A DNA stretch of 64,000 nt. Origin: Bacteroidota bacterium (GTDB lineage: Bacteria; Bacteroidota; Bacteroidia; Chitinophagales; Chitinophagaceae). Where the stretch lies: positions 1 to 64,000 of the forward strand of contig CANFXV010000005.1 of NCBI GenBank assembly GCA_947451115.1, given 5' to 3'. The notes beneath the pieces are model-generated. The model saw only the letters and a list, made by a program, of their open reading frames with translations, made no database searches and was not told where the DNA came from. Position numbers and translations under genes: made by a program. Positions 1 to 64,000 of this stretch are shown here, one piece after another; within the stretch, counting starts at the first letter, position 1; every line of letters starts with the position of its first letter.

Positions 1-4
1 ACAT

Positions 5-76
<72 letters not shown>

Positions 77-83
77 CATCATC

Positions 84-118
84 CCGCTCCCGATTCCTAT
101 CGAGAGCGGATTTTTTTT
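84..118 (+). terminator. Intrinsic terminator after tRNA-fMet
   Basis: CCGCTC (84-89) pairs with GAGCGG (104-109). An inner CGAT/ATCG pairing (91-94 and 99-102) extends the hairpin, and eight T residues follow (111-118). It separates the tRNA from era. Confidence 0.85.
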
Positions 119-173
119 GTAGTAAGTTTGCATAGTAAAAGGGGTAAATTAAAGGGTAAATCAACAATATAGC

Positions 174-1043
174 ATGAAAGCGGGTTTTGTAAACATATTT
201 GGAAGGCCAAATGCCGGTAAAAGCACTTTACTGAACGCCATTATGGGCGAGAAAATGGCCATTGTCTCTTCCAAGGTACAAACTACCCGCCACCGTATTA
301 AGGCCTTTTTAAACAAGGAAAACGAGTACCAGATCATCTTTTCAGACACACCCGGTATTATCGACCCTAAATACAAGCTGCACGAGAAAATGATGGGGGC
401 GGTTAAAAGTGCCTTGGAAGATGCCGATGTGGCTTTATTGATGGTGGATATGCGTGACGATATCAAGGAATTGGATGAATTATTTACCTCCTTGAAGCTA
501 AAAGTACCCTGCGTGGTGGTCTTAAATAAGTCAGATTTGGCAGTGGGCACCCAGGTTAAAGAGGCGGTGGCTTTTTTCAAAGACAAGCCTTACTGTACTA
601 AAACTATTTCAGTTAGTGCATTGAATAAGAGCGATATAGAGCGGTTATTAAAACTTGTTATTGAAATGATTCCGAAAGGAGTTCCTTTTTATAGTGAGGA
701 TGATTTAAGTGATTTGCCTACCAAGTTTTTTGTTAGTGAGCTTGTTCGTGAAAAGATCTACCAGTTATTTGGGGAGGAGATTCCTTACCATACAGCAGTG
801 CTGGTGAACTCTTTTAAGCAACAGCCCTTATTGATTAAGATACAGGCCGATATTATAGTCAATAGAGAAACCCAAAAGGCCATTATTATAGGGGAGAAAG
901 GAAAGATGATTAAGGAAATTGGCACATTGGCTAGGAAGGACATTGAAGATTTCATAGGCTCTAAGGTGTACTTGGAATTGTTTGTAAAGGTGAAGCCTAA
1001 GTGGAGAGACAATGAGTCTAAATTAAAAGAATTTGGGTACTAA
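174..1043 (+). CDS. era: GTPase Era
   Basis: Era is an essential GTPase that binds the 3' end of 16S rRNA and helps mature the 30S subunit. At 289 residues it has the normal family length. The G1 motif GRPNAGKS is at residues 10-17, G3 DTPG at 58-61 and G4 NKSD at 117-120. The C-terminal third carries the KH RNA-binding domain with a GEKGKMIKEIG loop around residues 240-250. The ATG at 174 places the P-loop at the usual distance from the N-terminus. The gene lies 81 bases upstream of der, another ribosome-assembly GTPase, so the two are probably co-transcribed. No odd features were seen. Confidence 0.97.
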   Translation: MKAGFVNIFGRPNAGKSTLLNAIMGEKMAIVSSKVQTTRHRIKAFLNKENEYQIIFSDTPGIIDPKYKLHEKMMGAVKSALEDADVALLMVDMRDDIKELDELFTSLKLKVPCVVVLNKSDLAVGTQVKEAVAFFKDKPYCTKTISVSALNKSDIERLLKLVIEMIPKGVPFYSEDDLSDLPTKFFVSELVREKIYQLFGEEIPYHTAVLVNSFKQQPLLIKIQADIIVNRETQKAIIIGEKGKMIKEIGTLARKDIEDFIGSKVYLELFVKVKPKWRDNESKLKEFGY

Positions 1044-1124
1044 TTAGTTTGAATATTAATATTGTTAAAGTATTGATATTAAATTAATTAAAATAGTACA
1101 ATTGAATATTAAATATAAATTATT

Positions 1125-2462
1125 ATGAGCTATACAGTGGCAATTGTTGGAAGGCCAAACGTAGGAAAAAGCACTTTGTTTAATCGTTTCTTAGAGGAGC
1201 GTAAAGCCATCGTGGATGATATTAGCGGTGTTACAAGAGACCGTCAATACGGGGTAACTGAATGGGCGGGTAAAACTTTTAATGTCATCGACACTGGAGG
1301 TTTTGTGCCAGATTCACGTGATATGTTTGAAACCGAGATCCGCAAACAGGTTAAAATAGCCATCGAAGAAGCCAATTCCATCATATTTATGGTAGATGCT
1401 GCGGTAGGTTTGACCGATTTAGACGCTTCTATGGCAGATATGTTGAGAAGAAGTACTAAACCAGTCTACGTATGTGTGAACAAGGTAGATAATTCAACCC
1501 GTGCTTTAGAAGGCACCGAGTTTTACGGTATGGGCTTTGAAAATAATTTCTTTGTAAGTTCTATTTCAGGTAGCGGAACAGGGGAATTATTGGATGCGGT
1601 AACCAACGATATTAAGGAAGTACAAGCTATTAGTGATGATACCGAATTGCCTGAAGGTACCGAAGAGGCCTTGCCGATTCCAAAGATTGCCATTATGGGT
1701 CAACCCAATGTGGGCAAATCTTCCTTATTAAATGCGATGATTGGTCAGGATAGAACCATTGTGAGTGATATTGCTGGCACGACCCGCGATACCATACATA
1801 CCCATTACAATATGTTCCAAAAGGACTTTATCTTGATAGATACTGCTGGAATTAGACGTAAAAACAAGGAAAAAGACGATTTAGAATTTTATTCCATCAT
1901 CAGGGCCATCAAGGCCATGGATGAGGCTGATGTTTGTTTATTGGTCATTGATGCGACCAAGGGGGTCACCGCACAGGATTTAAGCATATTTAGCCTTGCT
2001 TCTAAGAAAGGGAAGGGAATTGTGGTTTTGGTGAACAAATGGGATTTAGTCGCTAAGGAAACCAATACTGCCCGCGATTATGAGAAAGTAGTAAAAGACA
2101 AACTGGCACCTTTTACCGATGTTCCTGTTTTATTCATCTCTGCGGTAGAGAAAACTCGTATTTTCAAAGCCATTGAATTAGCCTTGGAAGTCTTTGATAA
2201 TAAGCACCGTAAAGTGGCTACTTCAAAATTAAATGACATTATGTTGAAGTCTATTTTGAAGTACCAAGCTCCGGTAGTAAGAGGCCATGTGGTGAAGATC
2301 AAATACGTATCTCAATTACCTACTCGAGTGCCGAGTTTTGCCTTTTTTACCAATTTCCCTGACGATATTAAAGTGCCTTACCGAAACTACCTCGAAAATC
2401 AGTTGAGGCTTAATTTTAAGTTTACTGGGGTGCCCATTCGGATCTATTTTAGAAAAAAATAA
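1125..2462 (+). CDS. der: Ribosome biogenesis GTPase Der (EngA)
   Basis: Der is a double-GTPase protein acting in 50S subunit assembly. The 445-residue protein has two G domains in tandem: G1 motifs GRPNVGKS at residues 9-16 and GQPNVGKS at 192-199, with NKVD in the first domain and NKWD at 304-307 in the second. A C-terminal KH-like domain follows and ends in a basic tail (YFRKK), as is typical. The start ATG at 1125 is unambiguous. The stop overlaps nothing, and the next gene is a tiny lipoprotein with its own promoter. Confidence 0.97.
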   Translation: MSYTVAIVGRPNVGKSTLFNRFLEERKAIVDDISGVTRDRQYGVTEWAGKTFNVIDTGGFVPDSRDMFETEIRKQVKIAIEEANSIIFMVDAAVGLTDLDASMADMLRRSTKPVYVCVNKVDNSTRALEGTEFYGMGFENNFFVSSISGSGTGELLDAVTNDIKEVQAISDDTELPEGTEEALPIPKIAIMGQPNVGKSSLLNAMIGQDRTIVSDIAGTTRDTIHTHYNMFQKDFILIDTAGIRRKNKEKDDLEFYSIIRAIKAMDEADVCLLVIDATKGVTAQDLSIFSLASKKGKGIVVLVNKWDLVAKETNTARDYEKVVKDKLAPFTDVPVLFISAVEKTRIFKAIELALEVFDNKHRKVATSKLNDIMLKSILKYQAPVVRGHVVKIKYVSQLPTRVPSFAFFTNFPDDIKVPYRNYLENQLRLNFKFTGVPIRIYFRKK

Positions 2463-2470
2463 TGTTAAAA

Positions 2471-2502
2471 TTTGGCATATTTCTGCATAAAGGATATCTT
2501 CG
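2471..2502 (+). promoter_or_regulatory. Bacteroidota-type promoter for the small lipoprotein
   Basis: TTTG (2471-2474), then 20 bases, then TATCTTCG (2495-2502). This fits the -33 TTTG / -7 TAnnTTTG architecture with one mismatch. It lies about 38 bases before the ATG at 2540 and begins just after the der stop, which suggests the lipoprotein is transcribed on its own. Confidence 0.55.
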
Positions 2503-2539
2503 CCGACGTTATTTGATATCAAACTTTAAACAAAACAAA

Positions 2540-2707
2540 ATGAAAAAAGTATTCGCAATTTTCGCTATCGCTGCATTAGCTGCTTGTGGTGGTGCTGCAA
2601 CTGAAGTTAAAACTGATTCTGCTGCTGCAACTGTTGACACTGCAAAAGCTGCAACTGTTGACACTGCTGCTGCTGCAACAGTTGATACTGCTGCTAAAGC
2701 AAAGTAA
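2540..2707 (+). CDS. Tiny Ala/Thr-rich repeat lipoprotein
   Basis: This 55-residue protein has an N-terminal signal sequence with the lipobox LAAC at residues 13-16, so it is probably lipidated at Cys16 and leaves a mature peptide of about 40 residues. That mature part is almost only Ala, Thr, Val, Asp and Lys, with three copies of a TVDTA-type unit (31-35, 39-43, 47-51) separated by Ala/Lys linkers. I recognise no functional domain. The ATG at 2540 is preferred over longer in-frame extensions because the signal peptide begins there and the promoter lies just upstream. A strong terminator follows 40 bases after the stop, so it is monocistronic. Similar low-complexity lipoproteins are common in Bacteroidota; the function is unknown. 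Confidence 0.75.
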   Translation: MKKVFAIFAIAALAACGGAATEVKTDSAAATVDTAKAATVDTAAAATVDTAAKAK

Positions 2708-2746
2708 TTTAAGAAGTTATAGCAATATAACTCTTTACAAGAAATT

Positions 2747-2777
2747 CCTCCTCGTTTGTTCGAGGAGGTTTTTTTTT
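2747..2777 (+). terminator. Intrinsic terminator after the small lipoprotein
   Basis: CCTCCTCG (2747-2754) and CGAGGAGG (2761-2768) form a perfect 8-bp stem around a 6-base loop, followed by nine T residues. Confidence 0.92.
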
Positions 2778-2869
2778 GGCATCAATATTGCCTTAATGGG
2801 GTAGGTTGGGTTCCAAGCTACTAGGCCTTGGGCTATTATGCCATTTTGACTATATTTAAAATACCTACA

Positions 2870-5275
2870 GTGGACAAGACATTTTTATTTAAGGGGGAGG
2901 AAGAAAACGAGTTTATACCTTTATTTTCTTTTAATGAACAAGAGGAGGAGAATGAGCCAGATTTGGTCATAGACGATCTATTGCCTATTCTGCCTTTGCG
3001 CAATACCGTATTATTTCCAGGGGTGGTGATTCCAATTACAGTGGGAAGAGACAAGAGCATTCAAGCGGTGAAAGCTGCCTATGCCAAAGACAAATTAATA
3101 GGGGTGCTTTCTCAAAAAGATGGCAATATTGAAGATCCTACACCGGCCGATTTATGTTCCATTGGCACCGTTGCAAAAATCATTAAGATGATTAAAATGC
3201 AAGACGGCGGCACCACCATCATCATTCAAGGTAAAAAAAGATTTGAGCTTTTGGCCATGAAAGAGGAAGATCCTTTTTTCAAAGCCAGTATCAAAATATT
3301 GGTAGAAGAAAAATTAGGCAAGGAGGATCAAAACTTTCAAGCCTATTTAGCCAACATCAAAGATTTAGCAACACAGATTATTCAGTTGTCGCCCAATTTC
3401 CCCTCAGAGGCGGCCATGATTTTAAAGAACATCGAGAATCCTGTTTTCTTAATCAATTTTGTGAGTAGCAATTTGAATGTGGAGATTCATGAGAAACAAG
3501 GTTTGCTCGAACAAAATAGTTTAAAACTAAGAGCCGAAAAATTAATTCAATTTCTACAACAAGAATTACAATTTGTAGAATTAAAAAATAAGGTAGCTAA
3601 TAAAACGCGCACTGAAATTGACAAGCAACAACGCGATTACTTTTTACAACAACAATTAAAAAGTATCAAGGATGAATTGGGTGGAGACCCCAATGAACGT
3701 GAAGTAGCCGAAATGAAAAAGAAAGCTGATGGCAAGAAATGGCCTGAGGCTGCCAAAAAATTATTTCAAAATGGTTTAGAGAAATTGGAGCGTATGCATC
3801 CAAGCACTCCCGATTATTCGGTGGTTTACAATCATTTGGATTTATTGTTAGATCTTCCTTGGGAAGAATATACGGCCGATAATTATGATTTAAAAAATGC
3901 CAAGAAAGTATTGGATGCGGATCATTACGGCATGGGTAAAATCAAAAATAGAATTTTAGAATATTTAGCCGTGCTTAAAATAAAAGGGGACATGAAAAGT
4001 CCTATTTTATGTTTTTTAGGCCCTCCAGGTATTGGTAAAACTTCTTTAGGAAAATCTATTGCACATGCCATTGGACGCAAATACATTCGCGTAAGCTTAG
4101 GCGGTTTGCATGACGAAAGTGAAATTAGAGGCCATCGTAAAACCTATATTGGCGCCATGCCTGGTAGAATTATTCAAAGCCTTAGAAAAATCAAAACCTC
4201 CAATCCTGTGATGATATTGGATGAGATTGATAAAATTGGCAGCGATCACAGAGGAGATCCTTCATCGGCTTTATTAGAAGTATTAGATCCAGAACAGAAT
4301 CATAGTTTTTATGATAATTATTTAGAATCAGAATACGATTTAAGCAAAACTTTATTCATTGCTACCGCTAATGACATTAGCCGCATTCAACCTGCTTTAA
4401 GAGATCGTTTAGAAATTATTGATTTAAGTGGTTATGCTGTTGAAGAAAAAGTTGAAATTGCCAAAAGACATTTATTGCCTAAACAAAGGTCCGCACATGG
4501 TTTAGAAAAAATAAACTTTAAAGTGTTGGACAATGTACTAGAAAAAGTAATTGAAGATTATACTAGAGAAAGTGGGGTGCGTGAATTGGATCGTCAGTTG
4601 GCCTCCATCATGCGCTATCAAGCCAAGGAATTGGCCTATAAAAATAAAGTAAAGCCTACGGTGACTAAATCTGATTTACATAAAATTTTAGGACAAGCCA
4701 GGTACAGCAATGAAATTTATAAAACAGTCAACATGCCTGGGGTTGCCGTTGGATTGGCTTGGACTTATGTAGGGGGTGATATTTTGTTTATTGAAGTATT
4801 GTTGGCCGATGGCAAAGGCGGTATGAAATTAACCGGCAATTTGGGTAATGTAATGAAAGAAAGTGCGGATACAGCTTTTACTTATTTGCAAAGTAATGCC
4901 AAAAAGATAGGAGTAGATTCAGCTTTGTTTACCACCAAATCGGTGCACATACATGTGCCAGAAGGAGCCGTACCCAAAGATGGTCCGAGTGCGGGCATCA
5001 CCATGCTTACTGCATTAGCCTCTGCTTTTACAGGTAGAAAAGTAAAACCTTATTTAGCCATGACCGGGGAAATTACTTTGCGTGGCCAAGTATTACCAGT
5101 AGGGGGCATTAAGGAAAAAATATTGGCTGCAAAAAGATCAGGCATGAAAGAAATTATTCTTTGCTGGCAAAACGAAAAGGACATCAACGAAATTGACCAT
5201 ACTTTTATCAAAGGGCTCAATTTTCATTATGTCAAAACCATGCAACAAGTGCTTGATTTGGCTTTGGTGGGTTAA
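2870..5275 (+). CDS. lon: ATP-dependent protease Lon
   Basis: Lon is a cytoplasmic AAA+ serine protease that degrades misfolded and regulatory proteins. Counting from the GTG at 2870 it has 801 residues. The N-terminal substrate-binding domain starts near [15 protein letters not shown], Walker A GPPGIGKT is at 384-391, Walker B ILDEID at 449-454, the catalytic Ser is in DGPSAG (Ser707) and the partner Lys in GGIKEK (near 748). The reading frame has no ATG until well inside the N-terminal domain, so the start must be non-ATG. Candidates are TTG at 2828, TTG at 2846 and GTG at 2870. I chose GTG because the following residues ([14 protein letters not shown]) resemble what I remember of Lon N-termini in this group. 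The function is certain; the start is not. Confidence 0.93.
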
Positions 5276-5292
5276 ATCCCTAGCTTTGTTTT

Positions 5293-6315
5293 ATGAGCAG
5301 GTATTTCATGCAAAAGCAAGTATTTTTTATTATTGGAGTAGTTTTATCTTCTTTTAGCTTAATGGCTCAAAATACAGGGGGCAATGCTACCTATAATTTT
5401 CTTACACTTCCTTACAGTGCCAAGGCTTCTGCATTGGGCGGTATGAACATTAGTTCCATGGGGAATGATCTTGGCTTGGCCATGTTCAATCCTTCTTTGT
5501 TGTCAGACAAAATGGATGGCGATATACATCTAAGCATTCGCCCTTATTATGCCAATATTCAGCAATACGATTTTAGTGGCGCCAAATTATGGACGAAAAA
5601 AAATTGGGTGATTGGCTGGGGCGTTCATTACATGGATTATGGTACCATTAAAATGACAGATGCAGCGGGTAATGAATTAGGCAATTTTAGACCAAACGAT
5701 TATGCTGCTCAAATTTCATTGGCTACCCATTACATTAAAAATGTACAATTAGGCACTAGTATTAAGTTTATTCAATCTAATTATGGGGTGTACAAATCCA
5801 ATGCATTGGCCATGGACATTGCGCTGCGTTATACTTCTTCCAATGAATTAAACCAAGCCAGTATTTTATTGAGCAATATTGGAGCGCAGTTAAAAACCTA
5901 TACGGTTAAAGAAGATTTACCTTTTAATTTAATCATAGGCTGGTCCAAAAAATTAGAAAAAGCGCCCATTCAATTTTCAGTGACTGCCCAAAGGTTATCT
6001 GTTTGGAACAATACTTACTATGATGCCAATTTTGCGAATCAAGAAGGCTATAAAACACCAGGTAGTTTACAAAATTTGTTCAACCATCTATTGCTGGGTA
6101 CAGAAGTTTATATGGGCAATCAAGTAAACCTTGATTTTGGCTATAATTTTATTCGCAGGTTTGATTTGAATATTGAAAATCAACAAAATTGGTTCAATGG
6201 TTTTAGCGCAGGGGTAGGTATAAAATTACCACGCACTAAAATACAATATGGGAATGCTTTTTTTCAAAGAAATTTGTACCATCATTTCTCTGTTTTTTAT
6301 TCATTCAAAAGATAG
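5293..6315 (+). CDS. porQ: Type IX secretion system protein PorQ
   Basis: PorQ is an outer-membrane beta-barrel protein of the PorV/UPF0164 type, part of the T9SS attachment complex that handles cargo at the cell surface. The 340-residue protein has a signal peptide ending near LMAQ, followed by the conserved N-terminal block with YNFLTLPYSAKASALGG and the motif FNPSLLSD, then alternating beta-strand segments to a C-terminal aromatic strand (HHFSVFYSFKR). The ATG at 5293 is taken; a second ATG at 5308 would also give a good signal peptide. It follows lon by 17 bases and converges on PBP1A with a 4-base gap. The assignment rests on family resemblance recognised by reading. Confidence 0.85.
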   Translation: MSRYFMQKQVFFIIGVVLSSFSLMAQNTGGNATYNFLTLPYSAKASALGGMNISSMGNDLGLAMFNPSLLSDKMDGDIHLSIRPYYANIQQYDFSGAKLWTKKNWVIGWGVHYMDYGTIKMTDAAGNELGNFRPNDYAAQISLATHYIKNVQLGTSIKFIQSNYGVYKSNALAMDIALRYTSSNELNQASILLSNIGAQLKTYTVKEDLPFNLIIGWSKKLEKAPIQFSVTAQRLSVWNNTYYDANFANQEGYKTPGSLQNLFNHLLLGTEVYMGNQVNLDFGYNFIRRFDLNIENQQNWFNGFSAGVGIKLPRTKIQYGNAFFQRNLYHHFSVFYSFKR

Positions 6316-6319
6316 TTTC

Positions 6320-8746
6320 TTAATTTTTCTTAGCTGGGAATAAGGCCTTGGGTTTTGTGGCTTCCTTATTTATTTTAGGGGCTGTTGTTTTTGCAGGAAT
6401 TTCCTTGTTGCTTAATGGGGGCTTATTTGTTTCTAGCTTATTGGGCGCAGCAGGGGTAGTAGTTGGAATTTCGTAATCTGATTCTGCTTTCACTTCTTCT
6501 GCATTCTCTAAATGAATGGGGTCATTGTCAAAAGGAATATTGTCTGCGGAAATAAAATCTACATTAAAATCGCTAGTCAAATTAGAAGGCCTTTCAAAGT
6601 TGGCATTGGCATCTAAATTACAAGCAGGGTCGTGGGTTACCTTGTTCATAAAATTGGCCCAGATGGGTAAAGCAGCATGAGCGCCTTGTCCAAAATAATT
6701 GTCCGAGAAACGAATGTATCTATCATCGCAACCTACCCAAGCACCGGCCAATAATTGTGGTGTATAACCCATAAACCATAAATCACTATTGTCGTTGGTG
6801 GTTCCTGTTTTACCTGCGATGGATTGAGCAGCTACATCATAAGAATACATACTTCTTCCTGTACCTTTGGAAATGACGCCTTGCATCATGCTTACCACAG
6901 AATAGGCTGTCACTTCGTTAATGATTTTCCTACGCTGAGGAGAAAAGCTTTCTAATACATTGCCGTTCTTGTCTTCAATCCTATTGATAAAAAAGGGTTG
7001 GGCATTGTAACCGCCTCCAGGGAACATGGTATAAGCCTGTACCATTTCAAATAATGAAATTTCAGTAGCCCCCAATGCAATGGAGGGATAGGGTTGTAGG
7101 TCGGCTTTAATATTGCATTGTTTTAAATAATCTACAAATTCTTTGGCAGCTTCATTGCCTTTGCCATTGATCGATTTCATGATATAGGCGGAGGCACAGT
7201 TTCTTGATTCTGCTAATGCCTGTGCCATCGGAATGGACATGCCAGTACATGATTTGGTAGTATTAGGCACCATGCCATAACCATCAAAATTTTGTTGCTG
7301 ATCTTGCACAATTGTATTTGGCGTAAAACCAGATTTTTCAATAGCCAAAGAATACAATAAAGGTTTTATGGTAGAGCCTACTTGTCTTCTGGTATTGATA
7401 TTGGCGTGATCGTATTTGAATGTTTTAAAATCAACACCACCCACCCATGCTTTTACTTCCCCTGTATTTGGGTCTACTGCTAAAAAGCCAGTTTGTAATA
7501 TTTGCTTGTGGTATTTTAAAGAATCATAGGGCGACATGATGGTGTCAACATACCTGTTTTTGTTCCAGGCAAAAATACGCATGGGAATAGGCTCGTTAAA
7601 AGTTTTCCTTATTTGAGCATCTTCCATATCCTCTTTTTTCATATTCCTCCAACGATCGGTTTGTTTGATGGCCAATTCCAATTGACTGCTAAATTCTTTC
7701 CAGATGGAACCTGATTTAATATTGCTTTGTTGGTTGAATTCTTTTTGTAAATAGGACATATGCTGTGCGACGGCTTGTTCTGCATACAATTGCATTCTAG
7801 GATTAATAGTGGTATAAATTTTTAATCCATCACGGTACAAGTCATAGGAATCGCCATTGTTCTTTTTATGTTCTTTACACCATTTTTTCATGTATTCGCC
7901 CAAGGTCATTCTGAAATAGGGGCCCAATCCGTTGTTCTGATCTAATTTTCTGAAATTGGTGGCAATGGGTAAATTTTTGAGTGCCTCTGCTTGATCGTTG
8001 GTAATGTATTTTTGACCTGCCATTCTGTTCAATACCAAGTTTCTTCTTTCCAATGCTAATTTTGGATTTTTATTGGGATTGTATTTAGTAGGCGCGTTGA
8101 TCATGCCAATTAACAAGGCCGCTTCTTCAATAGTTAAACGATCGGGTTCTTTTTGAAAAAAAGTTCTAGAGGCATTGCTCACTCCAAATACATTCTCGCT
8201 AAATGGAACCGTATTTAAATACAAGGTGATAATTTCTTGTTTAGTAAAATTGCGCTCCAATTTTATGGCTATGATGCTTTCTTTAATTTTTTGAATAAAA
8301 CGAAGTATTTTACTTTTTGTACTCCAGTTGTCGGTAAATAAATTCTTTGCAGTTTGCATAGTAATAGTAGAAGCACCTCCTTGGCTACCTAAAAAGGCAA
8401 CAGCACGCAATAATCCCTCGCCGTCAATCCCATAATGGTCATAAAATCGCTTGTCTTCGGTGGCTACCAATGCTTGCAATAAATAAGGGCTGATATCTCT
8501 GTATTTTACAGTAATTCTGTCTTCTAAATAAAACTTGCCCATGGGTGTGGCATCTTGGGCATACACTTGGCTTGCCAAAGAGGCGGTGGGGTTTTCTATA
8601 TCATTTAAATCGGGCATATCACCAATCCATCCCCAATTCAGCATTAACAAGAATAATAGAAATACACCGGCGGAAATGAAATAGTACTTCCAGAATATTT
8701 TTATCCAGTTTTTAGCTGGTGGATTAGGGTTGTTAGGCTGATTCAC
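6320..8746 (-). CDS. Class A penicillin-binding protein 1A
   Basis: This is a bifunctional peptidoglycan synthase (glycosyltransferase plus transpeptidase) anchored in the inner membrane, 808 residues long. A membrane anchor lies at about residues 17-40. The GT51 domain shows ATEDKRFYDHYG with catalytic Glu97, and GGASTITMQ at 123-131. The transpeptidase domain has STIK (Ser458, Lys461), SRN (514-516) and KTG (646-648). The C-terminal 80 residues are a Lys/Pro/Ala-rich low-complexity tail. It starts 10 bases after the stop of the PorW-like gene, so the two probably form one minus-strand unit. All key catalytic motifs are intact. Confidence 0.95.
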   Translation of the reverse strand: MNQPNNPNPPAKNWIKIFWKYYFISAGVFLLFLLMLNWGWIGDMPDLNDIENPTASLASQVYAQDATPMGKFYLEDRITVKYRDISPYLLQALVATEDKRFYDHYGIDGEGLLRAVAFLGSQGGASTITMQTAKNLFTDNWSTKSKILRFIQKIKESIIAIKLERNFTKQEIITLYLNTVPFSENVFGVSNASRTFFQKEPDRLTIEEAALLIGMINAPTKYNPNKNPKLALERRNLVLNRMAGQKYITNDQAEALKNLPIATNFRKLDQNNGLGPYFRMTLGEYMKKWCKEHKKNNGDSYDLYRDGLKIYTTINPRMQLYAEQAVAQHMSYLQKEFNQQSNIKSGSIWKEFSSQLELAIKQTDRWRNMKKEDMEDAQIRKTFNEPIPMRIFAWNKNRYVDTIMSPYDSLKYHKQILQTGFLAVDPNTGEVKAWVGGVDFKTFKYDHANINTRRQVGSTIKPLLYSLAIEKSGFTPNTIVQDQQQNFDGYGMVPNTTKSCTGMSIPMAQALAESRNCASAYIMKSINGKGNEAAKEFVDYLKQCNIKADLQPYPSIALGATEISLFEMVQAYTMFPGGGYNAQPFFINRIEDKNGNVLESFSPQRRKIINEVTAYSVVSMMQGVISKGTGRSMYSYDVAAQSIAGKTGTTNDNSDLWFMGYTPQLLAGAWVGCDDRYIRFSDNYFGQGAHAALPIWANFMNKVTHDPACNLDANANFERPSNLTSDFNVDFISADNIPFDNDPIHLENAEEVKAESDYEIPTTTPAAPNKLETNKPPLSNKEIPAKTTAPKINKEATKPKALFPAKKN

Positions 8747-8756
8747 TAAGTTTCAT

Positions 8757-11700
8757 TTATGGTTTGTAAATATTATCTAGCATAAACCTTTCGTATTTTT
8801 TTAAATCTGCTGGGCTCTTGATTAAAATAATATTTGATTTTCCTATTAGATACAATTCATATTGTTTTGTGGGTATAAAGGAGATGATTTCTTTACTAAG
8901 TCTGGGCTTTACTTTATTGATGTAGGTAAGTGCATTAGACCTATTGCCAAAGTAACCAATCCAAACGATGTAAGTTGTTTCATCAAATTGAACGTAAGTT
9001 ACGTTTAAATTTTGCTTTTTAAATTCATCAATGTTTAACAAATTCAATGCATTTTGCATTTCTTTCACAAAACTGCCACTTACTTTATTGGTCACGAGGG
9101 CAATGTAATGTTGCTCTAAACTATCATTTTCAAATTCAATAGCGGTTGCCAAGCTACTATCCAAGGCAACTTTTGTGCTAGGACTGCTGGTCTGCGCTTT
9201 GATGTTTAAAGTTGGAGCCTCTTTACTGATAATTTTTGGGCTGAGGCTGCTGGTTTGTGCTAGTGGGGTAATGGGTTGAATGATTAAATTAGGTTCCTCT
9301 TTAACTGAAACAAAAGGAAGTTCTTTGACTACTTTTTTTAATCTTAAAGTATCCAAATAAGTTTCTGTAGTTTTTCTATTATTAATTTCCGCTAAAATAG
9401 TTTTTGCCTTGTCTTTTATTCTTTCACTTTTATAGGTGTTGATGATGGTATCTAATAGTTTAATGGCCAAACTATCTTTGCGTTCTTGTGCATACATTTT
9501 GACTTTTAAAAATTGGAAGGGGACCATCCATTTGCTTCCTCTTAAATTGGTGTTCAATTTTGGAATGGCATTGGAAAATGCTTCCCAATTGCCAATCTGT
9601 GTATAAAAATAGGCCTCTTTATAATTGTCCACCAAGGCATTGTCTTTATTTTTTTTATCTTCGGCTTCCGCTTTTTTAGTTACATAAAATCCTTTTGGAA
9701 ATTGTTTCAAAATAACTTGAATTAGACTGTCGGAAGTGGCTGCTTGACCATCGTGCAAATACTGACTTGCTAAATCTAGCATGGCTCTTTCAGTAACTAC
9801 TGGGTCAATGTTCTTTTTTATAATTTTAAGATAGATAGGCAAAGCCTTTTCAAAATCATTTAATTGCAATAAAAACAATTGTGCATTGGCCAAGGCAGCC
9901 TTGTTCCATTCTGTCATCGAACTAGACAAGGAAATCGCATCTTTGATTAATACAATGGGTAAGCTGTCATTTTCTTTAGTGCTATTGCCCATATTTAATG
10001 GGTTTCCATTGGGATTGGGGTTGCCTTGTATATTTTGGTTCACATATTGATTGGCAGCAGGCTTATCGTTTTTATTGCTGGCATAGGCAATGGCCGGGCT
10101 GGTTTTTCTTCTCCACTCGTCAACATTGGGCCTTTCTCCCCATTTTTTTATAAAATTATTTTTCCCTAGTTGTACGGTACTTTTATTGTCAAAATAAAAA
10201 TCAGTATTGGATGAATTACTATTGTTATAGCTATTCAATAAGGCTGCATTGATATTATTGTCAGGTGCATAGTCCTTGGCTGATACATTGGCTTTGTCTA
10301 CAAATAAATTCTTTTGTGCTAATTGTGTCTGTTGTAATCTTTTTTGCCAATCAGCAGCAAATGTTTCTTGACGATCAGGATTTAAATCATAAATGAATTG
10401 TAAGGTATCTTGCCTTTGAATGATTTTGTCATTTTTTTCAATGGCCGACATCCATTTTTTTCTTAATTGTATGTTTTCGTAATTCGGGTTGGTTTTTAAT
10501 ACACTAGCTATACTATCATAAGCAATTCTTGAAATAGTATACTGGTCAATATTATAATTGATGTTGGCCAAGAGTTCAAAGGCTTTTGCTTTTTGTTTTA
10601 AACTATTATTGTTTTTCTTAATTGAATAGATAAGCCAATCCGTTGCTCTGTCATAGGCTTTGTTTTGTAGGGCTAATTTGGCCATTTCAAAATAAATGAT
10701 GTCAGTATAAGGTTTGTACTTTTCGCGTTTGCACATTTTTTCTAAAGAATAGGCCAAGTCCAACCATGGGGTATTGGCATTTTTAGAATCAATAGTGATC
10801 ATGGCAATTTTAGCATAGACCCCTACAATAGGGTTGGTGGCATATTGGTTGGCTTTTTTATACCAGGTATAGGCTTTTTGCCAGTTTTCGGCTTTTTGCC
10901 ATAATTGAGCAATCAAATAATACCATCTAGTTTTAGCAGCATCATCAAGGGCATTGGGCAATCCATTTTCAAGAGCCGCTGCGGCTTTATCATTCACTTC
11001 CATTAAATAGTATCCATAGGCCATTTGTTCATTCAAAAAAGGAAGCAAATTTTTAGGAAATAAGGCATCAGATTGAAGTAATTGTAATAAGCTCATGCCT
11101 TCGTTTAAAGCGCCAGTTTCAAAATAGTTCCTAGCTTGCCAAACCATGCTCTCATTTCGTACATTTTTATTTTCCCACAAGCGATTGTTTTCGGCAGTGG
11201 CAATACTAAATTTGCCTTTGGTGTTCCTTAAATTACTTCCAACAAGTAAATCTGCACCATTCTCTTTTTCATCAAATGAATAATTGATGAATTGTAAAAT
11301 ACTTCCTGCTGTGTCAAAATTTTTATGAAACAAATAAACTTTGGCCAATAATAAATAGGCATCATCAACATAATTACTCCTTAGGTCATGCAAAACGATG
11401 TTGGCATTACAACGATACACCATGGAATCTAAATTGTGCTTTGCCGTGGTGCTTAAATCGTAGTCGTAAAAACTTAGTAAACTAGTAAAATCATCTTGGT
11501 AATCTGTACGTGCCTTTTGTAAATTCTCATTAAATTCTTCTTCTGCATTAAATAAATAATTAAACTGAGAGACAGTATTTTGATAAGCCCTTCTACCCAA
11601 TGAATATTTTGTATTTAAAAGTCGCTCATAGGGAAGGGGTCTTTCCACTTCTCTAAAAACGCCTTTTTTAAGGGTGCTACTAACCGCACTGTCGGCCTTG

Positions 11701-11939
11701 GCTTGGATTTGGTTGGCTTTTTTATAAAACAAGCCCTTGATTACTTTTTGATTGGTATCTAAAATTTTATTGAGGCCCTTGATTAATTTGGTATTGTTGA
11801 TGTCCAATAAATTCGCAGTGGTATCCACCTCTTTTTTTAATTTGTCTTGTGCCTTTAATCCCAAGGGTAAAACCAGGCTGAAGCAAATTGCTAAAAGCCA
11901 ATAGGGATGATATTTAAAAGGGACGAATCTGCTGTGCAT
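8757..11939 (-). CDS. TPR protein, T9SS PorW/SprE-like
   Basis: A 1060-residue exported protein with an N-terminal signal sequence ending near GLKAQ. No lipobox Cys is placed correctly. Many TPR-like helical repeats run over about residues 120-870, and the C-terminal region after residue 900 looks like a small globular domain. The N-terminal part (RRAYQNTVSQFNYLFNAEEEFNENL) resembles the large TPR proteins SprE/PorW, which in gliding and T9SS-bearing Bacteroidota link the outer-membrane translocon to the periplasmic motor. The context supports this: porQ is nearby, and the divergent neighbour is the M23-like/AtpZ operon that, from memory, often adjoins sprE. It is upstream of PBP1A in the same unit. 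A generic TPR lipoprotein-like function cannot be excluded. Confidence 0.68.
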   Translation of the reverse strand: MHSRFVPFKYHPYWLLAICFSLVLPLGLKAQDKLKKEVDTTANLLDINNTKLIKGLNKILDTNQKVIKGLFYKKANQIQAKADSAVSSTLKKGVFREVERPLPYERLLNTKYSLGRRAYQNTVSQFNYLFNAEEEFNENLQKARTDYQDDFTSLLSFYDYDLSTTAKHNLDSMVYRCNANIVLHDLRSNYVDDAYLLLAKVYLFHKNFDTAGSILQFINYSFDEKENGADLLVGSNLRNTKGKFSIATAENNRLWENKNVRNESMVWQARNYFETGALNEGMSLLQLLQSDALFPKNLLPFLNEQMAYGYYLMEVNDKAAAALENGLPNALDDAAKTRWYYLIAQLWQKAENWQKAYTWYKKANQYATNPIVGVYAKIAMITIDSKNANTPWLDLAYSLEKMCKREKYKPYTDIIYFEMAKLALQNKAYDRATDWLIYSIKKNNNSLKQKAKAFELLANINYNIDQYTISRIAYDSIASVLKTNPNYENIQLRKKWMSAIEKNDKIIQRQDTLQFIYDLNPDRQETFAADWQKRLQQTQLAQKNLFVDKANVSAKDYAPDNNINAALLNSYNNSNSSNTDFYFDNKSTVQLGKNNFIKKWGERPNVDEWRRKTSPAIAYASNKNDKPAANQYVNQNIQGNPNPNGNPLNMGNSTKENDSLPIVLIKDAISLSSSMTEWNKAALANAQLFLLQLNDFEKALPIYLKIIKKNIDPVVTERAMLDLASQYLHDGQAATSDSLIQVILKQFPKGFYVTKKAEAEDKKNKDNALVDNYKEAYFYTQIGNWEAFSNAIPKLNTNLRGSKWMVPFQFLKVKMYAQERKDSLAIKLLDTIINTYKSERIKDKAKTILAEINNRKTTETYLDTLRLKKVVKELPFVSVKEEPNLIIQPITPLAQTSSLSPKIISKEAPTLNIKAQTSSPSTKVALDSSLATAIEFENDSLEQHYIALVTNKVSGSFVKEMQNALNLLNIDEFKKQNLNVTYVQFDETTYIVWIGYFGNRSNALTYINKVKPRLSKEIISFIPTKQYELYLIGKSNIILIKSPADLKKYERFMLDNIYKP

Positions 11940-12008
11940 AATAAGGGTAAAAACAGCTTAAAAATACATTTATTTCTTATTATTTACTTAAAAAAATAGA
12001 ATCCATCG

Positions 12009-12016
12009 TATCTTTA
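12009..12016 (+). promoter_or_regulatory. Candidate -7 promoter element
   Basis: TATCTTTA, one base from the TAnnTTTG consensus, lies 16 bases before the ATG at 12033. No clear TTTG is present at the -33 spacing. Confidence 0.4.
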
Positions 12017-12032
12017 ACTAGCATTCAATTTT

Positions 12033-12428
12033 ATGGCAAATCTAGACATCAATAATACTTTTAAAAGAACCAGCAATACCTATCGATTGGTGATCATGAA
12101 CGATGACACTTATGACGAGGTTTTGGCCTTTAGATTGTCAAGAAAGTCGGTGTATTTAGGGGTGAGTATTACTTTTATTTTATTGGTAGGGATGACCATC
12201 GCATTAATTGCGTTTACGCCATTGAGGTATTATATTCCTGGCTATGGCACTAAGGAAAGTAGAACAGCGCTTCAATTGTTAAAAATTAGAACCGATTCAT
12301 TAGAACAATCCATTCACTACAAGGAACAATATTTGGAAGGGATTAAGAAAGTGTTGTCAGAGGGCAATCCCAAACAGTTAGACACTTTGCCTTTAAAATT
12401 ACCAGAGAACAAACAATCCTTTGATTAA
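12033..12428 (+). CDS. M23-peptidase-like N-terminal membrane protein lacking the peptidase domain
   Basis: A 131-residue single-pass membrane protein. A short cytoplasmic head contains TYRLVIMNDDTYDEVLAFRLS, a transmembrane helix spans about residues 43-66, and then comes FTPLRYYIPGYGTKESR followed by a short coiled-coil-like stretch. In Bacteroidota this head, helix and IPGY sequence normally form the N-terminus of M23-type metallopeptidases. Here no HxxxD or HxH zinc motifs follow, and the protein ends after about 65 periplasmic residues at a normal stop. The stop TAA overlaps the next ATG by one base, so it is translationally coupled to atpZ. It could be a natural short form with a scaffolding role or a remnant; I favour a conserved short form because the operon is compact and the frame intact. 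Confidence 0.7.
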   Translation: MANLDINNTFKRTSNTYRLVIMNDDTYDEVLAFRLSRKSVYLGVSITFILLVGMTIALIAFTPLRYYIPGYGTKESRTALQLLKIRTDSLEQSIHYKEQYLEGIKKVLSEGNPKQLDTLPLKLPENKQSFD

Positions 12429-12661
12429 TGACCAATAAGTTTACTGGTAAGTCGCCTTTTAACCAAGCACCCAATTATGGTTGGTCTAAATACATTGGGC
12501 TGGGTTCGCAACTCATTGTTGGATTACTCCTTAGTTTATACATAGGTAAAAAAATGGATGCCTACTTTAATAAACATGCTTTTTTTGCGTGGATGGCTCC
12601 TTCCTTATTTATTTTAATAGTTTTAGTTAGTGTGGTCAGAGATACACAAAAGAAAAAATAG
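12428..12661 (+). CDS. atpZ: AtpZ/AtpI-family ATP synthase accessory membrane protein
   Basis: A 77-residue protein with two predicted transmembrane helices (about 23-42 and 51-70) joined by a short loop containing GKKMDAYFNKHAF. This matches the AtpZ/AtpI family, small proteins that help F1Fo c-ring assembly or Mg/Ca supply. The start ATG at 12428 overlaps the previous stop by one base. Normally the gene is followed within one or two genes by atpB, atpE and the rest of the synthase. Here they are absent and the third gene downstream is a SprT-like protein. Confidence 0.78.
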   Translation: MTNKFTGKSPFNQAPNYGWSKYIGLGSQLIVGLLLSLYIGKKMDAYFNKHAFFAWMAPSLFILIVLVSVVRDTQKKK

Positions 12662-12665
12662 AATC

Positions 12666-13037
12666 ATGTACAATAATAAAACCAGATTGGTGCTTTTAGT
12701 TTTTGTAGCAGTAAACTTATTTGGCTTCTTAGCTCAAAAAGGATATTTGGTAACTACACTAAAAATTAATTTTTTATTGGTAGTGAATGCCTTGCTTTTA
12801 TTGATGTATTTTTTTAACCGTATTCGATTAAGTAAATTAGATAAGACCAATCCCAATGCCATGATTCGTTCTGTAATGATAGGTACGCTATTAAAGATGG
12901 TGGTATTTGTAAGTATGGCCATGGTGTATACTACGCAAGTAAAAGTTCCTGTAGGGATGCCTACTTTGCTAAGTAGTATGGGCTTGTACCTTGCCTATAC
13001 TTGGCTGGAGATTAAGGGGGAATTGGTAAAAAAATAA
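12666..13037 (+). CDS. Small membrane protein of the ATP-synthase head operon (unnamed)
   Basis: A 123-residue protein with four likely transmembrane helices (about 7-25, 31-51, 68-88, 97-115). I know no symbol for it. In Bacteroidota a hydrophobic protein of this size often lies between atpZ and atpB, comparable to the AtpI/UncI accessory proteins in other bacteria, so a helper role in Fo assembly is an inference from position. The ATG at 12666, four bases after the atpZ stop, is preferred over the ATG at 12630, which would overlap atpZ by 32 bases and add a polar stretch. Confidence 0.65.
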   Translation: MYNNKTRLVLLVFVAVNLFGFLAQKGYLVTTLKINFLLVVNALLLLMYFFNRIRLSKLDKTNPNAMIRSVMIGTLLKMVVFVSMAMVYTTQVKVPVGMPTLLSSMGLYLAYTWLEIKGELVKK

Positions 13038-13061
13038 TTTTTTATTTAATACATATAAATT

Positions 13062-13688
13062 TTGTCTAAGGTTGAACATCCATTGCATGCGTTAGCTAAT
13101 TATTTGCCGGAGGGTGCTTTTGAGCCTGTGGTGCAATTGATTCATCAATACAAAGTGCATTTAACAGTCACTAGGGAAAGAAAGTCGGTATTAGGAGATT
13201 ATAGACATCCGTTTTTAGGTTCCAATCATAAAATAACGGTCAATGGTAATTTAAATAAGTTTGAATTTTTAATTACCCTCTTGCACGAATTGGCGCATTT
13301 ATTGTGTTTTGAGCAATATAGAAACAGGGTAGAAGCCCATGGTAAAGAATGGAAAAATATATATGGAAGTTTATTGAAGGCTTTTATTGATTTGGATTTA
13401 TTTCCAGAGGATATAAAAAAAAGTTTGAAAAAAACATTGCTCAATCCCGCGGCTACTGCTAATGGGGAAACTGCCTTATTGTTGGTGCTTCGAAAATACA
13501 ATCCAGTGCAGAAAGCAGGGGTAGTTGTTTTGGCGCATGTGGCAGACGGCACTTTGTTTAAAGAAATAAAAGGGAGAACCTTTAGAAAAATAAAATTGAG
13601 ACGCAAACGCATTGAATGTATTGAGCTTGCGACTGGAAATATTTATTTATTTAGCGCACTAAGTGAAGTGGAAATAGTTAATGCGTAA
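13062..13688 (+). CDS. SprT-like zinc metalloprotease-fold protein
   Basis: A 208-residue protein with the zinc motif HELAHLL at about residues 77-83 and a downstream EAHGKEWK, in the SprT-like arrangement of HExxH plus a third His. The C-terminal part after residue 130 is a small beta-rich, basic domain (FRKIKLRRKRIECIE). SprT-like proteins include DNA-protein crosslink proteases such as Spartan, but the bacterial members are not well understood. The only start near the N-terminal end is TTG at 13062; no ATG occurs in frame before the zinc motif. It follows the membrane protein by 24 bases and converges on sucC with a 12-base gap. Confidence 0.82.
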   Translation: MSKVEHPLHALANYLPEGAFEPVVQLIHQYKVHLTVTRERKSVLGDYRHPFLGSNHKITVNGNLNKFEFLITLLHELAHLLCFEQYRNRVEAHGKEWKNIYGSLLKAFIDLDLFPEDIKKSLKKTLLNPAATANGETALLLVLRKYNPVQKAGVVVLAHVADGTLFKEIKGRTFRKIKLRRKRIECIELATGNIYLFSALSEVEIVNA

Positions 13689-13700
13689 ATTCTATAAAAC

Positions 13701-14912
13701 CTAAGCTACAGCTTTCTTCACTAAAGCTGCGGCTTCGCTCAATTGAATGGCAGATTGCACTTTCAAGCCACTCTCATCTATTAATTTCTTGGCCTCTACT
13801 GCATTGGTTCCTTGTAAACGAACAATGATAGGGATATTGATATTGCCTAATTTATTGAAAGCTTCAATCACACCAGCGGCTACACGGTCACAACGAACGA
13901 TACCGCCAAAGATGTTAATTAAAATGGCTTTTACATTAGGGTCTTTCATAATAATTCTGAATCCAGCTTCAACAGTTTGTGCATTGGCAGTACCCCCAAC
14001 GTCTAAGAAGTTGGCAGGTTCACCACCACTTAACTTAATCATGTCCATGGTAGCCATCGCTAAACCAGCGCCATTGACCATACAACCTACATTGCCGTCT
14101 AATTTCACAAAGTTCAAATTAAATTCACCTGCTTCTACTTCGGTAGGATCTTCTTCGGTTACATCACGCATGGCCAATAAATCTGGATGACGCATTAAAG
14201 CATTGTCATCTACATTCATTTTACAATCCACAGCAATGATTTTATCATCAGATGTTTTGAATAGGGGATTGATCTCTAACATTGAGCAATCCAATCCTAC
14301 ATAAGCATTGTATAAATTGGTTACAAATTTTACGCAATTTTTTAATGCCTCTCCACTTAAACCTAGGTTGAAAGCAATTTTTCTTGCTTGGAAACCTTGT
14401 AAGCCACCACCTGGGTGTACCCACTCTTTGAATATTTTTTCTGGTGTATCATGTGCCACATCTTCAATGTTCATGCCGCCTTCGGTACTGTACATGATTA
14501 CATTCATTCCTTTGGTACGGTCTAATAAAATAGACAAGTAAAATTCTTTAGTAGGCTGAGGGCCTTCGTAATAAACGTCTTGTGCCACTAAGATTTTTGA
14601 AACCAATTTACCAGCAGGGCCAGTTTGAATGGTGACCAATGTGCCACCTAATATATTTTTAGCAAAATTGGTGATGTCTGCTTCTGATTTTCCTACAGCC
14701 ACCCCTTTTTGTTCGGTGCCTACAATTTTTCCTTTACCTCTTCCTCCAGCATGAATTTGTGCTTTCACTACGGCAAACTTATTCTTGGTTTCGGTAGCTA
14801 TTTTTTGGTAGGCAGCAATGGCTGCGTCTACGGTCTCAACAGCAATGCCTTCTTGAACAGGAACATTGTACTTTTTAAGTAAGTCTTTTGCTTGGTACTC
14901 ATGCAGATTCAT
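13701..14912 (-). CDS. sucC: Succinyl-CoA synthetase (ADP-forming) subunit beta
   Basis: This is the TCA-cycle enzyme subunit that with SucD interconverts succinyl-CoA and succinate with nucleotide phosphorylation. The 403-residue protein begins with the characteristic MNLHEYQAKDLLKKY, has the ATP-grasp region with HAGGRGKGK near residue 55, and the C-terminal ligase domain with NIFGGIVRCD and the preceding GG(T/S)ANAQ. Length is slightly above E. coli SucC because of small insertions. sucD is not adjacent and must be elsewhere in the genome, a common arrangement in Bacteroidota. Confidence 0.97.
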   Translation of the reverse strand: MNLHEYQAKDLLKKYNVPVQEGIAVETVDAAIAAYQKIATETKNKFAVVKAQIHAGGRGKGKIVGTEQKGVAVGKSEADITNFAKNILGGTLVTIQTGPAGKLVSKILVAQDVYYEGPQPTKEFYLSILLDRTKGMNVIMYSTEGGMNIEDVAHDTPEKIFKEWVHPGGGLQGFQARKIAFNLGLSGEALKNCVKFVTNLYNAYVGLDCSMLEINPLFKTSDDKIIAVDCKMNVDDNALMRHPDLLAMRDVTEEDPTEVEAGEFNLNFVKLDGNVGCMVNGAGLAMATMDMIKLSGGEPANFLDVGGTANAQTVEAGFRIIMKDPNVKAILINIFGGIVRCDRVAAGVIEAFNKLGNINIPIIVRLQGTNAVEAKKLIDESGLKVQSAIQLSEAAALVKKAVA

Positions 14913-14972
14913 GGGATGTAAATTTTGGCGAAGTTAATAGATTTTAAGCATAGAATTTGTCTAAAAATTAAT

Positions 14973-15003
14973 TTTGTTGTTTAAACATTGATTTATATCT
15001 TTA
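14973..15003 (+). promoter_or_regulatory. Promoter upstream of the YceI gene
   Basis: TTTG (14973-14976), 19 bases, then TATCTTTA (14996-15003). The spacing is exactly that expected for the Bacteroidota -33/-7 promoter, with one mismatch in the -7 box. It leaves a leader of about 70 bases to the ATG at 15077. Confidence 0.6.
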
Positions 15004-15076
15004 CAAGGCTATAATTACACCAAATGGATGTACTTTAGTGTCCTTAATCTTTAAATTAATTAAACAAAATACAAGT

Positions 15077-15652
15077 ATGAAAAAAATCATCTTCTCTTTA
15101 ACAGTAATCGCAGCGTCGATTGGCTTGTTTTCTTTTACAGCTAAAACAACAAAAGCTGATGTAGTAAGTTTTACAGTGAATGCGAAAAGCAGCAAGGTAG
15201 ACTTTACAGGTTCTAAAAAAAGTGATTACCACACTGGTTATTTCCCTATCAAATCTGGTTCAGTACAGGTAGATGGTGGTAAATTAGTGGGTGGTAGCTT
15301 TGTGATTGATGTAGCAGGTTTAAAGGTGACGGATGATCGCGGTGGTGATCGTTTACAAGGTCATTTGTCTTCTGCTGATTTCTTTGACATCACAAAATTC
15401 GGTGAAGCAACCTTTAAAATTACTAGCGTTAAATACACTACTGGGGATAAAGCAACTATCACTGGTGATCTTTCTTTAAAAGGGGTGACTGCTCCTGTAA
15501 GTTTTACGGCTAGCATTAGAAATGCAGATGACAAAGGTTTCTTTGCTGAAGCATTCTTGCCTTTTGACAGAACTGCATTTGGTATTAAATATGGTGTTGG
15601 TATGGTTGATTCTGAAGTACAATTAGCAGTGCATATTTACGGTACAAAGTAA
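15077..15652 (+). CDS. YceI-family lipid-binding-like exported protein
   Basis: A 191-residue protein with an N-terminal signal peptide (MKKIIFSLTVIAASIGLFSF) and a YceI beta-barrel domain: FTVNAKSSKVDFTGSK near the start, DDRGGDRLQGHLSSADFFD in the middle and VSFTASI followed by FDRTAFGIKYG near the end. YceI proteins fold as lipocalin-like barrels that bind isoprenoid-type lipids in the periplasm; the precise function is unknown. The ATG at 15077 is chosen over 15038 because the signal peptide begins there. It is a single-gene unit ending in a strong terminator shared with the convergent DinB-like gene. Confidence 0.9.
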   Translation: MKKIIFSLTVIAASIGLFSFTAKTTKADVVSFTVNAKSSKVDFTGSKKSDYHTGYFPIKSGSVQVDGGKLVGGSFVIDVAGLKVTDDRGGDRLQGHLSSADFFDITKFGEATFKITSVKYTTGDKATITGDLSLKGVTAPVSFTASIRNADDKGFFAEAFLPFDRTAFGIKYGVGMVDSEVQLAVHIYGTK

Positions 15653-15679
15653 TTTATTACTAATACTGCTTATCTAATA

Positions 15680-15709
15680 AAAAGCCTCCCCAATTTGGGG
15701 AGGCTTTTT
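15680..15709. terminator. Bidirectional terminator between YceI and DinB-like genes
   Basis: AGCCTCCCC (15683-15691) and GGGGAGGCT (15697-15705) form a perfect stem with a 5-base loop. An A-tract lies before it and a T-tract after it, so it can work for both convergent genes. Confidence 0.9.
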
Positions 15710-15727
15710 GCTTTTTATTCTTTTATT

Positions 15728-16240
15728 TCAAATCCCGTATCGCTCTTTGAGCACATGTAGATGATGTAGGGCATGACCAAAAATTATAAAGCCTGTGGCA
15801 TTTACAGATAGGGGTAAATTACTGGCGGTTCCTTTTTGTTTTAAATCTTCTTCTGTAAAAGAGGCAAATAGCATATTCGTGGATTGTCTTACGATTTTCC
15901 ATTCTGCAATCATTTCTTTCCAATTGCGATGTACTGCCTTTCCATGTTGTGCATAAGCATTTTCATCAAAGCCAAGCAAGGGGGTAGTCTCTCCTCTAGC
16001 AATGGATAAAGCCCTGTATGCAAAAATTCTTTCAGTATCAATAACATGTTGCAACATTTGCTTGATGGTCCACTTGTCTGGCGCATAAGCAAAATTAATT
16101 TTCTCCGTAGGGATTGCATTCCATGCATCAATGATTCGATCATTGTATTGTTGTACTAGTATGGAATAATCTTTCCCACTGGTATAGTTAATGTAGGTTT
16201 GATGAAAGCTTCCGTATTCTGTGGCGCTGGGTCTGGGCAT
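15728..16240 (-). CDS. DinB-like (YfiT-type) putative metal-dependent protein
   Basis: A 170-residue protein of the DinB superfamily, a four-helix fold that binds a metal through three His residues. The pattern is visible: WTIKQMLQHVIDTERIFAYRAL carries the first His near residue 65, and HALHHLHVL near residues 155-163 carries the others. Family members include bacillithiol or mycothiol S-transferases and other small-thiol enzymes; the substrate cannot be read from the sequence. It is the last gene of the minus-strand run that begins with the flippase-like gene and starts 36 bases after the S8 protease stop. Confidence 0.82.
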   Translation of the reverse strand: MPRPSATEYGSFHQTYINYTSGKDYSILVQQYNDRIIDAWNAIPTEKINFAYAPDKWTIKQMLQHVIDTERIFAYRALSIARGETTPLLGFDENAYAQHGKAVHRNWKEMIAEWKIVRQSTNMLFASFTEEDLKQKGTASNLPLSVNATGFIIFGHALHHLHVLKERYGI

Positions 16241-16276
16241 AAAATTGAATTATTGGGCAAATATTGTTTTTAATTC

Positions 16277-17941
16277 TTAATTGTTTGTTCTTTTCTTTTT
16301 ATTTGATTTAGTAGTTGCATTGGAGGCAATGATTTTAGCCATGGCAATGGCGTTGGCGGCATTCACAATACCACCGGTCTTAGCAATGGCTGAGAGGATT
16401 TTTGAACTATCTCTTTGGGGTACAGCAAAACTCATTTCTTTATCCTTCGGTGTCCAAACAGATTTCATGATTATATCTTTTACTTCTAGTGCAGTCAGCA
16501 TTGGGAAATAAGAACGAATCAGGGCGGCAATATTACTAACAATAGGCCCAGCCATACTAGTGCCATTTAAATAACCATGATTGTGTTTTCCAGGTAATGT
16601 AGAATATATTTTATTGCCCGGGGCCAACACGTCCACTATTTTAGGCCCATAATTACTAAAATCGGTCAGTATGCTTTCACCCACAAGCTCATCGCTACTA
16701 GCTGCTACGGTAAGTATATTTTTTGCAGAATCATTCAATTGACTAGAGTAGGGATTAGGAAAAACATTTTTCTCATCCAAGTTGTAAAATTCATTTCCTG
16801 CAGAGTGGATCATTAAAACATCTTTTGAAGCAGCATAACGAATAGCACTATCCACCCATATTTGCTGCGGAGAAAAAGATTTTCCAAAACTCATGTTGAT
16901 GATTTTTGCTCCATTGTCCACTGCATATCGAATGGCCAAGGCTATATCTTTATCATACTCATCTCCATCAGGTACCGCTCTAATGGCTATAATTTTTAAG
17001 GGTGGATACCATTGGTTAACTTGCCAACTGCTGTCTGGGATGCTTGCTACTAAGCCTGCTACATGGGTGCCATGTCTTGCATTGGGGCCAGTGACATCCT
17101 TGTTTCCATAATAACGATCAAAGAAATTATAGTATTCATCTTTTACAATGTCTTCACGAATATTGCCCATACTCAATTCTCTTGCATTCGCTGCTTTTTC
17201 TTTGCTTTCTATGTATTCATTTAAATCTTGAATGATGTCTGGAAACGGAGTAGACTTGTCAATGCCTAAAATGTTGACAGTTCTTAAAAAAGATAATTTA
17301 GCTTGAAAAGCTATTCTGCCAATGGGTTGATAAGGCTCTAATTGATTTGCAGTAAAATTAGAATCACCCATGTCTTTTATTATATTCGCGCCAATTTTTT
17401 TTAAGGAATTGGCAGCCATTTGAATGTATTGTAAGTTGGCTGATTCTTGTGCCGAAAAATCTATTTCTTTATTTACTTCTTGCCAGCTGGCATATTCTTT
17501 TTTCTCTAATGCATTTAAAGCAAGGGTGTCGATGATTTTATTTTCGTATTTATTTTTTAATTGATGATAGATTCTTGTTTTTTCTGCGTCTGCTTTGTCT
17601 ATGTTTCTTCCATCTTTGCCTCCTATAAAGTTCCATCCATGCACATCATCTACATAACCATTGTGGTCATCATCGATTTGGTTGTTCGGAATTTCTTTAG
17701 GGTTGCTCCAAAGTAGATTTTTCAAGTCCAATTGGTTGGTGTCAATGCCGCCATCAATTACTGCCACAAGGATGGGGCTAGGTGTTATTGAATAGCTAGA
17801 TAAAAGTTGATAGGCCTTAAGTAAACTTATGCCATGCACGCTGTCTTTTTCAAAATCCTTCCAATGCCAATTTTGATTGTTTTGTCCCCAAGCAAAAAAG
17901 ACCATAAAATAAAAAACAAAAATCAGTACAACAGATTTCAT
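16277..17941 (-). CDS. Exported S8 (subtilisin-family) serine protease
   Basis: A 554-residue protease with an N-terminal signal peptide (cleavage near AWGQ, residue 20). The catalytic triad is readable: Asp63 in VIDGGID, His290 in RHGTHVAG and Ser462 in NGTSMAGP. The Asp-His distance of about 227 residues is far larger than in subtilisin and reflects an inserted helical, charged region around residues 120-260, which contains the acidic stretch IDDDHNGYVDD just after the Asp motif. The C-terminus is a short Lys/Asn-rich tail; no T9SS sorting domain is recognisable, so it may be periplasmic or exported another way. It sits 17 bases downstream of the aldehyde dehydrogenase gene. Confidence 0.92.
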   Translation of the reverse strand: MKSVVLIFVFYFMVFFAWGQNNQNWHWKDFEKDSVHGISLLKAYQLLSSYSITPSPILVAVIDGGIDTNQLDLKNLLWSNPKEIPNNQIDDDHNGYVDDVHGWNFIGGKDGRNIDKADAEKTRIYHQLKNKYENKIIDTLALNALEKKEYASWQEVNKEIDFSAQESANLQYIQMAANSLKKIGANIIKDMGDSNFTANQLEPYQPIGRIAFQAKLSFLRTVNILGIDKSTPFPDIIQDLNEYIESKEKAANARELSMGNIREDIVKDEYYNFFDRYYGNKDVTGPNARHGTHVAGLVASIPDSSWQVNQWYPPLKIIAIRAVPDGDEYDKDIALAIRYAVDNGAKIINMSFGKSFSPQQIWVDSAIRYAASKDVLMIHSAGNEFYNLDEKNVFPNPYSSQLNDSAKNILTVAASSDELVGESILTDFSNYGPKIVDVLAPGNKIYSTLPGKHNHGYLNGTSMAGPIVSNIAALIRSYFPMLTALEVKDIIMKSVWTPKDKEMSFAVPQRDSSKILSAIAKTGGIVNAANAIAMAKIIASNATTKSNKKKRTNN

Positions 17942-17958
17942 GAAATAAAAGCTAAAAA

Positions 17959-19482
17959 CTAAAAATCAAATTTAATTCCTTGCGCTAAAGGAAGGTGCTT
18001 ACTCCAATTGATCGTATTGGTTTGTCTGCGCATGTAGGCTTTCCAGGCATCACTACCACTTTCTCTTCCACCACCAGTTTCTTTTTCACCACCAAAAGCT
18101 CCTCCAATTTCTGCGCCACTTGTGCCAATATTTACATTCGCAATGCCACAATCACTTCCTAGCTGCGATAAAAATAATTCAGATTCTCTCATATTCAAGG
18201 TCATGATGGCAGATGATAAACCTTGTGGTACAGCATTCTGTATTGCAATGGCTTCTTCAATAGTGGAATATTTCATTAGATATAAAATAGGCGCAAAAGT
18301 TTCATGTTGTACCATCGCATGATGGGGCAGGGCTTCTGCAATACATGGCTTCACATAACAACCACTTTCAAATCCTGCGCCTGTTAAAACACCACCTTCT
18401 ACAATAAATTTTCCGCCTTCTTTTTTACAAGCTTCGATAGATGCTAAATACATTTTCACTGCATCCGTATCAATCAATGGACCCATATGATTCTTTGAAT
18501 CTAAAGGATCTCCAATTTTTATTTGTTGGTAGGCGTTTACTAATTTGCCAACGAATTGGTCATAAATTTTTTCATGTATAATTAATCTTCTTGTACTTGT
18601 ACACCTTTGTCCTGCCGTGCCTACCGCTCCAAATACAGCACCCACCAAGGACATATCTAAATCTGCATGTTCAGAAATGATAATGGCATTGTTGCCGCCC
18701 AATTCTAATATAGTTTTACCTAATCTTGCGGCGACAGCTTGATTTAATTCTTTGCCCATTTTGGTAGACCCTGTTGCAGAAACTAAAGGAATTCTTGCAT
18801 CATGACTCATCCATTCACCCACTGATCTGCCACCTTGAATTAAATTATTGACCCCTTCCGGAACTTGATTGGCTTTAAATACTTTAGCCACTATGTTTTG
18901 AATGGCATTGCCACATAAGGGAGTTTTTTCGCTAGGCTTCCAAACTGTTACATTGCCACAAACCCATGCTAGGGCTGCATTCCAACTCCATACTGCCACA
19001 GGAAAATTAAAAGCAGATATAATACCTACAATACCCAATGGATGCCATTGTTCATACATTCTATGCAAAGGACGTTCACTGTGCATGGTGAGTCCATACA
19101 ATTGACGAGACAAGCCAACGGCAAAATCACAGATGTCAATCATTTCCTGTACCTCGCCTAATCCTTCTTGTAAACTCTTTCCCATTTCATAGCTCACTAA
19201 TTGACCTAAGGCTTGTTTTTCATTTCTTAAGGCTTCTCCCAATTGTCTAACCACTTCACCTCTTTTGGGTGCTGGCCATGTTCTCCATTCAAGGAAAGCT
19301 GCTTGGGCAGTTTGTATCACTTGTTCATAGGCTTCTCTGTCGGTACTAACAATGCTTCCGATTATTTTATTGTCTACGGGAGAATTGGAACTTATTTTTT
19401 GTCCCTTACTTTTATGCCATACAGTTCCAGTGGAACTTCCTTCGTTTTCTGTTTGTAATGCTAATGCTTGTAAAAAATTCAT
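17959..19482 (-). CDS. ALDH7-like aldehyde dehydrogenase
   Basis: A 507-residue NAD(P)-dependent aldehyde dehydrogenase. The catalytic Cys294 is in GQRCTS and the general-base Glu260 is in LELGGNN. FNFPVAVWSWNAALAWVCGN and the overall layout resemble the ALDH7 (antiquitin, alpha-aminoadipic semialdehyde dehydrogenase) subfamily, which oxidises aminoadipate semialdehyde in lysine breakdown. That substrate is inferred from the subfamily; no other lysine-catabolism gene is nearby. It lies 57 bases after rfaE2 and probably belongs to the same minus-strand run. Confidence 0.88.
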   Translation of the reverse strand: MNFLQALALQTENEGSSTGTVWHKSKGQKISSNSPVDNKIIGSIVSTDREAYEQVIQTAQAAFLEWRTWPAPKRGEVVRQLGEALRNEKQALGQLVSYEMGKSLQEGLGEVQEMIDICDFAVGLSRQLYGLTMHSERPLHRMYEQWHPLGIVGIISAFNFPVAVWSWNAALAWVCGNVTVWKPSEKTPLCGNAIQNIVAKVFKANQVPEGVNNLIQGGRSVGEWMSHDARIPLVSATGSTKMGKELNQAVAARLGKTILELGGNNAIIISEHADLDMSLVGAVFGAVGTAGQRCTSTRRLIIHEKIYDQFVGKLVNAYQQIKIGDPLDSKNHMGPLIDTDAVKMYLASIEACKKEGGKFIVEGGVLTGAGFESGCYVKPCIAEALPHHAMVQHETFAPILYLMKYSTIEEAIAIQNAVPQGLSSAIMTLNMRESELFLSQLGSDCGIANVNIGTSGAEIGGAFGGEKETGGGRESGSDAWKAYMRRQTNTINWSKHLPLAQGIKFDF

Positions 19483-19539
19483 TTATTTTGTTTTAATAAT
19501 GCTAGGGTATAGGAAATCATGAACTAGTATTTAGTTCAA

Positions 19540-20028
19540 TTATTTTTTTATTTTTTCAATCAAGTTAGTGGTCGAAAATCCTTCGACAATAGGGTTGATA
19601 ATTACTTTGCCTCCAGCAGCGATGACTTCTTTGGCGCCAACAATTTGCTCAATAGTATAGTCTCCTCCTTTCACTAGCACGTCAGGTAAAAGTGATTTTA
19701 TTAATTCTAGTGGCGTATCTTCTTCAAATATGACCACTAAGTCTACCACCATTAAATTGGCAAGCACAAGGGCACGGCTATGGGTATTGTTGATGGGTCT
19801 TGTTGGGCCTTTTAATCTTTGTACACTTTGGTCACTGTTTACACCTACAATTAAATAATCTGCTTCTTTGGCTGCTTGTGCCAAGGAGAATAAATGACCA
19901 GGATGTAGGATGTCAAAACATCCATTGGTAAAAGAAAAAGTTTTACCAGTAACTTTCCAAGCATTGATCAAAGCCTTTGCCTCAGCTACTGTTTTTATTT
20001 TTTTTTCTATGAGTTCTACAGCGCGCAT
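19540..20028 (-). CDS. rfaE2: D-glycero-beta-D-manno-heptose 1-phosphate adenylyltransferase
   Basis: A 162-residue nucleotidyltransferase equal to the C-terminal half of E. coli HldE. It activates heptose 1-phosphate to ADP-heptose for the LPS inner core. It has the cytidylyltransferase-fold motif FTNGCFDILHPGH (HPGH at 42-45), RLKGPTRPIN, VKGGDYT and the terminal GFSTTNLI (150-157). The kinase half (rfaE1) is not adjacent, so the function is split as is usual in Bacteroidota. It starts one base after the stop of the flippase-like membrane gene, indicating tight co-transcription. Confidence 0.94.
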   Translation of the reverse strand: MRAVELIEKKIKTVAEAKALINAWKVTGKTFSFTNGCFDILHPGHLFSLAQAAKEADYLIVGVNSDQSVQRLKGPTRPINNTHSRALVLANLMVVDLVVIFEEDTPLELIKSLLPDVLVKGGDYTIEQIVGAKEVIAAGGKVIINPIVEGFSTTNLIEKIKK

Positions 20029-20029
20029 C

Positions 20030-21010
20030 TTATTTAGTTTGTTTATTCACGATAGGTAGTATTATTAAACTCAAACCTCCCAATACGAGTACAATTAAGA
20101 ATTGAGAGAACCATTGTAGGGTTCCGTTGGCTAAACCTAATGTATAATCAATACCATTTAATTCTAAAACCTTGGCCATAAAATAGGCATAGGCGCCAAT
20201 GCCTCCTGGGGTAATAATCATACCAATGCTCGCATAGGCCAAACAACTAATGGCCGTAGCAAAAGAACTTTCAGTACCGATGGTTCCATACAAACCAATA
20301 TAGGTGGCCAATAAATACATCATCCAAATGCCAAAAGAGTATAGGAAAAATAAATTATGTTTTTTTAATTTAGTCGCACTCATGATGCCTGCCCAAACAC
20401 CCCAAAAAATTCCTTTGATACTATCGATCAGCTTTTTCAATTTTTGTTTGAAGACGAAAAAAAATACCATCAAAATAAGGATTACCGCAGTGAAAATTCC
20501 GATCAACAAAAGGTGGTGATTTTCGCTAGCTCCACTCGCTGGGCTAGATTGTAATTGTTGCCATCCTGTTTGTATGACATTAAATTGTAGCGTAAGGGCC
20601 AATAAAAATACAAGGCCCAAGCATAAAACATCAAAAGCACGTTCTGCTACAATGGTGCCCACAATTTTATCGGCAGGTACTTTTTCATACTTGGATAAAA
20701 GGGTACATTTTAAAACTTCTCCTAAACGTGGGATGGCTAAATTGGCCAAATAGCCAATCAGGACGGCTAAAAAAGTATTCATGATACCAGGACGATAGCC
20801 CAAGGGTTCCATAATCAACCGCCATCTTAAAGCGCGTAAAAAATGGGAGAAGCCTAATATAAAAAACACCGGAACAATGATCCAAAAACGAGAGTGTTCT
20901 AGGGACAGCTTAAATTTATCCCATTCCTGGTCTGGAATTTGGTGTAAACTCCACCAAATCAACAATATGCCTATTAAAAAAAAGAAGGCTATTTTAAGCA
21001 GTTTTCCCAT
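20030..21010 (-). CDS. UPF0104 / LPG-synthase-TM flippase-like membrane protein
   Basis: A 326-residue integral membrane protein with about eight helices, of the lysylphosphatidylglycerol-synthase transmembrane (UPF0104) family. The family signature is seen in SHFLRALRWRLIM near residue 56 and in YLANLAIPRLGEVLKC, TIVAERAFDVLCLG and the C-terminal TPGGIGAYAYFM. Members move or modify lipid-linked substrates, but this one lacks the aminoacyl-transferase domain of MprF. Its tight coupling with rfaE2 makes a cell-envelope lipid or saccharide role likely; that is inference. Confidence 0.88.
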   Translation of the reverse strand: MGKLLKIAFFFLIGILLIWWSLHQIPDQEWDKFKLSLEHSRFWIIVPVFFILGFSHFLRALRWRLIMEPLGYRPGIMNTFLAVLIGYLANLAIPRLGEVLKCTLLSKYEKVPADKIVGTIVAERAFDVLCLGLVFLLALTLQFNVIQTGWQQLQSSPASGASENHHLLLIGIFTAVILILMVFFFVFKQKLKKLIDSIKGIFWGVWAGIMSATKLKKHNLFFLYSFGIWMMYLLATYIGLYGTIGTESSFATAISCLAYASIGMIITPGGIGAYAYFMAKVLELNGIDYTLGLANGTLQWFSQFLIVLVLGGLSLIILPIVNKQTK

Positions 21011-21099
21011 TTAATATGAATTATTTCAATCCTCTGCAATTTACAACCAATTGTCTATAAATGGGGTGGGAGGGCCTTATTTATTAGCCTTTTTTGTCG

Positions 21100-21131
21100 T
21101 TTCTTAAAGTCCTTAGTATTACGTACCTTTG
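21100..21131 (+). promoter_or_regulatory. Promoter of the short GT5 / DUF4270 genes
   Basis: TACCTTTG (21124-21131) is a full match to the TAnnTTTG -7 element. TTTC at 21100-21103, 20 bases upstream, can serve as an imperfect -33 box. The ATG follows at 21170. Confidence 0.6.
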
Positions 21132-21169
21132 CACACTCAAACTTTGTACTGAGTTAAATCCCAAACGGA

Positions 21170-21988
21170 ATGTCTGAAAAAAAACGAATCTTATTCATCG
21201 CCACCGAGATGTCACCTTATTTAGAGTTGACAGAATTCGCTGAGGTCATCAATAAGCTCGCTATAAAAAGCAATGACAGCGGTTTAGAAGTGCGCTGTAT
21301 CATGCCTAGGTTTGGTGTTATTAATGAAAGAAGGCATCGCCTTCATGAAGTGGTTCGCCTTTCCGGTATCAATGTTCAGTTGGATGGAGATGATTACCCC
21401 CTTCAAATTAAGGTAGCTTCCTTACCCAATGCCAGATTACAGGTCTATTTTTTAGAGAACGAGGACTTTTTCAAAAGAAAGCACTTGTTTCATGATGAAA
21501 ATGAGCAATGGTATGATGACAATGCCATGCGTACCATCTTTTTCTGCCGTGGCGCATTAGAGACAGTGAAAAAATTCGGTTGGCCTCCAGATATTATCCA
21601 TTGTAGTGGTTGGATGACAGGATTGATCCCTGCCTACATTAAAAACGCTTTTAAAAAAGAGCCCGTTTTTTCTAATGCTAAAACAGTATTCACTATTGGA
21701 CAAAATACCTTCGACGAAAAATTTAATAAAGATTTTTTAACCAAGGCCATCATTAATACCAATATTAAGGACAAAGATTTAGAACCATTCAAGGATTTGA
21801 ACAATGCTTCTTTGTTTAGGGGTGGGGCTACTTATGCAGATGCCATTACTTTTGGCGCAGATGTAATTGACAAAAAATTAGTTTCTGAATTTTCTTCAGT
21901 TAAAGGGAAAAAAGTAATTCCATTCAATGGTTGGGATTCCGATTTAACAGAGTATTTAGATTTATACAACGAACTTGCAGGCAAATAA
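21170..21988 (+). CDS. Short glycogen-synthase-like protein (GT5 N-domain only)
   Basis: A 272-residue protein that covers only the N-terminal Rossmann domain of glycogen/starch synthases. It has LFIATEMSPYLELTEFAEVINKLA in place of the classical KxGGL loop, VRCIMPRFGVINERRHRLHEV, and IIHCSGWMTGLIPAYIKNAF, equivalent to the usual HCHDW region. The C-terminal GT1 domain that carries most nucleotide-sugar contacts is missing, and the Lys-x-Gly-Gly-Leu motif is replaced by ELTEFAEV, so ADP-glucose glucosyltransferase activity is doubtful. A full GlgA lies at 52652-54067. It is followed after 13 bases by the DUF4270 gene, a pairing I remember as typical of Bacteroidota, so it is probably a conserved protein with a different job. 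Confidence 0.8.
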   Translation: MSEKKRILFIATEMSPYLELTEFAEVINKLAIKSNDSGLEVRCIMPRFGVINERRHRLHEVVRLSGINVQLDGDDYPLQIKVASLPNARLQVYFLENEDFFKRKHLFHDENEQWYDDNAMRTIFFCRGALETVKKFGWPPDIIHCSGWMTGLIPAYIKNAFKKEPVFSNAKTVFTIGQNTFDEKFNKDFLTKAIINTNIKDKDLEPFKDLNNASLFRGGATYADAITFGADVIDKKLVSEFSSVKGKKVIPFNGWDSDLTEYLDLYNELAGK

Positions 21989-22001
21989 AGACAAATTATT
22001 C

Positions 22002-23495
22002 ATGGCATCGAACAACATAGTTAGAAATTTTCTTATAGCTTCTTTTACTGGTTTACTTTTTTCGGCATGTACTAAAGTCAGTACCACTGATTTGGGATTG
22101 GGTCTTTTGCCTCCATTGGATTATTTTAACACCAAGGATACCGTTTTAGAAATGACCACAACGACCGTGGATTATCCAGATTCTTTAAGGGTGTATGGTT
22201 CCGACTATCAATTGGTAGGTAATATCACTGACGATGCAATTTTTGGATCTACCAATGCCTCTATGTTTTTTCAATTAAAACCTAGTAGTTTTCCTTTTTA
22301 TATTCCTGGCAATAGAGATAGTTTAGAAGTAGATTCAGCAGTTTTAATATTGTCTTACAAAGGTTTTTATGGAGATTCTACAAAGCCATTGGTTTTGAAT
22401 TTGAGAAGAATAGATGCGAGTACCCCTTTATTCATTGATTCTCCTTTGTATGCTAGCAATTATCCTGAGCTCTACAATATAAAAACAGATCTTGCTTTGG
22501 CAGATCCTTTTACTTTAGATTTTACACATGCAAGAGATTCTGTCTACAACAGATTTGAAGCAGCAGCCAATCAAATTAGAATTCCTTTGTATAAAACTGT
22601 GGCTAAGACATTTATCAAAAATTTCGATTCTACTAATGCTTATCGAACAGATACTACTTTAAGAACTTATTTCCCAGGTTTTGCATTAACAGCCAATACA
22701 GCTTCTAATAAAAATGTGTTGGTTCAAATTAATTTACTTGATACCAATACAAAATTGGCCTTGTATTACAAGAGCACTTCAACTACAAGTGCTTCTTATC
22801 AAAGAGATACATCTGTGGCTAATTTTAGTTTTAGTTTGTATGACAATGGACGTGCTAATTTTATCAAAAGAAATACAGCAGGGTCTGAAATGGCCAAGCA
22901 CCTATCTAGTAAATTACTTAGTGATTCATTAGTTTATGTTCAAACCAGCCCTGGTACCATGGTTAAAATGAAAGTACCTGGTTTAAAGGCTTTTAAAAAT
23001 AAAATCATACATCGTGCAGAGTTGATTGCAGAGCAAGTGCCTGCTAATATTGGTTCAAATTCTTTAGAAAAATTCTTATTGCCTCCACAGTATTTATTCT
23101 TGGGCACTTACGACTCTACTTCTCAAAGAATTAGAAATGTACCCAATGACTTTAATGGTACTAGTGATGCATCTACCTTGGCGCGTTTTGGCGGAAAATT
23201 GCGTTATAAAAGCAGTAATGGCTATGATAATGTAGCTACTTACAATTTTAGCATCAGCAGGTATGTACAAGGCGTTATTTCTCGTTCGGATTCTATCTTT
23301 GATTTTAGAATTTTAGCACCTGTGAATGATTCTATTTCCTATGTATATCCTCATCCAAACAATGTATTGGCGCCAACGACAAACTATATATCTTCATCAT
23401 TTGGCAATCAGCCAGGCATTGGAAGGGTAAGACTAGGAGGAGGTACCCATTCTAAGTTCAAGATGAGACTACATATCTATTATTCAGATTTATAA
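22002..23495 (+). CDS. DUF4270 lipoprotein
   Basis: A 497-residue exported protein with the lipobox LFSAC in the first 25 residues, matching DUF4270 proteins of Bacteroidota. After the lipidated Cys come CTKVSTTDLGLGLLP and then a long beta-rich region (VDSAVLILSYKGFYGDST, and SFGNQPGIGRVRLGGGTHSKFKMRLHIYYSDL at the end in two parts). The function is unknown; surface or outer-membrane placement is an inference from the lipid anchor. The ATG at 22002 is chosen because it begins the signal sequence; a TTG-initiated extension to 21975 would overlap the upstream gene. Confidence 0.85.
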   Translation: MASNNIVRNFLIASFTGLLFSACTKVSTTDLGLGLLPPLDYFNTKDTVLEMTTTTVDYPDSLRVYGSDYQLVGNITDDAIFGSTNASMFFQLKPSSFPFYIPGNRDSLEVDSAVLILSYKGFYGDSTKPLVLNLRRIDASTPLFIDSPLYASNYPELYNIKTDLALADPFTLDFTHARDSVYNRFEAAANQIRIPLYKTVAKTFIKNFDSTNAYRTDTTLRTYFPGFALTANTASNKNVLVQINLLDTNTKLALYYKSTSTTSASYQRDTSVANFSFSLYDNGRANFIKRNTAGSEMAKHLSSKLLSDSLVYVQTSPGTMVKMKVPGLKAFKNKIIHRAELIAEQVPANIGSNSLEKFLLPPQYLFLGTYDSTSQRIRNVPNDFNGTSDASTLARFGGKLRYKSSNGYDNVATYNFSISRYVQGVISRSDSIFDFRILAPVNDSISYVYPHPNNVLAPTTNYISSSFGNQPGIGRVRLGGGTHSKFKMRLHIYYSDL

Positions 23496-23525
23496 GCCCA
23501 TCCTCAATCAAATTGTTTTTATTTA

Positions 23526-23533
23526 TATATTTG
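23526..23533 (+). promoter_or_regulatory. -7 promoter element of metK
   Basis: TATATTTG matches TAnnTTTG and lies 18 bases before the metK ATG. No TTTG was found at the -33 spacing. No SAM riboswitch fits into the 56-base intergenic region. Confidence 0.55.
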
Positions 23534-23551
23534 CACTTTAAATACTAATCT

Positions 23552-24805
23552 ATGCCATATTTATTTACTTCTGAGAGTGTTTCTGAAGGACATCCAGACA
23601 AAGTAGCGGATCAGATTTCTGACGCTTTAATCGACAACTTTTTAGCCTTTGATCCACAATCAAAAGTGGCTTGTGAGACTTTAGTGACTACAGGTCAAGT
23701 AATATTGGCGGGTGAGGTAAAATCTAAAGCGTATTTAGATGTTCAAACCATTGCACGTAATGTGATCAAGAAAATTGGTTACACCAAAAGTGAATATATG
23801 TTTGAAGCGGATAGCTGTGGTGTATTATCAGCAATTCACGAACAATCTGCTGATATTAACCAAGGGGTAGACAGAAAGAAAAAAGAAGAGCAAGGTGCTG
23901 GTGACCAAGGAATGATGTTTGGTTATGCAAGCAATGAAACTGAAGACTATATGCCTTTGGCTTTGGACTTAGCGCACAAAATTCTAATTGAATTGGCTGC
24001 CTTAAGAAGAGAGAACAAAGCGATTAAATATTTACGTCCTGATGCAAAATCTCAAGTAACCTTAGAGTACAACGACAAAAACGAGCCAGTAAGAATTGAC
24101 GCGATTGTAGTAAGTACACAACATGATGATTTTGATGCAGAAGGAAAGATGTTAGCGAAAATTAAAAAAGATATTGTTGAAATTTTAATTCCTCGTGTAA
24201 AAGCAAAATATAAGAAATACGCAAAGTTGTTTAACAACAATATCACCTATCATATTAACCCAACAGGTAAGTTTGTAATTGGTGGACCACATGGTGATAC
24301 TGGTTTAACGGGCCGTAAGATTATCGTAGATACTTATGGTGGTAAAGGCGCTCACGGTGGTGGAGCTTTCTCTGGTAAGGATCCAAGTAAGGTAGACCGC
24401 TCTGCAGCTTATGCAACACGTCATATTGCTAAAAACTTAGTAGCTGCTGGTGTAGCTTCTGAAGTATTGGTACAAGTATCTTACGCCATTGGAGTGGCTA
24501 AACCAACTTCTATTAACGTTAATACCTATGGTACTGCTAAAGTAAAAATGAACGATGGTCAAATAGGTAAATTGGTTGAATCTATCTTTGATTTACGCCC
24601 TTACTTTATCGAGCAAAGATTAAAATTAAGAACTCCAATGTATAGCGAAACTGCTGCTTATGGACATATGGGTCGTAAGAATGAAGTAGTTACAAAAACA
24701 TTCACAAGCCCAGACGGTAAAACAAAAACAATGAAAGTTGAATTGTTTACTTGGGAGAAATTAGATTATGTAGCGAAAGTGAAAAAAGCTTTCGGTTTAA
24801 AATAA
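23552..24805 (+). CDS. metK: S-adenosylmethionine synthase
   Basis: This enzyme makes SAM from methionine and ATP. The 417-residue protein has the N-terminal [20 protein letters not shown], the signature [12 protein letters not shown] near residue 117, and the C-terminal [19 protein letters not shown] loop. Compared with E. coli MetK (384 residues) it has a few extra loops, for example around residues 180-210, as seen in other Bacteroidota. The ATG at 23552 gives the standard N-terminus. It has its own promoter and ends in a double terminator. Confidence 0.97.
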
Positions 24806-24821
24806 TGTTTTGATGAATTAT

Positions 24822-24853
24822 AAAAACCCTCTCGAGATTCGAGAGGGTTTTTT
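24822..24853 (+). terminator. First of two tandem metK terminators
   Basis: CCCTCTCGA (24827-24835) and TCGAGAGGG (24839-24847) form a 9-bp perfect stem around a 3-base loop, with a T-tract after it and an A-tract before it. Confidence 0.92.
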
Positions 24854-24870
24854 AAAATCATTAGAGAGGC

Positions 24871-24906
24871 TTTATAGATTTTTATATTTTATAAAAAATC
24901 TATAAA
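24871..24906. repeat. AT-rich imperfect hairpin between the two terminators
   Basis: The arm at 24871-24886 (TTTATAGATTTTTATA) and the arm at 24890-24906 are reverse complements with a single extra A in the second. It lies between two near-identical terminator hairpins. Confidence 0.7.
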
Positions 24907-24910
24907 AATT

Positions 24911-24941
24911 AAAGCCCTCTCGAGATTCGAGAGGGCTTTTT
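24911..24941 (+). terminator. Second of two tandem metK terminators
   Basis: The same hairpin core as at 24827-24847 with one extra G:C pair: GCCCTCTCGA (24914-24923) pairs with TCGAGAGGGC (24927-24936), followed by five T residues. The shared 21-base core (CCCTCTCGA, GAT, TCGAGAGGG) is identical in both, suggesting local duplication. Confidence 0.9.
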
Positions 24942-24976
24942 ATTTAGAAGCTATAGACACTTGAATGATATAATTT

Positions 24977-25531
24977 ATGACCAACGAAAAAAATCCTTGG
25001 GAAACCACTAGCGGTAAAATAGTTTATGATAATGCTTGGATAAACTTAACCGAATACGAAGTAATTACACCTGCGGGCACACCAGGTATTTATGGTAAAG
25101 TACATTTTAAAAATATTGCTATTGGCATAATTGTAATAGATGAAAATGGAGATACCTATTTAGTAGGTCAATACCGTTTTCCCTTAAATGAATACAGTTG
25201 GGAAATTCCAGAAGGGGGTTGCCCAGAAGGCACCGATCATTTAACGGCTGCTAAAAGAGAATTAAAAGAAGAGACGGGTTTTGAAGCAAAATCTTGGACT
25301 GAAATTTTACGCATGCATGTTTCTAATTCAGTTTCTGACGAATATGCTGTCGTATTTGTAGCTCAAGACTTAACAGCAGGCGAAGCAGAACCGGAAGAAA
25401 CAGAAAAATTAGCCGTTCAAAAAATGCCCTTTACCCAAGCTTTGCAGTGGGTGATGGAGGGCAAAATAACCGATTCCATATCGGTGGCTGCTATTTTGAA
25501 ATGGAATGCGATGCAATCAAAAATCGATTAA
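24977..25531 (+). CDS. NUDIX hydrolase (ADP-ribose pyrophosphatase-like)
   Basis: A 184-residue NUDIX protein. The Nudix box runs from Gly80 to Phe102 and ends in RELKEETGF (94-102), so the catalytic Mg-binding Glu residues of REUxEE are intact. The first Glu of the consensus (Gx5E) is Thr86. The IPEGG sequence preceding the box and the QYRFPL segment resemble ADP-sugar pyrophosphatases (NudF type). The exact substrate is not known. It is followed after 11 bases by rlmB, probably in one transcript. Confidence 0.88.
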   Translation: MTNEKNPWETTSGKIVYDNAWINLTEYEVITPAGTPGIYGKVHFKNIAIGIIVIDENGDTYLVGQYRFPLNEYSWEIPEGGCPEGTDHLTAAKRELKEETGFEAKSWTEILRMHVSNSVSDEYAVVFVAQDLTAGEAEPEETEKLAVQKMPFTQALQWVMEGKITDSISVAAILKWNAMQSKID

Positions 25532-25542
25532 CTTTGAAATCT

Positions 25543-26361
25543 ATGGAGGAAAGACAATCAAGACCAGATAGACCTTATAAGCCAAGGCCAAGATTTAACT
25601 CGGAGCGTGGACCCGTAACAGAGCGTAAGTTTATTATTGGTCGTCAACCATTGATTGAAGCCTTTGAATCGGGCACCAATATTGAAAAAATATTGATTCA
25701 AAAAAATGCACAAGGAGAGGGTTTAAATGAGATTAAAAATATTGCTAGAGAAAAAAGCATACCTGTGCAATTAGTGCCCATTGAAAAACTCAATGGAATG
25801 TCTAAGGCGAATCACCAAGGGGTACTAGCCTATATTTCTAAAGTGAAATATTTAGAATTACAAGAAGTGATAGATTTTGTAGTAGCCAAAGGAGAAACCC
25901 CTTTATTTTTAATGTTAGATGGTGTAACCGATGTAAGAAATATTGGCGCCATTGGAAGAAGTATACATTGCTGTGGCGCTCAAGCATTAATTATACCTGA
26001 TAAAGGCGTAGGTGCTTTAAATGAAGAAGCATTTAAAAGTAGTGCTGGAGCATTAGAACATATACATATAGTAAGGGTAGGAAGTCTTTTAAAAGCATTA
26101 GACTTATTACATTTAAACGGCATTCAAGTTTTCACCAGTGAAATGCGCGCCGATAAAAATATTCATGAATTAGATTTAACCATTCCTTCCTGTATTATTA
26201 TGGGAGATGAGGGTAGAGGCGTTCAACCTTACTTGGCCAAGGCTGCAGATTATTTTTTCAAAATACCTATGGCTACTAATTTTGATTCTTTTAATGTGTC
26301 GGTGGCGGCGGGCATTATATTATACGAAGCCATGAAACAAAGAATGTTTCCCTTAAAATAA
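25543..26361 (+). CDS. rlmB: TrmH/RlmB-type 23S rRNA 2'-O-methyltransferase
   Basis: A 272-residue SPOUT methyltransferase, probably modifying G2251 of 23S rRNA. An N-terminal basic, disordered tail (1-27) is followed by the substrate-binding domain (about 28-110). The three SpoU motifs are: NIGAIGRS (133-140), MGDEGRGV (220-227) and NVSVAAGIILYEA (251-263). The ATG at 25543 is chosen, 11 bases after the NUDIX stop; an earlier in-frame ATG at 25447 would overlap the NUDIX gene and add unrelated sequence. RlmB and other TrmH-family tRNA methylases are hard to tell apart by eye, but the RQPLIEAF N-domain favours RlmB. Confidence 0.85.
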   Translation: MEERQSRPDRPYKPRPRFNSERGPVTERKFIIGRQPLIEAFESGTNIEKILIQKNAQGEGLNEIKNIAREKSIPVQLVPIEKLNGMSKANHQGVLAYISKVKYLELQEVIDFVVAKGETPLFLMLDGVTDVRNIGAIGRSIHCCGAQALIIPDKGVGALNEEAFKSSAGALEHIHIVRVGSLLKALDLLHLNGIQVFTSEMRADKNIHELDLTIPSCIIMGDEGRGVQPYLAKAADYFFKIPMATNFDSFNVSVAAGIILYEAMKQRMFPLK

Positions 26362-26370
26362 AGGCATTAG

Positions 26371-27381
26371 ATGAGCACCTTAAAATTCAAATTAACCTTA
26401 GCTTCAAAAAAATCCCCTAATCCAATAGGGTATCGTGATCAATTAATGCTGGTCGGTTCTTGTTTTTCGGAAAATATTGGTGCTAAATTAAACGCTCATT
26501 TATTTAAGGTATTTGAAAATTCACATGGAATTTTATTTAACCCCATTAGCGTGTCCAATGCATTATTGGATTGTATTGCGCAAAAAAAATATACGAATGC
26601 TGATCTGTTTCAGCTAAATGAAGTTTGGAATAGTTGGAACCACCATAGTCGTTTTTCTTCAATTCATGCCCAAGAGGCCTTGGATAAAATAAATAATTCC
26701 ATTGCGCAAGCACATCAATTTTTAAAAACTACAGACCATTTAATTATTACACTAGGCTCTGCCTGGGTGTATCAATTAAATAATCAGTCACCGGCTAATC
26801 TAGGCCAGGTAGTGGCCAATAACCACAAAGCCCCATCTAGTTGGTTTGATAAAAGGTTGATGCAACCCAATGAATTGGTTGAACTATTAAATGAATTAGT
26901 AAATAAGTTGCTTGCCTTTAATCCTCATTTGCATATTGTATTGACCATTAGCCCTGTGCGTCATTTAAGAGAGGGCTTGGTCGAAAACAATCGAAGCAAA
27001 GCTGTTTTAATTCATGCGGTACATGAAGTAGTAGAAACCAATAAAAGCACTGAATATTTTCCTGCATACGAATACATCATCGATGATTTGAGAGATTACC
27101 GTTTTTATGCCGAAGACTTGGTGCATCCAAATTATGCAGCGTCCAATTATGTTTGGGAGAAACTTTTGGAATCTTACATGAACGAGGATACCCAAAATTT
27201 AATGAAGCAAGTCGCTGAATTACAATTGGCCATGCAACACAAACCTTTTTTTGCTGGTTCTTCCCAACATCAAGAATTTTTACAGCAATGCATCGCTAAA
27301 ACTGAGCGATTGTTGAGTTTATATCCCTATTTACCATTGAATGAGCAAGTTCAGTATTTTAAAGAGCAAATTGGCAAATAA
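26371..27381 (+). CDS. GSCFA domain protein
   Basis: A 336-residue protein with the family-naming motif GSCFSENIG at residues 29-36, and TLGSAWVY and TISPVRHLREG further on, matching the GSCFA family (SGNH-hydrolase-like). Members are thought to be esterases, or acyl-modifying enzymes for sugars, by fold. The substrate is unknown. It begins 9 bases after the rlmB stop, so it probably belongs to the same operon. No signal peptide, so a cytoplasmic protein. Confidence 0.88.
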   Translation: MSTLKFKLTLASKKSPNPIGYRDQLMLVGSCFSENIGAKLNAHLFKVFENSHGILFNPISVSNALLDCIAQKKYTNADLFQLNEVWNSWNHHSRFSSIHAQEALDKINNSIAQAHQFLKTTDHLIITLGSAWVYQLNNQSPANLGQVVANNHKAPSSWFDKRLMQPNELVELLNELVNKLLAFNPHLHIVLTISPVRHLREGLVENNRSKAVLIHAVHEVVETNKSTEYFPAYEYIIDDLRDYRFYAEDLVHPNYAASNYVWEKLLESYMNEDTQNLMKQVAELQLAMQHKPFFAGSSQHQEFLQQCIAKTERLLSLYPYLPLNEQVQYFKEQIGK

Positions 27382-27411
27382 ATTCTTAATTTAGTTGTCT
27401 AAATATTTGTT

Positions 27412-29886
27412 ATGCGCCTATTGCCTTTTATTGCCTCTGCCATAGTTACCATTGGATTAGTGACAGTCTTAAATACTCAATTATCTATTGGCACAACTAA
27501 ATCACCTAGGCTAGGATATTTCTTATCTCCACAACATGGATTTTGGAAAAATGCAGAAAACATCAATACTAATTTTGATGCCTCCATTGTTGCAAGTGAA
27601 CTAAAGGGCAATGTAGATGTTTATTTAGATGATCGATTGGTACCGCATATCTATGCAGACCATGATGAAGATGCCTATTTTGTTCAAGGGTATTTGCATG
27701 CGAAGTATAGATTGTGGCAGATGGATTTTCAAACAAGAGTGGCATCTGGAAGGTTAAGTGAAATTGCTGGAGCCGATAAATTATCCATTGATCGATTTTT
27801 TAGAAGATTGGGTATGGTGTATGGGGCAGAACAAAACGAAGCCAATATCAATGCGAACAATCCTGAAATGAAGGCCACAGTAGATGCCTATACCTCAGGG
27901 GTGAATGCTTATTTAAAACAATTGGCTCCAGAAGATTTGCCTTTTGAATACAAGTTAATGAACTACGCACCCGAAATGTGGACGCCTAAAAAAACATATT
28001 TGTTTTTAATGTTCATGTCTTATGATTTAACAGGTCATTCCGCTGCTGCTGATTTGCAATTAACCAATACCAAAGATTTTTTAGGCTACGATTTATTCAA
28101 TAAATTATACACCAACAATCAGGATTCTTTAGACCCCATCATTCCTAAAGGTACGGTGTATCAAAAGCCTTCCATCCTTCCTATAAAACCTGCCAATGCA
28201 GATTCTACTTATTTAATGCATACGGCCAGTGTAGCATTCAATGTTCAAGAACCGCCTGTGGCGCCCAATATAAACAACGGTAGTAATAACTGGGCTGTAT
28301 CAGGTAGTAAAACAAAATCGGGTCGTCCTATATTATGTAGCGATCCTCATTTAGGATTAAACTTGCCTTCACTTTGGTATGAAGTTCAAATTACTACGCC
28401 TACCCATAGTACTTATGGGGCTAGTTTTCCAGGCTCACCAGCGGTGATTATTGGGTTCAATGATAGTTTGGCCTGGGGCGTAACCAATGCAGGCAGAGAT
28501 GTATTGGATTATTATGAATTGAAATTTAAAGACAGTTCAGAGAATGAATATTGGTTCAATGGGGCTTGGAAATCGGTGACTAAAAGAAAAGAAATCATTA
28601 AAGTTAAAGACAGTGCAGATGTTGTAGAAGATATACCAATGACCCATTGGGGGCCTGTGATGTATGATGCGCATTACCAAAATCCACAATCCAAAGGCCG
28701 CAACTTGGCAGTTAAGTGGACAGCAACAAATTCTTCTACAGGGGTTGAAACATTTTATAGATTAAACCGTGCCAAAAACTACGACGATTATGTAAAAGCC
28801 ATTTCGCTTTGGAGCTGTCCTGGTCAGAATTTTGTGATGGCTACGGTCTCTGGTGATATTGCCATTAAGCAGCAGGGGGCTTTTGTCGCAAGATGGGAAC
28901 ATCAAGGTGATTTTATTATGCCAGGAACAGACAGTTCTTATGATTGGCAAGGTATCATCCCTAATGAAGAGAATCCCACCATCAAAAATCCAGTACGTGG
29001 TTTTGTAAGCAGTGCCAATCAGAAAGCAACCGATGCTTCTTATCCTTATTATTTAGGTACCGCAAGCTCTTTCCCTTTATACCGTGGTATCAGTGTCAAT
29101 AAGCATTTGACTAGGATGAATCAAATTACTCCGGAAGATATGCAAGCCTTGCAAACCAATAATGACAATGTATTTGCTGCAACAGCACGTCCTGCATTAA
29201 TGAAATATTTGCAAGTAGATAAACTAAATACTGATGCCAAAAGAATGGTGACTGAAATGACCAATTGGGATTTAAACAATGGTGTACATTCAAAAGGAAT
29301 TACTGTTTTTAAAATAATATGGGATAGTGTGGAAATGGCAGTATGGGGAGATGAACTAGCAGGTTCCGCTATTCCATTGACCAAGCCCGATGCCTTTGTT
29401 TTAGTTGATCAATTATTAAAGGATTCTAATTGGTCTATTGCAGATGATATCCGTACCAAGGACAAAGTAGAAAATTTTAAAGATCAAATCACCTTGGGTG
29501 TAGAAAACGCTACCAAAAAATTATTGGAATTAGAAAAAGAAAATAAACTAGAATGGTCTTTATTTAAAGCTACAAGAGTAGCTCATTTGACTAAAATTCC
29601 TGCTTTAAGTAGGCTAGACTTACCCATTGGTGGTGGGGTGAACATTATTAATGCCACTACAGAAAATCATGGACCAAGTTGGAGAATGGTGGTGCACATG
29701 ACAGACGAAATTGAAGCCTATGGTTTGTATCCTGGTGGGCAGAGTGGGAATCCGGGCAGTGCTTATTATGATACCTTTATAGATTATTGGGCTGCAGGAA
29801 AATATTATCGATTGTTGTTTTTAAACAAAGAAAAATTAAAACAACATGAAAGAACAAAATGGCATATTCAATTTAAGACCGCTTAA
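27412..29886 (+). CDS. Penicillin acylase family protein (Ntn amidohydrolase)
   Basis: An 824-residue S45-type Ntn hydrolase. The protein starts with a hydrophobic signal-like segment (MRLLPFIASAIVTIGLVTVL). The nucleophile is Ser291 in NGSNNWAV, where autocatalytic cleavage would separate alpha and beta chains. HGPSWRMV near the C-terminus is also typical of the family. Relatives cleave penicillins, cephalosporins or acyl-homoserine lactones; the true substrate cannot be inferred here. Start ATG at 27412, only a few bases after a TATTTG-like element. The next gene starts 19 bases after the stop if its internal ATG is used. Confidence 0.92.
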   Translation: MRLLPFIASAIVTIGLVTVLNTQLSIGTTKSPRLGYFLSPQHGFWKNAENINTNFDASIVASELKGNVDVYLDDRLVPHIYADHDEDAYFVQGYLHAKYRLWQMDFQTRVASGRLSEIAGADKLSIDRFFRRLGMVYGAEQNEANINANNPEMKATVDAYTSGVNAYLKQLAPEDLPFEYKLMNYAPEMWTPKKTYLFLMFMSYDLTGHSAAADLQLTNTKDFLGYDLFNKLYTNNQDSLDPIIPKGTVYQKPSILPIKPANADSTYLMHTASVAFNVQEPPVAPNINNGSNNWAVSGSKTKSGRPILCSDPHLGLNLPSLWYEVQITTPTHSTYGASFPGSPAVIIGFNDSLAWGVTNAGRDVLDYYELKFKDSSENEYWFNGAWKSVTKRKEIIKVKDSADVVEDIPMTHWGPVMYDAHYQNPQSKGRNLAVKWTATNSSTGVETFYRLNRAKNYDDYVKAISLWSCPGQNFVMATVSGDIAIKQQGAFVARWEHQGDFIMPGTDSSYDWQGIIPNEENPTIKNPVRGFVSSANQKATDASYPYYLGTASSFPLYRGISVNKHLTRMNQITPEDMQALQTNNDNVFAATARPALMKYLQVDKLNTDAKRMVTEMTNWDLNNGVHSKGITVFKIIWDSVEMAVWGDELAGSAIPLTKPDAFVLVDQLLKDSNWSIADDIRTKDKVENFKDQITLGVENATKKLLELEKENKLEWSLFKATRVAHLTKIPALSRLDLPIGGGVNIINATTENHGPSWRMVVHMTDEIEAYGLYPGGQSGNPGSAYYDTFIDYWAAGKYYRLLFLNKEKLKQHERTKWHIQFKTA

Positions 29887-29905
29887 AAAAACTTCAATTT
29901 TAAAA

Positions 29906-30262
29906 ATGCAATCAATGAAAATAATTATCAGTATACTTTTAACCGCCTTACTTGCTTATGCAGTAGGTATTTATGGAAATTTACCTTGGTGGAGTTTTGT
30001 CCTTACTAATTTATTGGTAGCGATGGTTATTCCTCAAAAGTCCATTCATTCTTTTTTAATAGGATTTATTGCTATTGGCTTGTTGTGGACCTTATTGGCC
30101 ATCGGCATTGACCAAGGCAATAATCATCTATTGTCCATCAAAGTAGCCAATATCTTGCCTTTAAAAGGATCTTATGTTTCTCTTATTGTGCTCACCGGTT
30201 TTATTGGTGCTTTAGTAGGAGGCTTAGCTTCCTTGACAGGATCCTTTGTGCGTAAAAAATAG
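29906..30262 (+). CDS. Small membrane protein of unknown function
   Basis: A 118-residue protein with four predicted membrane helices: about 4-21, 25-42, 48-66 and 90-112. It has a NLPWWSF segment and a Gly-rich last helix (FIGALVGGLASLTGSF). I recognise no family. The ATG at 29906 (MQSMKIIIS) is preferred; the ORF extends upstream but that part overlaps the penicillin-acylase gene. A further ATG at 29915 is also possible. It is probably co-transcribed with the acylase. Confidence 0.6.
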   Translation: MQSMKIIISILLTALLAYAVGIYGNLPWWSFVLTNLLVAMVIPQKSIHSFLIGFIAIGLLWTLLAIGIDQGNNHLLSIKVANILPLKGSYVSLIVLTGFIGALVGGLASLTGSFVRKK

Positions 30263-30326
30263 TTTCCCCTAAGTAGTTACTGATTTTAATCAGCAGTCTT
30301 TTATAAACTTAATTCAAGAAACTTTT

Positions 30327-30334
30327 TATCTTTG
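30327..30334 (+). promoter_or_regulatory. -7 promoter element of trhO
   Basis: TATCTTTG matches the consensus and lies 43 bases before the ATG at 30378. No clear TTTG was found at the -33 spacing. Confidence 0.5.
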
Positions 30335-30377
30335 CATTGAATTTCCCCAACCTGTAATTGGGCTAAAAATTTAAGCT

Positions 30378-31418
30378 ATGTCAGTTTTACACAATCGCAT
30401 CTCCAATAAGGAGTTGAAAGAAAAATTATACGAGGAAAATTTTCCGCGTACCACCATCAGTTTTTATCAGTATTTCACCATTCAAGACCCAGCCTTATTT
30501 AGAGATGAGTTGTATAAGGGTTTTCATGAATTACAAGTTTTTGGGCGTATTTATATTGCCAGTGAAGGCATCAATGCACAAATAAGTGTGCCTACTCATT
30601 TATTCGAAAACTTTAAATCTTATTTATATGTAATCCCTGGCCTAGAAGGCTTGAGGTTAAATATTGCGGTGAACGATAATGGCAAAAGCTTTTGGGTATT
30701 ACGCATTAAAAACAGAAGCAAAATTGTGGCCGATGGCATCGAAGATTCTAGCTTTAGTATGGAAAATAAAGGCAAGTATGTCAATGCCGTTCAGATGAAT
30801 GAATTGTTAAACGCTCCTGAAACGATTGTGATTGACATGCGTAACCATTATGAATACGAAGTAGGACATTTTGCAAATGCGATTGAAATTCCTTCAGATA
30901 CTTTTAGAGAACAATTGCCCATGGCCGCCGAGATGATGAAGGAAAATAAAGAAAAAAATATCATCATGTATTGCACGGGGGGTATCCGTTGTGAAAAAGC
31001 AAGTGCTTATATGTTGCATGAAGGGTTTAAAAATGTTTTCCATTTAGAAGGAGGTATTATTAATTACGCCAATCAAATTAAAGAAGCGGGATTAGAAAGT
31101 AAATTCAAAGGAAAAAACTTTGTGTTTGATGATCGACTAGGAGAGAAGATTACAGAAGACATCATTGCCAAGTGTCATCAGTGTGGGGCACCATGTGATA
31201 CCCATACCAATTGTAAAAACGATGGTTGTCACTTGTTGTTTATTCAATGTCCAAGCTGCGCTGAAACCTATGCCGGCTGCTGCACACAGGACTGCACCGA
31301 TATTGTACATCTACCTCTAGAAAAACAAATTGAGCTTAGAAAAGGCATCGACAAAGGCCAACAAATTTTTAATAAAAGCAAGCAGCGCTTAAGACCTCGC
31401 TTAGGAATAGATATTTAA
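30378..31418 (+). CDS. trhO: tRNA uridine(34) hydroxylase TrhO, rhodanese-domain protein
   Basis: A 346-residue member of the YceA/TrhO family, which hydroxylates uridine 34 of tRNA with oxygen to give 5-hydroxyuridine. An N-terminal domain ([18 protein letters not shown]..., [12 protein letters not shown]) precedes a rhodanese domain with Cys199 in [12 protein letters not shown] and HLEGGI. The C-terminal part is Cys-rich ([33 protein letters not shown]), probably zinc-binding; this extension is characteristic of long TrhO forms. Function from family. Its 3' end points toward the hairpin-rich region. Confidence 0.93.
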
Positions 31419-31470
31419 GATAGAATATCAATTTAAAAATATTTCATTCTTCTCTGCTCGCCATGACGCT

Positions 31471-31553
31471 AAAAAAATAAAAAAGAATCTAAAATTGTGA
31501 ACTCGCTTCGCTCAGACATGCACAATTTTTTAACGATTCATTTTTATTTTTTC
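31471..31553. repeat. Long imperfect inverted repeat (hairpin A) of the 31.5 kb intergenic stretch
   Basis: The outer arms 31471-31490 and 31535-31553 are AT-rich approximate reverse complements. Inner arms AAAATTGTG (31491-31499) and CACAATTTTT (31521-31530) pair perfectly over 9 bases, around a GC-richer loop (31500-31520) containing ACTCGCTTCGCTCAG. The stretch lies between convergent trhO and purC. Confidence 0.65.
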
Positions 31554-31561
31554 TTTACGTA

Positions 31562-31578
31562 GCAAATCTCTGATTTGC
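31562..31578. repeat. Short hairpin B (GCAAATC/GATTTGC)
   Basis: GCAAATC (31562-31568) and GATTTGC (31572-31578) pair perfectly around TCT. It lies directly after hairpin A. Confidence 0.7.
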
Positions 31579-31594
31579 ATAAAATAATTAGATT

Positions 31595-31638
31595 TTATTA
31601 TTTAAAAACTTAATATAATTATAGTTTTTAAATAATAA
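31595..31638. repeat. Perfect 16-bp AT-rich inverted repeat (hairpin C)
   Basis: The arm 31595-31610 (TTATTATTTAAAAACT) and the arm 31623-31638 are exact reverse complements with a 12-base loop. It is followed by two smaller hairpins: AGTTC/GAACT near 31650 and GAAATT/AATTTC at 31661-31680. Confidence 0.8.
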
Positions 31639-31690
31639 TTTAGTCTCGAAGTTCAGAACTGAAATTAATTTTTAAATTTCTATTCTAAAA

Positions 31691-32617
31691 CTAACTAAGC
31701 TTTTCTAAAGATACACAAACTAAATTGTAAGTTTCTTCGGAAGATTTTGGTGCTGGCTTAAATGGCGCGCCAATGACTTTTTCGTAAAGCTCAATATATC
31801 TTTTAGAAATGGTATCAATCCATTCGGCGGACATAGCTGGCACCGTTTGGCCTTCCTTGCCCATGAAATTATTGGCAATCAACCACTCGCGCACAAACTC
31901 TTTACTTAATTGTTTTTGCTTTTCTTTTTTGGATTGTCTTTCTTCAAATCCATCGGCATAAAAATATCGAGAAGAATCGGGGGTGTGTATTTCATCCATT
32001 AAATAAATGGTGTCTCCAATTTTTCCAAATTCATATTTAGTGTCTACTAAAATTAATCCTTGTTTAGCGGCTATTTCTTTTCCTCTTTGAAATAAGGCTA
32101 GTGCATATTTTTCTAATACAGCCCAATCCGCAGCAGAAGCCAATCCTTCTGCAATGATTTCTTCTTTTGAAATATCTTCATCATGTCCTTCACTTGCTTT
32201 AGTCGAGGGTGTGATGATTGGGCTAGGGAAATAATCATTTTCATTCAGTCCTTCTGGTAGGCTTACCCCACATAATTTTCGTCCACCTGCTTGGTAAGTT
32301 CTCCAAGCATGGCCCACTAAATTACCTCTTACGACCATTTCGATTTTAAAGGGAGTACATTTTTTGCCAATGGCCACATTTGGGGCAGGGCAGTCCAATA
32401 GCCAATTGGGGCAAATGTCCTGGGTAGCGGCCAACATATAGGCAGCAATCTGATTGAGGACCTGCCCTTTAAAAGGGATGGGTTCGGGTAAAATGACGTC
32501 AAAAGCAGAGATTCTGTCACTTGCAATCATTATAAGTAGTTCATTATCAAGATAATAGACATCTCTTACCTTGCCTTGGTACTCACCAATTTGATGGGGA
32601 AATGGGGTCATTTTCAT
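31691..32617 (-). CDS. purC: Phosphoribosylaminoimidazole-succinocarboxamide synthase
   Basis: SAICAR synthase of purine synthesis, joining CAIR and aspartate with ATP. The 308-residue protein has the N-terminal [27 protein letters not shown] block, GNLVGHAW and the signature [11 protein letters not shown] near residue 190. Length is that of the longer, yeast/Bacteroidota-like form and not the 237-residue E. coli form. The start could be the ATG at 32617 or the second Met at 32611. A TATCTTTA element lies upstream on the same strand. It is divergent from the TonB receptor gene. Confidence 0.95.
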
Positions 32618-32656
32618 ACTGTAAAATTATATTTTTAAAGATACAAATGATAATTT

Positions 32657-32686
32657 TTTCTTAAATGCTTACAATATGTTAATTTG
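32657..32686 (+). promoter_or_regulatory. Candidate promoter of the TonB-dependent receptor
   Basis: TTAATTTG (32679-32686) as a one-mismatch -7 element, with TTTC (32657-32660) 18 bases upstream. The ATG follows 31 bases later. Confidence 0.4.
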
Positions 32687-32717
32687 TACCAACAATTCAA
32701 CTTAAAAACAATAATTT

Positions 32718-35660
32718 ATGAAAAAATTTTTAAGACATTTTGCGGTTCTATGCTTATCTACCATCTTGGTTATGAGTGCAAAAGCTCAAAATGCAAGTAC
32801 CATTTCAGGTACGGTTAAAAATTCAAATTCTTCAGAATCTGTTCCTGCAGTTTCAGTAACCTTAAAAGGATCCAACCAAGGTACTTTTACTGACGACAGA
32901 GGTAATTTTAAAATCTCAGTAACTCAAAAAGCACCTTATACCTTGGTGTTTTCTTCTGTTGGTTTTGAATCCAAAGAAGTGATCGTAGATGCTTCTAATA
33001 AAGTAAATGTTACACTTAAACCTTCTTATACCTTAGGTTCTGAAGTAGTCGTAGCTGCTTCAAGAGTAGCAGAAAGAATTCTAGAATCTCCAGTAACTAT
33101 TGAGCGTATTAGCAATGCTACTATTAAATCAGCGCCTGCTTCCAATTACTATGATATCATTGGTAATTTAAAAGGGGTGGACGTTGTAGCTGCTAGTTTG
33201 ACTTTCAAAAGTGTTAGTACAAGAGGTTTTAACGGAAGTGGTAACACACGTATGAACCAATTAATTGATGGTATGGACAACCAAGCACCCGGCTTAAATT
33301 TCTCAGTGGGTAGCATTGTTGGTTTGACAGAATTAGATGTAGACAATATCGAATTATTGCCAGGTGCCTCTTCTGCTTTGTATGGAGCAGGTGGTATGAA
33401 CGGTACTGTTTTAATCAATAGTAAAAGTCCTTTCAAATACCAAGGTTTGAGTTTTCAAATCAAGCAAGGGATGAACCATATTGATGGTTACGAGCGTCCA
33501 AAATCTGGATATAGTGACTATACCGTAAGATGGGCAAGTAAAATAGGCGATCGTTTTGCTTATAAAATTTCAGCAGAATCAATGGAAGCGCAAGATTGGT
33601 TGGCTCAAAATACAAGCAACTATTCTCGTAGTACCGGAACTTCTTTAGGGGAGACTATTTCTGGAACAAGAATAACAGATCCTAATTATGATGGAGTAAA
33701 CGTTTATGGTGATGAAACCACTGTAGATTTAAGAAACTTTAGTGCTTCTTATAAAGCTGGTGTTTCTGGTTTATTAGGCGCTGCTACTTTCAATGCCTTG
33801 TATGGTGCAGCTGCTGGTTATAGTTCTTATGCTGCTTACGCTGGATTTTTAGCAAAAGCAACTGGACCAAGTTGGGCAGCATTAGCTCCTTATGCACCAA
33901 TTCTTTATGCGGATAAAAAAGGTTATTATGGTAATGTAAGTAGAACAGGATATAATGAAGCCGATGTAATTGATCCAACTACAAGAAACAATAAAATTTC
34001 TGGATCTATTCACTATAAAGTAAATGATAAAACAGAGGCCTCTTTCAGTATGTATACAGGAACTGGAAATACAGTATACACTGGTAGTGATCGTTATTCA
34101 TTGAAAAATTTACAAATGAGTCAATTCAAATTTGAATTGAAATCTAAAAACTGGTACGTAAGAGCCTATGAAACTTTAGAAGATGCAGGTGATTCTTACA
34201 ATGCCACTATCGCTACTCGTATATTTAATGAGTCTTGGAAAAAAAGTTATGATCCTACCAATGCAACAACTACTGCTGCCTCTTGGTATCCTCAATACTT
34301 TTCTGCTTTAACAGGCGCTTTAGCACAAGGTGCTAGCCCAGCGCAAGCAGATGCTACAGCAAGAACTTTAGCAGATCAAGGAAGACCTGAAGGTCAAGGC
34401 AATGGTAACATTGGCGCTAGTGCTGCTTACAAAGCAATCACCGGTACGCCTATTTCTCAAGGTGGTGCTAAATTTTTAGATAAATCATCTTTGGCTGTAG
34501 TAGAAGGTCAATTGAATTTGACAGAAAAATTAGGTTTTGACAAATACGATATGGATTTATTAATTGGAGGAAGTGCAAGAACTTATACATTGAATTCACA
34601 AGGAACTTTATTTGCTGATACTGCAGGTAACATTGCCATCAATGAAACAGGTGCCTATACTCAATTGTCAAAGAAATTCTTTGGAGATGGACTTAAATTG
34701 TCTTTTGCTGGACGTTATGATAAAAATCAAAACTTCAAAGGTCAATTTACACCAAGATTTACTGCTGTAATTAAAGTTGCAGAAGACAATAACTTACGTC
34801 TTTCTTACCAAACTGCTTATCGTTTCCCAACCACACAAAACCAATACATTAATTTGACAGTGGGTGGTGGAACTCGATTAATGGGTGGTCTAAAAAGCTT
34901 AAGAGATTTTTATAATTTCGGTTCAAATCCTGCTTATACTATTCCAAGTGTAACTGCATTTGGCGCTTCAGTAGCTGGAGGTGCACCTAACGCAACTTTA
35001 TTAAAACAACAAGTATTTGGTGATTTCAAACCAGAATCTTTAAAGTCTTTTGAAATTGGATACAAAACTTTAATCGCTAAAAAATTATTAATTGATTTTT
35101 ATGCTTATTCAGGGGAGTATACCAACTTTATTGGTGGCGTGAATGTATTGCAATCAAGAACTGGTGCTAGCATATATGATGTGTTAAGTGCAGACAAGCG
35201 AGTTGCTTACAGTATCTCAACCAATGCCTCTACTAAAGTATCTTCTTCAGGATGGGGTGTTTCTGCAGATTACATGATGCCTAATAATTTTACTTTCAAT
35301 GGTAGTATCTATACAGATGAAATTGGCAACTTGCCTACTGGCTTTATTGCTTATTTCAACACACCATTATGGAGAGCTAATTTTGGTTTAACCAATACAG
35401 GTTTCTTGTTGAAAAACAGATTGGGCTTTAGTGCTTCCTTACATTATCAAGACGAGATGACTTATGAAGGTAGTTTTGCAGTAGGTAAAGTAGCTTCTTT
35501 CAACACGATTGATGCTGTTTTAACTTACAAAGTACCTAGCGTTAAATCTTTGATTAAAGTAGGTGGTACCAACATTATGAATAAATACTATTACACAGCT
35601 TATGGTAGTCCAAAAATCGGTGGATTGTACTATGTAAGCTTTGCTTATAACATATTCTAG
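32718..35660 (+). CDS. TonB-dependent receptor with carboxypeptidase-like N-domain
   Basis: A 980-residue outer-membrane receptor. The signal peptide (about 1-23) ends at SAKAQ. A carboxypeptidase-regulatory-like domain (STISGTVKNSNSSE..., residues 27-105) precedes the plug domain (SRVAERILESPVTIERIS, then STRGFNGSGNTRMNQLIDGMDNQ) and the barrel, which ends in the aromatic residue of YVSFAYNIF. No SusD gene is adjacent and the TonB-box-like region is not obvious, so it is not a SusCD-type polysaccharide locus. The ligand is unknown; siderophore, vitamin or small peptide are possible. Confidence 0.9.
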   Translation: MKKFLRHFAVLCLSTILVMSAKAQNASTISGTVKNSNSSESVPAVSVTLKGSNQGTFTDDRGNFKISVTQKAPYTLVFSSVGFESKEVIVDASNKVNVTLKPSYTLGSEVVVAASRVAERILESPVTIERISNATIKSAPASNYYDIIGNLKGVDVVAASLTFKSVSTRGFNGSGNTRMNQLIDGMDNQAPGLNFSVGSIVGLTELDVDNIELLPGASSALYGAGGMNGTVLINSKSPFKYQGLSFQIKQGMNHIDGYERPKSGYSDYTVRWASKIGDRFAYKISAESMEAQDWLAQNTSNYSRSTGTSLGETISGTRITDPNYDGVNVYGDETTVDLRNFSASYKAGVSGLLGAATFNALYGAAAGYSSYAAYAGFLAKATGPSWAALAPYAPILYADKKGYYGNVSRTGYNEADVIDPTTRNNKISGSIHYKVNDKTEASFSMYTGTGNTVYTGSDRYSLKNLQMSQFKFELKSKNWYVRAYETLEDAGDSYNATIATRIFNESWKKSYDPTNATTTAASWYPQYFSALTGALAQGASPAQADATARTLADQGRPEGQGNGNIGASAAYKAITGTPISQGGAKFLDKSSLAVVEGQLNLTEKLGFDKYDMDLLIGGSARTYTLNSQGTLFADTAGNIAINETGAYTQLSKKFFGDGLKLSFAGRYDKNQNFKGQFTPRFTAVIKVAEDNNLRLSYQTAYRFPTTQNQYINLTVGGGTRLMGGLKSLRDFYNFGSNPAYTIPSVTAFGASVAGGAPNATLLKQQVFGDFKPESLKSFEIGYKTLIAKKLLIDFYAYSGEYTNFIGGVNVLQSRTGASIYDVLSADKRVAYSISTNASTKVSSSGWGVSADYMMPNNFTFNGSIYTDEIGNLPTGFIAYFNTPLWRANFGLTNTGFLLKNRLGFSASLHYQDEMTYEGSFAVGKVASFNTIDAVLTYKVPSVKSLIKVGGTNIMNKYYYTAYGSPKIGGLYYVSFAYNIF

Positions 35661-35684
35661 TCTTTTAGGATGGGTTAGTCCTAG

Positions 35685-35721
35685 AATCCCTTCCTCCCAG
35701 CTTGGGCGGAGGGGATTTTTT
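35685..35721 (+). terminator. Intrinsic terminator after the TonB receptor
   Basis: AATCCCTTCC (35685-35694) pairs with GGAGGGGATT (35708-35717) with one G:T wobble; an inner CCCA/TGGG pairing extends the stem. A T-tract follows. Confidence 0.85.
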
Positions 35722-35757
35722 TATGCCTTAGAATTACTTTTTTCTTGTATAAAACTC

Positions 35758-35765
35758 TATTTTTG
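35758..35765 (+). promoter_or_regulatory. -7 promoter element of pdhB
   Basis: TATTTTTG lies 23 bases before the pdhB ATG; it matches TAnnTTTG exactly. Confidence 0.55.
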
Positions 35766-35788
35766 CATCTCAAATTAAAACTAGATTC

Positions 35789-36775
35789 ATGCGATCAATA
35801 GCCTTAAGAGAAGCCATCCGCGAAGCAATGAGTGAAGAGATGAGAAGAGATGAGCGCGTCTTGCTGATGGGAGAAGAAGTAGCCGAATACAATGGTGCTT
35901 ATAAAGTTAGTCAGGGTATGTTGGCTGAATTTGGACCTAAACGCATTATAGATACCCCAATTTCAGAATTAGGCTTTACCGCAGTAGCGGTAGGGGCTGC
36001 TCAAAATGGGCTTAGACCAATCGTTGAGTTCATGACTTGGAACTTTGCCGTACTTCCTTTAGATCAAATATTAAATACAGCGAGTAAGATGTTGGCCATG
36101 AGTGGTGGACAAATTGGATGTCCTATTGTGATGAGAGGGCCCAATGGAAGTGCTGGTCAATTAGGCGCACAACATTCTACTGCATTTGAAAGTTACTTAG
36201 CCAATATACCTGGTATCAAAGTGGTCTCTACGGCTGATGCTTATGATGCAAAAGGTTTATTAAAACAAGCCATTAGGTATGAAGAAGATCCCATTATGTT
36301 TTTGGAAAGTGAAGTAAGTTATGGCGAAAAAGCAGAAGTACCTGATGAAGAATATTATATCCCTCTAGGACTAGCTGCGGTGAAAAAGCCCGGTCGTGAT
36401 GTAACTATTGTTTCTTACAGTAAGATGATGAAGGTAGCCTTAGGTGCTGCTGCAGAATTGGAAAAAGAAGGCATTAGTGCAGAAGTAATAGATTTAAGAA
36501 CCATTCGTCCATTGGACTGGATGACTGTTTTAGAAAGCGTTAAAAAAACAAATAGATTGGTGATTATTGAAGAGCAATGGCCCTTTGCTTCTGTCTCTTC
36601 AGAATTAAGTTACCGCATTCAAAAGGAGGGCTTTGATTATTTAGATGCACCTATCAGAAGAATTACTAGCGCTGATGCGCCCATGCACTATGCGCCTAAT
36701 TTAACCGCTTTAGCCATTCCAGACATTATTAGATCCGTAAAGTTGGTCAAAGAGGTACTCCATCAGTATAAATAA
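35789..36775 (+). CDS. pdhB: Pyruvate dehydrogenase E1 subunit beta
   Basis: The beta subunit of the alpha2beta2-type E1 decarboxylase, which with thiamine diphosphate passes the acetyl group to the lipoyl arm of E2. The 328-residue protein begins LREAIREAMSEEMRRDERVLLMGEEVAEYNGAYKVS with the conserved GEEV, has PIVEFMTWNFA, GPNGSAGQLGAQHS and the C-terminal PLDWMTVLESVKKTNRLVIIEE. pdhA and the E2/E3 genes are not in the window; the gene is alone with its own promoter and terminator. lipA, which supplies lipoate to E2, lies 12 kb away. A branched-chain or acetoin E1 beta is less likely. Confidence 0.9.
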   Translation: MRSIALREAIREAMSEEMRRDERVLLMGEEVAEYNGAYKVSQGMLAEFGPKRIIDTPISELGFTAVAVGAAQNGLRPIVEFMTWNFAVLPLDQILNTASKMLAMSGGQIGCPIVMRGPNGSAGQLGAQHSTAFESYLANIPGIKVVSTADAYDAKGLLKQAIRYEEDPIMFLESEVSYGEKAEVPDEEYYIPLGLAAVKKPGRDVTIVSYSKMMKVALGAAAELEKEGISAEVIDLRTIRPLDWMTVLESVKKTNRLVIIEEQWPFASVSSELSYRIQKEGFDYLDAPIRRITSADAPMHYAPNLTALAIPDIIRSVKLVKEVLHQYK

Positions 36776-36840
36776 AGAGCAATAATCCTTTATTTTAACC
36801 TTTTGTACAGTTTAACAATATAATTCAAACTCTTTTTATA

Positions 36841-36866
36841 AATATCCCTCACAAAGGGATATTTTT
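36841..36866 (+). terminator. Intrinsic terminator of pdhB, merging with the lepB promoter
   Basis: AATATCCCT (36841-36849) and AGGGATATT (36855-36863) form a perfect 9-bp stem with a 5-base loop, followed by T residues. The last bases overlap the -7 element of lepB. Confidence 0.8.
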
Positions 36867-36867
36867 G
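36860..36867 (+). promoter_or_regulatory. -7 promoter element of lepB inside the terminator tail
   Basis: TATTTTTG overlaps the descending arm and T-tract of the pdhB terminator. It ends 22 bases before the lepB ATG. Confidence 0.5.
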
Positions 36868-36889
36868 TTACAAATAATAAGTACTATTT

Positions 36890-38401
36890 ATGGGATTCAT
36901 TTGTTTGATTATTTTTTGGGTAGGTTGGTACATTGGTATTTATGCCATGCTAAAAAAAGCAGGTGTAGAAAATACAAAAGCCATTATCCCTATTTACAAT
37001 ACTTGGGAAGTAGTAAAACTTTGTAATATTCCAAAAATTTGGTTTTGGATCCAGTTGATTCCGATTTTAGGCCAGTTTGTAAGCTTGTGGATTTCTATCA
37101 TTTTTGTGATGCATTTTAAGAAGGTGAATTTGATCCAACATACATTGACTGTGTTTTTCCCATTTATTTATTTGCCTTATTTAGGATTTTCAGCCAAAGA
37201 AAAATGGCATGGCGAAGCAGCCTTGGTGCATTACCATAAGCCCGCTTCTAGAGAATGGATTGATGCTGCAGTTTTTGCAGTGGTGGCGGCTACCTTAATT
37301 AGAACTTTTATTTTTGAAGCCTATGTGATTCCTACGGAGAGTATGGAAAAAACTTTACTAGTGAATGATTTTTTGTTTGTTGATAAAATTACCTTTGGTG
37401 CTAGAATTCCTCAAACCCCCATCTCTTTTCCTTTTGTACACAATACTTTACCTGGGGCGCCCACTACACCTTCTTATGTAAAATGGGTTCAATTAGATTA
37501 TAGTAGATTGCCTAAAATTAGAAACATCAATCGCAATGATGTGGTGGTGTTTAATTTTCCAGCAGGAGACACCATTATCAACGATCCTGAGTATGGAAGT
37601 AAGATTCCCTATTACGATGTTTTAAGGTCACCTGAATTCAATGGAGACAGAGAAAAACTAAAAGCACAATTTCCTATATTGGTGCATCCAATAGACAAAA
37701 CTGATAACTACATTAAAAGATGTGTAGGTATTCCAGGGGATCTTATTCAAGTGAAAGAAAGTCGTTTGTGGGTTAATGGTCAGCCCGCTTTAGTAACCGC
37801 CAATGCGCAAACGGAATATTTAGTAGTGACCAATGGTAAGCCGATCGCTGAAGACTATGTAGAGGACAGCATCGGCATTAGTACCACCGAAGCCACCAAT
37901 GATTTTAGAGTAATTGATGGCAAGGCCAATACCTATTTAATTAATATGACGGCAGGGGCTGCAGAAAGCTTAAAAAAATTAGCGCAAGTGGTTTCAGTGA
38001 GTCCTTATGTAGACAATACAGTGGGCTATACTTTCCCCAATGATGTGCAACATTTTCCATTTTCTCTAGATAATTTTGGCCCTATTCGTATTCCTAAAAA
38101 AGGGGACATCGTGGAGTTGAATGATAGCACCATAGAATTGTATCGCCGTTTAATTACCAATTATGAGCACAATACTTTAGACAAAGTAAATGGTCAATAT
38201 ACCATCAATGGGGTATTGGCTAGTACTTATAAAGTAAAACAAGATTATTATTGGATGATGGGAGACAATCGACACAGAAGCCAGGATAGTCGTTTTTGGG
38301 GCTATGTGCCAGAAACACATATTGTTGGTAGAGCTGCATTAATTTGGTTTAGTTACAATAAATCTATTCGTTGGAATCGACTATTCAATAGCATCAAATA
38401 A
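36890..38401 (+). CDS. lepB: Signal peptidase I
   Basis: The inner-membrane protease that removes signal peptides of exported proteins. The 503-residue protein has an N-terminal hydrophobic domain of about 110 residues with several membrane segments (DUF5684-like, IPIYNTWEVVKLCNIPKIWFW), not seen in E. coli LepB. Then follow the catalytic parts: Ser151 in PTESMEKT, Lys276 in YIKRCVGIPGD, and MGDNRHRSQDSRFWG near the end. A long insertion separates the two catalytic boxes, typical of Bacteroidota. The ATG at 36890 is preceded by its own promoter. cdd follows 4 bases after the stop. Confidence 0.95.
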   Translation: MGFICLIIFWVGWYIGIYAMLKKAGVENTKAIIPIYNTWEVVKLCNIPKIWFWIQLIPILGQFVSLWISIIFVMHFKKVNLIQHTLTVFFPFIYLPYLGFSAKEKWHGEAALVHYHKPASREWIDAAVFAVVAATLIRTFIFEAYVIPTESMEKTLLVNDFLFVDKITFGARIPQTPISFPFVHNTLPGAPTTPSYVKWVQLDYSRLPKIRNINRNDVVVFNFPAGDTIINDPEYGSKIPYYDVLRSPEFNGDREKLKAQFPILVHPIDKTDNYIKRCVGIPGDLIQVKESRLWVNGQPALVTANAQTEYLVVTNGKPIAEDYVEDSIGISTTEATNDFRVIDGKANTYLINMTAGAAESLKKLAQVVSVSPYVDNTVGYTFPNDVQHFPFSLDNFGPIRIPKKGDIVELNDSTIELYRRLITNYEHNTLDKVNGQYTINGVLASTYKVKQDYYWMMGDNRHRSQDSRFWGYVPETHIVGRAALIWFSYNKSIRWNRLFNSIK

Positions 38402-38405
38402 ATCA

Positions 38406-38888
38406 ATGCAAAAGAAATACGAGTTTGACTATGAACTTTTAGACCATGCTGGTTTATTGTCTGCGCAAGATCAAGTTTTATTGAATGAAGCCATTCAAGC
38501 AACCCAGACGGCTTATGCCCCTTATTCCAATTTCAAAGTGGGTGCTGCGGCCTTATTGTCTACTGGTCAAATCGTGATTGGATCCAATCAAGAAAGCGCC
38601 AGTTTTCCCGTTGGAATTTGTGCCGAAAGAACTTTATTGAATAGTGTAGGGAGTCAATACTCGAATGCAACAATCGTATCCATGGCCATTAGTTATGACC
38701 CCTTGAATAAGCCATCGACAGCACCAATTTCCCCTTGTGGAATGTGTAGACAATCCTTGTTGGATTATGAAAACCGTTATCATGCCCCCATTAAAATTAT
38801 CTTAGCAGGAAAGTCCGGCCAGGTCATGGTCATACCATCAGCTAGTCATCTTTTACCCTTTGGTTTTGATGGGTCTATTTTAAAATAG
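38406..38888 (+). CDS. cdd: Cytidine deaminase
   Basis: A 160-residue zinc enzyme of pyrimidine salvage, converting cytidine to uridine. The zinc-binding and catalytic residues are Cys72 and Glu74 in CAERT and Cys111/Cys114 in PCGMC. The homotetrameric short form fits the length. It starts 4 bases after the lepB stop, so it is co-transcribed. The stop is 6 bases from the stop of the convergent ogt gene. Confidence 0.94.
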   Translation: MQKKYEFDYELLDHAGLLSAQDQVLLNEAIQATQTAYAPYSNFKVGAAALLSTGQIVIGSNQESASFPVGICAERTLLNSVGSQYSNATIVSMAISYDPLNKPSTAPISPCGMCRQSLLDYENRYHAPIKIILAGKSGQVMVIPSASHLLPFGFDGSILK

Positions 38889-38894
38889 GTGTTA

Positions 38895-39395
38895 TTAAAA
38901 CAAGGTTTGTACCCCTAGTTCCAATCTAAACTCGTGTTGTAGCAACCATTTTTTTCTGGCCTTGCCCCAGGCATAACCAACCAAGGATCTATCGGATCCC
39001 ACAATTCTATGGCAAGGTACAATGATGGCAATCTTATTTTTCCCATTGGCATTGGCAGCGGCGCGCACCAAATTTGGATCGCCCATTTTTTTAGCTAATT
39101 CACCATAGCTTAAGGTTTTAGAAAAAGGAACTTCATACAATTCTTTCCAAACTTTTTGTTGAAATTCTGTACCCGCCTGATTGATGGCAACACTAAACTG
39201 TTTTCTTTTGCCTGCAAAATACTCAATCAATTCATCTATGCACTGATTAATGACCTCAGGGGTGGTAGTAGAAATATTTATTTGATCAATCGCCTCGTCT
39301 TCAATGAAAATTAATTCTTCAATACAAAAATCATCCGATACGATTTTTATAATGCCAATGGGGCTATGATAAATTTGTGTGTATTGATTGGGCAT
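38895..39395 (-). CDS. ogt: Methylated-DNA--protein-cysteine methyltransferase (Ogt type)
   Basis: A 166-residue suicide repair protein that takes alkyl groups from O6-alkylguanine. The active-site motif PCHRIVG has Cys128. The upstream YGELAKKMGDPNLVRAAANANGKN is the typical DNA-binding helix region with its conserved RA...N sequence. The N-domain is short, as in Ogt. It overlaps the stop of the tRNA-binding-domain gene by one base (39395), so the two are translationally coupled. Confidence 0.94.
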   Translation of the reverse strand: MPNQYTQIYHSPIGIIKIVSDDFCIEELIFIEDEAIDQINISTTTPEVINQCIDELIEYFAGKRKQFSVAINQAGTEFQQKVWKELYEVPFSKTLSYGELAKKMGDPNLVRAAANANGKNKIAIIVPCHRIVGSDRSLVGYAWGKARKKWLLQHEFRLELGVQTLF

Positions 39396-39724
39396 TATCC
39401 GATGGGTTGTCCATTGCTCACTGGTAAGGAAGGATGAAGCAAGACCACTTCATGTGATTCGTCATATACGCCTAATACTAAACATTCACTGATAAAATTG
39501 GCAATTTGTTTAGGAGGAAAGTTGACCACTGCGATGATTTGCTTACCCACTAAATTTTCCATGGAATAATGGTGCGTAATTTGAGCAGATGATTTCTTGA
39601 TACCCAGTGGGCCAAAATCGATACTTAGTTGGTAGGCAGGTTTTTTAGCTTTTGGAAAAGCTTCCACGGTCAAAATGGTACCAGACCTGATGTCTACTTT
39701 TGTAAAATCTTCCCAATGCAGCAT
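39395..39724 (-). CDS. csaA: CsaA-like tRNA-binding domain protein
   Basis: A 109-residue protein consisting of one tRNA-binding OB fold (DFTKVDIRSGTILTVEAFPKAKKPAYQLSIDFG in two parts, then VVNFPPKQIANFISECLVLG). Family members include CsaA (chaperone-like export factor) and YgjH. The length and the KSSAQIT segment agree with CsaA. Its role in this organism is not certain. It lies between the SirB1-like and ogt genes in the same direction. Confidence 0.85.
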   Translation of the reverse strand: MLHWEDFTKVDIRSGTILTVEAFPKAKKPAYQLSIDFGPLGIKKSSAQITHHYSMENLVGKQIIAVVNFPPKQIANFISECLVLGVYDESHEVVLLHPSLPVSNGQPIG

Positions 39725-39755
39725 AATTGATTATTTATTCCTAAAAATACATTGC

Positions 39756-40625
39756 TTAACTTAATAAATTGGCTAATTCTATTAGGTCATTTTGTTTGTA
39801 CAGCAGGGTTGGACTTTGAAAGCATTTTGAAAATTCCATCAAATGCTTTTTGATGATTTGCACATTAGTGAGTTGCTTGTAGTAACTATTTTTTGGTACT
39901 ATATTGGACCGCAGCATATAATTGTCTAAATCTTTTTGAGAAAAAGCATTGCCGGTGGTGCCTTCAACATAAAACTGAATGAACTCTTGTGGATTCGAAA
40001 CAATTTCTTCAGGATCCCAATCTGAAGTATAAAAGGCAATAATGCATTGTTTGGGGATATTGATGAAGTGGGCTTGAATGTCTAGTTGTTGACAAAGCTC
40101 TACATACAACAAAGTGTTGGCAATGGCATTGCCTTTTTTAGATTGCAAGGGCGCCGCAATTAAAAATTCCTCTGGTTTTTCATAGTTAACTTCTACACCT
40201 TTTATTTGGTAATAATTGTATAGAATATTTCGAATAACATTGGCTTGTTCTAGTGGTGTTAAATAGTTGTTCAATTCCAGCCATATATTGCGCCTGATTT
40301 TTTCCATTTGATGACGCAAAGTATCTATCGCCAATTCAGGATATTGAAACTGTGTCACAAGCAATGCGCCTTCAAATAAAGAGGCATTAGGTTGGGCATT
40401 CCAATTTGTAAAAGCCTCTCTTAAATCTTGTAATCTAAGTTTGTAAATCATCATCTCAATTCGTTCCAAAGTGGCTTCGTCTAAAGTATTTTCCCATAGA
40501 TGTTCTAACTCAGGAATAATCGGAGAACCGTAAACTAACAAACGGTCTGCAATGGTATTAAAAACTTCTTCGTCTGGGTCATCAATTAACTTGAACAAAG
40601 CGTTTATTTCTGTTGCTTTTTGCAT
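39756..40625 (-). CDS. SirB1/transglutaminase-like protein
   Basis: A 289-residue protein with a SirB1-type transglutaminase-like core: NYLTPLEQANVIRNILYNYYQI, then AAPLQSKKGNAIANTLLYVELCQQLDIQAHFINIPKQCIIAF (in two parts). The usual catalytic Cys position appears to be Ala in GNAIANTLLY, where homologs often read GxPxxLxxxY, so it may be non-enzymatic. The N-terminal 90 residues are helical and repeat-like. No function known. First gene of the three-gene minus-strand operon with csaA and ogt (31-base gap to csaA). Confidence 0.75.
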   Translation of the reverse strand: MQKATEINALFKLIDDPDEEVFNTIADRLLVYGSPIIPELEHLWENTLDEATLERIEMMIYKLRLQDLREAFTNWNAQPNASLFEGALLVTQFQYPELAIDTLRHQMEKIRRNIWLELNNYLTPLEQANVIRNILYNYYQIKGVEVNYEKPEEFLIAAPLQSKKGNAIANTLLYVELCQQLDIQAHFINIPKQCIIAFYTSDWDPEEIVSNPQEFIQFYVEGTTGNAFSQKDLDNYMLRSNIVPKNSYYKQLTNVQIIKKHLMEFSKCFQSPTLLYKQNDLIELANLLS

Positions 40626-40801
40626 TTTGAGCGTCTGTTTGTTTTAAATATTATTCAAATCAACGCAAAATATTCCCAAAATCCCATTATACTTATCCTA
40701 TGCTTGTGGATATATTTAACAAATGTTTACATAATAATTAGAAATATTAAACGTTCACCTAAATTTTCGGCATTTATACTCAGTATTATTGCTATTTGAC
40801 C

Positions 40802-40809
40802 TTACTTTG
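40802..40809 (+). promoter_or_regulatory. -7 promoter element of the desaturase gene
   Basis: TTACTTTG, a close match to TAnnTTTG, lies 19 bases before the ATG at 40829. It argues that the in-frame TTG at 40796 is upstream of the transcript start and not the true start codon. Confidence 0.5.
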
Positions 40810-40828
40810 CATCTACAACGAAAAGCGC

Positions 40829-41920
40829 ATGAACAATCAAATTTCAGCTACCCCGAAATTTCCAGTAATGGAAAAATCATTACATACCGAATTAAAAAAC
40901 AGAGTCAATAAATATTTGGCAGAACATTCAATTCGAGCAACTGGTAATTATAAACTTTTTTCTAAGGCAATTATATTAATTTCTTTATTTATTTTGATTT
41001 ATGTTCATTTGGTATTTTTTACCCCCTCTACTTTTTTTGCGGTAATAGAATGCATTTTATTTGGAGGATTAATTGCAGCCATTGGTTTTAATGTGATGCA
41101 CGATGGTAGTCATGGAAGTTTTAGCAAGTACGCTTGGTTAAATAAATTGGCATCATCCTCTATAAGTGTTTTAGGTGCTAGTCGTTTTATGTGGGCCATG
41201 AAACACGTTACTTTGCACCATACCTTTACCAATATTGATGGGGTAGATGATGATATAGAAGTGGGTGTTTTGATGAGAATGGCACCGACCCAAAAACATT
41301 ATTTATTGCATCGTTTTCAACATATTTATTTCTGGGTTTTATATATGCTATTGTATATATTTTGGATATTCTTTGCAGACTATAAAAAATATTTTTCCGG
41401 TAAGATTGGCTCTGTGGCCATTAAAGACATGAGTATTGGGGAACACATTGAATTTTGGGCGGTAAAAATATACCATGCTTTCTTCTTTGTGGTATTGCCT
41501 ATTTATATGTTAGGTTGGGTAAGTTGGTTGGTAGGCTTTTTAATTGTCGGCTTTTTTGCTGGATTTATTTTAAGCATTGTTTTTCAATTGGCACATACGG
41601 TTACTGAAACTGAATTTCCATTGGCCATTCAGCCAGAAAATAAAATGCCTGATGAGTTTGCTGTACATCAAATTCAGACCACTGCTAATTTTGCTACTAA
41701 AAGTAAATTGGTAAGTTGGTTGGTGGGGGGGTTGAATTTTCAAATTGAACATCATCTGTTTCCTAAAATTTCACATGTACACTATCCAGCTATTTCTAAG
41801 ATAGTAAAACAAACCTGTGCAGATTTTAAGTTAAAATACAACGAGTATCCAACAGTGATCAGTGCTATCAAATCACATGTTCAATACCTTAAATTAATGA
41901 GTAAGCCTGCGTTGAACTAA
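40829..41920 (+). CDS. Membrane fatty acid desaturase
   Basis: A 363-residue membrane desaturase that uses oxygen and a di-iron centre to put double bonds in acyl chains. The three His boxes are HDGSH (91-95), HVTLHH (126-131) and QIEHH (305-309); the Gln-type third box is shared with front-end (delta-5/delta-6 like) desaturases. Four to six membrane helices lie between them. The start at 40829 is set by the promoter position. No cytochrome b5 domain is fused. The regiospecificity cannot be read off. The gene is monocistronic and ends in a perfect palindromic terminator. Confidence 0.9.
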   Translation: MNNQISATPKFPVMEKSLHTELKNRVNKYLAEHSIRATGNYKLFSKAIILISLFILIYVHLVFFTPSTFFAVIECILFGGLIAAIGFNVMHDGSHGSFSKYAWLNKLASSSISVLGASRFMWAMKHVTLHHTFTNIDGVDDDIEVGVLMRMAPTQKHYLLHRFQHIYFWVLYMLLYIFWIFFADYKKYFSGKIGSVAIKDMSIGEHIEFWAVKIYHAFFFVVLPIYMLGWVSWLVGFLIVGFFAGFILSIVFQLAHTVTETEFPLAIQPENKMPDEFAVHQIQTTANFATKSKLVSWLVGGLNFQIEHHLFPKISHVHYPAISKIVKQTCADFKLKYNEYPTVISAIKSHVQYLKLMSKPALN

Positions 41921-41945
41921 CACAATAAGCTTCATGTATGATACT

Positions 41946-41975
41946 AAAAAGGCCTCCAAATTTGGAGGCCTTTTT
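41946..41975. terminator. Perfectly palindromic bidirectional terminator
   Basis: AAAAAGGCCTCCAAA (41946-41960) and its exact reverse complement (41961-41975) meet without an interrupting loop. A-tract and T-tract flank the GC-rich core, so it can stop both desaturase and convergent topA transcription. Confidence 0.92.
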
Positions 41976-41995
41976 TATACTTTATGCGCAAGCTA

Positions 41996-44356
41996 TTAAG
42001 ATGCTTTCTTTTTTCTAGCCATCTTGCGCGGAGGATTGGCTTTTAATTCAGCGATGGTCGCATTTATTTCCTCAATGGTTAAGGTTTCTACTTTTTCTTG
42101 TTGCTCTTTGCTCAATTTGAAATTGCGTAAACCTTGTTTGATATAAGGGCCATAAGGGCCTCTTAAAAGTTGAATCTTCTCCTTTTCAAATACTTTGATG
42201 GTTCTTTCATCTTTGGCCTTTCTTTTCTCAGCAATCATAGGGGTCAATTCCTCGAGGGTAACCGTGTATGGATCCATTTCCTTGTTAAGGGAGTAAAACT
42301 TCTTAGAATGGGCTGCATAAGGGCCAAAACGGCCAATATTTACAGAAACATCCTCGTCCTCGAATTGGCCAAGCATTCTTGGAAGCTTGAATAACTCCAT
42401 GGCTTCTTCAAAACTGATGGTCTCAATACTCTGAGAAGCCTTTAATTTGGCAAATCTTGGTTTCTCTTCCTCATCCTGATGGCCAATTTGAACCATTGGG
42501 CCGTACCTGCCCATACGTGCAATCACTTTTTTACCACTTACCGCATCAAAACCTAATTCTCTTTCGCCTTTGGCTCTTTCTGCAGTTTCAAGGGTATGTT
42601 CAATAGTTACATGAAAGGGCTCATAAAAAGAGGCCAACATATCGCTCCATTTTAATTTGCCTGCTGCGATTTCATCAAATTCGCCTTCGATTTTAGCGGT
42701 AAAATTAAAATCCATTACTTTTTCAAAGTGTAATTTCAAAAAATCAGTCACCACTAAACCTAAATCGGTAGGGGATAGTTTATTTTTTTCAGCACCCGTA
42801 ATTTCAGAAGCGGATTCTTGTTTGATTTCATCCTTATTACTTAAGGTCAAAATTTGGTAAATTCTTTTGATGCCTTCTTTTTCTCTTTTCTCTACATAAT
42901 TACGTTTCATGATGGTGGTAATCGTAGGGGCATAAGTGGAAGGACGACCAATGCCTAATTCCTCCAATTTTTTAACTAAGGAAGCTTCCGTGAATCTAGC
43001 ACCTGGGCGACTGAATCTTTCTAATCCTGTCATAGATGTAAAGTCAAGTACCTGTCCTTTAGCTAAAGGAGGCAATAAACTTTCATCTCCTTCTTCCAAA
43101 TTGTCTTCCTCTACTTCATCTTCGTCTTTACTTTCTAAGTATACTTTTAGGAAACCATCAAACTTCATGACTTCACCACTAGCCGTTAAGGTTTCTTTGT
43201 TGGTAGATATTTCAATTTTGGCTGTCGTTTTTTCAAACTGTGCGTCACTCATTTGAGAAGCAATGGTTCTTTTCCAAATGAGTTCATACAATCTATTTAA
43301 ATCTGGATCATCGACCTTACTTTCATTCATGTAAGAAGGACGAATGGCCTCATGCGCTTCTTGTGCACTTTCGTTTTTATTCTTAAATTTTCTTGGTTGA
43401 TAATATTGGTCACCAAAACTATCATTGATTTCTTTTTTAATGGCCTCCACCGCAGTTTCACTCAAACTAATGCTGTCTGTTCTCATGTAAGTGATCTTAC
43501 CACTTTCATATAATTTTTGCGCTAGTAACATCGTCTTACTTACGCTGTAACCTAATTTTCTAGAAGCTTCTTGTTGAAGGGTAGAAGTAGTGAAAGGTGC
43601 TGAGGGCGTGCGTTTGCCATCTTTTACAGCAATGTCTTTTACGGTATATTTTGCGCCCTTACATTCGTTTAAAAATTTTTCGGCTGCACCAGCTGTAGTT
43701 AATTTTTGCGGGCCTTCTGCCTTGAATTTTACTTTTTTCTTGTTGATATCTGGCGCACTAAATAAGGCTGAAACTTTAAATACACTCTCTGGAATAAATT
43801 GATTGATTTCTCTTTCTCTTTCTGCAATTAATCTTACCGCTACACTTTGAACTCTACCTGCACTCAAACTTCTTTGCATGCCTATTTTACGCCAAAGCAC
43901 TGGACTTAGCTCAAAACCAACTATTCTATCTAATATTCTTCTTGCTTGTTGTGCATCCACTAAATCCATATTAATGAAACGTGGATTTTCTACTGCTTTT
44001 TTAATAGCAGGGGCAGTAATTTCATGAAATACAATACGCTTTGTTTTTTTAGGATCTAATCCCAATACTTCTGCTAAATGCCAACTAATACTTTCTCCTT
44101 CACGGTCCTCATCCGATGCTAGCCAAACTTCTTTAGCTTTCTTGGTCATGGATTTTAATTCCTTCACCACTTTTTCTTTCTCACTGGGTACGGTATAACG
44201 TGGAGCGAATTTGTTCTTTAAATCTATCCCCATGTCTACTTTTTCCAAATCACGTATGTGCCCATAACAACTGCGCACTTCAAAATCTTCGCCTAAAATC
44301 TTCTCGATCGTTTTTGCCTTTGCAGGCGACTCCACAATTAATAAGTTCTTTGACAT
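41996..44356 (-). CDS. topA: DNA topoisomerase I
   Basis: The type IA topoisomerase relaxing negative supercoils. The 786-residue protein has the TOPRIM domain (LLIVESPAKAKTIEKIL; ASDEDREGESISWHL), the catalytic Tyr290 in ITYMRTDS, and GRPSTYAPTI. The last 150 residues contain C-terminal repeats of the Bacteroidota type (GRYGPMVQIG, GRFGPYAAHS, GPYGPYIKQG) and a basic tail (PPRKMARKKKAS) instead of Cys4 zinc fingers. The ATG at 44356 gives the standard MSKNLLIVESPAKAKT start. It is single and on the minus strand. Confidence 0.97.
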   Translation of the reverse strand: MSKNLLIVESPAKAKTIEKILGEDFEVRSCYGHIRDLEKVDMGIDLKNKFAPRYTVPSEKEKVVKELKSMTKKAKEVWLASDEDREGESISWHLAEVLGLDPKKTKRIVFHEITAPAIKKAVENPRFINMDLVDAQQARRILDRIVGFELSPVLWRKIGMQRSLSAGRVQSVAVRLIAEREREINQFIPESVFKVSALFSAPDINKKKVKFKAEGPQKLTTAGAAEKFLNECKGAKYTVKDIAVKDGKRTPSAPFTTSTLQQEASRKLGYSVSKTMLLAQKLYESGKITYMRTDSISLSETAVEAIKKEINDSFGDQYYQPRKFKNKNESAQEAHEAIRPSYMNESKVDDPDLNRLYELIWKRTIASQMSDAQFEKTTAKIEISTNKETLTASGEVMKFDGFLKVYLESKDEDEVEEDNLEEGDESLLPPLAKGQVLDFTSMTGLERFSRPGARFTEASLVKKLEELGIGRPSTYAPTITTIMKRNYVEKREKEGIKRIYQILTLSNKDEIKQESASEITGAEKNKLSPTDLGLVVTDFLKLHFEKVMDFNFTAKIEGEFDEIAAGKLKWSDMLASFYEPFHVTIEHTLETAERAKGERELGFDAVSGKKVIARMGRYGPMVQIGHQDEEEKPRFAKLKASQSIETISFEEAMELFKLPRMLGQFEDEDVSVNIGRFGPYAAHSKKFYSLNKEMDPYTVTLEELTPMIAEKRKAKDERTIKVFEKEKIQLLRGPYGPYIKQGLRNFKLSKEQQEKVETLTIEEINATIAELKANPPRKMARKKKAS

Positions 44357-44410
44357 AGTGGTCTACCGCTCCTACGGGATATTTTAGAAATTGATTATCA
44401 AGTAATTATG

Positions 44411-44442
44411 AAAAAAATGTAAACTCATTCCAAGAGAGTTTA
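44411..44442 (-). terminator. Terminator of the alpha/beta hydrolase gene (minus strand)
   Basis: On the minus strand TAAACTC (44442-44436) pairs with GAGTTTA (44426-44420), followed by T-rich sequence through 44411. It lies in the 145-base gap before topA. Confidence 0.6.
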
Positions 44443-44501
44443 TTTCTTTTCTCGCGATGCAATATTAGAGCTTTAGACTAAAAAATAAAAATTACTAGGG
44501 C

Positions 44502-45392
44502 TTAGCTGCCCAAAAAGGCCATGATTTTGTCGATCACTTCCTGTGTTTTGTACACTTTGTTATGACCTAAACCATTGGTTGTCAAGAATTTAATATTTTC
44601 TGGTGCTTTATTTTTAAAATCTATTAAATCTTTATAAGGACAGACCCTATCTTCTTGGTCATGAACCCAAAGTACAGGTCCGGTATATTTTTCTAAGGCT
44701 CGATCGGCTTCAAAGAAACTGACTGGATGCTGCGTATGTCTTTGCAATTCTTCAATAAAAGCCTTTCTAACGCCTTCACTTAGATGCATCATATTAAAGT
44801 AATTTTCAAAAGTAGTGGTGGTTTTGGTAGCGGGGGCAATAAGAACAAATTTATGATTTAGTGGATGGGAGATGGTTTCTGCCACCATTGCTAGCGTAAT
44901 GGCCCCTAAAGAATGTCCAATAAAATTATCAATGGGTCCATGTTCTTTGATGATTGCTTCGATGGCCTGCTGATAGATGACTATATTTATGTATTTGCCT
45001 TCACTTATACCATGGCCAGGGGCATCAAAGCAAATGACCCGAAAACCCATTTTCAAAAGTGGCTGTAGGTACTGTTCAAATTTATAGGAAAAGCTTGCGT
45101 AACCATGTGCAATCAAAACTGTTTTGCCATTGGGCTTGCTGGGCTGCCATTCAAAACCATTTAAAGTGGAAGTTCCGATAGCTTGTAAGCCGTTGCCTAT
45201 GACCTTTACTTGGATCCCTTTGGCTTGATGAAAAATGGCAGGCGCTTTTCTTTTTTTAAATTTTGGATAGGGGGTGCAAAAAAGATTAAAAGCCAATTTC
45301 CCGGCTACGGGCATCGACACCAATCCCAAGGTTTTAAATTTTGTTCTTAAATACCTTAAATACATACGTTCAGAGAACCCCTGCTTGGCCAT
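44502..45392 (-). CDS. Alpha/beta hydrolase
   Basis: A 296-residue alpha/beta-hydrolase-fold protein. The oxyanion region is HGYASF, the nucleophile is Ser161 in GHSLGA, the acid is in LWVHDQEDRVCP and the His in LGHNKVY. No signal peptide, so probably a cytoplasmic esterase or lipase-like enzyme of unknown substrate. The start ATG at 45392 is chosen against an upstream one at 45479: a TATCTTTG -7 element lies at 45418-45411 on the minus strand, which puts the longer ORF start outside the transcript. Confidence 0.85.
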   Translation of the reverse strand: MAKQGFSERMYLRYLRTKFKTLGLVSMPVAGKLAFNLFCTPYPKFKKRKAPAIFHQAKGIQVKVIGNGLQAIGTSTLNGFEWQPSKPNGKTVLIAHGYASFSYKFEQYLQPLLKMGFRVICFDAPGHGISEGKYINIVIYQQAIEAIIKEHGPIDNFIGHSLGAITLAMVAETISHPLNHKFVLIAPATKTTTTFENYFNMMHLSEGVRKAFIEELQRHTQHPVSFFEADRALEKYTGPVLWVHDQEDRVCPYKDLIDFKNKAPENIKFLTTNGLGHNKVYKTQEVIDKIMAFLGS

Positions 45393-45410
45393 TATTCCAT
45401 TATTTATATG

Positions 45411-45418
45411 CAAAGATA
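45411..45418 (-). promoter_or_regulatory. -7 promoter element of the alpha/beta hydrolase gene
   Basis: The minus strand reads TATCTTTG, a full consensus match, 18 bases before the ATG at 45392. It decides the start between two in-frame ATGs. Confidence 0.6.
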
Positions 45419-45503
45419 TGTCGAGAACAGAGGGTGGGCCTATTTTTTTTGTATTTCGATAAAGAAAATTATAAATCAACCAAAAGCATTGAACGATATA
45501 AGT

Positions 45504-45511
45504 TATTTTTG
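45504..45511 (+). promoter_or_regulatory. -7 promoter element of the fdx-iscX-kdsC-ubiA-maf operon
   Basis: TATTTTTG lies 20 bases before the fdx ATG at 45532. The five downstream genes are closely spaced (6 to 29 bases) with no visible terminator until after maf. Confidence 0.55.
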
Positions 45512-45531
45512 CAAAAATCTATCAAGGAATT

Positions 45532-45867
45532 ATGTATTCATTAAAAATCAATTTTGAACAAAAAGGATTAGCACCATTAACACTAACCAATATTAAACCA
45601 GATCAAAGTTTATTGGAAGTGATTTTGGAGGCTGGTATAGAATTGCATCACAATTGTGGTGGTGTTTGTGCCTGCAGCACTTGCCATATCTATGTAAAGA
45701 AAGGCGCTGAATTTTTACAAGAATTATCAGATAAAGAAGAAGATTTTATCGACCGTGCAGTTAGTCCAAGAATTGAATCAAGATTAGGCTGTCAATGTGA
45801 ATTACTTGCCGGTTCGGGCGAAATTGAAATCAATTTGCCAGATCAAACACAATTTTTAGGAGAATAA
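45532..45867 (+). CDS. fdx: ISC-type [2Fe-2S] ferredoxin
   Basis: A 111-residue adrenodoxin/ISC-like ferredoxin. Cluster ligands fit CX5CX2C...C: Cys42, Cys48, Cys51 and Cys87, with extra Cys46 and Cys89. RLGCQCELLAGSGEIEINLP at the end is typical. It gives electrons for Fe-S cluster assembly. First gene of the plus-strand operon; iscX follows 16 bases later. No iscS/iscU/hscAB genes are nearby, so Fdx and IscX stand apart from the core ISC or SUF machinery. Confidence 0.92.
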   Translation: MYSLKINFEQKGLAPLTLTNIKPDQSLLEVILEAGIELHHNCGGVCACSTCHIYVKKGAEFLQELSDKEEDFIDRAVSPRIESRLGCQCELLAGSGEIEINLPDQTQFLGE

Positions 45868-45883
45868 AAAATATTAAAAAAGT

Positions 45884-46123
45884 ATGAGCCAGTTTGAACC
45901 ACCCATCCATTGGAATGACCATGAAGATATTGCCCAAAAACTATATGAAAAATTTGGAGATGAGTTTACAGAGTCTAAAATTTACCGTGTTCGCTTCACT
46001 GACTTGTTAGAATGGGTCTTGACTTTGCCTCATTTTGAAGGGAAAAAAGAAGAATCCAACGAAGGGCATTTAGAAATGATCCAAAGTGCCTGGGTCTATG
46101 AATGGAGAGATAATCAAAAATAG
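45884..46123 (+). CDS. iscX: Fe-S cluster assembly protein IscX
   Basis: A 79-residue acidic protein matching IscX (YfhJ): IHWNDHEDIAQKLYEKFGDE, KIYRVRFTDLLEWVLTLP and the C-terminal AWVYEWRD. IscX binds IscS and iron and tunes cluster assembly. Length is slightly larger than E. coli IscX (66). The linkage with fdx preserves the E. coli isc-operon order fdx-iscX. Confidence 0.92.
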   Translation: MSQFEPPIHWNDHEDIAQKLYEKFGDEFTESKIYRVRFTDLLEWVLTLPHFEGKKEESNEGHLEMIQSAWVYEWRDNQK

Positions 46124-46152
46124 GCATACATTTATCGTCTAAAAATCACCTT

Positions 46153-46668
46153 TTGTTAGCAGCCTTTAAAAAAATTAGATGTTTTGTATTTGATGTTGAT
46201 GGTGTTTTAACCAATGGCAAATTATTGATCATGCCCAATGGTTTAATGGCTAGAGTGATGGACATTAAAGATGGCTATGCTTTACAATTAGCCATCAAAA
46301 AAGGCTACCAAGTATGGGTTATATCTGGTGGTCATTCTGAAGAAGTAAAAGAACGTTTACAAAAATTAGGGGTAACTGAAGTATTTATGCAAGTGAAAGA
46401 TAAGTTAGCCTTGTTGCATGAATTAGCGGTATTGAATAAAGTGGACTTAGGCCATGTAATGTACATGGGGGATGACATGCCCGACTATGAAGCCATGAAA
46501 GCAGTGGGCTTAGCTGCTTGTCCAAGTGATGCTGCTGCAGACATCAAAGCCATTGCTGCCTATAATGCCATTGCTAAAGGAGGAGAAGGTTGTGCAAGAG
46601 AAGTAATAGAAAAGACTTTAAAGCTGAATGATCATTGGGATCTAAGTGATCAAATCCAATCCAAATAA
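46153..46668 (+). CDS. kdsC: 3-deoxy-D-manno-octulosonate 8-phosphate phosphatase (KdsC-like)
   Basis: A 171-residue HAD phosphatase that dephosphorylates Kdo-8-P in LPS synthesis. The nucleophile motif is FVFDVDGVLT (Asp14, Asp16), followed by DIKDGYALQLAIKKGYQVWVISG and MGDDMPDYEAMKAVG, then the C-terminal GGEGCAREV loop characteristic of KdsC tetramers. The start is TTG at 46153; the next in-frame ATG lies after the catalytic Asp residues. It follows iscX by 29 bases. Together with rfaE2 it shows an LPS with Kdo and heptose. Confidence 0.92.
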   Translation: MLAAFKKIRCFVFDVDGVLTNGKLLIMPNGLMARVMDIKDGYALQLAIKKGYQVWVISGGHSEEVKERLQKLGVTEVFMQVKDKLALLHELAVLNKVDLGHVMYMGDDMPDYEAMKAVGLAACPSDAAADIKAIAAYNAIAKGGEGCAREVIEKTLKLNDHWDLSDQIQSK

Positions 46669-46684
46669 ATCTTAAATCTATATT

Positions 46685-47620
46685 TTGAAGCTACTTATTC
46701 ATTTTTTAAGATTGATACGTTGGCCCAATTTGCTATTTATTTTATTGGCAGAAACCTTGTTTCATTTTTGTATTTACAAACCATTGTATCCATCCTCAGT
46801 GGCGGAACTAGATTTTCGATTTTATTTATTGTTAGTGACCAATACATTTATTGCAGCAGCAGGCTATATGATCAATGATTATTTCGATGTTAACATTGAT
46901 CAAATCAATAAACCCGAAAAAGTAGTGGTGGGCGCCTATATCAGCAGAAGATGGGTTATTTTTTGGCATTTGATATTAAGTGTTGTGGCTATTTATATAT
47001 CCACTATTGTTTTCCCATTTAATAATTATTGGCATATTCATTTATCAAATTTACTAGCCATTTTGTTGTTGTGGTTTTACAGCACCACTTTTAAAAAGAA
47101 TTTTCTTATAGGGAACATTATTATTTCTGTGCTAACTGCTTGGTCTATTGCCGTGGTTTATTTTTCAAAATTAACCATAGCGGAAATTACTCATCCAGAC
47201 ATTGCCAATGCTGCTAATTTTAAATTCGCAAAGCTTACTTTATTGTACAGTGCCTTTGCCTTTATTTTAACTTTAGTAAGAGAAGCCTTGAAAGATTTAG
47301 AAGACATGGAAGGAGATGCTAAATTTGGATGTCAAACCTTGCCCATTCAATGGGGTTTGAAACCAACCAAGGTATACCTCTCTGTATGGTTGATTGTTGT
47401 CATTGCTTTATTATTAATTATACAAATGGTGGTTATTCCATTTGGTTGGTGGTATACTACTTTGTATTGTCTTGCTTTAATTGTGACACCATTAATTATT
47501 GTTTTAGTCAAATTGCCTAAGGCCTATACTAGCAAAGATTTTAATTTGCTCAGTGCCTGGATCAAAGCAGCCATGTTGTTTGGTATTTTATCCATTGGAT
47601 TTTTCTACTTTTTATTTTAA
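46685..47620 (+). CDS. UbiA-family prenyltransferase
   Basis: A 311-residue membrane protein with about eight helices. The two Asp-rich motifs of UbiA enzymes are NDYFDVNID (64-72) and DLEDMEGD (204-211). It resembles the Bacteroidota proteins annotated as geranylgeranylglycerol-phosphate geranylgeranyltransferases; menaquinone-, heme- or lipid-prenylating roles are all possible and the acceptor cannot be read from the sequence. The start is TTG at 46685, preceded by TATA and directly at the operon spacing (16 bases after kdsC); no in-frame ATG occurs before the first helix. maf starts 6 bases downstream. Confidence 0.88.
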   Translation: MKLLIHFLRLIRWPNLLFILLAETLFHFCIYKPLYPSSVAELDFRFYLLLVTNTFIAAAGYMINDYFDVNIDQINKPEKVVVGAYISRRWVIFWHLILSVVAIYISTIVFPFNNYWHIHLSNLLAILLLWFYSTTFKKNFLIGNIIISVLTAWSIAVVYFSKLTIAEITHPDIANAANFKFAKLTLLYSAFAFILTLVREALKDLEDMEGDAKFGCQTLPIQWGLKPTKVYLSVWLIVVIALLLIIQMVVIPFGWWYTTLYCLALIVTPLIIVLVKLPKAYTSKDFNLLSAWIKAAMLFGILSIGFFYFLF

Positions 47621-47626
47621 GCACAA

Positions 47627-48214
47627 ATGCATCAATTTATACTAGCTTCTCAATCTCCAAGACGCAAGGCATTATTAGAATGGGCAGAATTACCTTTTGA
47701 AATTATTGTATCCGAAGCAGAGGAAAACTATCCCTTTAATTTATCCATGGAGGAAGTGCCAGTTTTTATTGCAAAAAACAAGGCTACTGCGGTGAAAGCA
47801 AAAATCTTACAAGAAAGAGGCAGTGTTCAGCATACCTGTATCATTGCCGCAGATACAGTGGTGGTCTTGGATGAAACCATCCTTGGCAAACCAATAGATA
47901 AAGCGGCGGCCATGAGCTCACTTCAAAAATTAGCTGGACGTATACATGAAGTGATTACAGGGGTGGTGGTTTTGTACAATGAACATGAAATTGCTTTTAG
48001 TGAAACCACAAAAGTTGAATTCCATCCTTTGACCAAGGAACAAATTGAATTCTATGTGGACAAATATCAACCTTATGATAAAGCGGGGGCTTATGCGATA
48101 CAAGAATGGATTGGCGTAGTTGGTATTAAAAAAATAGAAGGTGATTTTTACAATGTTATGGGCTTGCCTGTTAGCAAGTTGATGCAAAAAATAAAGCAAC
48201 TAGGAATTGATTAG
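47627..48214 (+). CDS. maf: Maf-family nucleoside triphosphate pyrophosphatase
   Basis: A 195-residue house-cleaning pyrophosphatase that hydrolyses dTTP, UTP or modified nucleotides. The protein begins with FILASQSPRRKALLEW (Maf signature SxSPRR), has AADTVV and ILGKP, and KIEGDFYNVMGLPVSKL at the end. Last gene of the operon. A perfect 12-bp inverted repeat covers the stop codon and may end transcription. Confidence 0.95.
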   Translation: MHQFILASQSPRRKALLEWAELPFEIIVSEAEENYPFNLSMEEVPVFIAKNKATAVKAKILQERGSVQHTCIIAADTVVVLDETILGKPIDKAAAMSSLQKLAGRIHEVITGVVVLYNEHEIAFSETTKVEFHPLTKEQIEFYVDKYQPYDKAGAYAIQEWIGVVGIKKIEGDFYNVMGLPVSKLMQKIKQLGID

Positions 48215-48223
48215 TTGCTTTAT
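48191..48223. terminator. Inverted repeat across the maf stop codon
   Basis: ATAAAGCAACTA (48191-48202) pairs perfectly with TAGTTGCTTTAT (48212-48223) around a 9-base loop. The second arm begins with the maf stop TAG. The T-tract is weak, so it may be a poor terminator or a 3'-end stabilising hairpin. Confidence 0.6.
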
Positions 48224-48247
48224 ACTGATTTAACTATTGGGATTTAT

Positions 48248-48655
48248 TTATTGCCAATTAAATGCAATGTCTAATTCCACCTCTGGGTGTAAGCTTCTTT
48301 CCACAGGGCAGGTTCGTGCTACTCTTTCTAAAATTTCTTTTGTTTTCTGATCTACATTTAATCCAGCAGGCAGGGTTAAATGCGCAATAATTTTTCCAAT
48401 TCTTCTTGGATCTGAGACCATGATTTTTGTGACTTCCACCTTAGCGCCATCCAAAGCAATATCCATGCTTTCTGCTTTGATGCCCATGGTTGTTATCATA
48501 CAAGCCCCTAATCCAGTAGCGATTAAATCGGTGGGAGAGAATCTTTCCCCTTTTCCTTTATTGTCTGTAGGTGCATCGGTTTCAATGGCTGAACCACTTT
48601 GTAAATGCAAGCAGGTGGTTCTTAAATTAGATTCGTAAGTAACAGTAGCTGTCAT
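48248..48655 (-). CDS. OsmC/Ohr-family peroxiredoxin-like protein
   Basis: A 135-residue OsmC-type protein. The two redox Cys residues are Cys52 in GLGACMITTMG and Cys116 in ARTCPVERSL, in the positions expected for OsmC/Ohr peroxidases that reduce organic hydroperoxides. RFSPTDL is also conserved. The ATG at 48655 is preferred; an upstream in-frame TTG at 48673 coincides with a TTTG of a minus-strand promoter-like element. Confidence 0.88.
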   Translation of the reverse strand: MTATVTYESNLRTTCLHLQSGSAIETDAPTDNKGKGERFSPTDLIATGLGACMITTMGIKAESMDIALDGAKVEVTKIMVSDPRRIGKIIAHLTLPAGLNVDQKTKEILERVARTCPVERSLHPEVELDIAFNWQ

Positions 48656-48776
48656 GGTATTAGTTTTAAACAAAGATTAAAATAGGATGGATTGTTGATT
48701 TTGGTAAAATTACGATGAAAGGCTTTATTTTGATTAATTGAGTCTAAATAATATGCATTTTTAGCAGCAAGTCTTG

Positions 48777-48784
48777 TATTTTTG
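48777..48784 (+). promoter_or_regulatory. -7 promoter element of lipA
   Basis: TATTTTTG lies 20 bases before the ATG at 48805. It is an exact TAnnTTTG match. Confidence 0.55.
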
Positions 48785-48804
48785 TGGCTGATTATTGAAT
48801 AATT

Positions 48805-49731
48805 ATGCAAGAATTACCTGTGGTTGCACCTGGATCGGATACAAGGATAAAAAAGCCTGATTGGTTAAGGGTTAAATTGCCTATTGGGGAAAGCTACAAG
48901 CATGTACGTGGATTGGTAGACACCCATAAATTACATACCATTTGTGAAAGTGGTAACTGTCCCAATATGGGGGAATGTTGGGGTGAAGGAACTGCTACTT
49001 TTATGATATTAGGGAATATTTGTACAAGAAGCTGTCAATTTTGTGCAGTGGCCACAGGGCGTCCAAAACCAGTAGAATGGGACGAGCCACAACGTGTAGC
49101 CGAAGCCATCTTACTTATGAAAGTAAAACATGCAGTATTGACCAGTGTAGACAGAGATGAATTGCCCGATGGAGGTTCTATCATTTGGTACAATACCATA
49201 AAGGCCATCAAAGCATTAACCCCTGAAACAACTTTAGAAACCTTGATCCCAGATTTTAGAGGTATACAAGAACAAATTAACCGCATCATTGAAGCAGCGC
49301 CCGAAGTAGTGAGTCACAATATGGAAACTGTAGAACGCATTACACAGAAAGTAAGAGTGCAGGCAAAGTATAGAAGAAGTTTAGGGGTGTTAGAGACTTT
49401 AAAGAAAGGCGGTATGCGCACTAAGACTGGTGTCATGTTGGGCATTGGAGAAGAAAAACAAGAAGTAATACAAACCATGAAAGAATTGGTAGGCGTTGGT
49501 TGTGATGTATTAACGCTTGGTCAATATTTACAACCCACTAAAAAACATTTAGCAGTTCAAAGATTTGTGCATCCTGATGAGTTTGCCGAACTAAGACAAA
49601 TAGGGTATGAGTTGGGTTTTGATTATGTAGAAAGTGGGCCACTCGTGCGTTCTTCTTATCATTCAGAAAAACATGTAATTGCTGGTTGGGGAAGAAATAA
49701 ATGGTTAGAAGAATTGGCAATGAATAAATAA
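48805..49731 (+). CDS. lipA: Lipoyl synthase
   Basis: A radical-SAM enzyme that inserts two sulfurs into octanoyl-E2 or H proteins. The 308-residue protein has both Fe-S sites: auxiliary cluster Cys47, Cys52, Cys58 ([12 protein letters not shown]) and radical-SAM CX3CX2C Cys73, Cys77, Cys80 (CTRSCQFC), and the C-terminal RSSYH (282-286) whose Ser ligates the auxiliary cluster. Single-gene unit with promoter and terminator. Its product is needed for the pyruvate dehydrogenase encoded in part by pdhB in this window. Confidence 0.97.
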
Positions 49732-49750
49732 TTTAGCTCAGCAAGGCATA

Positions 49751-49786
49751 AAAAAAGGAGTCCCGAATTTGGAGACTCCTTTTTTA
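49751..49786. terminator. Terminator between lipA and the ROK kinase gene
   Basis: GGAGTC (49757-49762) pairs with GACTCC (49774-49779), with an inner CC/GG pair and A- and T-tracts on both sides. It lies between convergent lipA and the ROK gene and probably serves both. Confidence 0.8.
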
Positions 49787-49800
49787 TGGGATCAAGTTTT

Positions 49801-50751
49801 TTATTCCCACATCAATGCACTTGCACCCAAGATGGCCGCATCTGATTCTTTCAAATGACTCACTAAGATTTTTACTTTATTTTGGAATATTTCAATCACA
49901 TTGGCTTCTAAATGTTCACGTGTAGGTTTTAGGATTAAATCCCCCGCCTTGGTTAAGCCTCCAAATAAAATAATGGCTTCTGGGCTAGAGAACATCACGA
50001 AGTTGGCCAATGCCATGCCTAATATTTTACCCGTATAATCAAAAACTTCTTTGGCTATCTCGTCACCATTGGTGGCTGCTTCAAAAACAATTTTAGAATT
50101 CAATTCACTAGTAGGCACTGCCCTTAATAAACTTGGACGATCGGTTTTTTGTAAAATTTCAATCGCAGTTAAAGTAACACCAGTAGCGGAGGCATAACTT
50201 TCTAAAGGGCCTCTTTTACCAGTACCTGGATGTAATCTTCCGTCAGGCACAATAATGGTATGGCCTAGCTCTCCAGCGAATCCATCATGTCCATAAATCA
50301 ATTGACCATTGGAAACAATACCGCTACCAACACCTGTGCCTAATGTAATCATGATAAAATCTTTCATGCCTTGGGCTGCGCCATATTTCATTTCACCTAC
50401 TGCTGCTGCATTGGCATCATTGGTTAATTTAACAGGCAATTTGGTTTTGTCTTGAATCATTTTAGCCAAAGGAATGATCCCTTTCCAAGGAAGGTTTGGT
50501 GCATACTCAATAGTGCCTGTATAAATGTTTCCATTAGGCGCACCCACGCCAATGCCTTTGATGCGACCCACACCGCCTACTTTTTCTATAATTTCTCTAA
50601 GCTTTTCATCCAATTCGTCAATGAAGGTATGTACTTGCTCATGTTTTTTTGTGGACATTTCACTTGAAAATAAAACATTGCCTACGTTGTCTACAATACC
50701 AAATTTGGTTCCGGTACCACCTATATCAACACCTACTACAAAAGAATCCAT
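49801..50751 (-). CDS. ROK-family sugar kinase (glucokinase-like), zinc cysteines absent
   Basis: A 316-residue ROK kinase. The ATP-binding DIGGTGTKFG is at residues 9-18, the catalytic Asp is in LTNDANAAAVGE (Asp112), and the sugar-binding GHDGFAGELGH is near 154-164. In standard ROK proteins a CGCGxxGCLE zinc motif follows. Here the corresponding residues 175-184 read PGTGKRGPLE, so three Cys are replaced by Pro, Thr and Pro, while His164 is kept. It is immediately downstream of a sugar permease in the same operon (27-base gap), so phosphorylating an imported sugar, most likely glucose, is the probable role. Confidence 0.88.
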   Translation of the reverse strand: MDSFVVGVDIGGTGTKFGIVDNVGNVLFSSEMSTKKHEQVHTFIDELDEKLREIIEKVGGVGRIKGIGVGAPNGNIYTGTIEYAPNLPWKGIIPLAKMIQDKTKLPVKLTNDANAAAVGEMKYGAAQGMKDFIMITLGTGVGSGIVSNGQLIYGHDGFAGELGHTIIVPDGRLHPGTGKRGPLESYASATGVTLTAIEILQKTDRPSLLRAVPTSELNSKIVFEAATNGDEIAKEVFDYTGKILGMALANFVMFSSPEAIILFGGLTKAGDLILKPTREHLEANVIEIFQNKVKILVSHLKESDAAILGASALMWE

Positions 50752-50778
50752 CTTATTATTTTAATTTAAAAATTTTAA

Positions 50779-52467
50779 TTAATGTCCAGCTGCTACTTCA
50801 GTTTCCTCATAATTAATACCTTGTTTCTTTAAAATACCTTTTACTGCAATCGCAAAGATTAAAATATAAGCAAAGCAGAAAACTGGCACCCAGAAAGAAT
50901 TGTGAATACCATAACCTGGAGTATCTAAATGAGCAGATTGTAAGTAGTCAGATAACTTACCTTGAATTGGAGGGATAATACCACCACCAAGAATCATCAT
51001 AATTAAAAAGGCGGCTCCTTGTGTGGTGTATTTGCCAATTCCTGCAATAGATAAAGCAAATATAGAAGGCCACATAATGGAACATGCAATACCACCCGTT
51101 AAGAAAGCATAAATGGCAATGTCTCCTTTAGTAAACACGCCAATCAACATGGCTACCACACCAATAAAACTAAAGATCAACAAAGTCTTAGCAGGTTTGT
51201 CCTGACTTAAGAAGAAGGCCACAATTTGAATAAAAATACAAACAATGTACATGTACAATGGGCTCATGTCATATTGTGCAATACTATTCACAGCAATCAC
51301 AATTCCAAAAGCAACCAGTGGCACAATTACAGTTAGTATTTGATTAATTTTCTTTTTGAATTCAAATGCAGCAATGGCTCCAGTCCATCGACCAATCATC
51401 ATACTTCCCCAATACATAGAAATATAGGGGGCAATTTTTGAAGATGGAATACTTCCGAAGTCTGCTTGCTTTAGTAACTCTCCCAAATTTGAACCAATAG
51501 CTACTTCAGCACCTACATATACAAATAGGGCTAACATACCCAAAACCAATTGAGGATATTTCATGGCACCCCATCCATTTTCATCTTTCTGTGCTCTAAA
51601 GTTGGCATACAATAAACCTACCACTACTGTGGCTAAAGCGCCGAACAACCATTTCAAACGCATGGTTTCTAAATCATGTTTACCAGCATCAGTTAATGTG
51701 CTTGGGTCAATTTTATAACTACTAAAAATTGGAACAAACATGATAATCAATACCCCTGTCATAATTAATAATAAGATTAAGGCTTTATTAGCTGGTTCAA
51801 TTTTTTCTTCAGATATACCTGGAGGTACTTTTTTCGAAAAATGGAACATGGCTGCAGCGGCTAAAAACAAAATACCCACAGCTGTATATAAAACTACCAC
51901 TTTACTTAAACTTAAAGCTGCAATTTGATCGTCGGTAATTGCGGCAGCACTGCCAAACAATGCAAAGGCCACTACAATGGGGCCAATGGAGGTTCCAAAG
52001 GAATTAATACCTCCCGCTAAGTTCACACGACTGGCTCCTGTAGAAGGATCGCCTAATGCTATGGAAAAAGGTTGTGCGGCGGTTTGTTGTAAAGAGAAAC
52101 CTAATGCAACAATAAATAAACCCACCAACATGCCCGTAAAAGTATTGGCATTGACTGCAATAATCATTGCAGCTGCACCAATGGCAGAAAACAATAAGCC
52201 ATACACAATGCTTTTTTTATAGCCCCATTTGCCTACAAGGTCTTTGCCTCCAAACGCGCCAAAAGCAAATAGCCCTAATGCCCCAATATAATAGGCTAAA
52301 TAAAAGGCAAAATCTACCAGTTGACTTTGAAATTGATCTAAATGAAATTTGTGTTTGCAGAAGGGTATAAAAACGCTATTGCTAGAAGCAATAAAGCCCC
52401 AGAAAAAGAATACCACAACAAGCGTAGATAATGCGCCTGTATTGGTGGGTTGTTTGGTTTGGCTCAT
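50779..52467 (-). CDS. FHS-family sugar MFS transporter
   Basis: A 562-residue membrane transporter resembling the fucose/glucose/galactose permeases (FucP, GluP): FFFWGFIASSNSVFIPFCKHKFHLDQFQSQLVDFAFYLAYYIGAL (split) and GINSFGTSIGPIV. It is about 130 residues longer than FucP because of a middle insertion (about residues 225-320) with extra hydrophobic helices. The sugar is probably a hexose, supported by the kinase gene directly downstream. The upstream 184-base gap to glgA, with divergent transcription, probably holds promoters for both units. Confidence 0.88.
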   Translation of the reverse strand: MSQTKQPTNTGALSTLVVVFFFWGFIASSNSVFIPFCKHKFHLDQFQSQLVDFAFYLAYYIGALGLFAFGAFGGKDLVGKWGYKKSIVYGLLFSAIGAAAMIIAVNANTFTGMLVGLFIVALGFSLQQTAAQPFSIALGDPSTGASRVNLAGGINSFGTSIGPIVVAFALFGSAAAITDDQIAALSLSKVVVLYTAVGILFLAAAAMFHFSKKVPPGISEEKIEPANKALILLLIMTGVLIIMFVPIFSSYKIDPSTLTDAGKHDLETMRLKWLFGALATVVVGLLYANFRAQKDENGWGAMKYPQLVLGMLALFVYVGAEVAIGSNLGELLKQADFGSIPSSKIAPYISMYWGSMMIGRWTGAIAAFEFKKKINQILTVIVPLVAFGIVIAVNSIAQYDMSPLYMYIVCIFIQIVAFFLSQDKPAKTLLIFSFIGVVAMLIGVFTKGDIAIYAFLTGGIACSIMWPSIFALSIAGIGKYTTQGAAFLIMMILGGGIIPPIQGKLSDYLQSAHLDTPGYGIHNSFWVPVFCFAYILIFAIAVKGILKKQGINYEETEVAAGH

Positions 52468-52651
52468 AACATTCGTTAGTTTAATCGTAATAGTTTAGGT
52501 TATTTTTTTAATCGATTCCGTAAAATACTTAAAATTACAATTCAATGGTATAAAATAGGCTAAAATCTATCTTTAAATAATTCGAATTAAGTGCTTAAAA
52601 AACAAGGAGTTTTAAATACAATGAAGTAAATTGAATCAAATTAATCTGGTC

Positions 52652-54067
52652 ATGGTTGTTGTTCATGTAAGTGCGGAATGTTATCCGATGGCAAAAGCTG
52701 GTGGCTTAGGGGATGTAGTGGGGGCATTGCCTAAATACCAGAAAAAAATAGGAGCCGAAGCCATGGTCGTAATGCCCATGTACCAAACCCCTTTTTTACA
52801 ACAAAATAAATGGGAAGTACATTTTAAAGGAAAGACCAATTTAGGCAATTGGTTTTTTGATTATACCATTATCAAAGAAAGTACTGGGAAACTTGGCTTC
52901 GATTTATATTTAGTTGACATCCATGGCTTATTGGATCGACCTAAGATTTATGGCTATCCCGATGATACCGATCGATTTATTGGATTTCAAGTAGCGGTAG
53001 TGAATTGGTTAACACAGTGGGTAGACTTGCCAGACATCGTTCATTGTCATGATCATCAAGCTGGGTTGATTCCTTTTATGATGAAATATTGTTATGATTA
53101 TCAAAAATTACAATTTGTAAAAACAGTATTGAGTATTCACAATGCCCAATACCACGGGGCGATGGGTTGGGATAAAAGTTTGCTTATTCCAAGATGGGAT
53201 ATATGGAAAAGAGGGCTATTAGAATGGAACAACAATATCAATGCTTTAGCCACTGGGGTAAAATGCGCCGATAAAGTAACCACAGTGAGTCATAGTTATT
53301 TGCAACAACTCAAATACCAGTCCAATGGCATGGAAGCCTTGTTTGATTTAGAACAAAATAAATGCGTGGGTATTTTAAATGGGATCGACAACGAAGTGTG
53401 GAATCCTGCTACAGATCCAATGATTGCACATCATTATTCATTGGCGGATGTGGAAGTAGAAAAGAAAAAAAATAAAAAAGCCCTCTGTGCTCAATATAAT
53501 TTAGATCCTACTAAACCCTTGATTGTTTTTATTGGCAGATTAGTGGGAGAAAAAGCAGCAGATGTTTTACCTGGCGCTATTCAACATGCCTTGGATAAAA
53601 CAAAAGCAGCTGCCAATTTTTTTATTATTGGTGCTGGTGATACTTCTACCGAATCTGCTTTGAATTATTTAGTGCAATTGTATCCTGGTAACTACAATAC
53701 ATTTATTGGCTATGATGAAAAAATTGGACATGAAGCTTATGCAGCGGCCGATTTTTTATTGATGCCAAGTAGAGTAGAGCCCTGTGGATTGAATCAGTTG
53801 TATGCCTTGCGTTATGGCACAATACCAATGGTAAGAGATACAGGGGGTTTACATGATACAGTAGTAGACATGGGTGATCCAGGAGGTTTTGGTATCAAAT
53901 TTTTAAATGCCAGCGAACAGGACATTGTATATTCAGTAGAGCGAGCCATTGCTGTGTACAAGGATAAAAAACAAATGAATCAAATGATACAAAAGGCCAT
54001 GCAGATTGACCACAGTTGGGAATCGGTGGTGCTGGAGTATAAAAAAGTATATGAATCAATTTTATAA
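52652..54067 (+). CDS. glgA: Glycogen synthase
   Basis: A GT5 enzyme that adds glucose from ADP-glucose to glycogen. From the ATG at 52652 it has 471 residues. It starts VVHVSAECYPMAKAGGLGDVVGALPKY with the KAGGL substrate loop (15-19) and HCHDHQAG in the N-domain; the C-domain has IFIGRLVGEKAADVL-like sequence and EPCGLNQLYALRYGTIPMVRDTGGL. A TTG at 52631 would extend it by seven residues, but the ATG gives the usual GlgA start. First gene of the glycogen operon; glgC follows 16 bases downstream. Confidence 0.95.
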   Translation: MVVVHVSAECYPMAKAGGLGDVVGALPKYQKKIGAEAMVVMPMYQTPFLQQNKWEVHFKGKTNLGNWFFDYTIIKESTGKLGFDLYLVDIHGLLDRPKIYGYPDDTDRFIGFQVAVVNWLTQWVDLPDIVHCHDHQAGLIPFMMKYCYDYQKLQFVKTVLSIHNAQYHGAMGWDKSLLIPRWDIWKRGLLEWNNNINALATGVKCADKVTTVSHSYLQQLKYQSNGMEALFDLEQNKCVGILNGIDNEVWNPATDPMIAHHYSLADVEVEKKKNKKALCAQYNLDPTKPLIVFIGRLVGEKAADVLPGAIQHALDKTKAAANFFIIGAGDTSTESALNYLVQLYPGNYNTFIGYDEKIGHEAYAAADFLLMPSRVEPCGLNQLYALRYGTIPMVRDTGGLHDTVVDMGDPGGFGIKFLNASEQDIVYSVERAIAVYKDKKQMNQMIQKAMQIDHSWESVVLEYKKVYESIL

Positions 54068-54083
54068 TAATAATTTATAGATT

Positions 54084-55370
54084 ATGGCGGCAGTATTTGC
54101 AAAAGAAACAGTTTCGATTATTTTAGGTGGCGGTGCTGGTTCAAGGTTGTATCCTTTAACAGCAAGTAGGTCAAAGCCTGCAGTTCCCATTGGAGGAAAA
54201 TATAGATTGGTAGATATTCCTATTAGTAATTGCATCAATAGTAATTTGAATAGAATTTTTGTGTTGACCCAATTCAATTCTGCTTCCTTGAATCAACACA
54301 TTAAAAACACCTATCATTTTAGTGCGTTTAGTTCTGGCTTTGTAGATATTTTAGCGGCAGAGCAAACCCCAGATAATCCAGGTTGGTTTCAAGGGACGGC
54401 AGATGCGGTGAGACAATCTTTAAGACATTTGGCGAAAATGGATTTTGACTATGTACTTATTTTAAGCGGGGATCAATTGTATCAAATGGATTTTAGCAAA
54501 ATGATTGATGCACATAAAAAAAGTGGAGCCGCATTAACCATTGCCACTATTCCAGTGGGGGAAAGAGAAGCACCTGAATTTGGAATTCTTAAATCCAACC
54601 ATGAGCAGGTCATTACTTCCTTTGTAGAAAAACCTAAGAAAGAAATCTTGTCTGATTGGGTAAGTGATACAGGAGAGGCCATGAAAGCGCAGGGTAGAAA
54701 TTATTTAGCTTCCATGGGTATTTATGTTTTTAATAAAGAAATTTTATATCAATTTTTAAATGAAGTGCATTCTACAGCGACCGATTTTGGAAAAGAAATT
54801 ATACCTGATTCCATTGCGCATTATAAAGTATTAAGCTATCAGTATGACGGATATTGGACAGACATTGGAAACATTTATTCATTTTTTGAAGCCAATATTG
54901 CATTGACGCAAGAAGTGCCTTTGTTCAATTTATTTGATAGTGCTCAAACTGTTTATACAAGGTCGAGAATGTTGCCTCCTGCTAAAGTCAGCGGCACCAT
55001 TATTAATAAAGCCATAATCGCTGAAGGTTGTATCATTCATGCAAAAGAAGTAGCCAATTCAGTGATCGGGATTCGTTCAAGAATAGGAAAGGATACCGTG
55101 GTTAAAAATAGTTATATCATGGGCTGTGACTATTATGAAACCATCGAACAAATGAACAAAAAGAATGAAAGAGGAGAACCCATATTAGGCATTGGGGAAA
55201 GATGTGTGATAGAAGATGCTATTGTTGATAAGAATTGCTCTATAGGCAATGATGTTCAAATTAGAGGAGGCGCGCATCATGAGAAAGTGGATCATCCATT
55301 GTATACCATTAAAGATGGCATTGTAGTGGTCAAAAAAGGAGCATTTATTCCCAATGGATTTATTATATAA
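54084..55370 (+). CDS. glgC: Glucose-1-phosphate adenylyltransferase
   Basis: Makes ADP-glucose from ATP and glucose 1-phosphate, the committed step of glycogen synthesis. The 428-residue protein has the nucleotidyltransferase signature GGGAGSRLYPLTASRSKPAVPIGGKYR (split), LSGDQLYQMDF, and a C-terminal left-handed beta-helix (NKAIIAEGCIIHAKEVANSVIG). Allosteric properties are not predictable here. It lies between glgA and the transporter gene, 15 bases apart. Confidence 0.96.
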   Translation: MAAVFAKETVSIILGGGAGSRLYPLTASRSKPAVPIGGKYRLVDIPISNCINSNLNRIFVLTQFNSASLNQHIKNTYHFSAFSSGFVDILAAEQTPDNPGWFQGTADAVRQSLRHLAKMDFDYVLILSGDQLYQMDFSKMIDAHKKSGAALTIATIPVGEREAPEFGILKSNHEQVITSFVEKPKKEILSDWVSDTGEAMKAQGRNYLASMGIYVFNKEILYQFLNEVHSTATDFGKEIIPDSIAHYKVLSYQYDGYWTDIGNIYSFFEANIALTQEVPLFNLFDSAQTVYTRSRMLPPAKVSGTIINKAIIAEGCIIHAKEVANSVIGIRSRIGKDTVVKNSYIMGCDYYETIEQMNKKNERGEPILGIGERCVIEDAIVDKNCSIGNDVQIRGGAHHEKVDHPLYTIKDGIVVVKKGAFIPNGFII

Positions 55371-55385
55371 ATTTAAATACTTCAA

Positions 55386-56702
55386 ATGAATACAGCATAT
55401 ACAGGTGTCAAGGTCAAATTAAGTTTTTGGCAAATATGGAATATGTGTTTTGGCTTTTTTGGTATACAATTTGGTTGGAGCTTGCAGATGGGCAACATGA
55501 GTGCCATCTATGAATTTTTAGGTGCAAGCCCTGAGCAAATACCTGGTTTATGGTTGGCCGCGCCAATGACTGGTTTATTAATACAACCTATTGTGGGGTA
55601 CTTTAGTGACCGTACCTGGCATCCTAGATTAGGAAGAAGAAGACCCTTCTTTTTAGTAGGGGCCATTTTAAGTTCTGCTTTATTGTTTGTGATGCCCAAT
55701 TCAGGAAGTATATGGATGGCAGCAGGCGTTTTATGGATATTAGATTCAAGTATTAATGTAACCATGGAGCCATTTAGGGCCTTTGTAGCGGATAATTTAG
55801 ATGAAAAGCAACGTTCTTTTGGTTTTGCCATGCAGAGTATGTTTATCGGTCTGGCTTCTTTTATTGCTGGTTACCTACCACAGGTATTGGTAAATTGGTT
55901 TCATGTTTCAAGGGCTAAAACCAATGGATCCATTCCTCAAAATATTTTACTGTCTTTTTATATTGGAGGGGCTGTATTTTTAGTGTCTGTTTTATATACT
56001 GTTTTTAAAAGCAAAGAATATCCTCCTTCGCCAGTTGCCTCCAATCACAGTGTAGAAAACAATAAAGGAATCGCGCAAGAAATCATTGATTCCATTATGC
56101 ATATGCCCATTCAAATGAAAAGATTGGCCTTGGTGAATTTTCTTACTTGGCCAGGTTTGTTTTTAATGTGGTTTTACTACAGCACAGGGGTGGCCACCCA
56201 ATTGTTTCATGGAGATCCTAAAACCAGTAGTGATCTTTATACCATGGGCTTGGAGCATGCCAATACGACTTCGGCCATTTTAAATTTAGTTACTTTTGGA
56301 TTTTCTTTCAGCTTGCCATTTTGGGTAAGCAAACTTGGAAAAAAAATGACCCATGTGGCTTGTTTATTGATTGGAGGTATAGGCTTGATTTCGATCTACT
56401 ACGTGCAGCAGCCTAATATTTTATATTTGAGTATGGGCTTGGTGGGTATTGCATGGGCTTCCATCTTATCCATGCCATATTCTATGTTGGCAGGTTTTAT
56501 TCCAGAACAAAAAATGGGCATCTACATGGGCATATTTAATTTCTTTATTGTGCTTCCTGAAATCATTGCCTCTATATTTTTTGGCAAAATTATGTCTACC
56601 TATTTACACAACGATCGTTTAATGGCTGTTCAAATTGGAGGAGGCTTATTAATTTTAGCTGCCTTGGTTTGTGCAATTATTATTAAAGAAGAGAAAAAAT
56701 AA
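55386..56702 (+). CDS. MFS sugar transporter, SLC45/GPH-like
   Basis: A 438-residue MFS protein with about 12 helices. The loop motif [15 protein letters not shown] and [21 protein letters not shown] resemble the SLC45-like maltose/sucrose transporters used in Bacteroidota sugar and maltodextrin loci. Its position inside the glycogen operon, between glgC and an exported GH13 enzyme, supports import of maltose or short maltodextrins. The exact sugar is inferred. Confidence 0.88.
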
Positions 56703-56705
56703 ACT

Positions 56706-58568
56706 ATGTATTGTATTCAACAAATAAGAAAATTCATTTTTCTTAGCCTTGGTATTGCTTTTGTATTATCGTCTAATGGGCAGACAGTGTCGGCGTATCC
56801 AACCAATTGGTTTGTTCAAATGAAAACCAATAAAGTTCAAATTTTATTTAGAACCACTATTGGCGATTTTTCTAAGGCAACAGTGCAAACAAATTATCGA
56901 GGAATAGCCATTAAAGGACTACACCATTTTGAGAATCCACATTATTTATCTGTAGATGTTGAAATTGCTGCAAATACAAAATTGGGCAATGTAAATTTTG
57001 TCATCAACAGCAAGGGGCAAGCCATCAATAAAACATGGCCACTATTGCCAAGAAGAGTAGGGAGAGGAACTGCCTTTGCACAAGGGATTAATGCTGCCGA
57101 TCTTATTTATTTTTTGATGCCTGACCGATTTAGCAATGGGGATCCAAGTAATGATCGTATAGTTGGCTTGAAAGATCAAGCTTTGAATAGAGATTCAATA
57201 TTTATAAGGCATGGGGGTGATTTAAAAGGGGTGACCAATCACTTAAATTATTTTGAAAAATTAGGGGTCACTACTTTGTGGATGACGCCTGTGGTGGAAA
57301 ATGATATGCCTGATCGAACCGAACATGGGTATGCTGCCACAGATAATTATGCCATTGAAAAAAGATTGGGTGGAGAACAGGCTTATTTAACATTGAGTGA
57401 TAGTTTACATAAAAGAGGAATGAAATTGATTCAAGATATTGTCTACAATCATTTTGGTAGGTTTCATTTCTTAGTTCAAGATGCGCCAGCAAAAGATTGG
57501 GTGCATCAATGGCCTAGTTTTACGCAGACTCATTATAGGGAACAGGCAATTTTTGATCCGCACCATGCCAAGGTGGATGAAGAAAAAATGATCAATGGTT
57601 GGTTTACAACAGAAATGCCAGATGTCAATCAGGAAAATCCTTTTGTAGAAAAATATTTAACACAAAATGCCATTTGGTCGGTGGAAACTTTTGGCATTGA
57701 TGCCTTCAGGGTAGACACTTATAAGTATTGTAATTTAGATATGATGAATCGCTTAAATCAAGCCTTGATTGATGAATATCCAAAAATATTTACTTATGGG
57801 GAATGTTGGGTAGATGGGGTGGCTGCGCAAGCTTATTTTGTGCGCAATAATTTTAATCTCCCTTTTAAAAGCAATTTGCATGCCACTTCCGATTTCCATT
57901 TATTATTTTCTGGTATTTTGCCAGCATTGAATGATCAAAATACTTGGGCTGGTGGCGTGATGAAATTATACAGTACTTTAAGCGAAGATTATTTATATAA
58001 AGTACCTCAAAATAATGTTATTTTTTTAGACAATCATGACATGACACGCATTCATTCTTCTTTAGGCGAAAGTATTCCTAAAACAAAAATGGCTTATGCT
58101 TGGTTAATGACTTGTAGAGGTATTCCTCAAATGTATTATGGTTCAGAAGTTTTAATGAAAGGTATATCTAATCCAGATGGTTGGGTGAGGTTAGATTTTC
58201 CAGGTGGTTGGGCCGGTGATCAAAAAAATGCATTCACAGAACAAGGCATGACAGACCAAGAAAAAGATTTTTTACATTATGTACAACTATTAGGGACTTA
58301 TCGTAAAACATCTTCAGCCTTGACAAAAGGAGAGATGATGCAGTATTTGCCTGAAGACGGATTATATGTTTATTTTAGGTATGACAATGCACAAACAGTA
58401 TTATGTGTAATGAATACCGATTCCAAGGAAAGAAAACTTAATTTTGAAAAATACAGCGAAAGAACCAATGGCTTTAAGGGAGGAAAAGACATTGTTTCAG
58501 GAATGAAAATGGGGAATCAATTTTCAATACCTGCCATGACCATGCAAGTGATTGAATTAACTAAATAA
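56706..58568 (+). CDS. Exported GH13 alpha-amylase / cyclomaltodextrinase-like enzyme
   Basis: A 620-residue alpha-glucan hydrolase with an N-terminal signal-like segment (about 1-26) and an N-terminal beta domain (30-130) like the cyclomaltodextrinase N-domain. The catalytic barrel has all four GH13 regions: DIVYNH (244-249), FRVDTYK with nucleophile Asp337, YGECWVD with acid/base Glu366, and LDNHD with Asp445. A C-terminal beta domain closes the protein. It resembles neopullulanase/SusA-type enzymes that cut maltodextrins in the periplasm. It starts 3 bases after the transporter stop; the next gene, glgB, begins 2 bases after its stop. Confidence 0.93.
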   Translation: MYCIQQIRKFIFLSLGIAFVLSSNGQTVSAYPTNWFVQMKTNKVQILFRTTIGDFSKATVQTNYRGIAIKGLHHFENPHYLSVDVEIAANTKLGNVNFVINSKGQAINKTWPLLPRRVGRGTAFAQGINAADLIYFLMPDRFSNGDPSNDRIVGLKDQALNRDSIFIRHGGDLKGVTNHLNYFEKLGVTTLWMTPVVENDMPDRTEHGYAATDNYAIEKRLGGEQAYLTLSDSLHKRGMKLIQDIVYNHFGRFHFLVQDAPAKDWVHQWPSFTQTHYREQAIFDPHHAKVDEEKMINGWFTTEMPDVNQENPFVEKYLTQNAIWSVETFGIDAFRVDTYKYCNLDMMNRLNQALIDEYPKIFTYGECWVDGVAAQAYFVRNNFNLPFKSNLHATSDFHLLFSGILPALNDQNTWAGGVMKLYSTLSEDYLYKVPQNNVIFLDNHDMTRIHSSLGESIPKTKMAYAWLMTCRGIPQMYYGSEVLMKGISNPDGWVRLDFPGGWAGDQKNAFTEQGMTDQEKDFLHYVQLLGTYRKTSSALTKGEMMQYLPEDGLYVYFRYDNAQTVLCVMNTDSKERKLNFEKYSERTNGFKGGKDIVSGMKMGNQFSIPAMTMQVIELTK

Positions 58569-58570
58569 TT

Positions 58571-60511
58571 ATGCCAAAATACGAGGAAGTACATTTTGTT
58601 GATACCAAACAAGCGGTCTGGAATTATTCTTTATTTTCTGATGAAGACGTTCATAATTTTCAAAATGGAACCCATTACACATTGTATAAATTCTTTGGTA
58701 ATAAGCAGATAGAAGTAGCAGGGGTGAAGGGAACCTATTTTGCTGTTTGGGCACCTAATGCCACTGCCTTAATGGTGAAAGGTAATTTTAATGATTGGAG
58801 CAATGAAACCCATGCACTTAAAGTAAGGCAGGACAGTTCTGGAATTTGGGAAGGATTTATACCAAATATTGCTGCAGGGGAAGTATACAAATACCATATA
58901 CATGGCTATCAAGGGGTAAAACTAGATAAGGGAGACCCCTTTGCGCACTTCTGGGAATTAAGGCCATTGACTGCGTCTATTACTTGGCAAACCGAATATC
59001 CATGGAAGGATGCACTATGGCTAGAGCAAAGAAAAATTAAAAATAGAACCGACCAACCCTATTCGGTGTATGAAGTGCATTTGGCTAGTTGGATGCGTCC
59101 CGATAAAAACAATGAAGACGCTTACAATTCCTATACTCAATTAATAGACCTATTAGTGCCTTATGTAAAAGAAATGGGTTTTACCCATGTCGAATTTATG
59201 CCTGTGATGGAACATCCTTTTGATGGAAGTTGGGGATATCAGGGTGTAGGTTTTTTTGCACCTACTTCGCGTTTTGGCCATCCCCAAGAATTTGCAGCTT
59301 TAGTGGAAGCCTTTCACGAAGCTGAAATTGGGGTCATTCTAGATTGGGTGCCTTCACATTTTCCCTATGATGCCCATGGTTTATTTATGTTTGACGGTGC
59401 CAATACCTATGAGTATGCAGATATGAGAAAAGGCTATCATCCAGATTGGAACTCGTATATATTTAATTACAAAAGAGGGGAAGTAAAATCTTTTTTAATA
59501 AGCAGTGCTCGTTTTTGGTGTGAGCAATTTCATATTGATGGCATTAGGGTTGATGCGGTAAGTTCTATGTTAAGATTGGATTACAGTAGAGCGGAAGGTC
59601 AGTGGGAACGCAATGAATTTGGGGGTAATGGAAATATTGAAGCCATCGCCTTTATTAAGGATTTAAATGAAACCTTATACCGAGACTTCCCCTATATTCA
59701 AACCATTGCAGAGGAAGCCTCTGATTGGCCTGGTATAAGTAAGCCCACTTTTATGGATGGCCTAGGTTTTGGTATGAAGTGGATGATGGGATGGATGCAT
59801 GATACGCTAGATTATTTTAAATTAGATGCTTTATTTAGACCTTTTCATCAGGACAAGTTTACCTTTTCAATGATGTATTATTATGATGAAAATTTTATGT
59901 TGCCTTTAAGTCATGATGAAGTAGTTCATGGTAAAAGCCCCATGCTTTATAAAATGCCTGGAGATGATTGGCAAAAATTTGCTAATCTAAGGTTGATGTA
60001 TACCTATATGTTTTTACATCCGGGTGCTAAATTATTGTTTATGGGCAATGAATTTGCCGCTACTAAAGAATGGAACTACACCACCGAACTACAATGGGAT
60101 TTATTAAAAATAGAATCTCATGCTGGAATGAAGCATTGTGTAAAAGCATTGAATGCGCTATACAAAGCGCATCCCGCATTGTATGAATTACAATTTGATC
60201 CCCAAGGGTTTGAATGGGTAGAATTAAATAAACGCGACGAAGCAGTAATTGCTTTTAAGCGTAAAGGAAAAAATGCAAACGAAGAGGTCTTAGTAGTTTT
60301 GAATATGACCCCTGTACCAAGACATGATTATCCCATTCATGTGTTCGGGAAAAAGGTATGGAAAGAAATTTTTAATAGTGATGCTAAGCAATACTGGGGT
60401 GTAGGTGATTTGAACAACCCCAATATTCCAATGCATAGTCAGGAGGAAAAAGGGGAGTGGAACAAGCTTTTATTGAACCTTCCTGCTTTATCAGCCATTG
60501 TGTTAAAATAA
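58571..60511 (+). CDS. glgB: 1,4-alpha-glucan branching enzyme
   Basis: Makes alpha-1,6 branches in glycogen. The 646-residue protein has an N-terminal CBM48 domain (YFAVWAPNATALMVKGNFNDWS), then the GH13 barrel: GVILDWVPSHFPYDAHGL, GIRVDAVSSML (Asp328 nucleophile), IAEEASDW (Glu381) and LSHDEVVHG (Asp449), and a C-terminal all-beta domain. It is the short GlgB form. Last gene of the glycogen operon; no clear terminator was seen in the 152-base gap after it. Confidence 0.95.
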   Translation: MPKYEEVHFVDTKQAVWNYSLFSDEDVHNFQNGTHYTLYKFFGNKQIEVAGVKGTYFAVWAPNATALMVKGNFNDWSNETHALKVRQDSSGIWEGFIPNIAAGEVYKYHIHGYQGVKLDKGDPFAHFWELRPLTASITWQTEYPWKDALWLEQRKIKNRTDQPYSVYEVHLASWMRPDKNNEDAYNSYTQLIDLLVPYVKEMGFTHVEFMPVMEHPFDGSWGYQGVGFFAPTSRFGHPQEFAALVEAFHEAEIGVILDWVPSHFPYDAHGLFMFDGANTYEYADMRKGYHPDWNSYIFNYKRGEVKSFLISSARFWCEQFHIDGIRVDAVSSMLRLDYSRAEGQWERNEFGGNGNIEAIAFIKDLNETLYRDFPYIQTIAEEASDWPGISKPTFMDGLGFGMKWMMGWMHDTLDYFKLDALFRPFHQDKFTFSMMYYYDENFMLPLSHDEVVHGKSPMLYKMPGDDWQKFANLRLMYTYMFLHPGAKLLFMGNEFAATKEWNYTTELQWDLLKIESHAGMKHCVKALNALYKAHPALYELQFDPQGFEWVELNKRDEAVIAFKRKGKNANEEVLVVLNMTPVPRHDYPIHVFGKKVWKEIFNSDAKQYWGVGDLNNPNIPMHSQEEKGEWNKLLLNLPALSAIVLK

Positions 60512-60663
60512 CATAACCTATTCTTATTCAAGCCGCTTGGCAGGTAAACGAACATTTTTAGTCAAGTTTTCCACATTTATGTTAAAATGAGTTTTGATAA
60601 CATTTAGGTAATAATATGGTTTGACCTTTGCTTTGTAATCAAACCCATTAAAAACATTAATGT

Positions 60664-60978
60664 ATGAAAGCAAATAACAGAGCAATGTTGTATGAAGCCG
60701 TTTCGGAATTCATTCAATTGCACGCCTTCGATCATTTATTGGACAATGAGTTAGCACAGTTGAAAAGTTTGTTACATGCATGGACTTTGGCCGAAGAAGG
60801 CAATGAAATGCATGAACTTACGCACAAATTAATTCCATTTTTGAGTAAAGTGAATTTCTTTGTTGAATCCATTTCTCCTGCAGCTATTCAATTGTGGTTT
60901 TATGCTTTGTCTTACAATGAAATACCGATTGTTGGTATGATGCAAGACTTAAGCAATACCAATGAGTTGGTGAATTAG
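60664..60978 (+). CDS. Unknown 104-residue helical protein
   Basis: A 104-residue, mainly helical, soluble protein (MLYEAVSEFIQLHAFDHLLDNELAQL, KVNFFVESISPAAIQLWFYALS). No signal peptide and no domain that I recognise. It has its own upstream region with a TGACCTTTG element at 60623-60631, 33 bases before the ATG, and is ended by a strong terminator, so it is monocistronic. No link to the glycogen genes is visible beyond location. Confidence 0.7.
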   Translation: MKANNRAMLYEAVSEFIQLHAFDHLLDNELAQLKSLLHAWTLAEEGNEMHELTHKLIPFLSKVNFFVESISPAAIQLWFYALSYNEIPIVGMMQDLSNTNELVN

Positions 60979-61008
60979 ATTGGTAAGTAAATAATTGTAT
61001 AAAAAAGT

Positions 61009-61037
61009 AAGGCCTCCCGGTTAATGGGAGGCCTTTC
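61009..61037. terminator. Terminator between the unknown protein and coiled-coil protein genes
   Basis: AAGGCCTCCC (61009-61018) and GGGAGGCCTT (61026-61035) form a perfect 10-bp stem around a 7-base loop. It lies between convergent genes and shares the AAGGCCTCC core with the terminator at 41946. Confidence 0.9.
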
Positions 61038-61078
61038 TTGTAAACTTTATAAGCTACAAGCAGTAGCATCTGATCTAT

Positions 61079-61990
61079 TTAAAATAAGCCTTTCTTTAAG
61101 CTAGTTTTTCCTTCGCCAATTTTAAAACCATTGTGGTATACTTCAATTTTGTATTCTCCTTCGAGTAATTGATTGGTTTGTTTGATGTCATAACTAACAC
61201 CCAACTCTTTATTTTGTTCATATTGAACAGAAATTTTATTGGCAAAATCTCTGGTACCATCTTCTCTGGTATTGAATTTACCGCCTGTTGAAAAAGCGAC
61301 CCCGTCAGGCCCTGTAATACATACATAAAGTGATTGTTCACCAGAAGGGGTAATTTTATTTTTATCAATTTGAAAAGACAAACGAAGGGTATTGGCTCTT
61401 CTTGTATTGTTTGTTTTTTTCTCCGTGCCGTCTTCTTTTATTCTTAAAGATTGAATGTTGAAAGAAGAAGCATGTAGGGTAGACCCAATGTCTTGTAATC
61501 TTTCTTTTTCTTTTTGCGTAGCAGTTAGATTGCTATTCAATGTAGTATTGGCATTTGTTAAATCCTGATTTTTGGTGGCCAATTCTTTATTCTCCGCTTG
61601 TGCTTTTGAAAGATCAGCAAAAAGGCCAGTTACTTTACCATTTAATTCTTCAATTAAAGTTTTAGCTTCTGCCAATTCTTTATTGGTGGCATCTTGTTTA
61701 CGTAAGATATTGCCAATATTTGATTTCAATTTTTGAATTTGGTTAGACTTGTCTAACAAATCGCCTTGTAACTGCGTGTTTTGTTGGGTTAAAGAGTCTG
61801 CTTTAGCAGAAACGGCTATAAATTCAGACTGAATTTTTGATTTAGCACTATCAATCACAGCTACTTTATTGTCATAGGTATTGATAATTTCAGTTTTTGA
61901 GTTATTGAAATAAATCCAAGAACCGATAAGGGCAACCACTAAAATTCCTATGATAATTTTACTGCTGTTGCTAGATGATTCATTGCTCAT
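61079..61990 (-). CDS. Membrane-anchored coiled-coil protein of unknown function
   Basis: A 303-residue protein. After a short N-tail one transmembrane helix lies at about 11-28 (KIIIGILVVALIGSWIYF). A coiled-coil region of about 45-165 follows (LTQQNTQLQGDLLDKSNQIQKL, DLTNANTTLNSNLTATQKEKERL), then a C-terminal beta domain of about 130 residues (LRLSFQIDKNKITPSGEQSLYVCITGPDG). The topology suggests a periplasmic head held by the coiled coil. I recognise no named family, though proteins of this build are common in Bacteroidota. Single gene on the minus strand. Confidence 0.8.
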   Translation of the reverse strand: MSNESSSNSSKIIIGILVVALIGSWIYFNNSKTEIINTYDNKVAVIDSAKSKIQSEFIAVSAKADSLTQQNTQLQGDLLDKSNQIQKLKSNIGNILRKQDATNKELAEAKTLIEELNGKVTGLFADLSKAQAENKELATKNQDLTNANTTLNSNLTATQKEKERLQDIGSTLHASSFNIQSLRIKEDGTEKKTNNTRRANTLRLSFQIDKNKITPSGEQSLYVCITGPDGVAFSTGGKFNTREDGTRDFANKISVQYEQNKELGVSYDIKQTNQLLEGEYKIEVYHNGFKIGEGKTSLKKGLF

Positions 61991-62089
61991 AAATATGTTT
62001 TTTGTTGGATGGCAAGATACGTCAATTTTAACACATTTTATATTTCTATCATCTGTTTACAATTTATTATATTTAGTTCTACAAATCTT

Positions 62090-62097
62090 TATCTTTG
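62090..62097 (+). promoter_or_regulatory. -7 promoter element of holA, 3 bases before the start codon
   Basis: TATCTTTG lies 3 bases before the ATG at 62101. The TTG at 62095, which opens the longest ORF, is part of this element. Confidence 0.6.
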
Positions 62098-62100
62098 ACT

Positions 62101-63111
62101 ATGCCCATGACAAAAATCATAGCGAATTGGAAAAAAAATGTCTTTGATGCTGTTTATTGGCTGGAGGGGGAAGAACCTTTTTACATTGATCAAGTGGTGG
62201 ACTATGCCGAAAAGAAATTATTGACAGAAGCAGAACAGGCTTTTAATTTGACCATATTTTATGGGAAAGATGCCGATTGGACGCAAATTATCAATGCTTG
62301 TAAGCGTTATCCTGTATTTGCAGAAAAGCAAGTGGTGATTATCAAAGAGGCGCAGCACATGAATCAACTAGACAAATTATTGTCTTATATCGAACATCCA
62401 TTAAGCTCCACTATTTTAATTGTTGCACATAAAGACAAAAATGTGGATGGCAGGTCTGTATTAGCCAAGGCTTTAAAAACCAAGGCGGTGGTGGTGAGTA
62501 CAAAAAAGATGTATGACAGTAAATTGCCAGAATGGGTCAATCAATGGGTGGTAGAACATGGATATCAAATAAGTCCCAAAGCGGTACAAATTATTGTAGA
62601 CCATATTGGGAATGACCTAAGTCGTATTCAAAATGAATTAGAAAAATTGATGGTCAATTTGGGTGACCGAAAAAAGATGACCGAAGATGATATTGAGAAG
62701 TACATCGGTATTAGCAAAGAATACAATGCCTTTGAATTTCAAGAAGCAGTGGCCCAAAGAAACTTTTCAAAAGCCATTCGAATGATTCAATATTTTGAAT
62801 CTAATAATAAAGCTGCCCCCATTCAATTAATCCTTCCTACTTTGTATGCATTCTTTAGTAAACTTTATGCTATTTATGGTTTGGGTTCTAGTGATGAAAA
62901 AAGAATCATGAGTGAAGTAGGGGTAAGTTTTTTCGCAGTTAAAATATATTTGGCAGCACTTAGACAATACTCTTACAATAAAGTAGAACAAATTTTATTG
63001 TTGATTCACGAATACAATTTAAGGGTATTGGGCATTCATGATGCCGACAATTCCGATGCCGACTTGTTAAAAGAGTTGGTTATTAAAATTATGGATACTT
63101 CTGTAAAATAG
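62101..63111 (+). CDS. holA: DNA polymerase III delta subunit
   Basis: A clamp-loader subunit of DNA polymerase III. The 336-residue protein has the HolA N-terminal features: KNVFDAVYWLEGEEPFYIDQVVDYAEKKLL, FAEKQVVIIKEAQ, and the middle ISPKAVQIIVDHIGNDLSRIQNELEKL. No Walker motif is expected in delta. The start is the ATG at 62101 or the next Met at 62107; the promoter at 62090-62097 gives a very short leader. Its 3' end overlaps the convergent ribF coding region by 23 bases. Confidence 0.9.
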   Translation: MPMTKIIANWKKNVFDAVYWLEGEEPFYIDQVVDYAEKKLLTEAEQAFNLTIFYGKDADWTQIINACKRYPVFAEKQVVIIKEAQHMNQLDKLLSYIEHPLSSTILIVAHKDKNVDGRSVLAKALKTKAVVVSTKKMYDSKLPEWVNQWVVEHGYQISPKAVQIIVDHIGNDLSRIQNELEKLMVNLGDRKKMTEDDIEKYIGISKEYNAFEFQEAVAQRNFSKAIRMIQYFESNNKAAPIQLILPTLYAFFSKLYAIYGLGSSDEKRIMSEVGVSFFAVKIYLAALRQYSYNKVEQILLLIHEYNLRVLGIHDADNSDADLLKELVIKIMDTSVK

Positions 63112-64000
63112 TGGCAGCAGCTATTTTGTCCATATTTAATTGAGCTTTCAAAGCGTCTAGGCCATTAAATTTTACTTCACCTCTTATAAATTCAAAAACT
63201 AAAACAATTAAATTTTGTTCGTAGATGTCTTTGTCAAAATCAAAGATATTTACTTCAATCACTTTTTTTTGTCCATCCACAGTAGGTCTTACACCAATAT
63301 TCATCATTCCTCCATATGTTTTATTTTCGCAACAATCGCCTTTCACTTTTACTGCGTATACGCCATCATTGGGGATTAGTTTTTCTTCATTCGTAATATG
63401 TAAATTAGCAGTAGGAAAACCAATGGTTCTGCCCAATTGATTCCCTCTTACGACAAAGCCTTCAAACGAGTAGGGATGGCCTAAAAGTTCATTGGCTTTT
63501 AGGATGTTTTTTTCGGCTAAGTAATTTCTAATATGGGTAGAACTTACAATTTCATCCTTCACCAATTGTTCATTGATTTGCTCCACATTAAAATGGTATG
63601 TTTTACCTGTTTCTTTTAATAAATCATAATTACCATTTCGTCCATTGCCAAAACGGTGATCATAGCCAACAATAATGGTATGTGGTTTAAAATGATCAAA
63701 TAAAAAGTCTTTGATGTATTGAGTGGCGGATAAATTTGAAAATTGGTAATCAAAATTAACGACGACCAAATGGTCAATGCCTGTTTGTGCTAATAGTTGA
63801 ATTCTTTCTTGTAAACTAGTCAACTGCTTGATTTCGCCAGGAATGGAGGAAATCACTTTTCTAGGATGAGGGTGGAAGGTTACCACTACTGTTTCTCCAT
63901 TTACTTCTTTGGCAATTGCTTGCATTCTTCTAATGATTTTTTGATGACCGGTGTGAACGCCATCAAAAGCACCTGTCGTAACAATTGCGTTACGGAATGG
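63089..64000 (-). CDS. ribF: Bifunctional riboflavin kinase / FAD synthetase (5' end outside the window)
   Basis: Makes FMN and FAD from riboflavin. At least 304 residues are in the window; the frame is open to base 64000 and the true start lies beyond. Near the cut end the FAD-synthetase motif GAFDGVHTGHQ is visible, then TFHPHPRKV, and in the C-terminal riboflavin-kinase domain GNQLGRTIGFPTANL and VYAVKVKG. The stop lies 23 bases inside the end of convergent holA. A shorter ORF starting at 63925 (MQAIAKEV) is internal and not the real start. Confidence 0.95.
   Translation of the reverse strand, partial: PFRNAIVTTGAFDGVHTGHQKIIRRMQAIAKEVNGETVVVTFHPHPRKVISSIPGEIKQLTSLQERIQLLAQTGIDHLVVVNFDYQFSNLSATQYIKDFLFDHFKPHTIIVGYDHRFGNGRNGNYDLLKETGKTYHFNVEQINEQLVKDEIVSSTHIRNYLAEKNILKANELLGHPYSFEGFVVRGNQLGRTIGFPTANLHITNEEKLIPNDGVYAVKVKGDCCENKTYGGMMNIGVRPTVDGQKKVIEVNIFDFDKDIYEQNLIVLVFEFIRGEVKFNGLDALKAQLNMDKIAAATILQKYP

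Follow-up and report, generated by a model that had tools for sequence, protein, structure and literature searches.

The stretch of DNA analysed here (the window, 64,000 nucleotides) contains a highly structured element in the 272-base space between the convergent genes trhO and purC. trhO (30378-31418, plus strand) is a 346-aa ORF that matches the NCBIfam model NF001133 (TrhO) above its cut-off, and purC (31691-32617, minus strand) is a 308-aa ORF that matches NF009251 (SAICAR synthase), likewise above its cut-off. Both strands of the intergenic region fold more stably than their dinucleotide shuffles, with free energies of -59.5 kcal/mol on the plus strand (z -7.2) and -64.9 kcal/mol on the minus strand (z -6.1), and on neither strand was any of 200 shuffles as good. 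The initial annotation described five hairpins in a row; the hairpins are real, and the long imperfect arms, the GCAAATC/GATTTGC pair and the perfect 16-bp pair all lie where it placed them, but they are not five independent structures. Since 31421-31440 pairs with 31668-31687 (90% complementary) in the folds of both strands, 31421-31687 as a whole is predicted to form one branched structure, in which an outer stem closes off three parts: a rod of 119 nt, a small hairpin and an AT hairpin of 16 bp. The AGTTC/GAACT and GAAATT/AATTTC arms previously listed as two further hairpins are present, but belong to the right arm of the closing stem.

All parts of the element are assigned to the minus strand, the probable functional strand. 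Its 5' end on this strand is the right end of the element (31643-31687), which consists of GTCTCGAAGTTCAGAAC and the right arm of the outer stem, and corresponds by comparison with orthologues to the continuation of their copies beyond an extra two-hairpin domain (31560-31642). The conserved rod core (31441-31559) follows, and the 20-nt left arm of the outer closing stem (31421-31440) forms the 3' arm. The core is delimited as a 119-nt repeat unit by BLAST, as well as by the covariance model R1 and covariation in the family, with R1 matching the window at 31447-31574 on the minus strand (114.8 bits). It comprises GCGUUAAG/UAGC-type internal loops, an inner stem and the apical loop of the rod, GCAUGUCUGAGC-GAA-GCGAGUUC, which is the complement of 31499-31521. 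Its arms at 31472-31489 and 31535-31552 are 94% complementary, and the inner arm (31491-31499/31521-31529) is a perfect 9 bp.

The extra domain distinguishes the window copy from its orthologues in two genomes, G018 and G029 (loci L043/L044), which have a few bases in its place. Hairpin 1 (31562-31578; arms 31562-31568/31572-31578) reads GCAAATC-AGA-GATTTGC on the functional strand, and hairpin 2 (31595-31638; arms 31595-31610/31623-31638) is a perfect 16-bp AT-rich stem. A CAAATC..GATTTG hairpin together with a long AT hairpin also occurs in L276, L280, L288 and L087, where the long hairpin differs in its letters yet still pairs, with one mismatch in L288. Given the same architecture in these four other copies, the two hairpins constitute a peripheral domain of a long variant of the element. 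The short hairpin pattern alone is found in 22 of the 81 genomes of the same genus, mostly apart from the element.

The element appears to represent an undescribed family of structured repeats, located between converging genes of freshwater Sediminibacterium-type bacteria, that retains its shape while its letters change; given this, it probably does something. A second copy in the same genome (C3:76217-76350, model coordinates) was recovered by both BLAST and the covariance model, and many further BLAST matches over 31441-31559 were present among the matches listed for 60 genomes, its own included. The earlier suggestion of a repeat element is thereby borne out, with two copies in the genome and a family across the genus. 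Numerous intergenic copies of the loop had been proposed as the sign of a REP-like family, but only two exact copies of the loop are present in the genome. From 40 regions with better BLAST matches, 34 held 39 copies that were aligned with the window copy. The apical loop, two internal loops of one type and a constant outer part are conserved in this alignment, and the stems vary; the outer arms are inverted repeats, but locus-specific. R1 matches 33 of the 81 same-genus genomes (E<=0.01; 26 strong, with best E<=1e-15, and 7 weak), at 0-7 copies each, and 48 have no match. On the similarity of flanking proteins, the window copy and 37 others can be grouped into 10 places, of which seven recur in two or more genomes. 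Copies at one place in different genomes are on average 0.85 identical (76 pairs), and those at different places in one genome 0.76 (53 pairs). No description of the family was found in the literature searched by motif letters and by topic, which covered few subscription papers; the topic searches returned work on REP/ERIC repeats and structured RNAs as the only related material. Pairs of elements in opposite orientation, approximately 200 bp apart, are seen at three places (one shared by L062, L064 and L074, the others L065 and L050), with their functional strands pointing away from each other. Two contigs titled Comamonas (L087 and L128) bear Sediminibacterium-type elements, and the MAG record may hold misbinned contigs; they were grouped with Bacteroidetes in the strand count and with 'other' in the context count, and were left out of the pairing count for the apical motif (all below).

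Comparison of orthologous loci provides a history of the trhO-purC insertion. Among six genomes, a 113-nt core has an identity of 90-96%, and across the six orthologous loci the identity of trhO DNA is 74-86%, that of purC DNA 78-85% and that of trhO third positions 49-68%. Because identity of the core exceeds that of the flanking coding DNA, an old shared insertion is under purifying selection here, unless the element has been repeatedly re-inserted. Four genomes carry the element in the window orientation (G018, G029, G033 and G007), and two have it inverted (G012 and G004). In G016, the flanks are as in G004, the core is lost and a short remnant is left; this locus (L082; G016:C76) resembles a natural deletion of the element, with a 14-bp palindrome remaining. 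The spacers of five element-free relatives (G006, G015, G027, G005 and G024) are 13-74 bp. A scan for hairpin-plus-T terminators (both strands) identified them in two of these five (G015 and G027), in none of the seven element-bearing spacers and not in the remnant. The scan agrees with the original observation that no GC-stem/T-tract terminator is visible between trhO and purC in the window. Replacement of a terminator by the element at this locus is weakly supported, since the same scan found no terminator in three of the five element-free spacers either.

Compensatory change in the family supports a conserved fold, as sought for structured non-coding RNAs. In an alignment of 37 copies (leaving out the window copy, L049 and L071), the consensus structure has 39 pairs, with standard pairs in 94.5% of cells compared with 76.6% after shuffling, and both sides have changed in 22 of the 39. 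The covariation score is 0.450, compared with 0.139 for shuffled alignments and at most 0.095 for slid structures; the shuffles ignore relatedness, which the slid controls retain, although these are biased towards a structure that was built from the very sequences compared. An absence of arm covariation among relatives had been named beforehand as part of what would refute the initial interpretation; the arms do covary. There is strong support for selection acting on a single-strand fold. The structure derived from the plus strand contains 22 A.C cells versus 4 G.U cells, A.C on the plus strand being equivalent to G.U on the minus strand; for the structure derived from the minus strand, the corresponding counts are 121 versus 11, with 73 of the 121 arising from two near-invariant columns. 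In addition, of 47 Bacteroidetes copies examined, the 43 with z<-3 all fold better as the motif strand than as its complement, and so do 13 of 15 such copies elsewhere (33 examined). The A.C excess on the plus strand and the better folding of the motif strand together indicate that the selected single strand is the minus strand of the window. Tolerance of G.U is best fitted by RNA, with single-stranded DNA also possible.

Elements of the family are found almost exclusively where genes converge. Convergent neighbours flank 32 of the 33 copies with both neighbours called; in the context set of 39 copies, one other has a short ORF on the same strand behind it, for six the gene on one side was not called, and the 33 callable copies share about ten places. 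By comparison, 10 of 51 neighbouring ORF pairs in the window are convergent, and 2 of 18 at gaps of at least 100 bases. A terminator scan of 33 element-bearing loci identified a GC-rich stem with a T run inside the element at none of them and an ordinary terminator outside it at 10. The second copy in the genome sits between an aspartate kinase gene and queA, with an intact terminator between the element and queA; in three element-free relatives, this spacer contains an ordinary terminator only. At L050, two terminators flank a pair of elements. Given these terminators, the functional strand may go untranscribed by the neighbouring gene at the queA copy and at L050. The element may take a terminator's place at some loci without being simply one. 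A scan with a promoter consensus found no promoter-like match upstream of any of 37 elements, at a low sensitivity (matches for 1 of 42 genes).

Comparison with known families did not place the element in any of them. No Rfam 15 family matched it at gathering score in the window or at the element loci, and all matches touching an element were far below it, as with one in the window at 20.6 bits against a gathering score of 60.8. Sub-threshold matches to emrB-Lactobacillus (window), MIR7504 (L064 and L094) and IsrM (L195) were rejected as chance, and a match to DUF805b in L240 (32.3 of 35.6 bits) lies outside the array of elements there. The Rfam search also recovered a tRNA gene (RF00005) at the start of the window (5-76). 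Skipping-rope RNA is a hairpin-like bacterial RNA of unknown function. This RNA (RF02924) resembles the element in being hairpin-like; it was rejected on finding no match in 38 genomes, a weak test as the control also matched nowhere, and none in a cmscan of the element loci. Integron attC sites, raised by clusters in the genomes G340 and G312, were set aside given that the clustered copies stand in tandem or between ordinary genes and do not fit the attC core-site pattern. No match was obtained in a plasmid search with the G312 unit or a phage search with the window core.

Among dispersed repeats, REP/BIME elements of the GTAG and CGTC superfamilies are described as 20-40 bp palindromes with 5-13 bp stems and an end tag, which are intergenic, often dimeric, and mostly located between convergent or unidirectional genes (PMC3733652). 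The REP-type likeness noted initially thus concerns intergenic palindromes, frequent dimers and gene neighbourhood, and extends no further: the element is a branched rod of 130-270 nt with internal loops and no constant tag. Membership of the REP/RAYT group was rejected on the basis of the 119-140 nt core, the lack of an invariant GTAG/CGTC and a search in which RAYT (Y1_Tnp; PF01797) was not found in the 26 strong-element genomes; RAYT is found in 17 of the 81 genomes, including 4 of the 7 with weak hits. A TnpB- or reverse transcriptase-linked repeat was likewise discounted, with TnpB (PF07282) in none of the 26 strong-element genomes (1 of 81 overall) and reverse transcriptase (PF00078) also in none (9 of 81 overall; 2 of the 7 weak-hit genomes). 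Many of the 81 genomes are incomplete and the strong-element genomes are small, such that absence of a gene is not proof. ERIC/RU-1 and RU-2 are palindromic as well. They are described as small mobile sequences of enterobacteria with units of 127 and 168 bp (PMC2229807; PMC2759123). Compared by those descriptions, they share MITE-like occurrence in several intergenic copies with the element, but are enterobacterial, whereas the element family occurs in Chitinophagaceae and exhibits conserved internal loops and compensatory change. HMP2_4205 and other palindromic structured-RNA candidates from human microbiomes are reported to be approximately 80-132 bp and mostly from Bacteroidetes, with 230 of 250 in the palindromic set predicted to form terminators (PMC8040213). 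By these descriptions, they resemble the element as palindromic structured-RNA candidates of mostly Bacteroidetes origin, and differ in that most are predicted terminators.

Weaker relatives extend beyond the genus. Of 296 genomes across the phylum, a further 19 have weaker R1 matches, and G120, from another genus of the family, contains eight near-identical copies. Tandem arrays of weaker relatives occur at L240, L241 and L244, and others lie beside a duplicated ORF at L243; by genome, tandem arrays are present in G312, and copies flank a duplicated ORF in G340. The L240 array (3277-5291) comprises six related elements, the last partial, downstream of ORFs that by eye are RHS-repeat-like, and that of L241 (2075-3746) comprises five between two convergent genes. 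At L243, a 449-aa ORF occurs twice (4301-6180 and 9095-10987), each time with same-strand element copies on both sides; the two ORFs have the same length and share their first 60 and last 15 residues, as if duplicated by recombination between elements. Of 26 weaker-scoring copies chosen from 57, 8 come from the genus itself, in its weak-hit genomes. A hairpin lies immediately downstream in 24 of the 26 (control windows, 20 of 78), and in 19 there are in addition complementary loops that would suit an H-type pseudoknot (controls, 4 of 78); no such trailer was seen by eye in 12 strong copies inspected.

The apical motif, GCATGTYTGAGC-N3..7-GCGAGTTC, matched at least 80 stretches. Among the matches listed, at least six pairs stand directly beside the motif at 15 of 34 places outside the Sediminibacterium-type set, compared with a shuffle expectation of 1.7 (maximum 6 in 1000 shuffles); the 34 include Dyadobacter, Muribaculaceae, an archaeal MAG and one viral contig, and retain near-identical copies from one genome. 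The 15 paired places are in records titled Proteobacteria and Firmicutes, and chance matches are also among the 34. Some Proteobacteria and Firmicutes genomes have several copies among the matches listed. In the same matches, Bacteroidetes places are convergent in 30 of the 33 with both neighbours called, a set that partly overlaps the 39-copy context set, and places outside Bacteroidetes in 7 of the 19 non-genic cases with both neighbours called; 9 further matches outside Bacteroidetes lie inside ORFs. It is conceivable, though doubtful, that the element exemplifies an undescribed class of structured RNA that spans phyla, is copied in many genomes and owes its conservation to use by a widespread host protein. 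Such a class would be defined jointly by a repeated GCGUUAAG/UAGC internal loop, the loop UGUYUGAGC/GCGAGUU, which we take to be kink-turn-like, with a GNA-type cap, and a 3' H-type pseudoknot in the weaker-scoring relatives.

The preferred explanation, with a probability of roughly 0.4, is that the element is dispersed and structurally constrained and acts as a folded single strand, most likely an RNA of the minus strand, whose tail protects or insulates converging transcript ends. The window minus strand would be read as RNA and fold into a rod in which internal loops recur and the apical loop is conserved, and to which the window copy would add two hairpins at a junction. As the element sits where genes converge, it could be included, whichever way it faces, in the 3' tail of one or the other mRNA, and the folded tail could then protect or insulate the transcript ends, probably through a protein that recognizes the conserved loops. 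The family itself, its fold, strand, location, conservation, inversion and loss are directly supported by the comparisons above. A non-coding RNA is a possible reading on these sequences, presupposing transcription, and the proposed RNA nature and action on converging transcript ends are weakened by loci at which a terminator separates the element from its neighbour. Counting against this reading are the unfixed orientation at trhO-purC (inverted in G012 and G004), the ordinary terminators outside the element at 10 of 33 loci, the lack of a promoter-like match upstream in the insensitive scan, and the occurrence of the apical motif outside Bacteroidetes at sites not confined to convergent genes.

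The main rival, itself rather unlikely, is a non-autonomous mobile repeat of MITE/REP-like type, whose minus strand would serve as a single-stranded DNA hairpin for a recombinase encoded elsewhere, and which would survive between convergent genes since insertion there does little harm, being mostly vertically inherited now in strong-element genomes. The near-identical copies of G120, the arrays of G312, the ORF-flanking copies of G340 and the multiple copies listed for some Proteobacteria and Firmicutes genomes would all be explained in this way, as would the absence of an ORF from the element, the in-place inversion and deletion at trhO-purC, the position beside intact terminators and the presence of RAYT in 4 of 7 weak-hit genomes of the genus. 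Moreover, G.T pairs, too, are better tolerated than A.C pairs in DNA. Against this reading stand a core whose conservation exceeds that of the coding DNA beside it at a long-shared locus, a peripheral domain that still pairs with different letters, and the searches for RAYT, TnpB and reverse transcriptase, the three families covered, none of which was found in the 26 strong-element genomes (a set outside which G120, G312 and G340 fall). An independent trans-acting small RNA gene, expressed from its own promoter at several loci, is improbable: it would account for conserved loops amid variable stems, for elements behind terminators and for orientation-independence, but leaves the restriction to convergent sites unexplained, and sits poorly with the 48 genus genomes lacking a match and, as a weak test, the promoter scan. 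Still harder to sustain is a plain bidirectional transcription terminator of AT-rich hairpins, despite the convergent sites, a plus-strand T run that follows the inner stem and the hairpin terminators at the same place in two of five element-free relatives, as termination needs neither invariant loops nor strand bias, no GC-stem/T-tract terminator lies within the element at 33 loci and ordinary ones coexist with it at 10. A DNA-level site, whether a cruciform or protein-binding site relieving supercoils between converging genes, is very improbable; a long palindrome between convergent genes would suit it, but a cruciform folds both strands equally, whereas wobble is tolerated on one strand only.

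Hairpin repeats of large size between genes tend to be written off as junk or as terminators. The folded minus-strand RNA favoured here and its single-stranded DNA rival can be set against each other in this element, given that it is more conserved than neighbouring genes, keeps its pairs through compensatory changes, with wobble tolerated on one strand only, and has been flipped in place; it therefore offers a testable case in which to decide between RNA and single-stranded DNA as the form in which such repeats work. Hairpins in three phyla carry one and the same apical motif, and no Rfam model attains its cut-off, which suggests that bacterial structured elements are incompletely catalogued. 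A further variant is seen at L194, where two near-identical copies (2955-3132 and 4081-4258) lie approximately 1.1 kb apart; these have the same double internal loop with a different tip, and each is preceded by another palindrome, by eye of the CGTC type.
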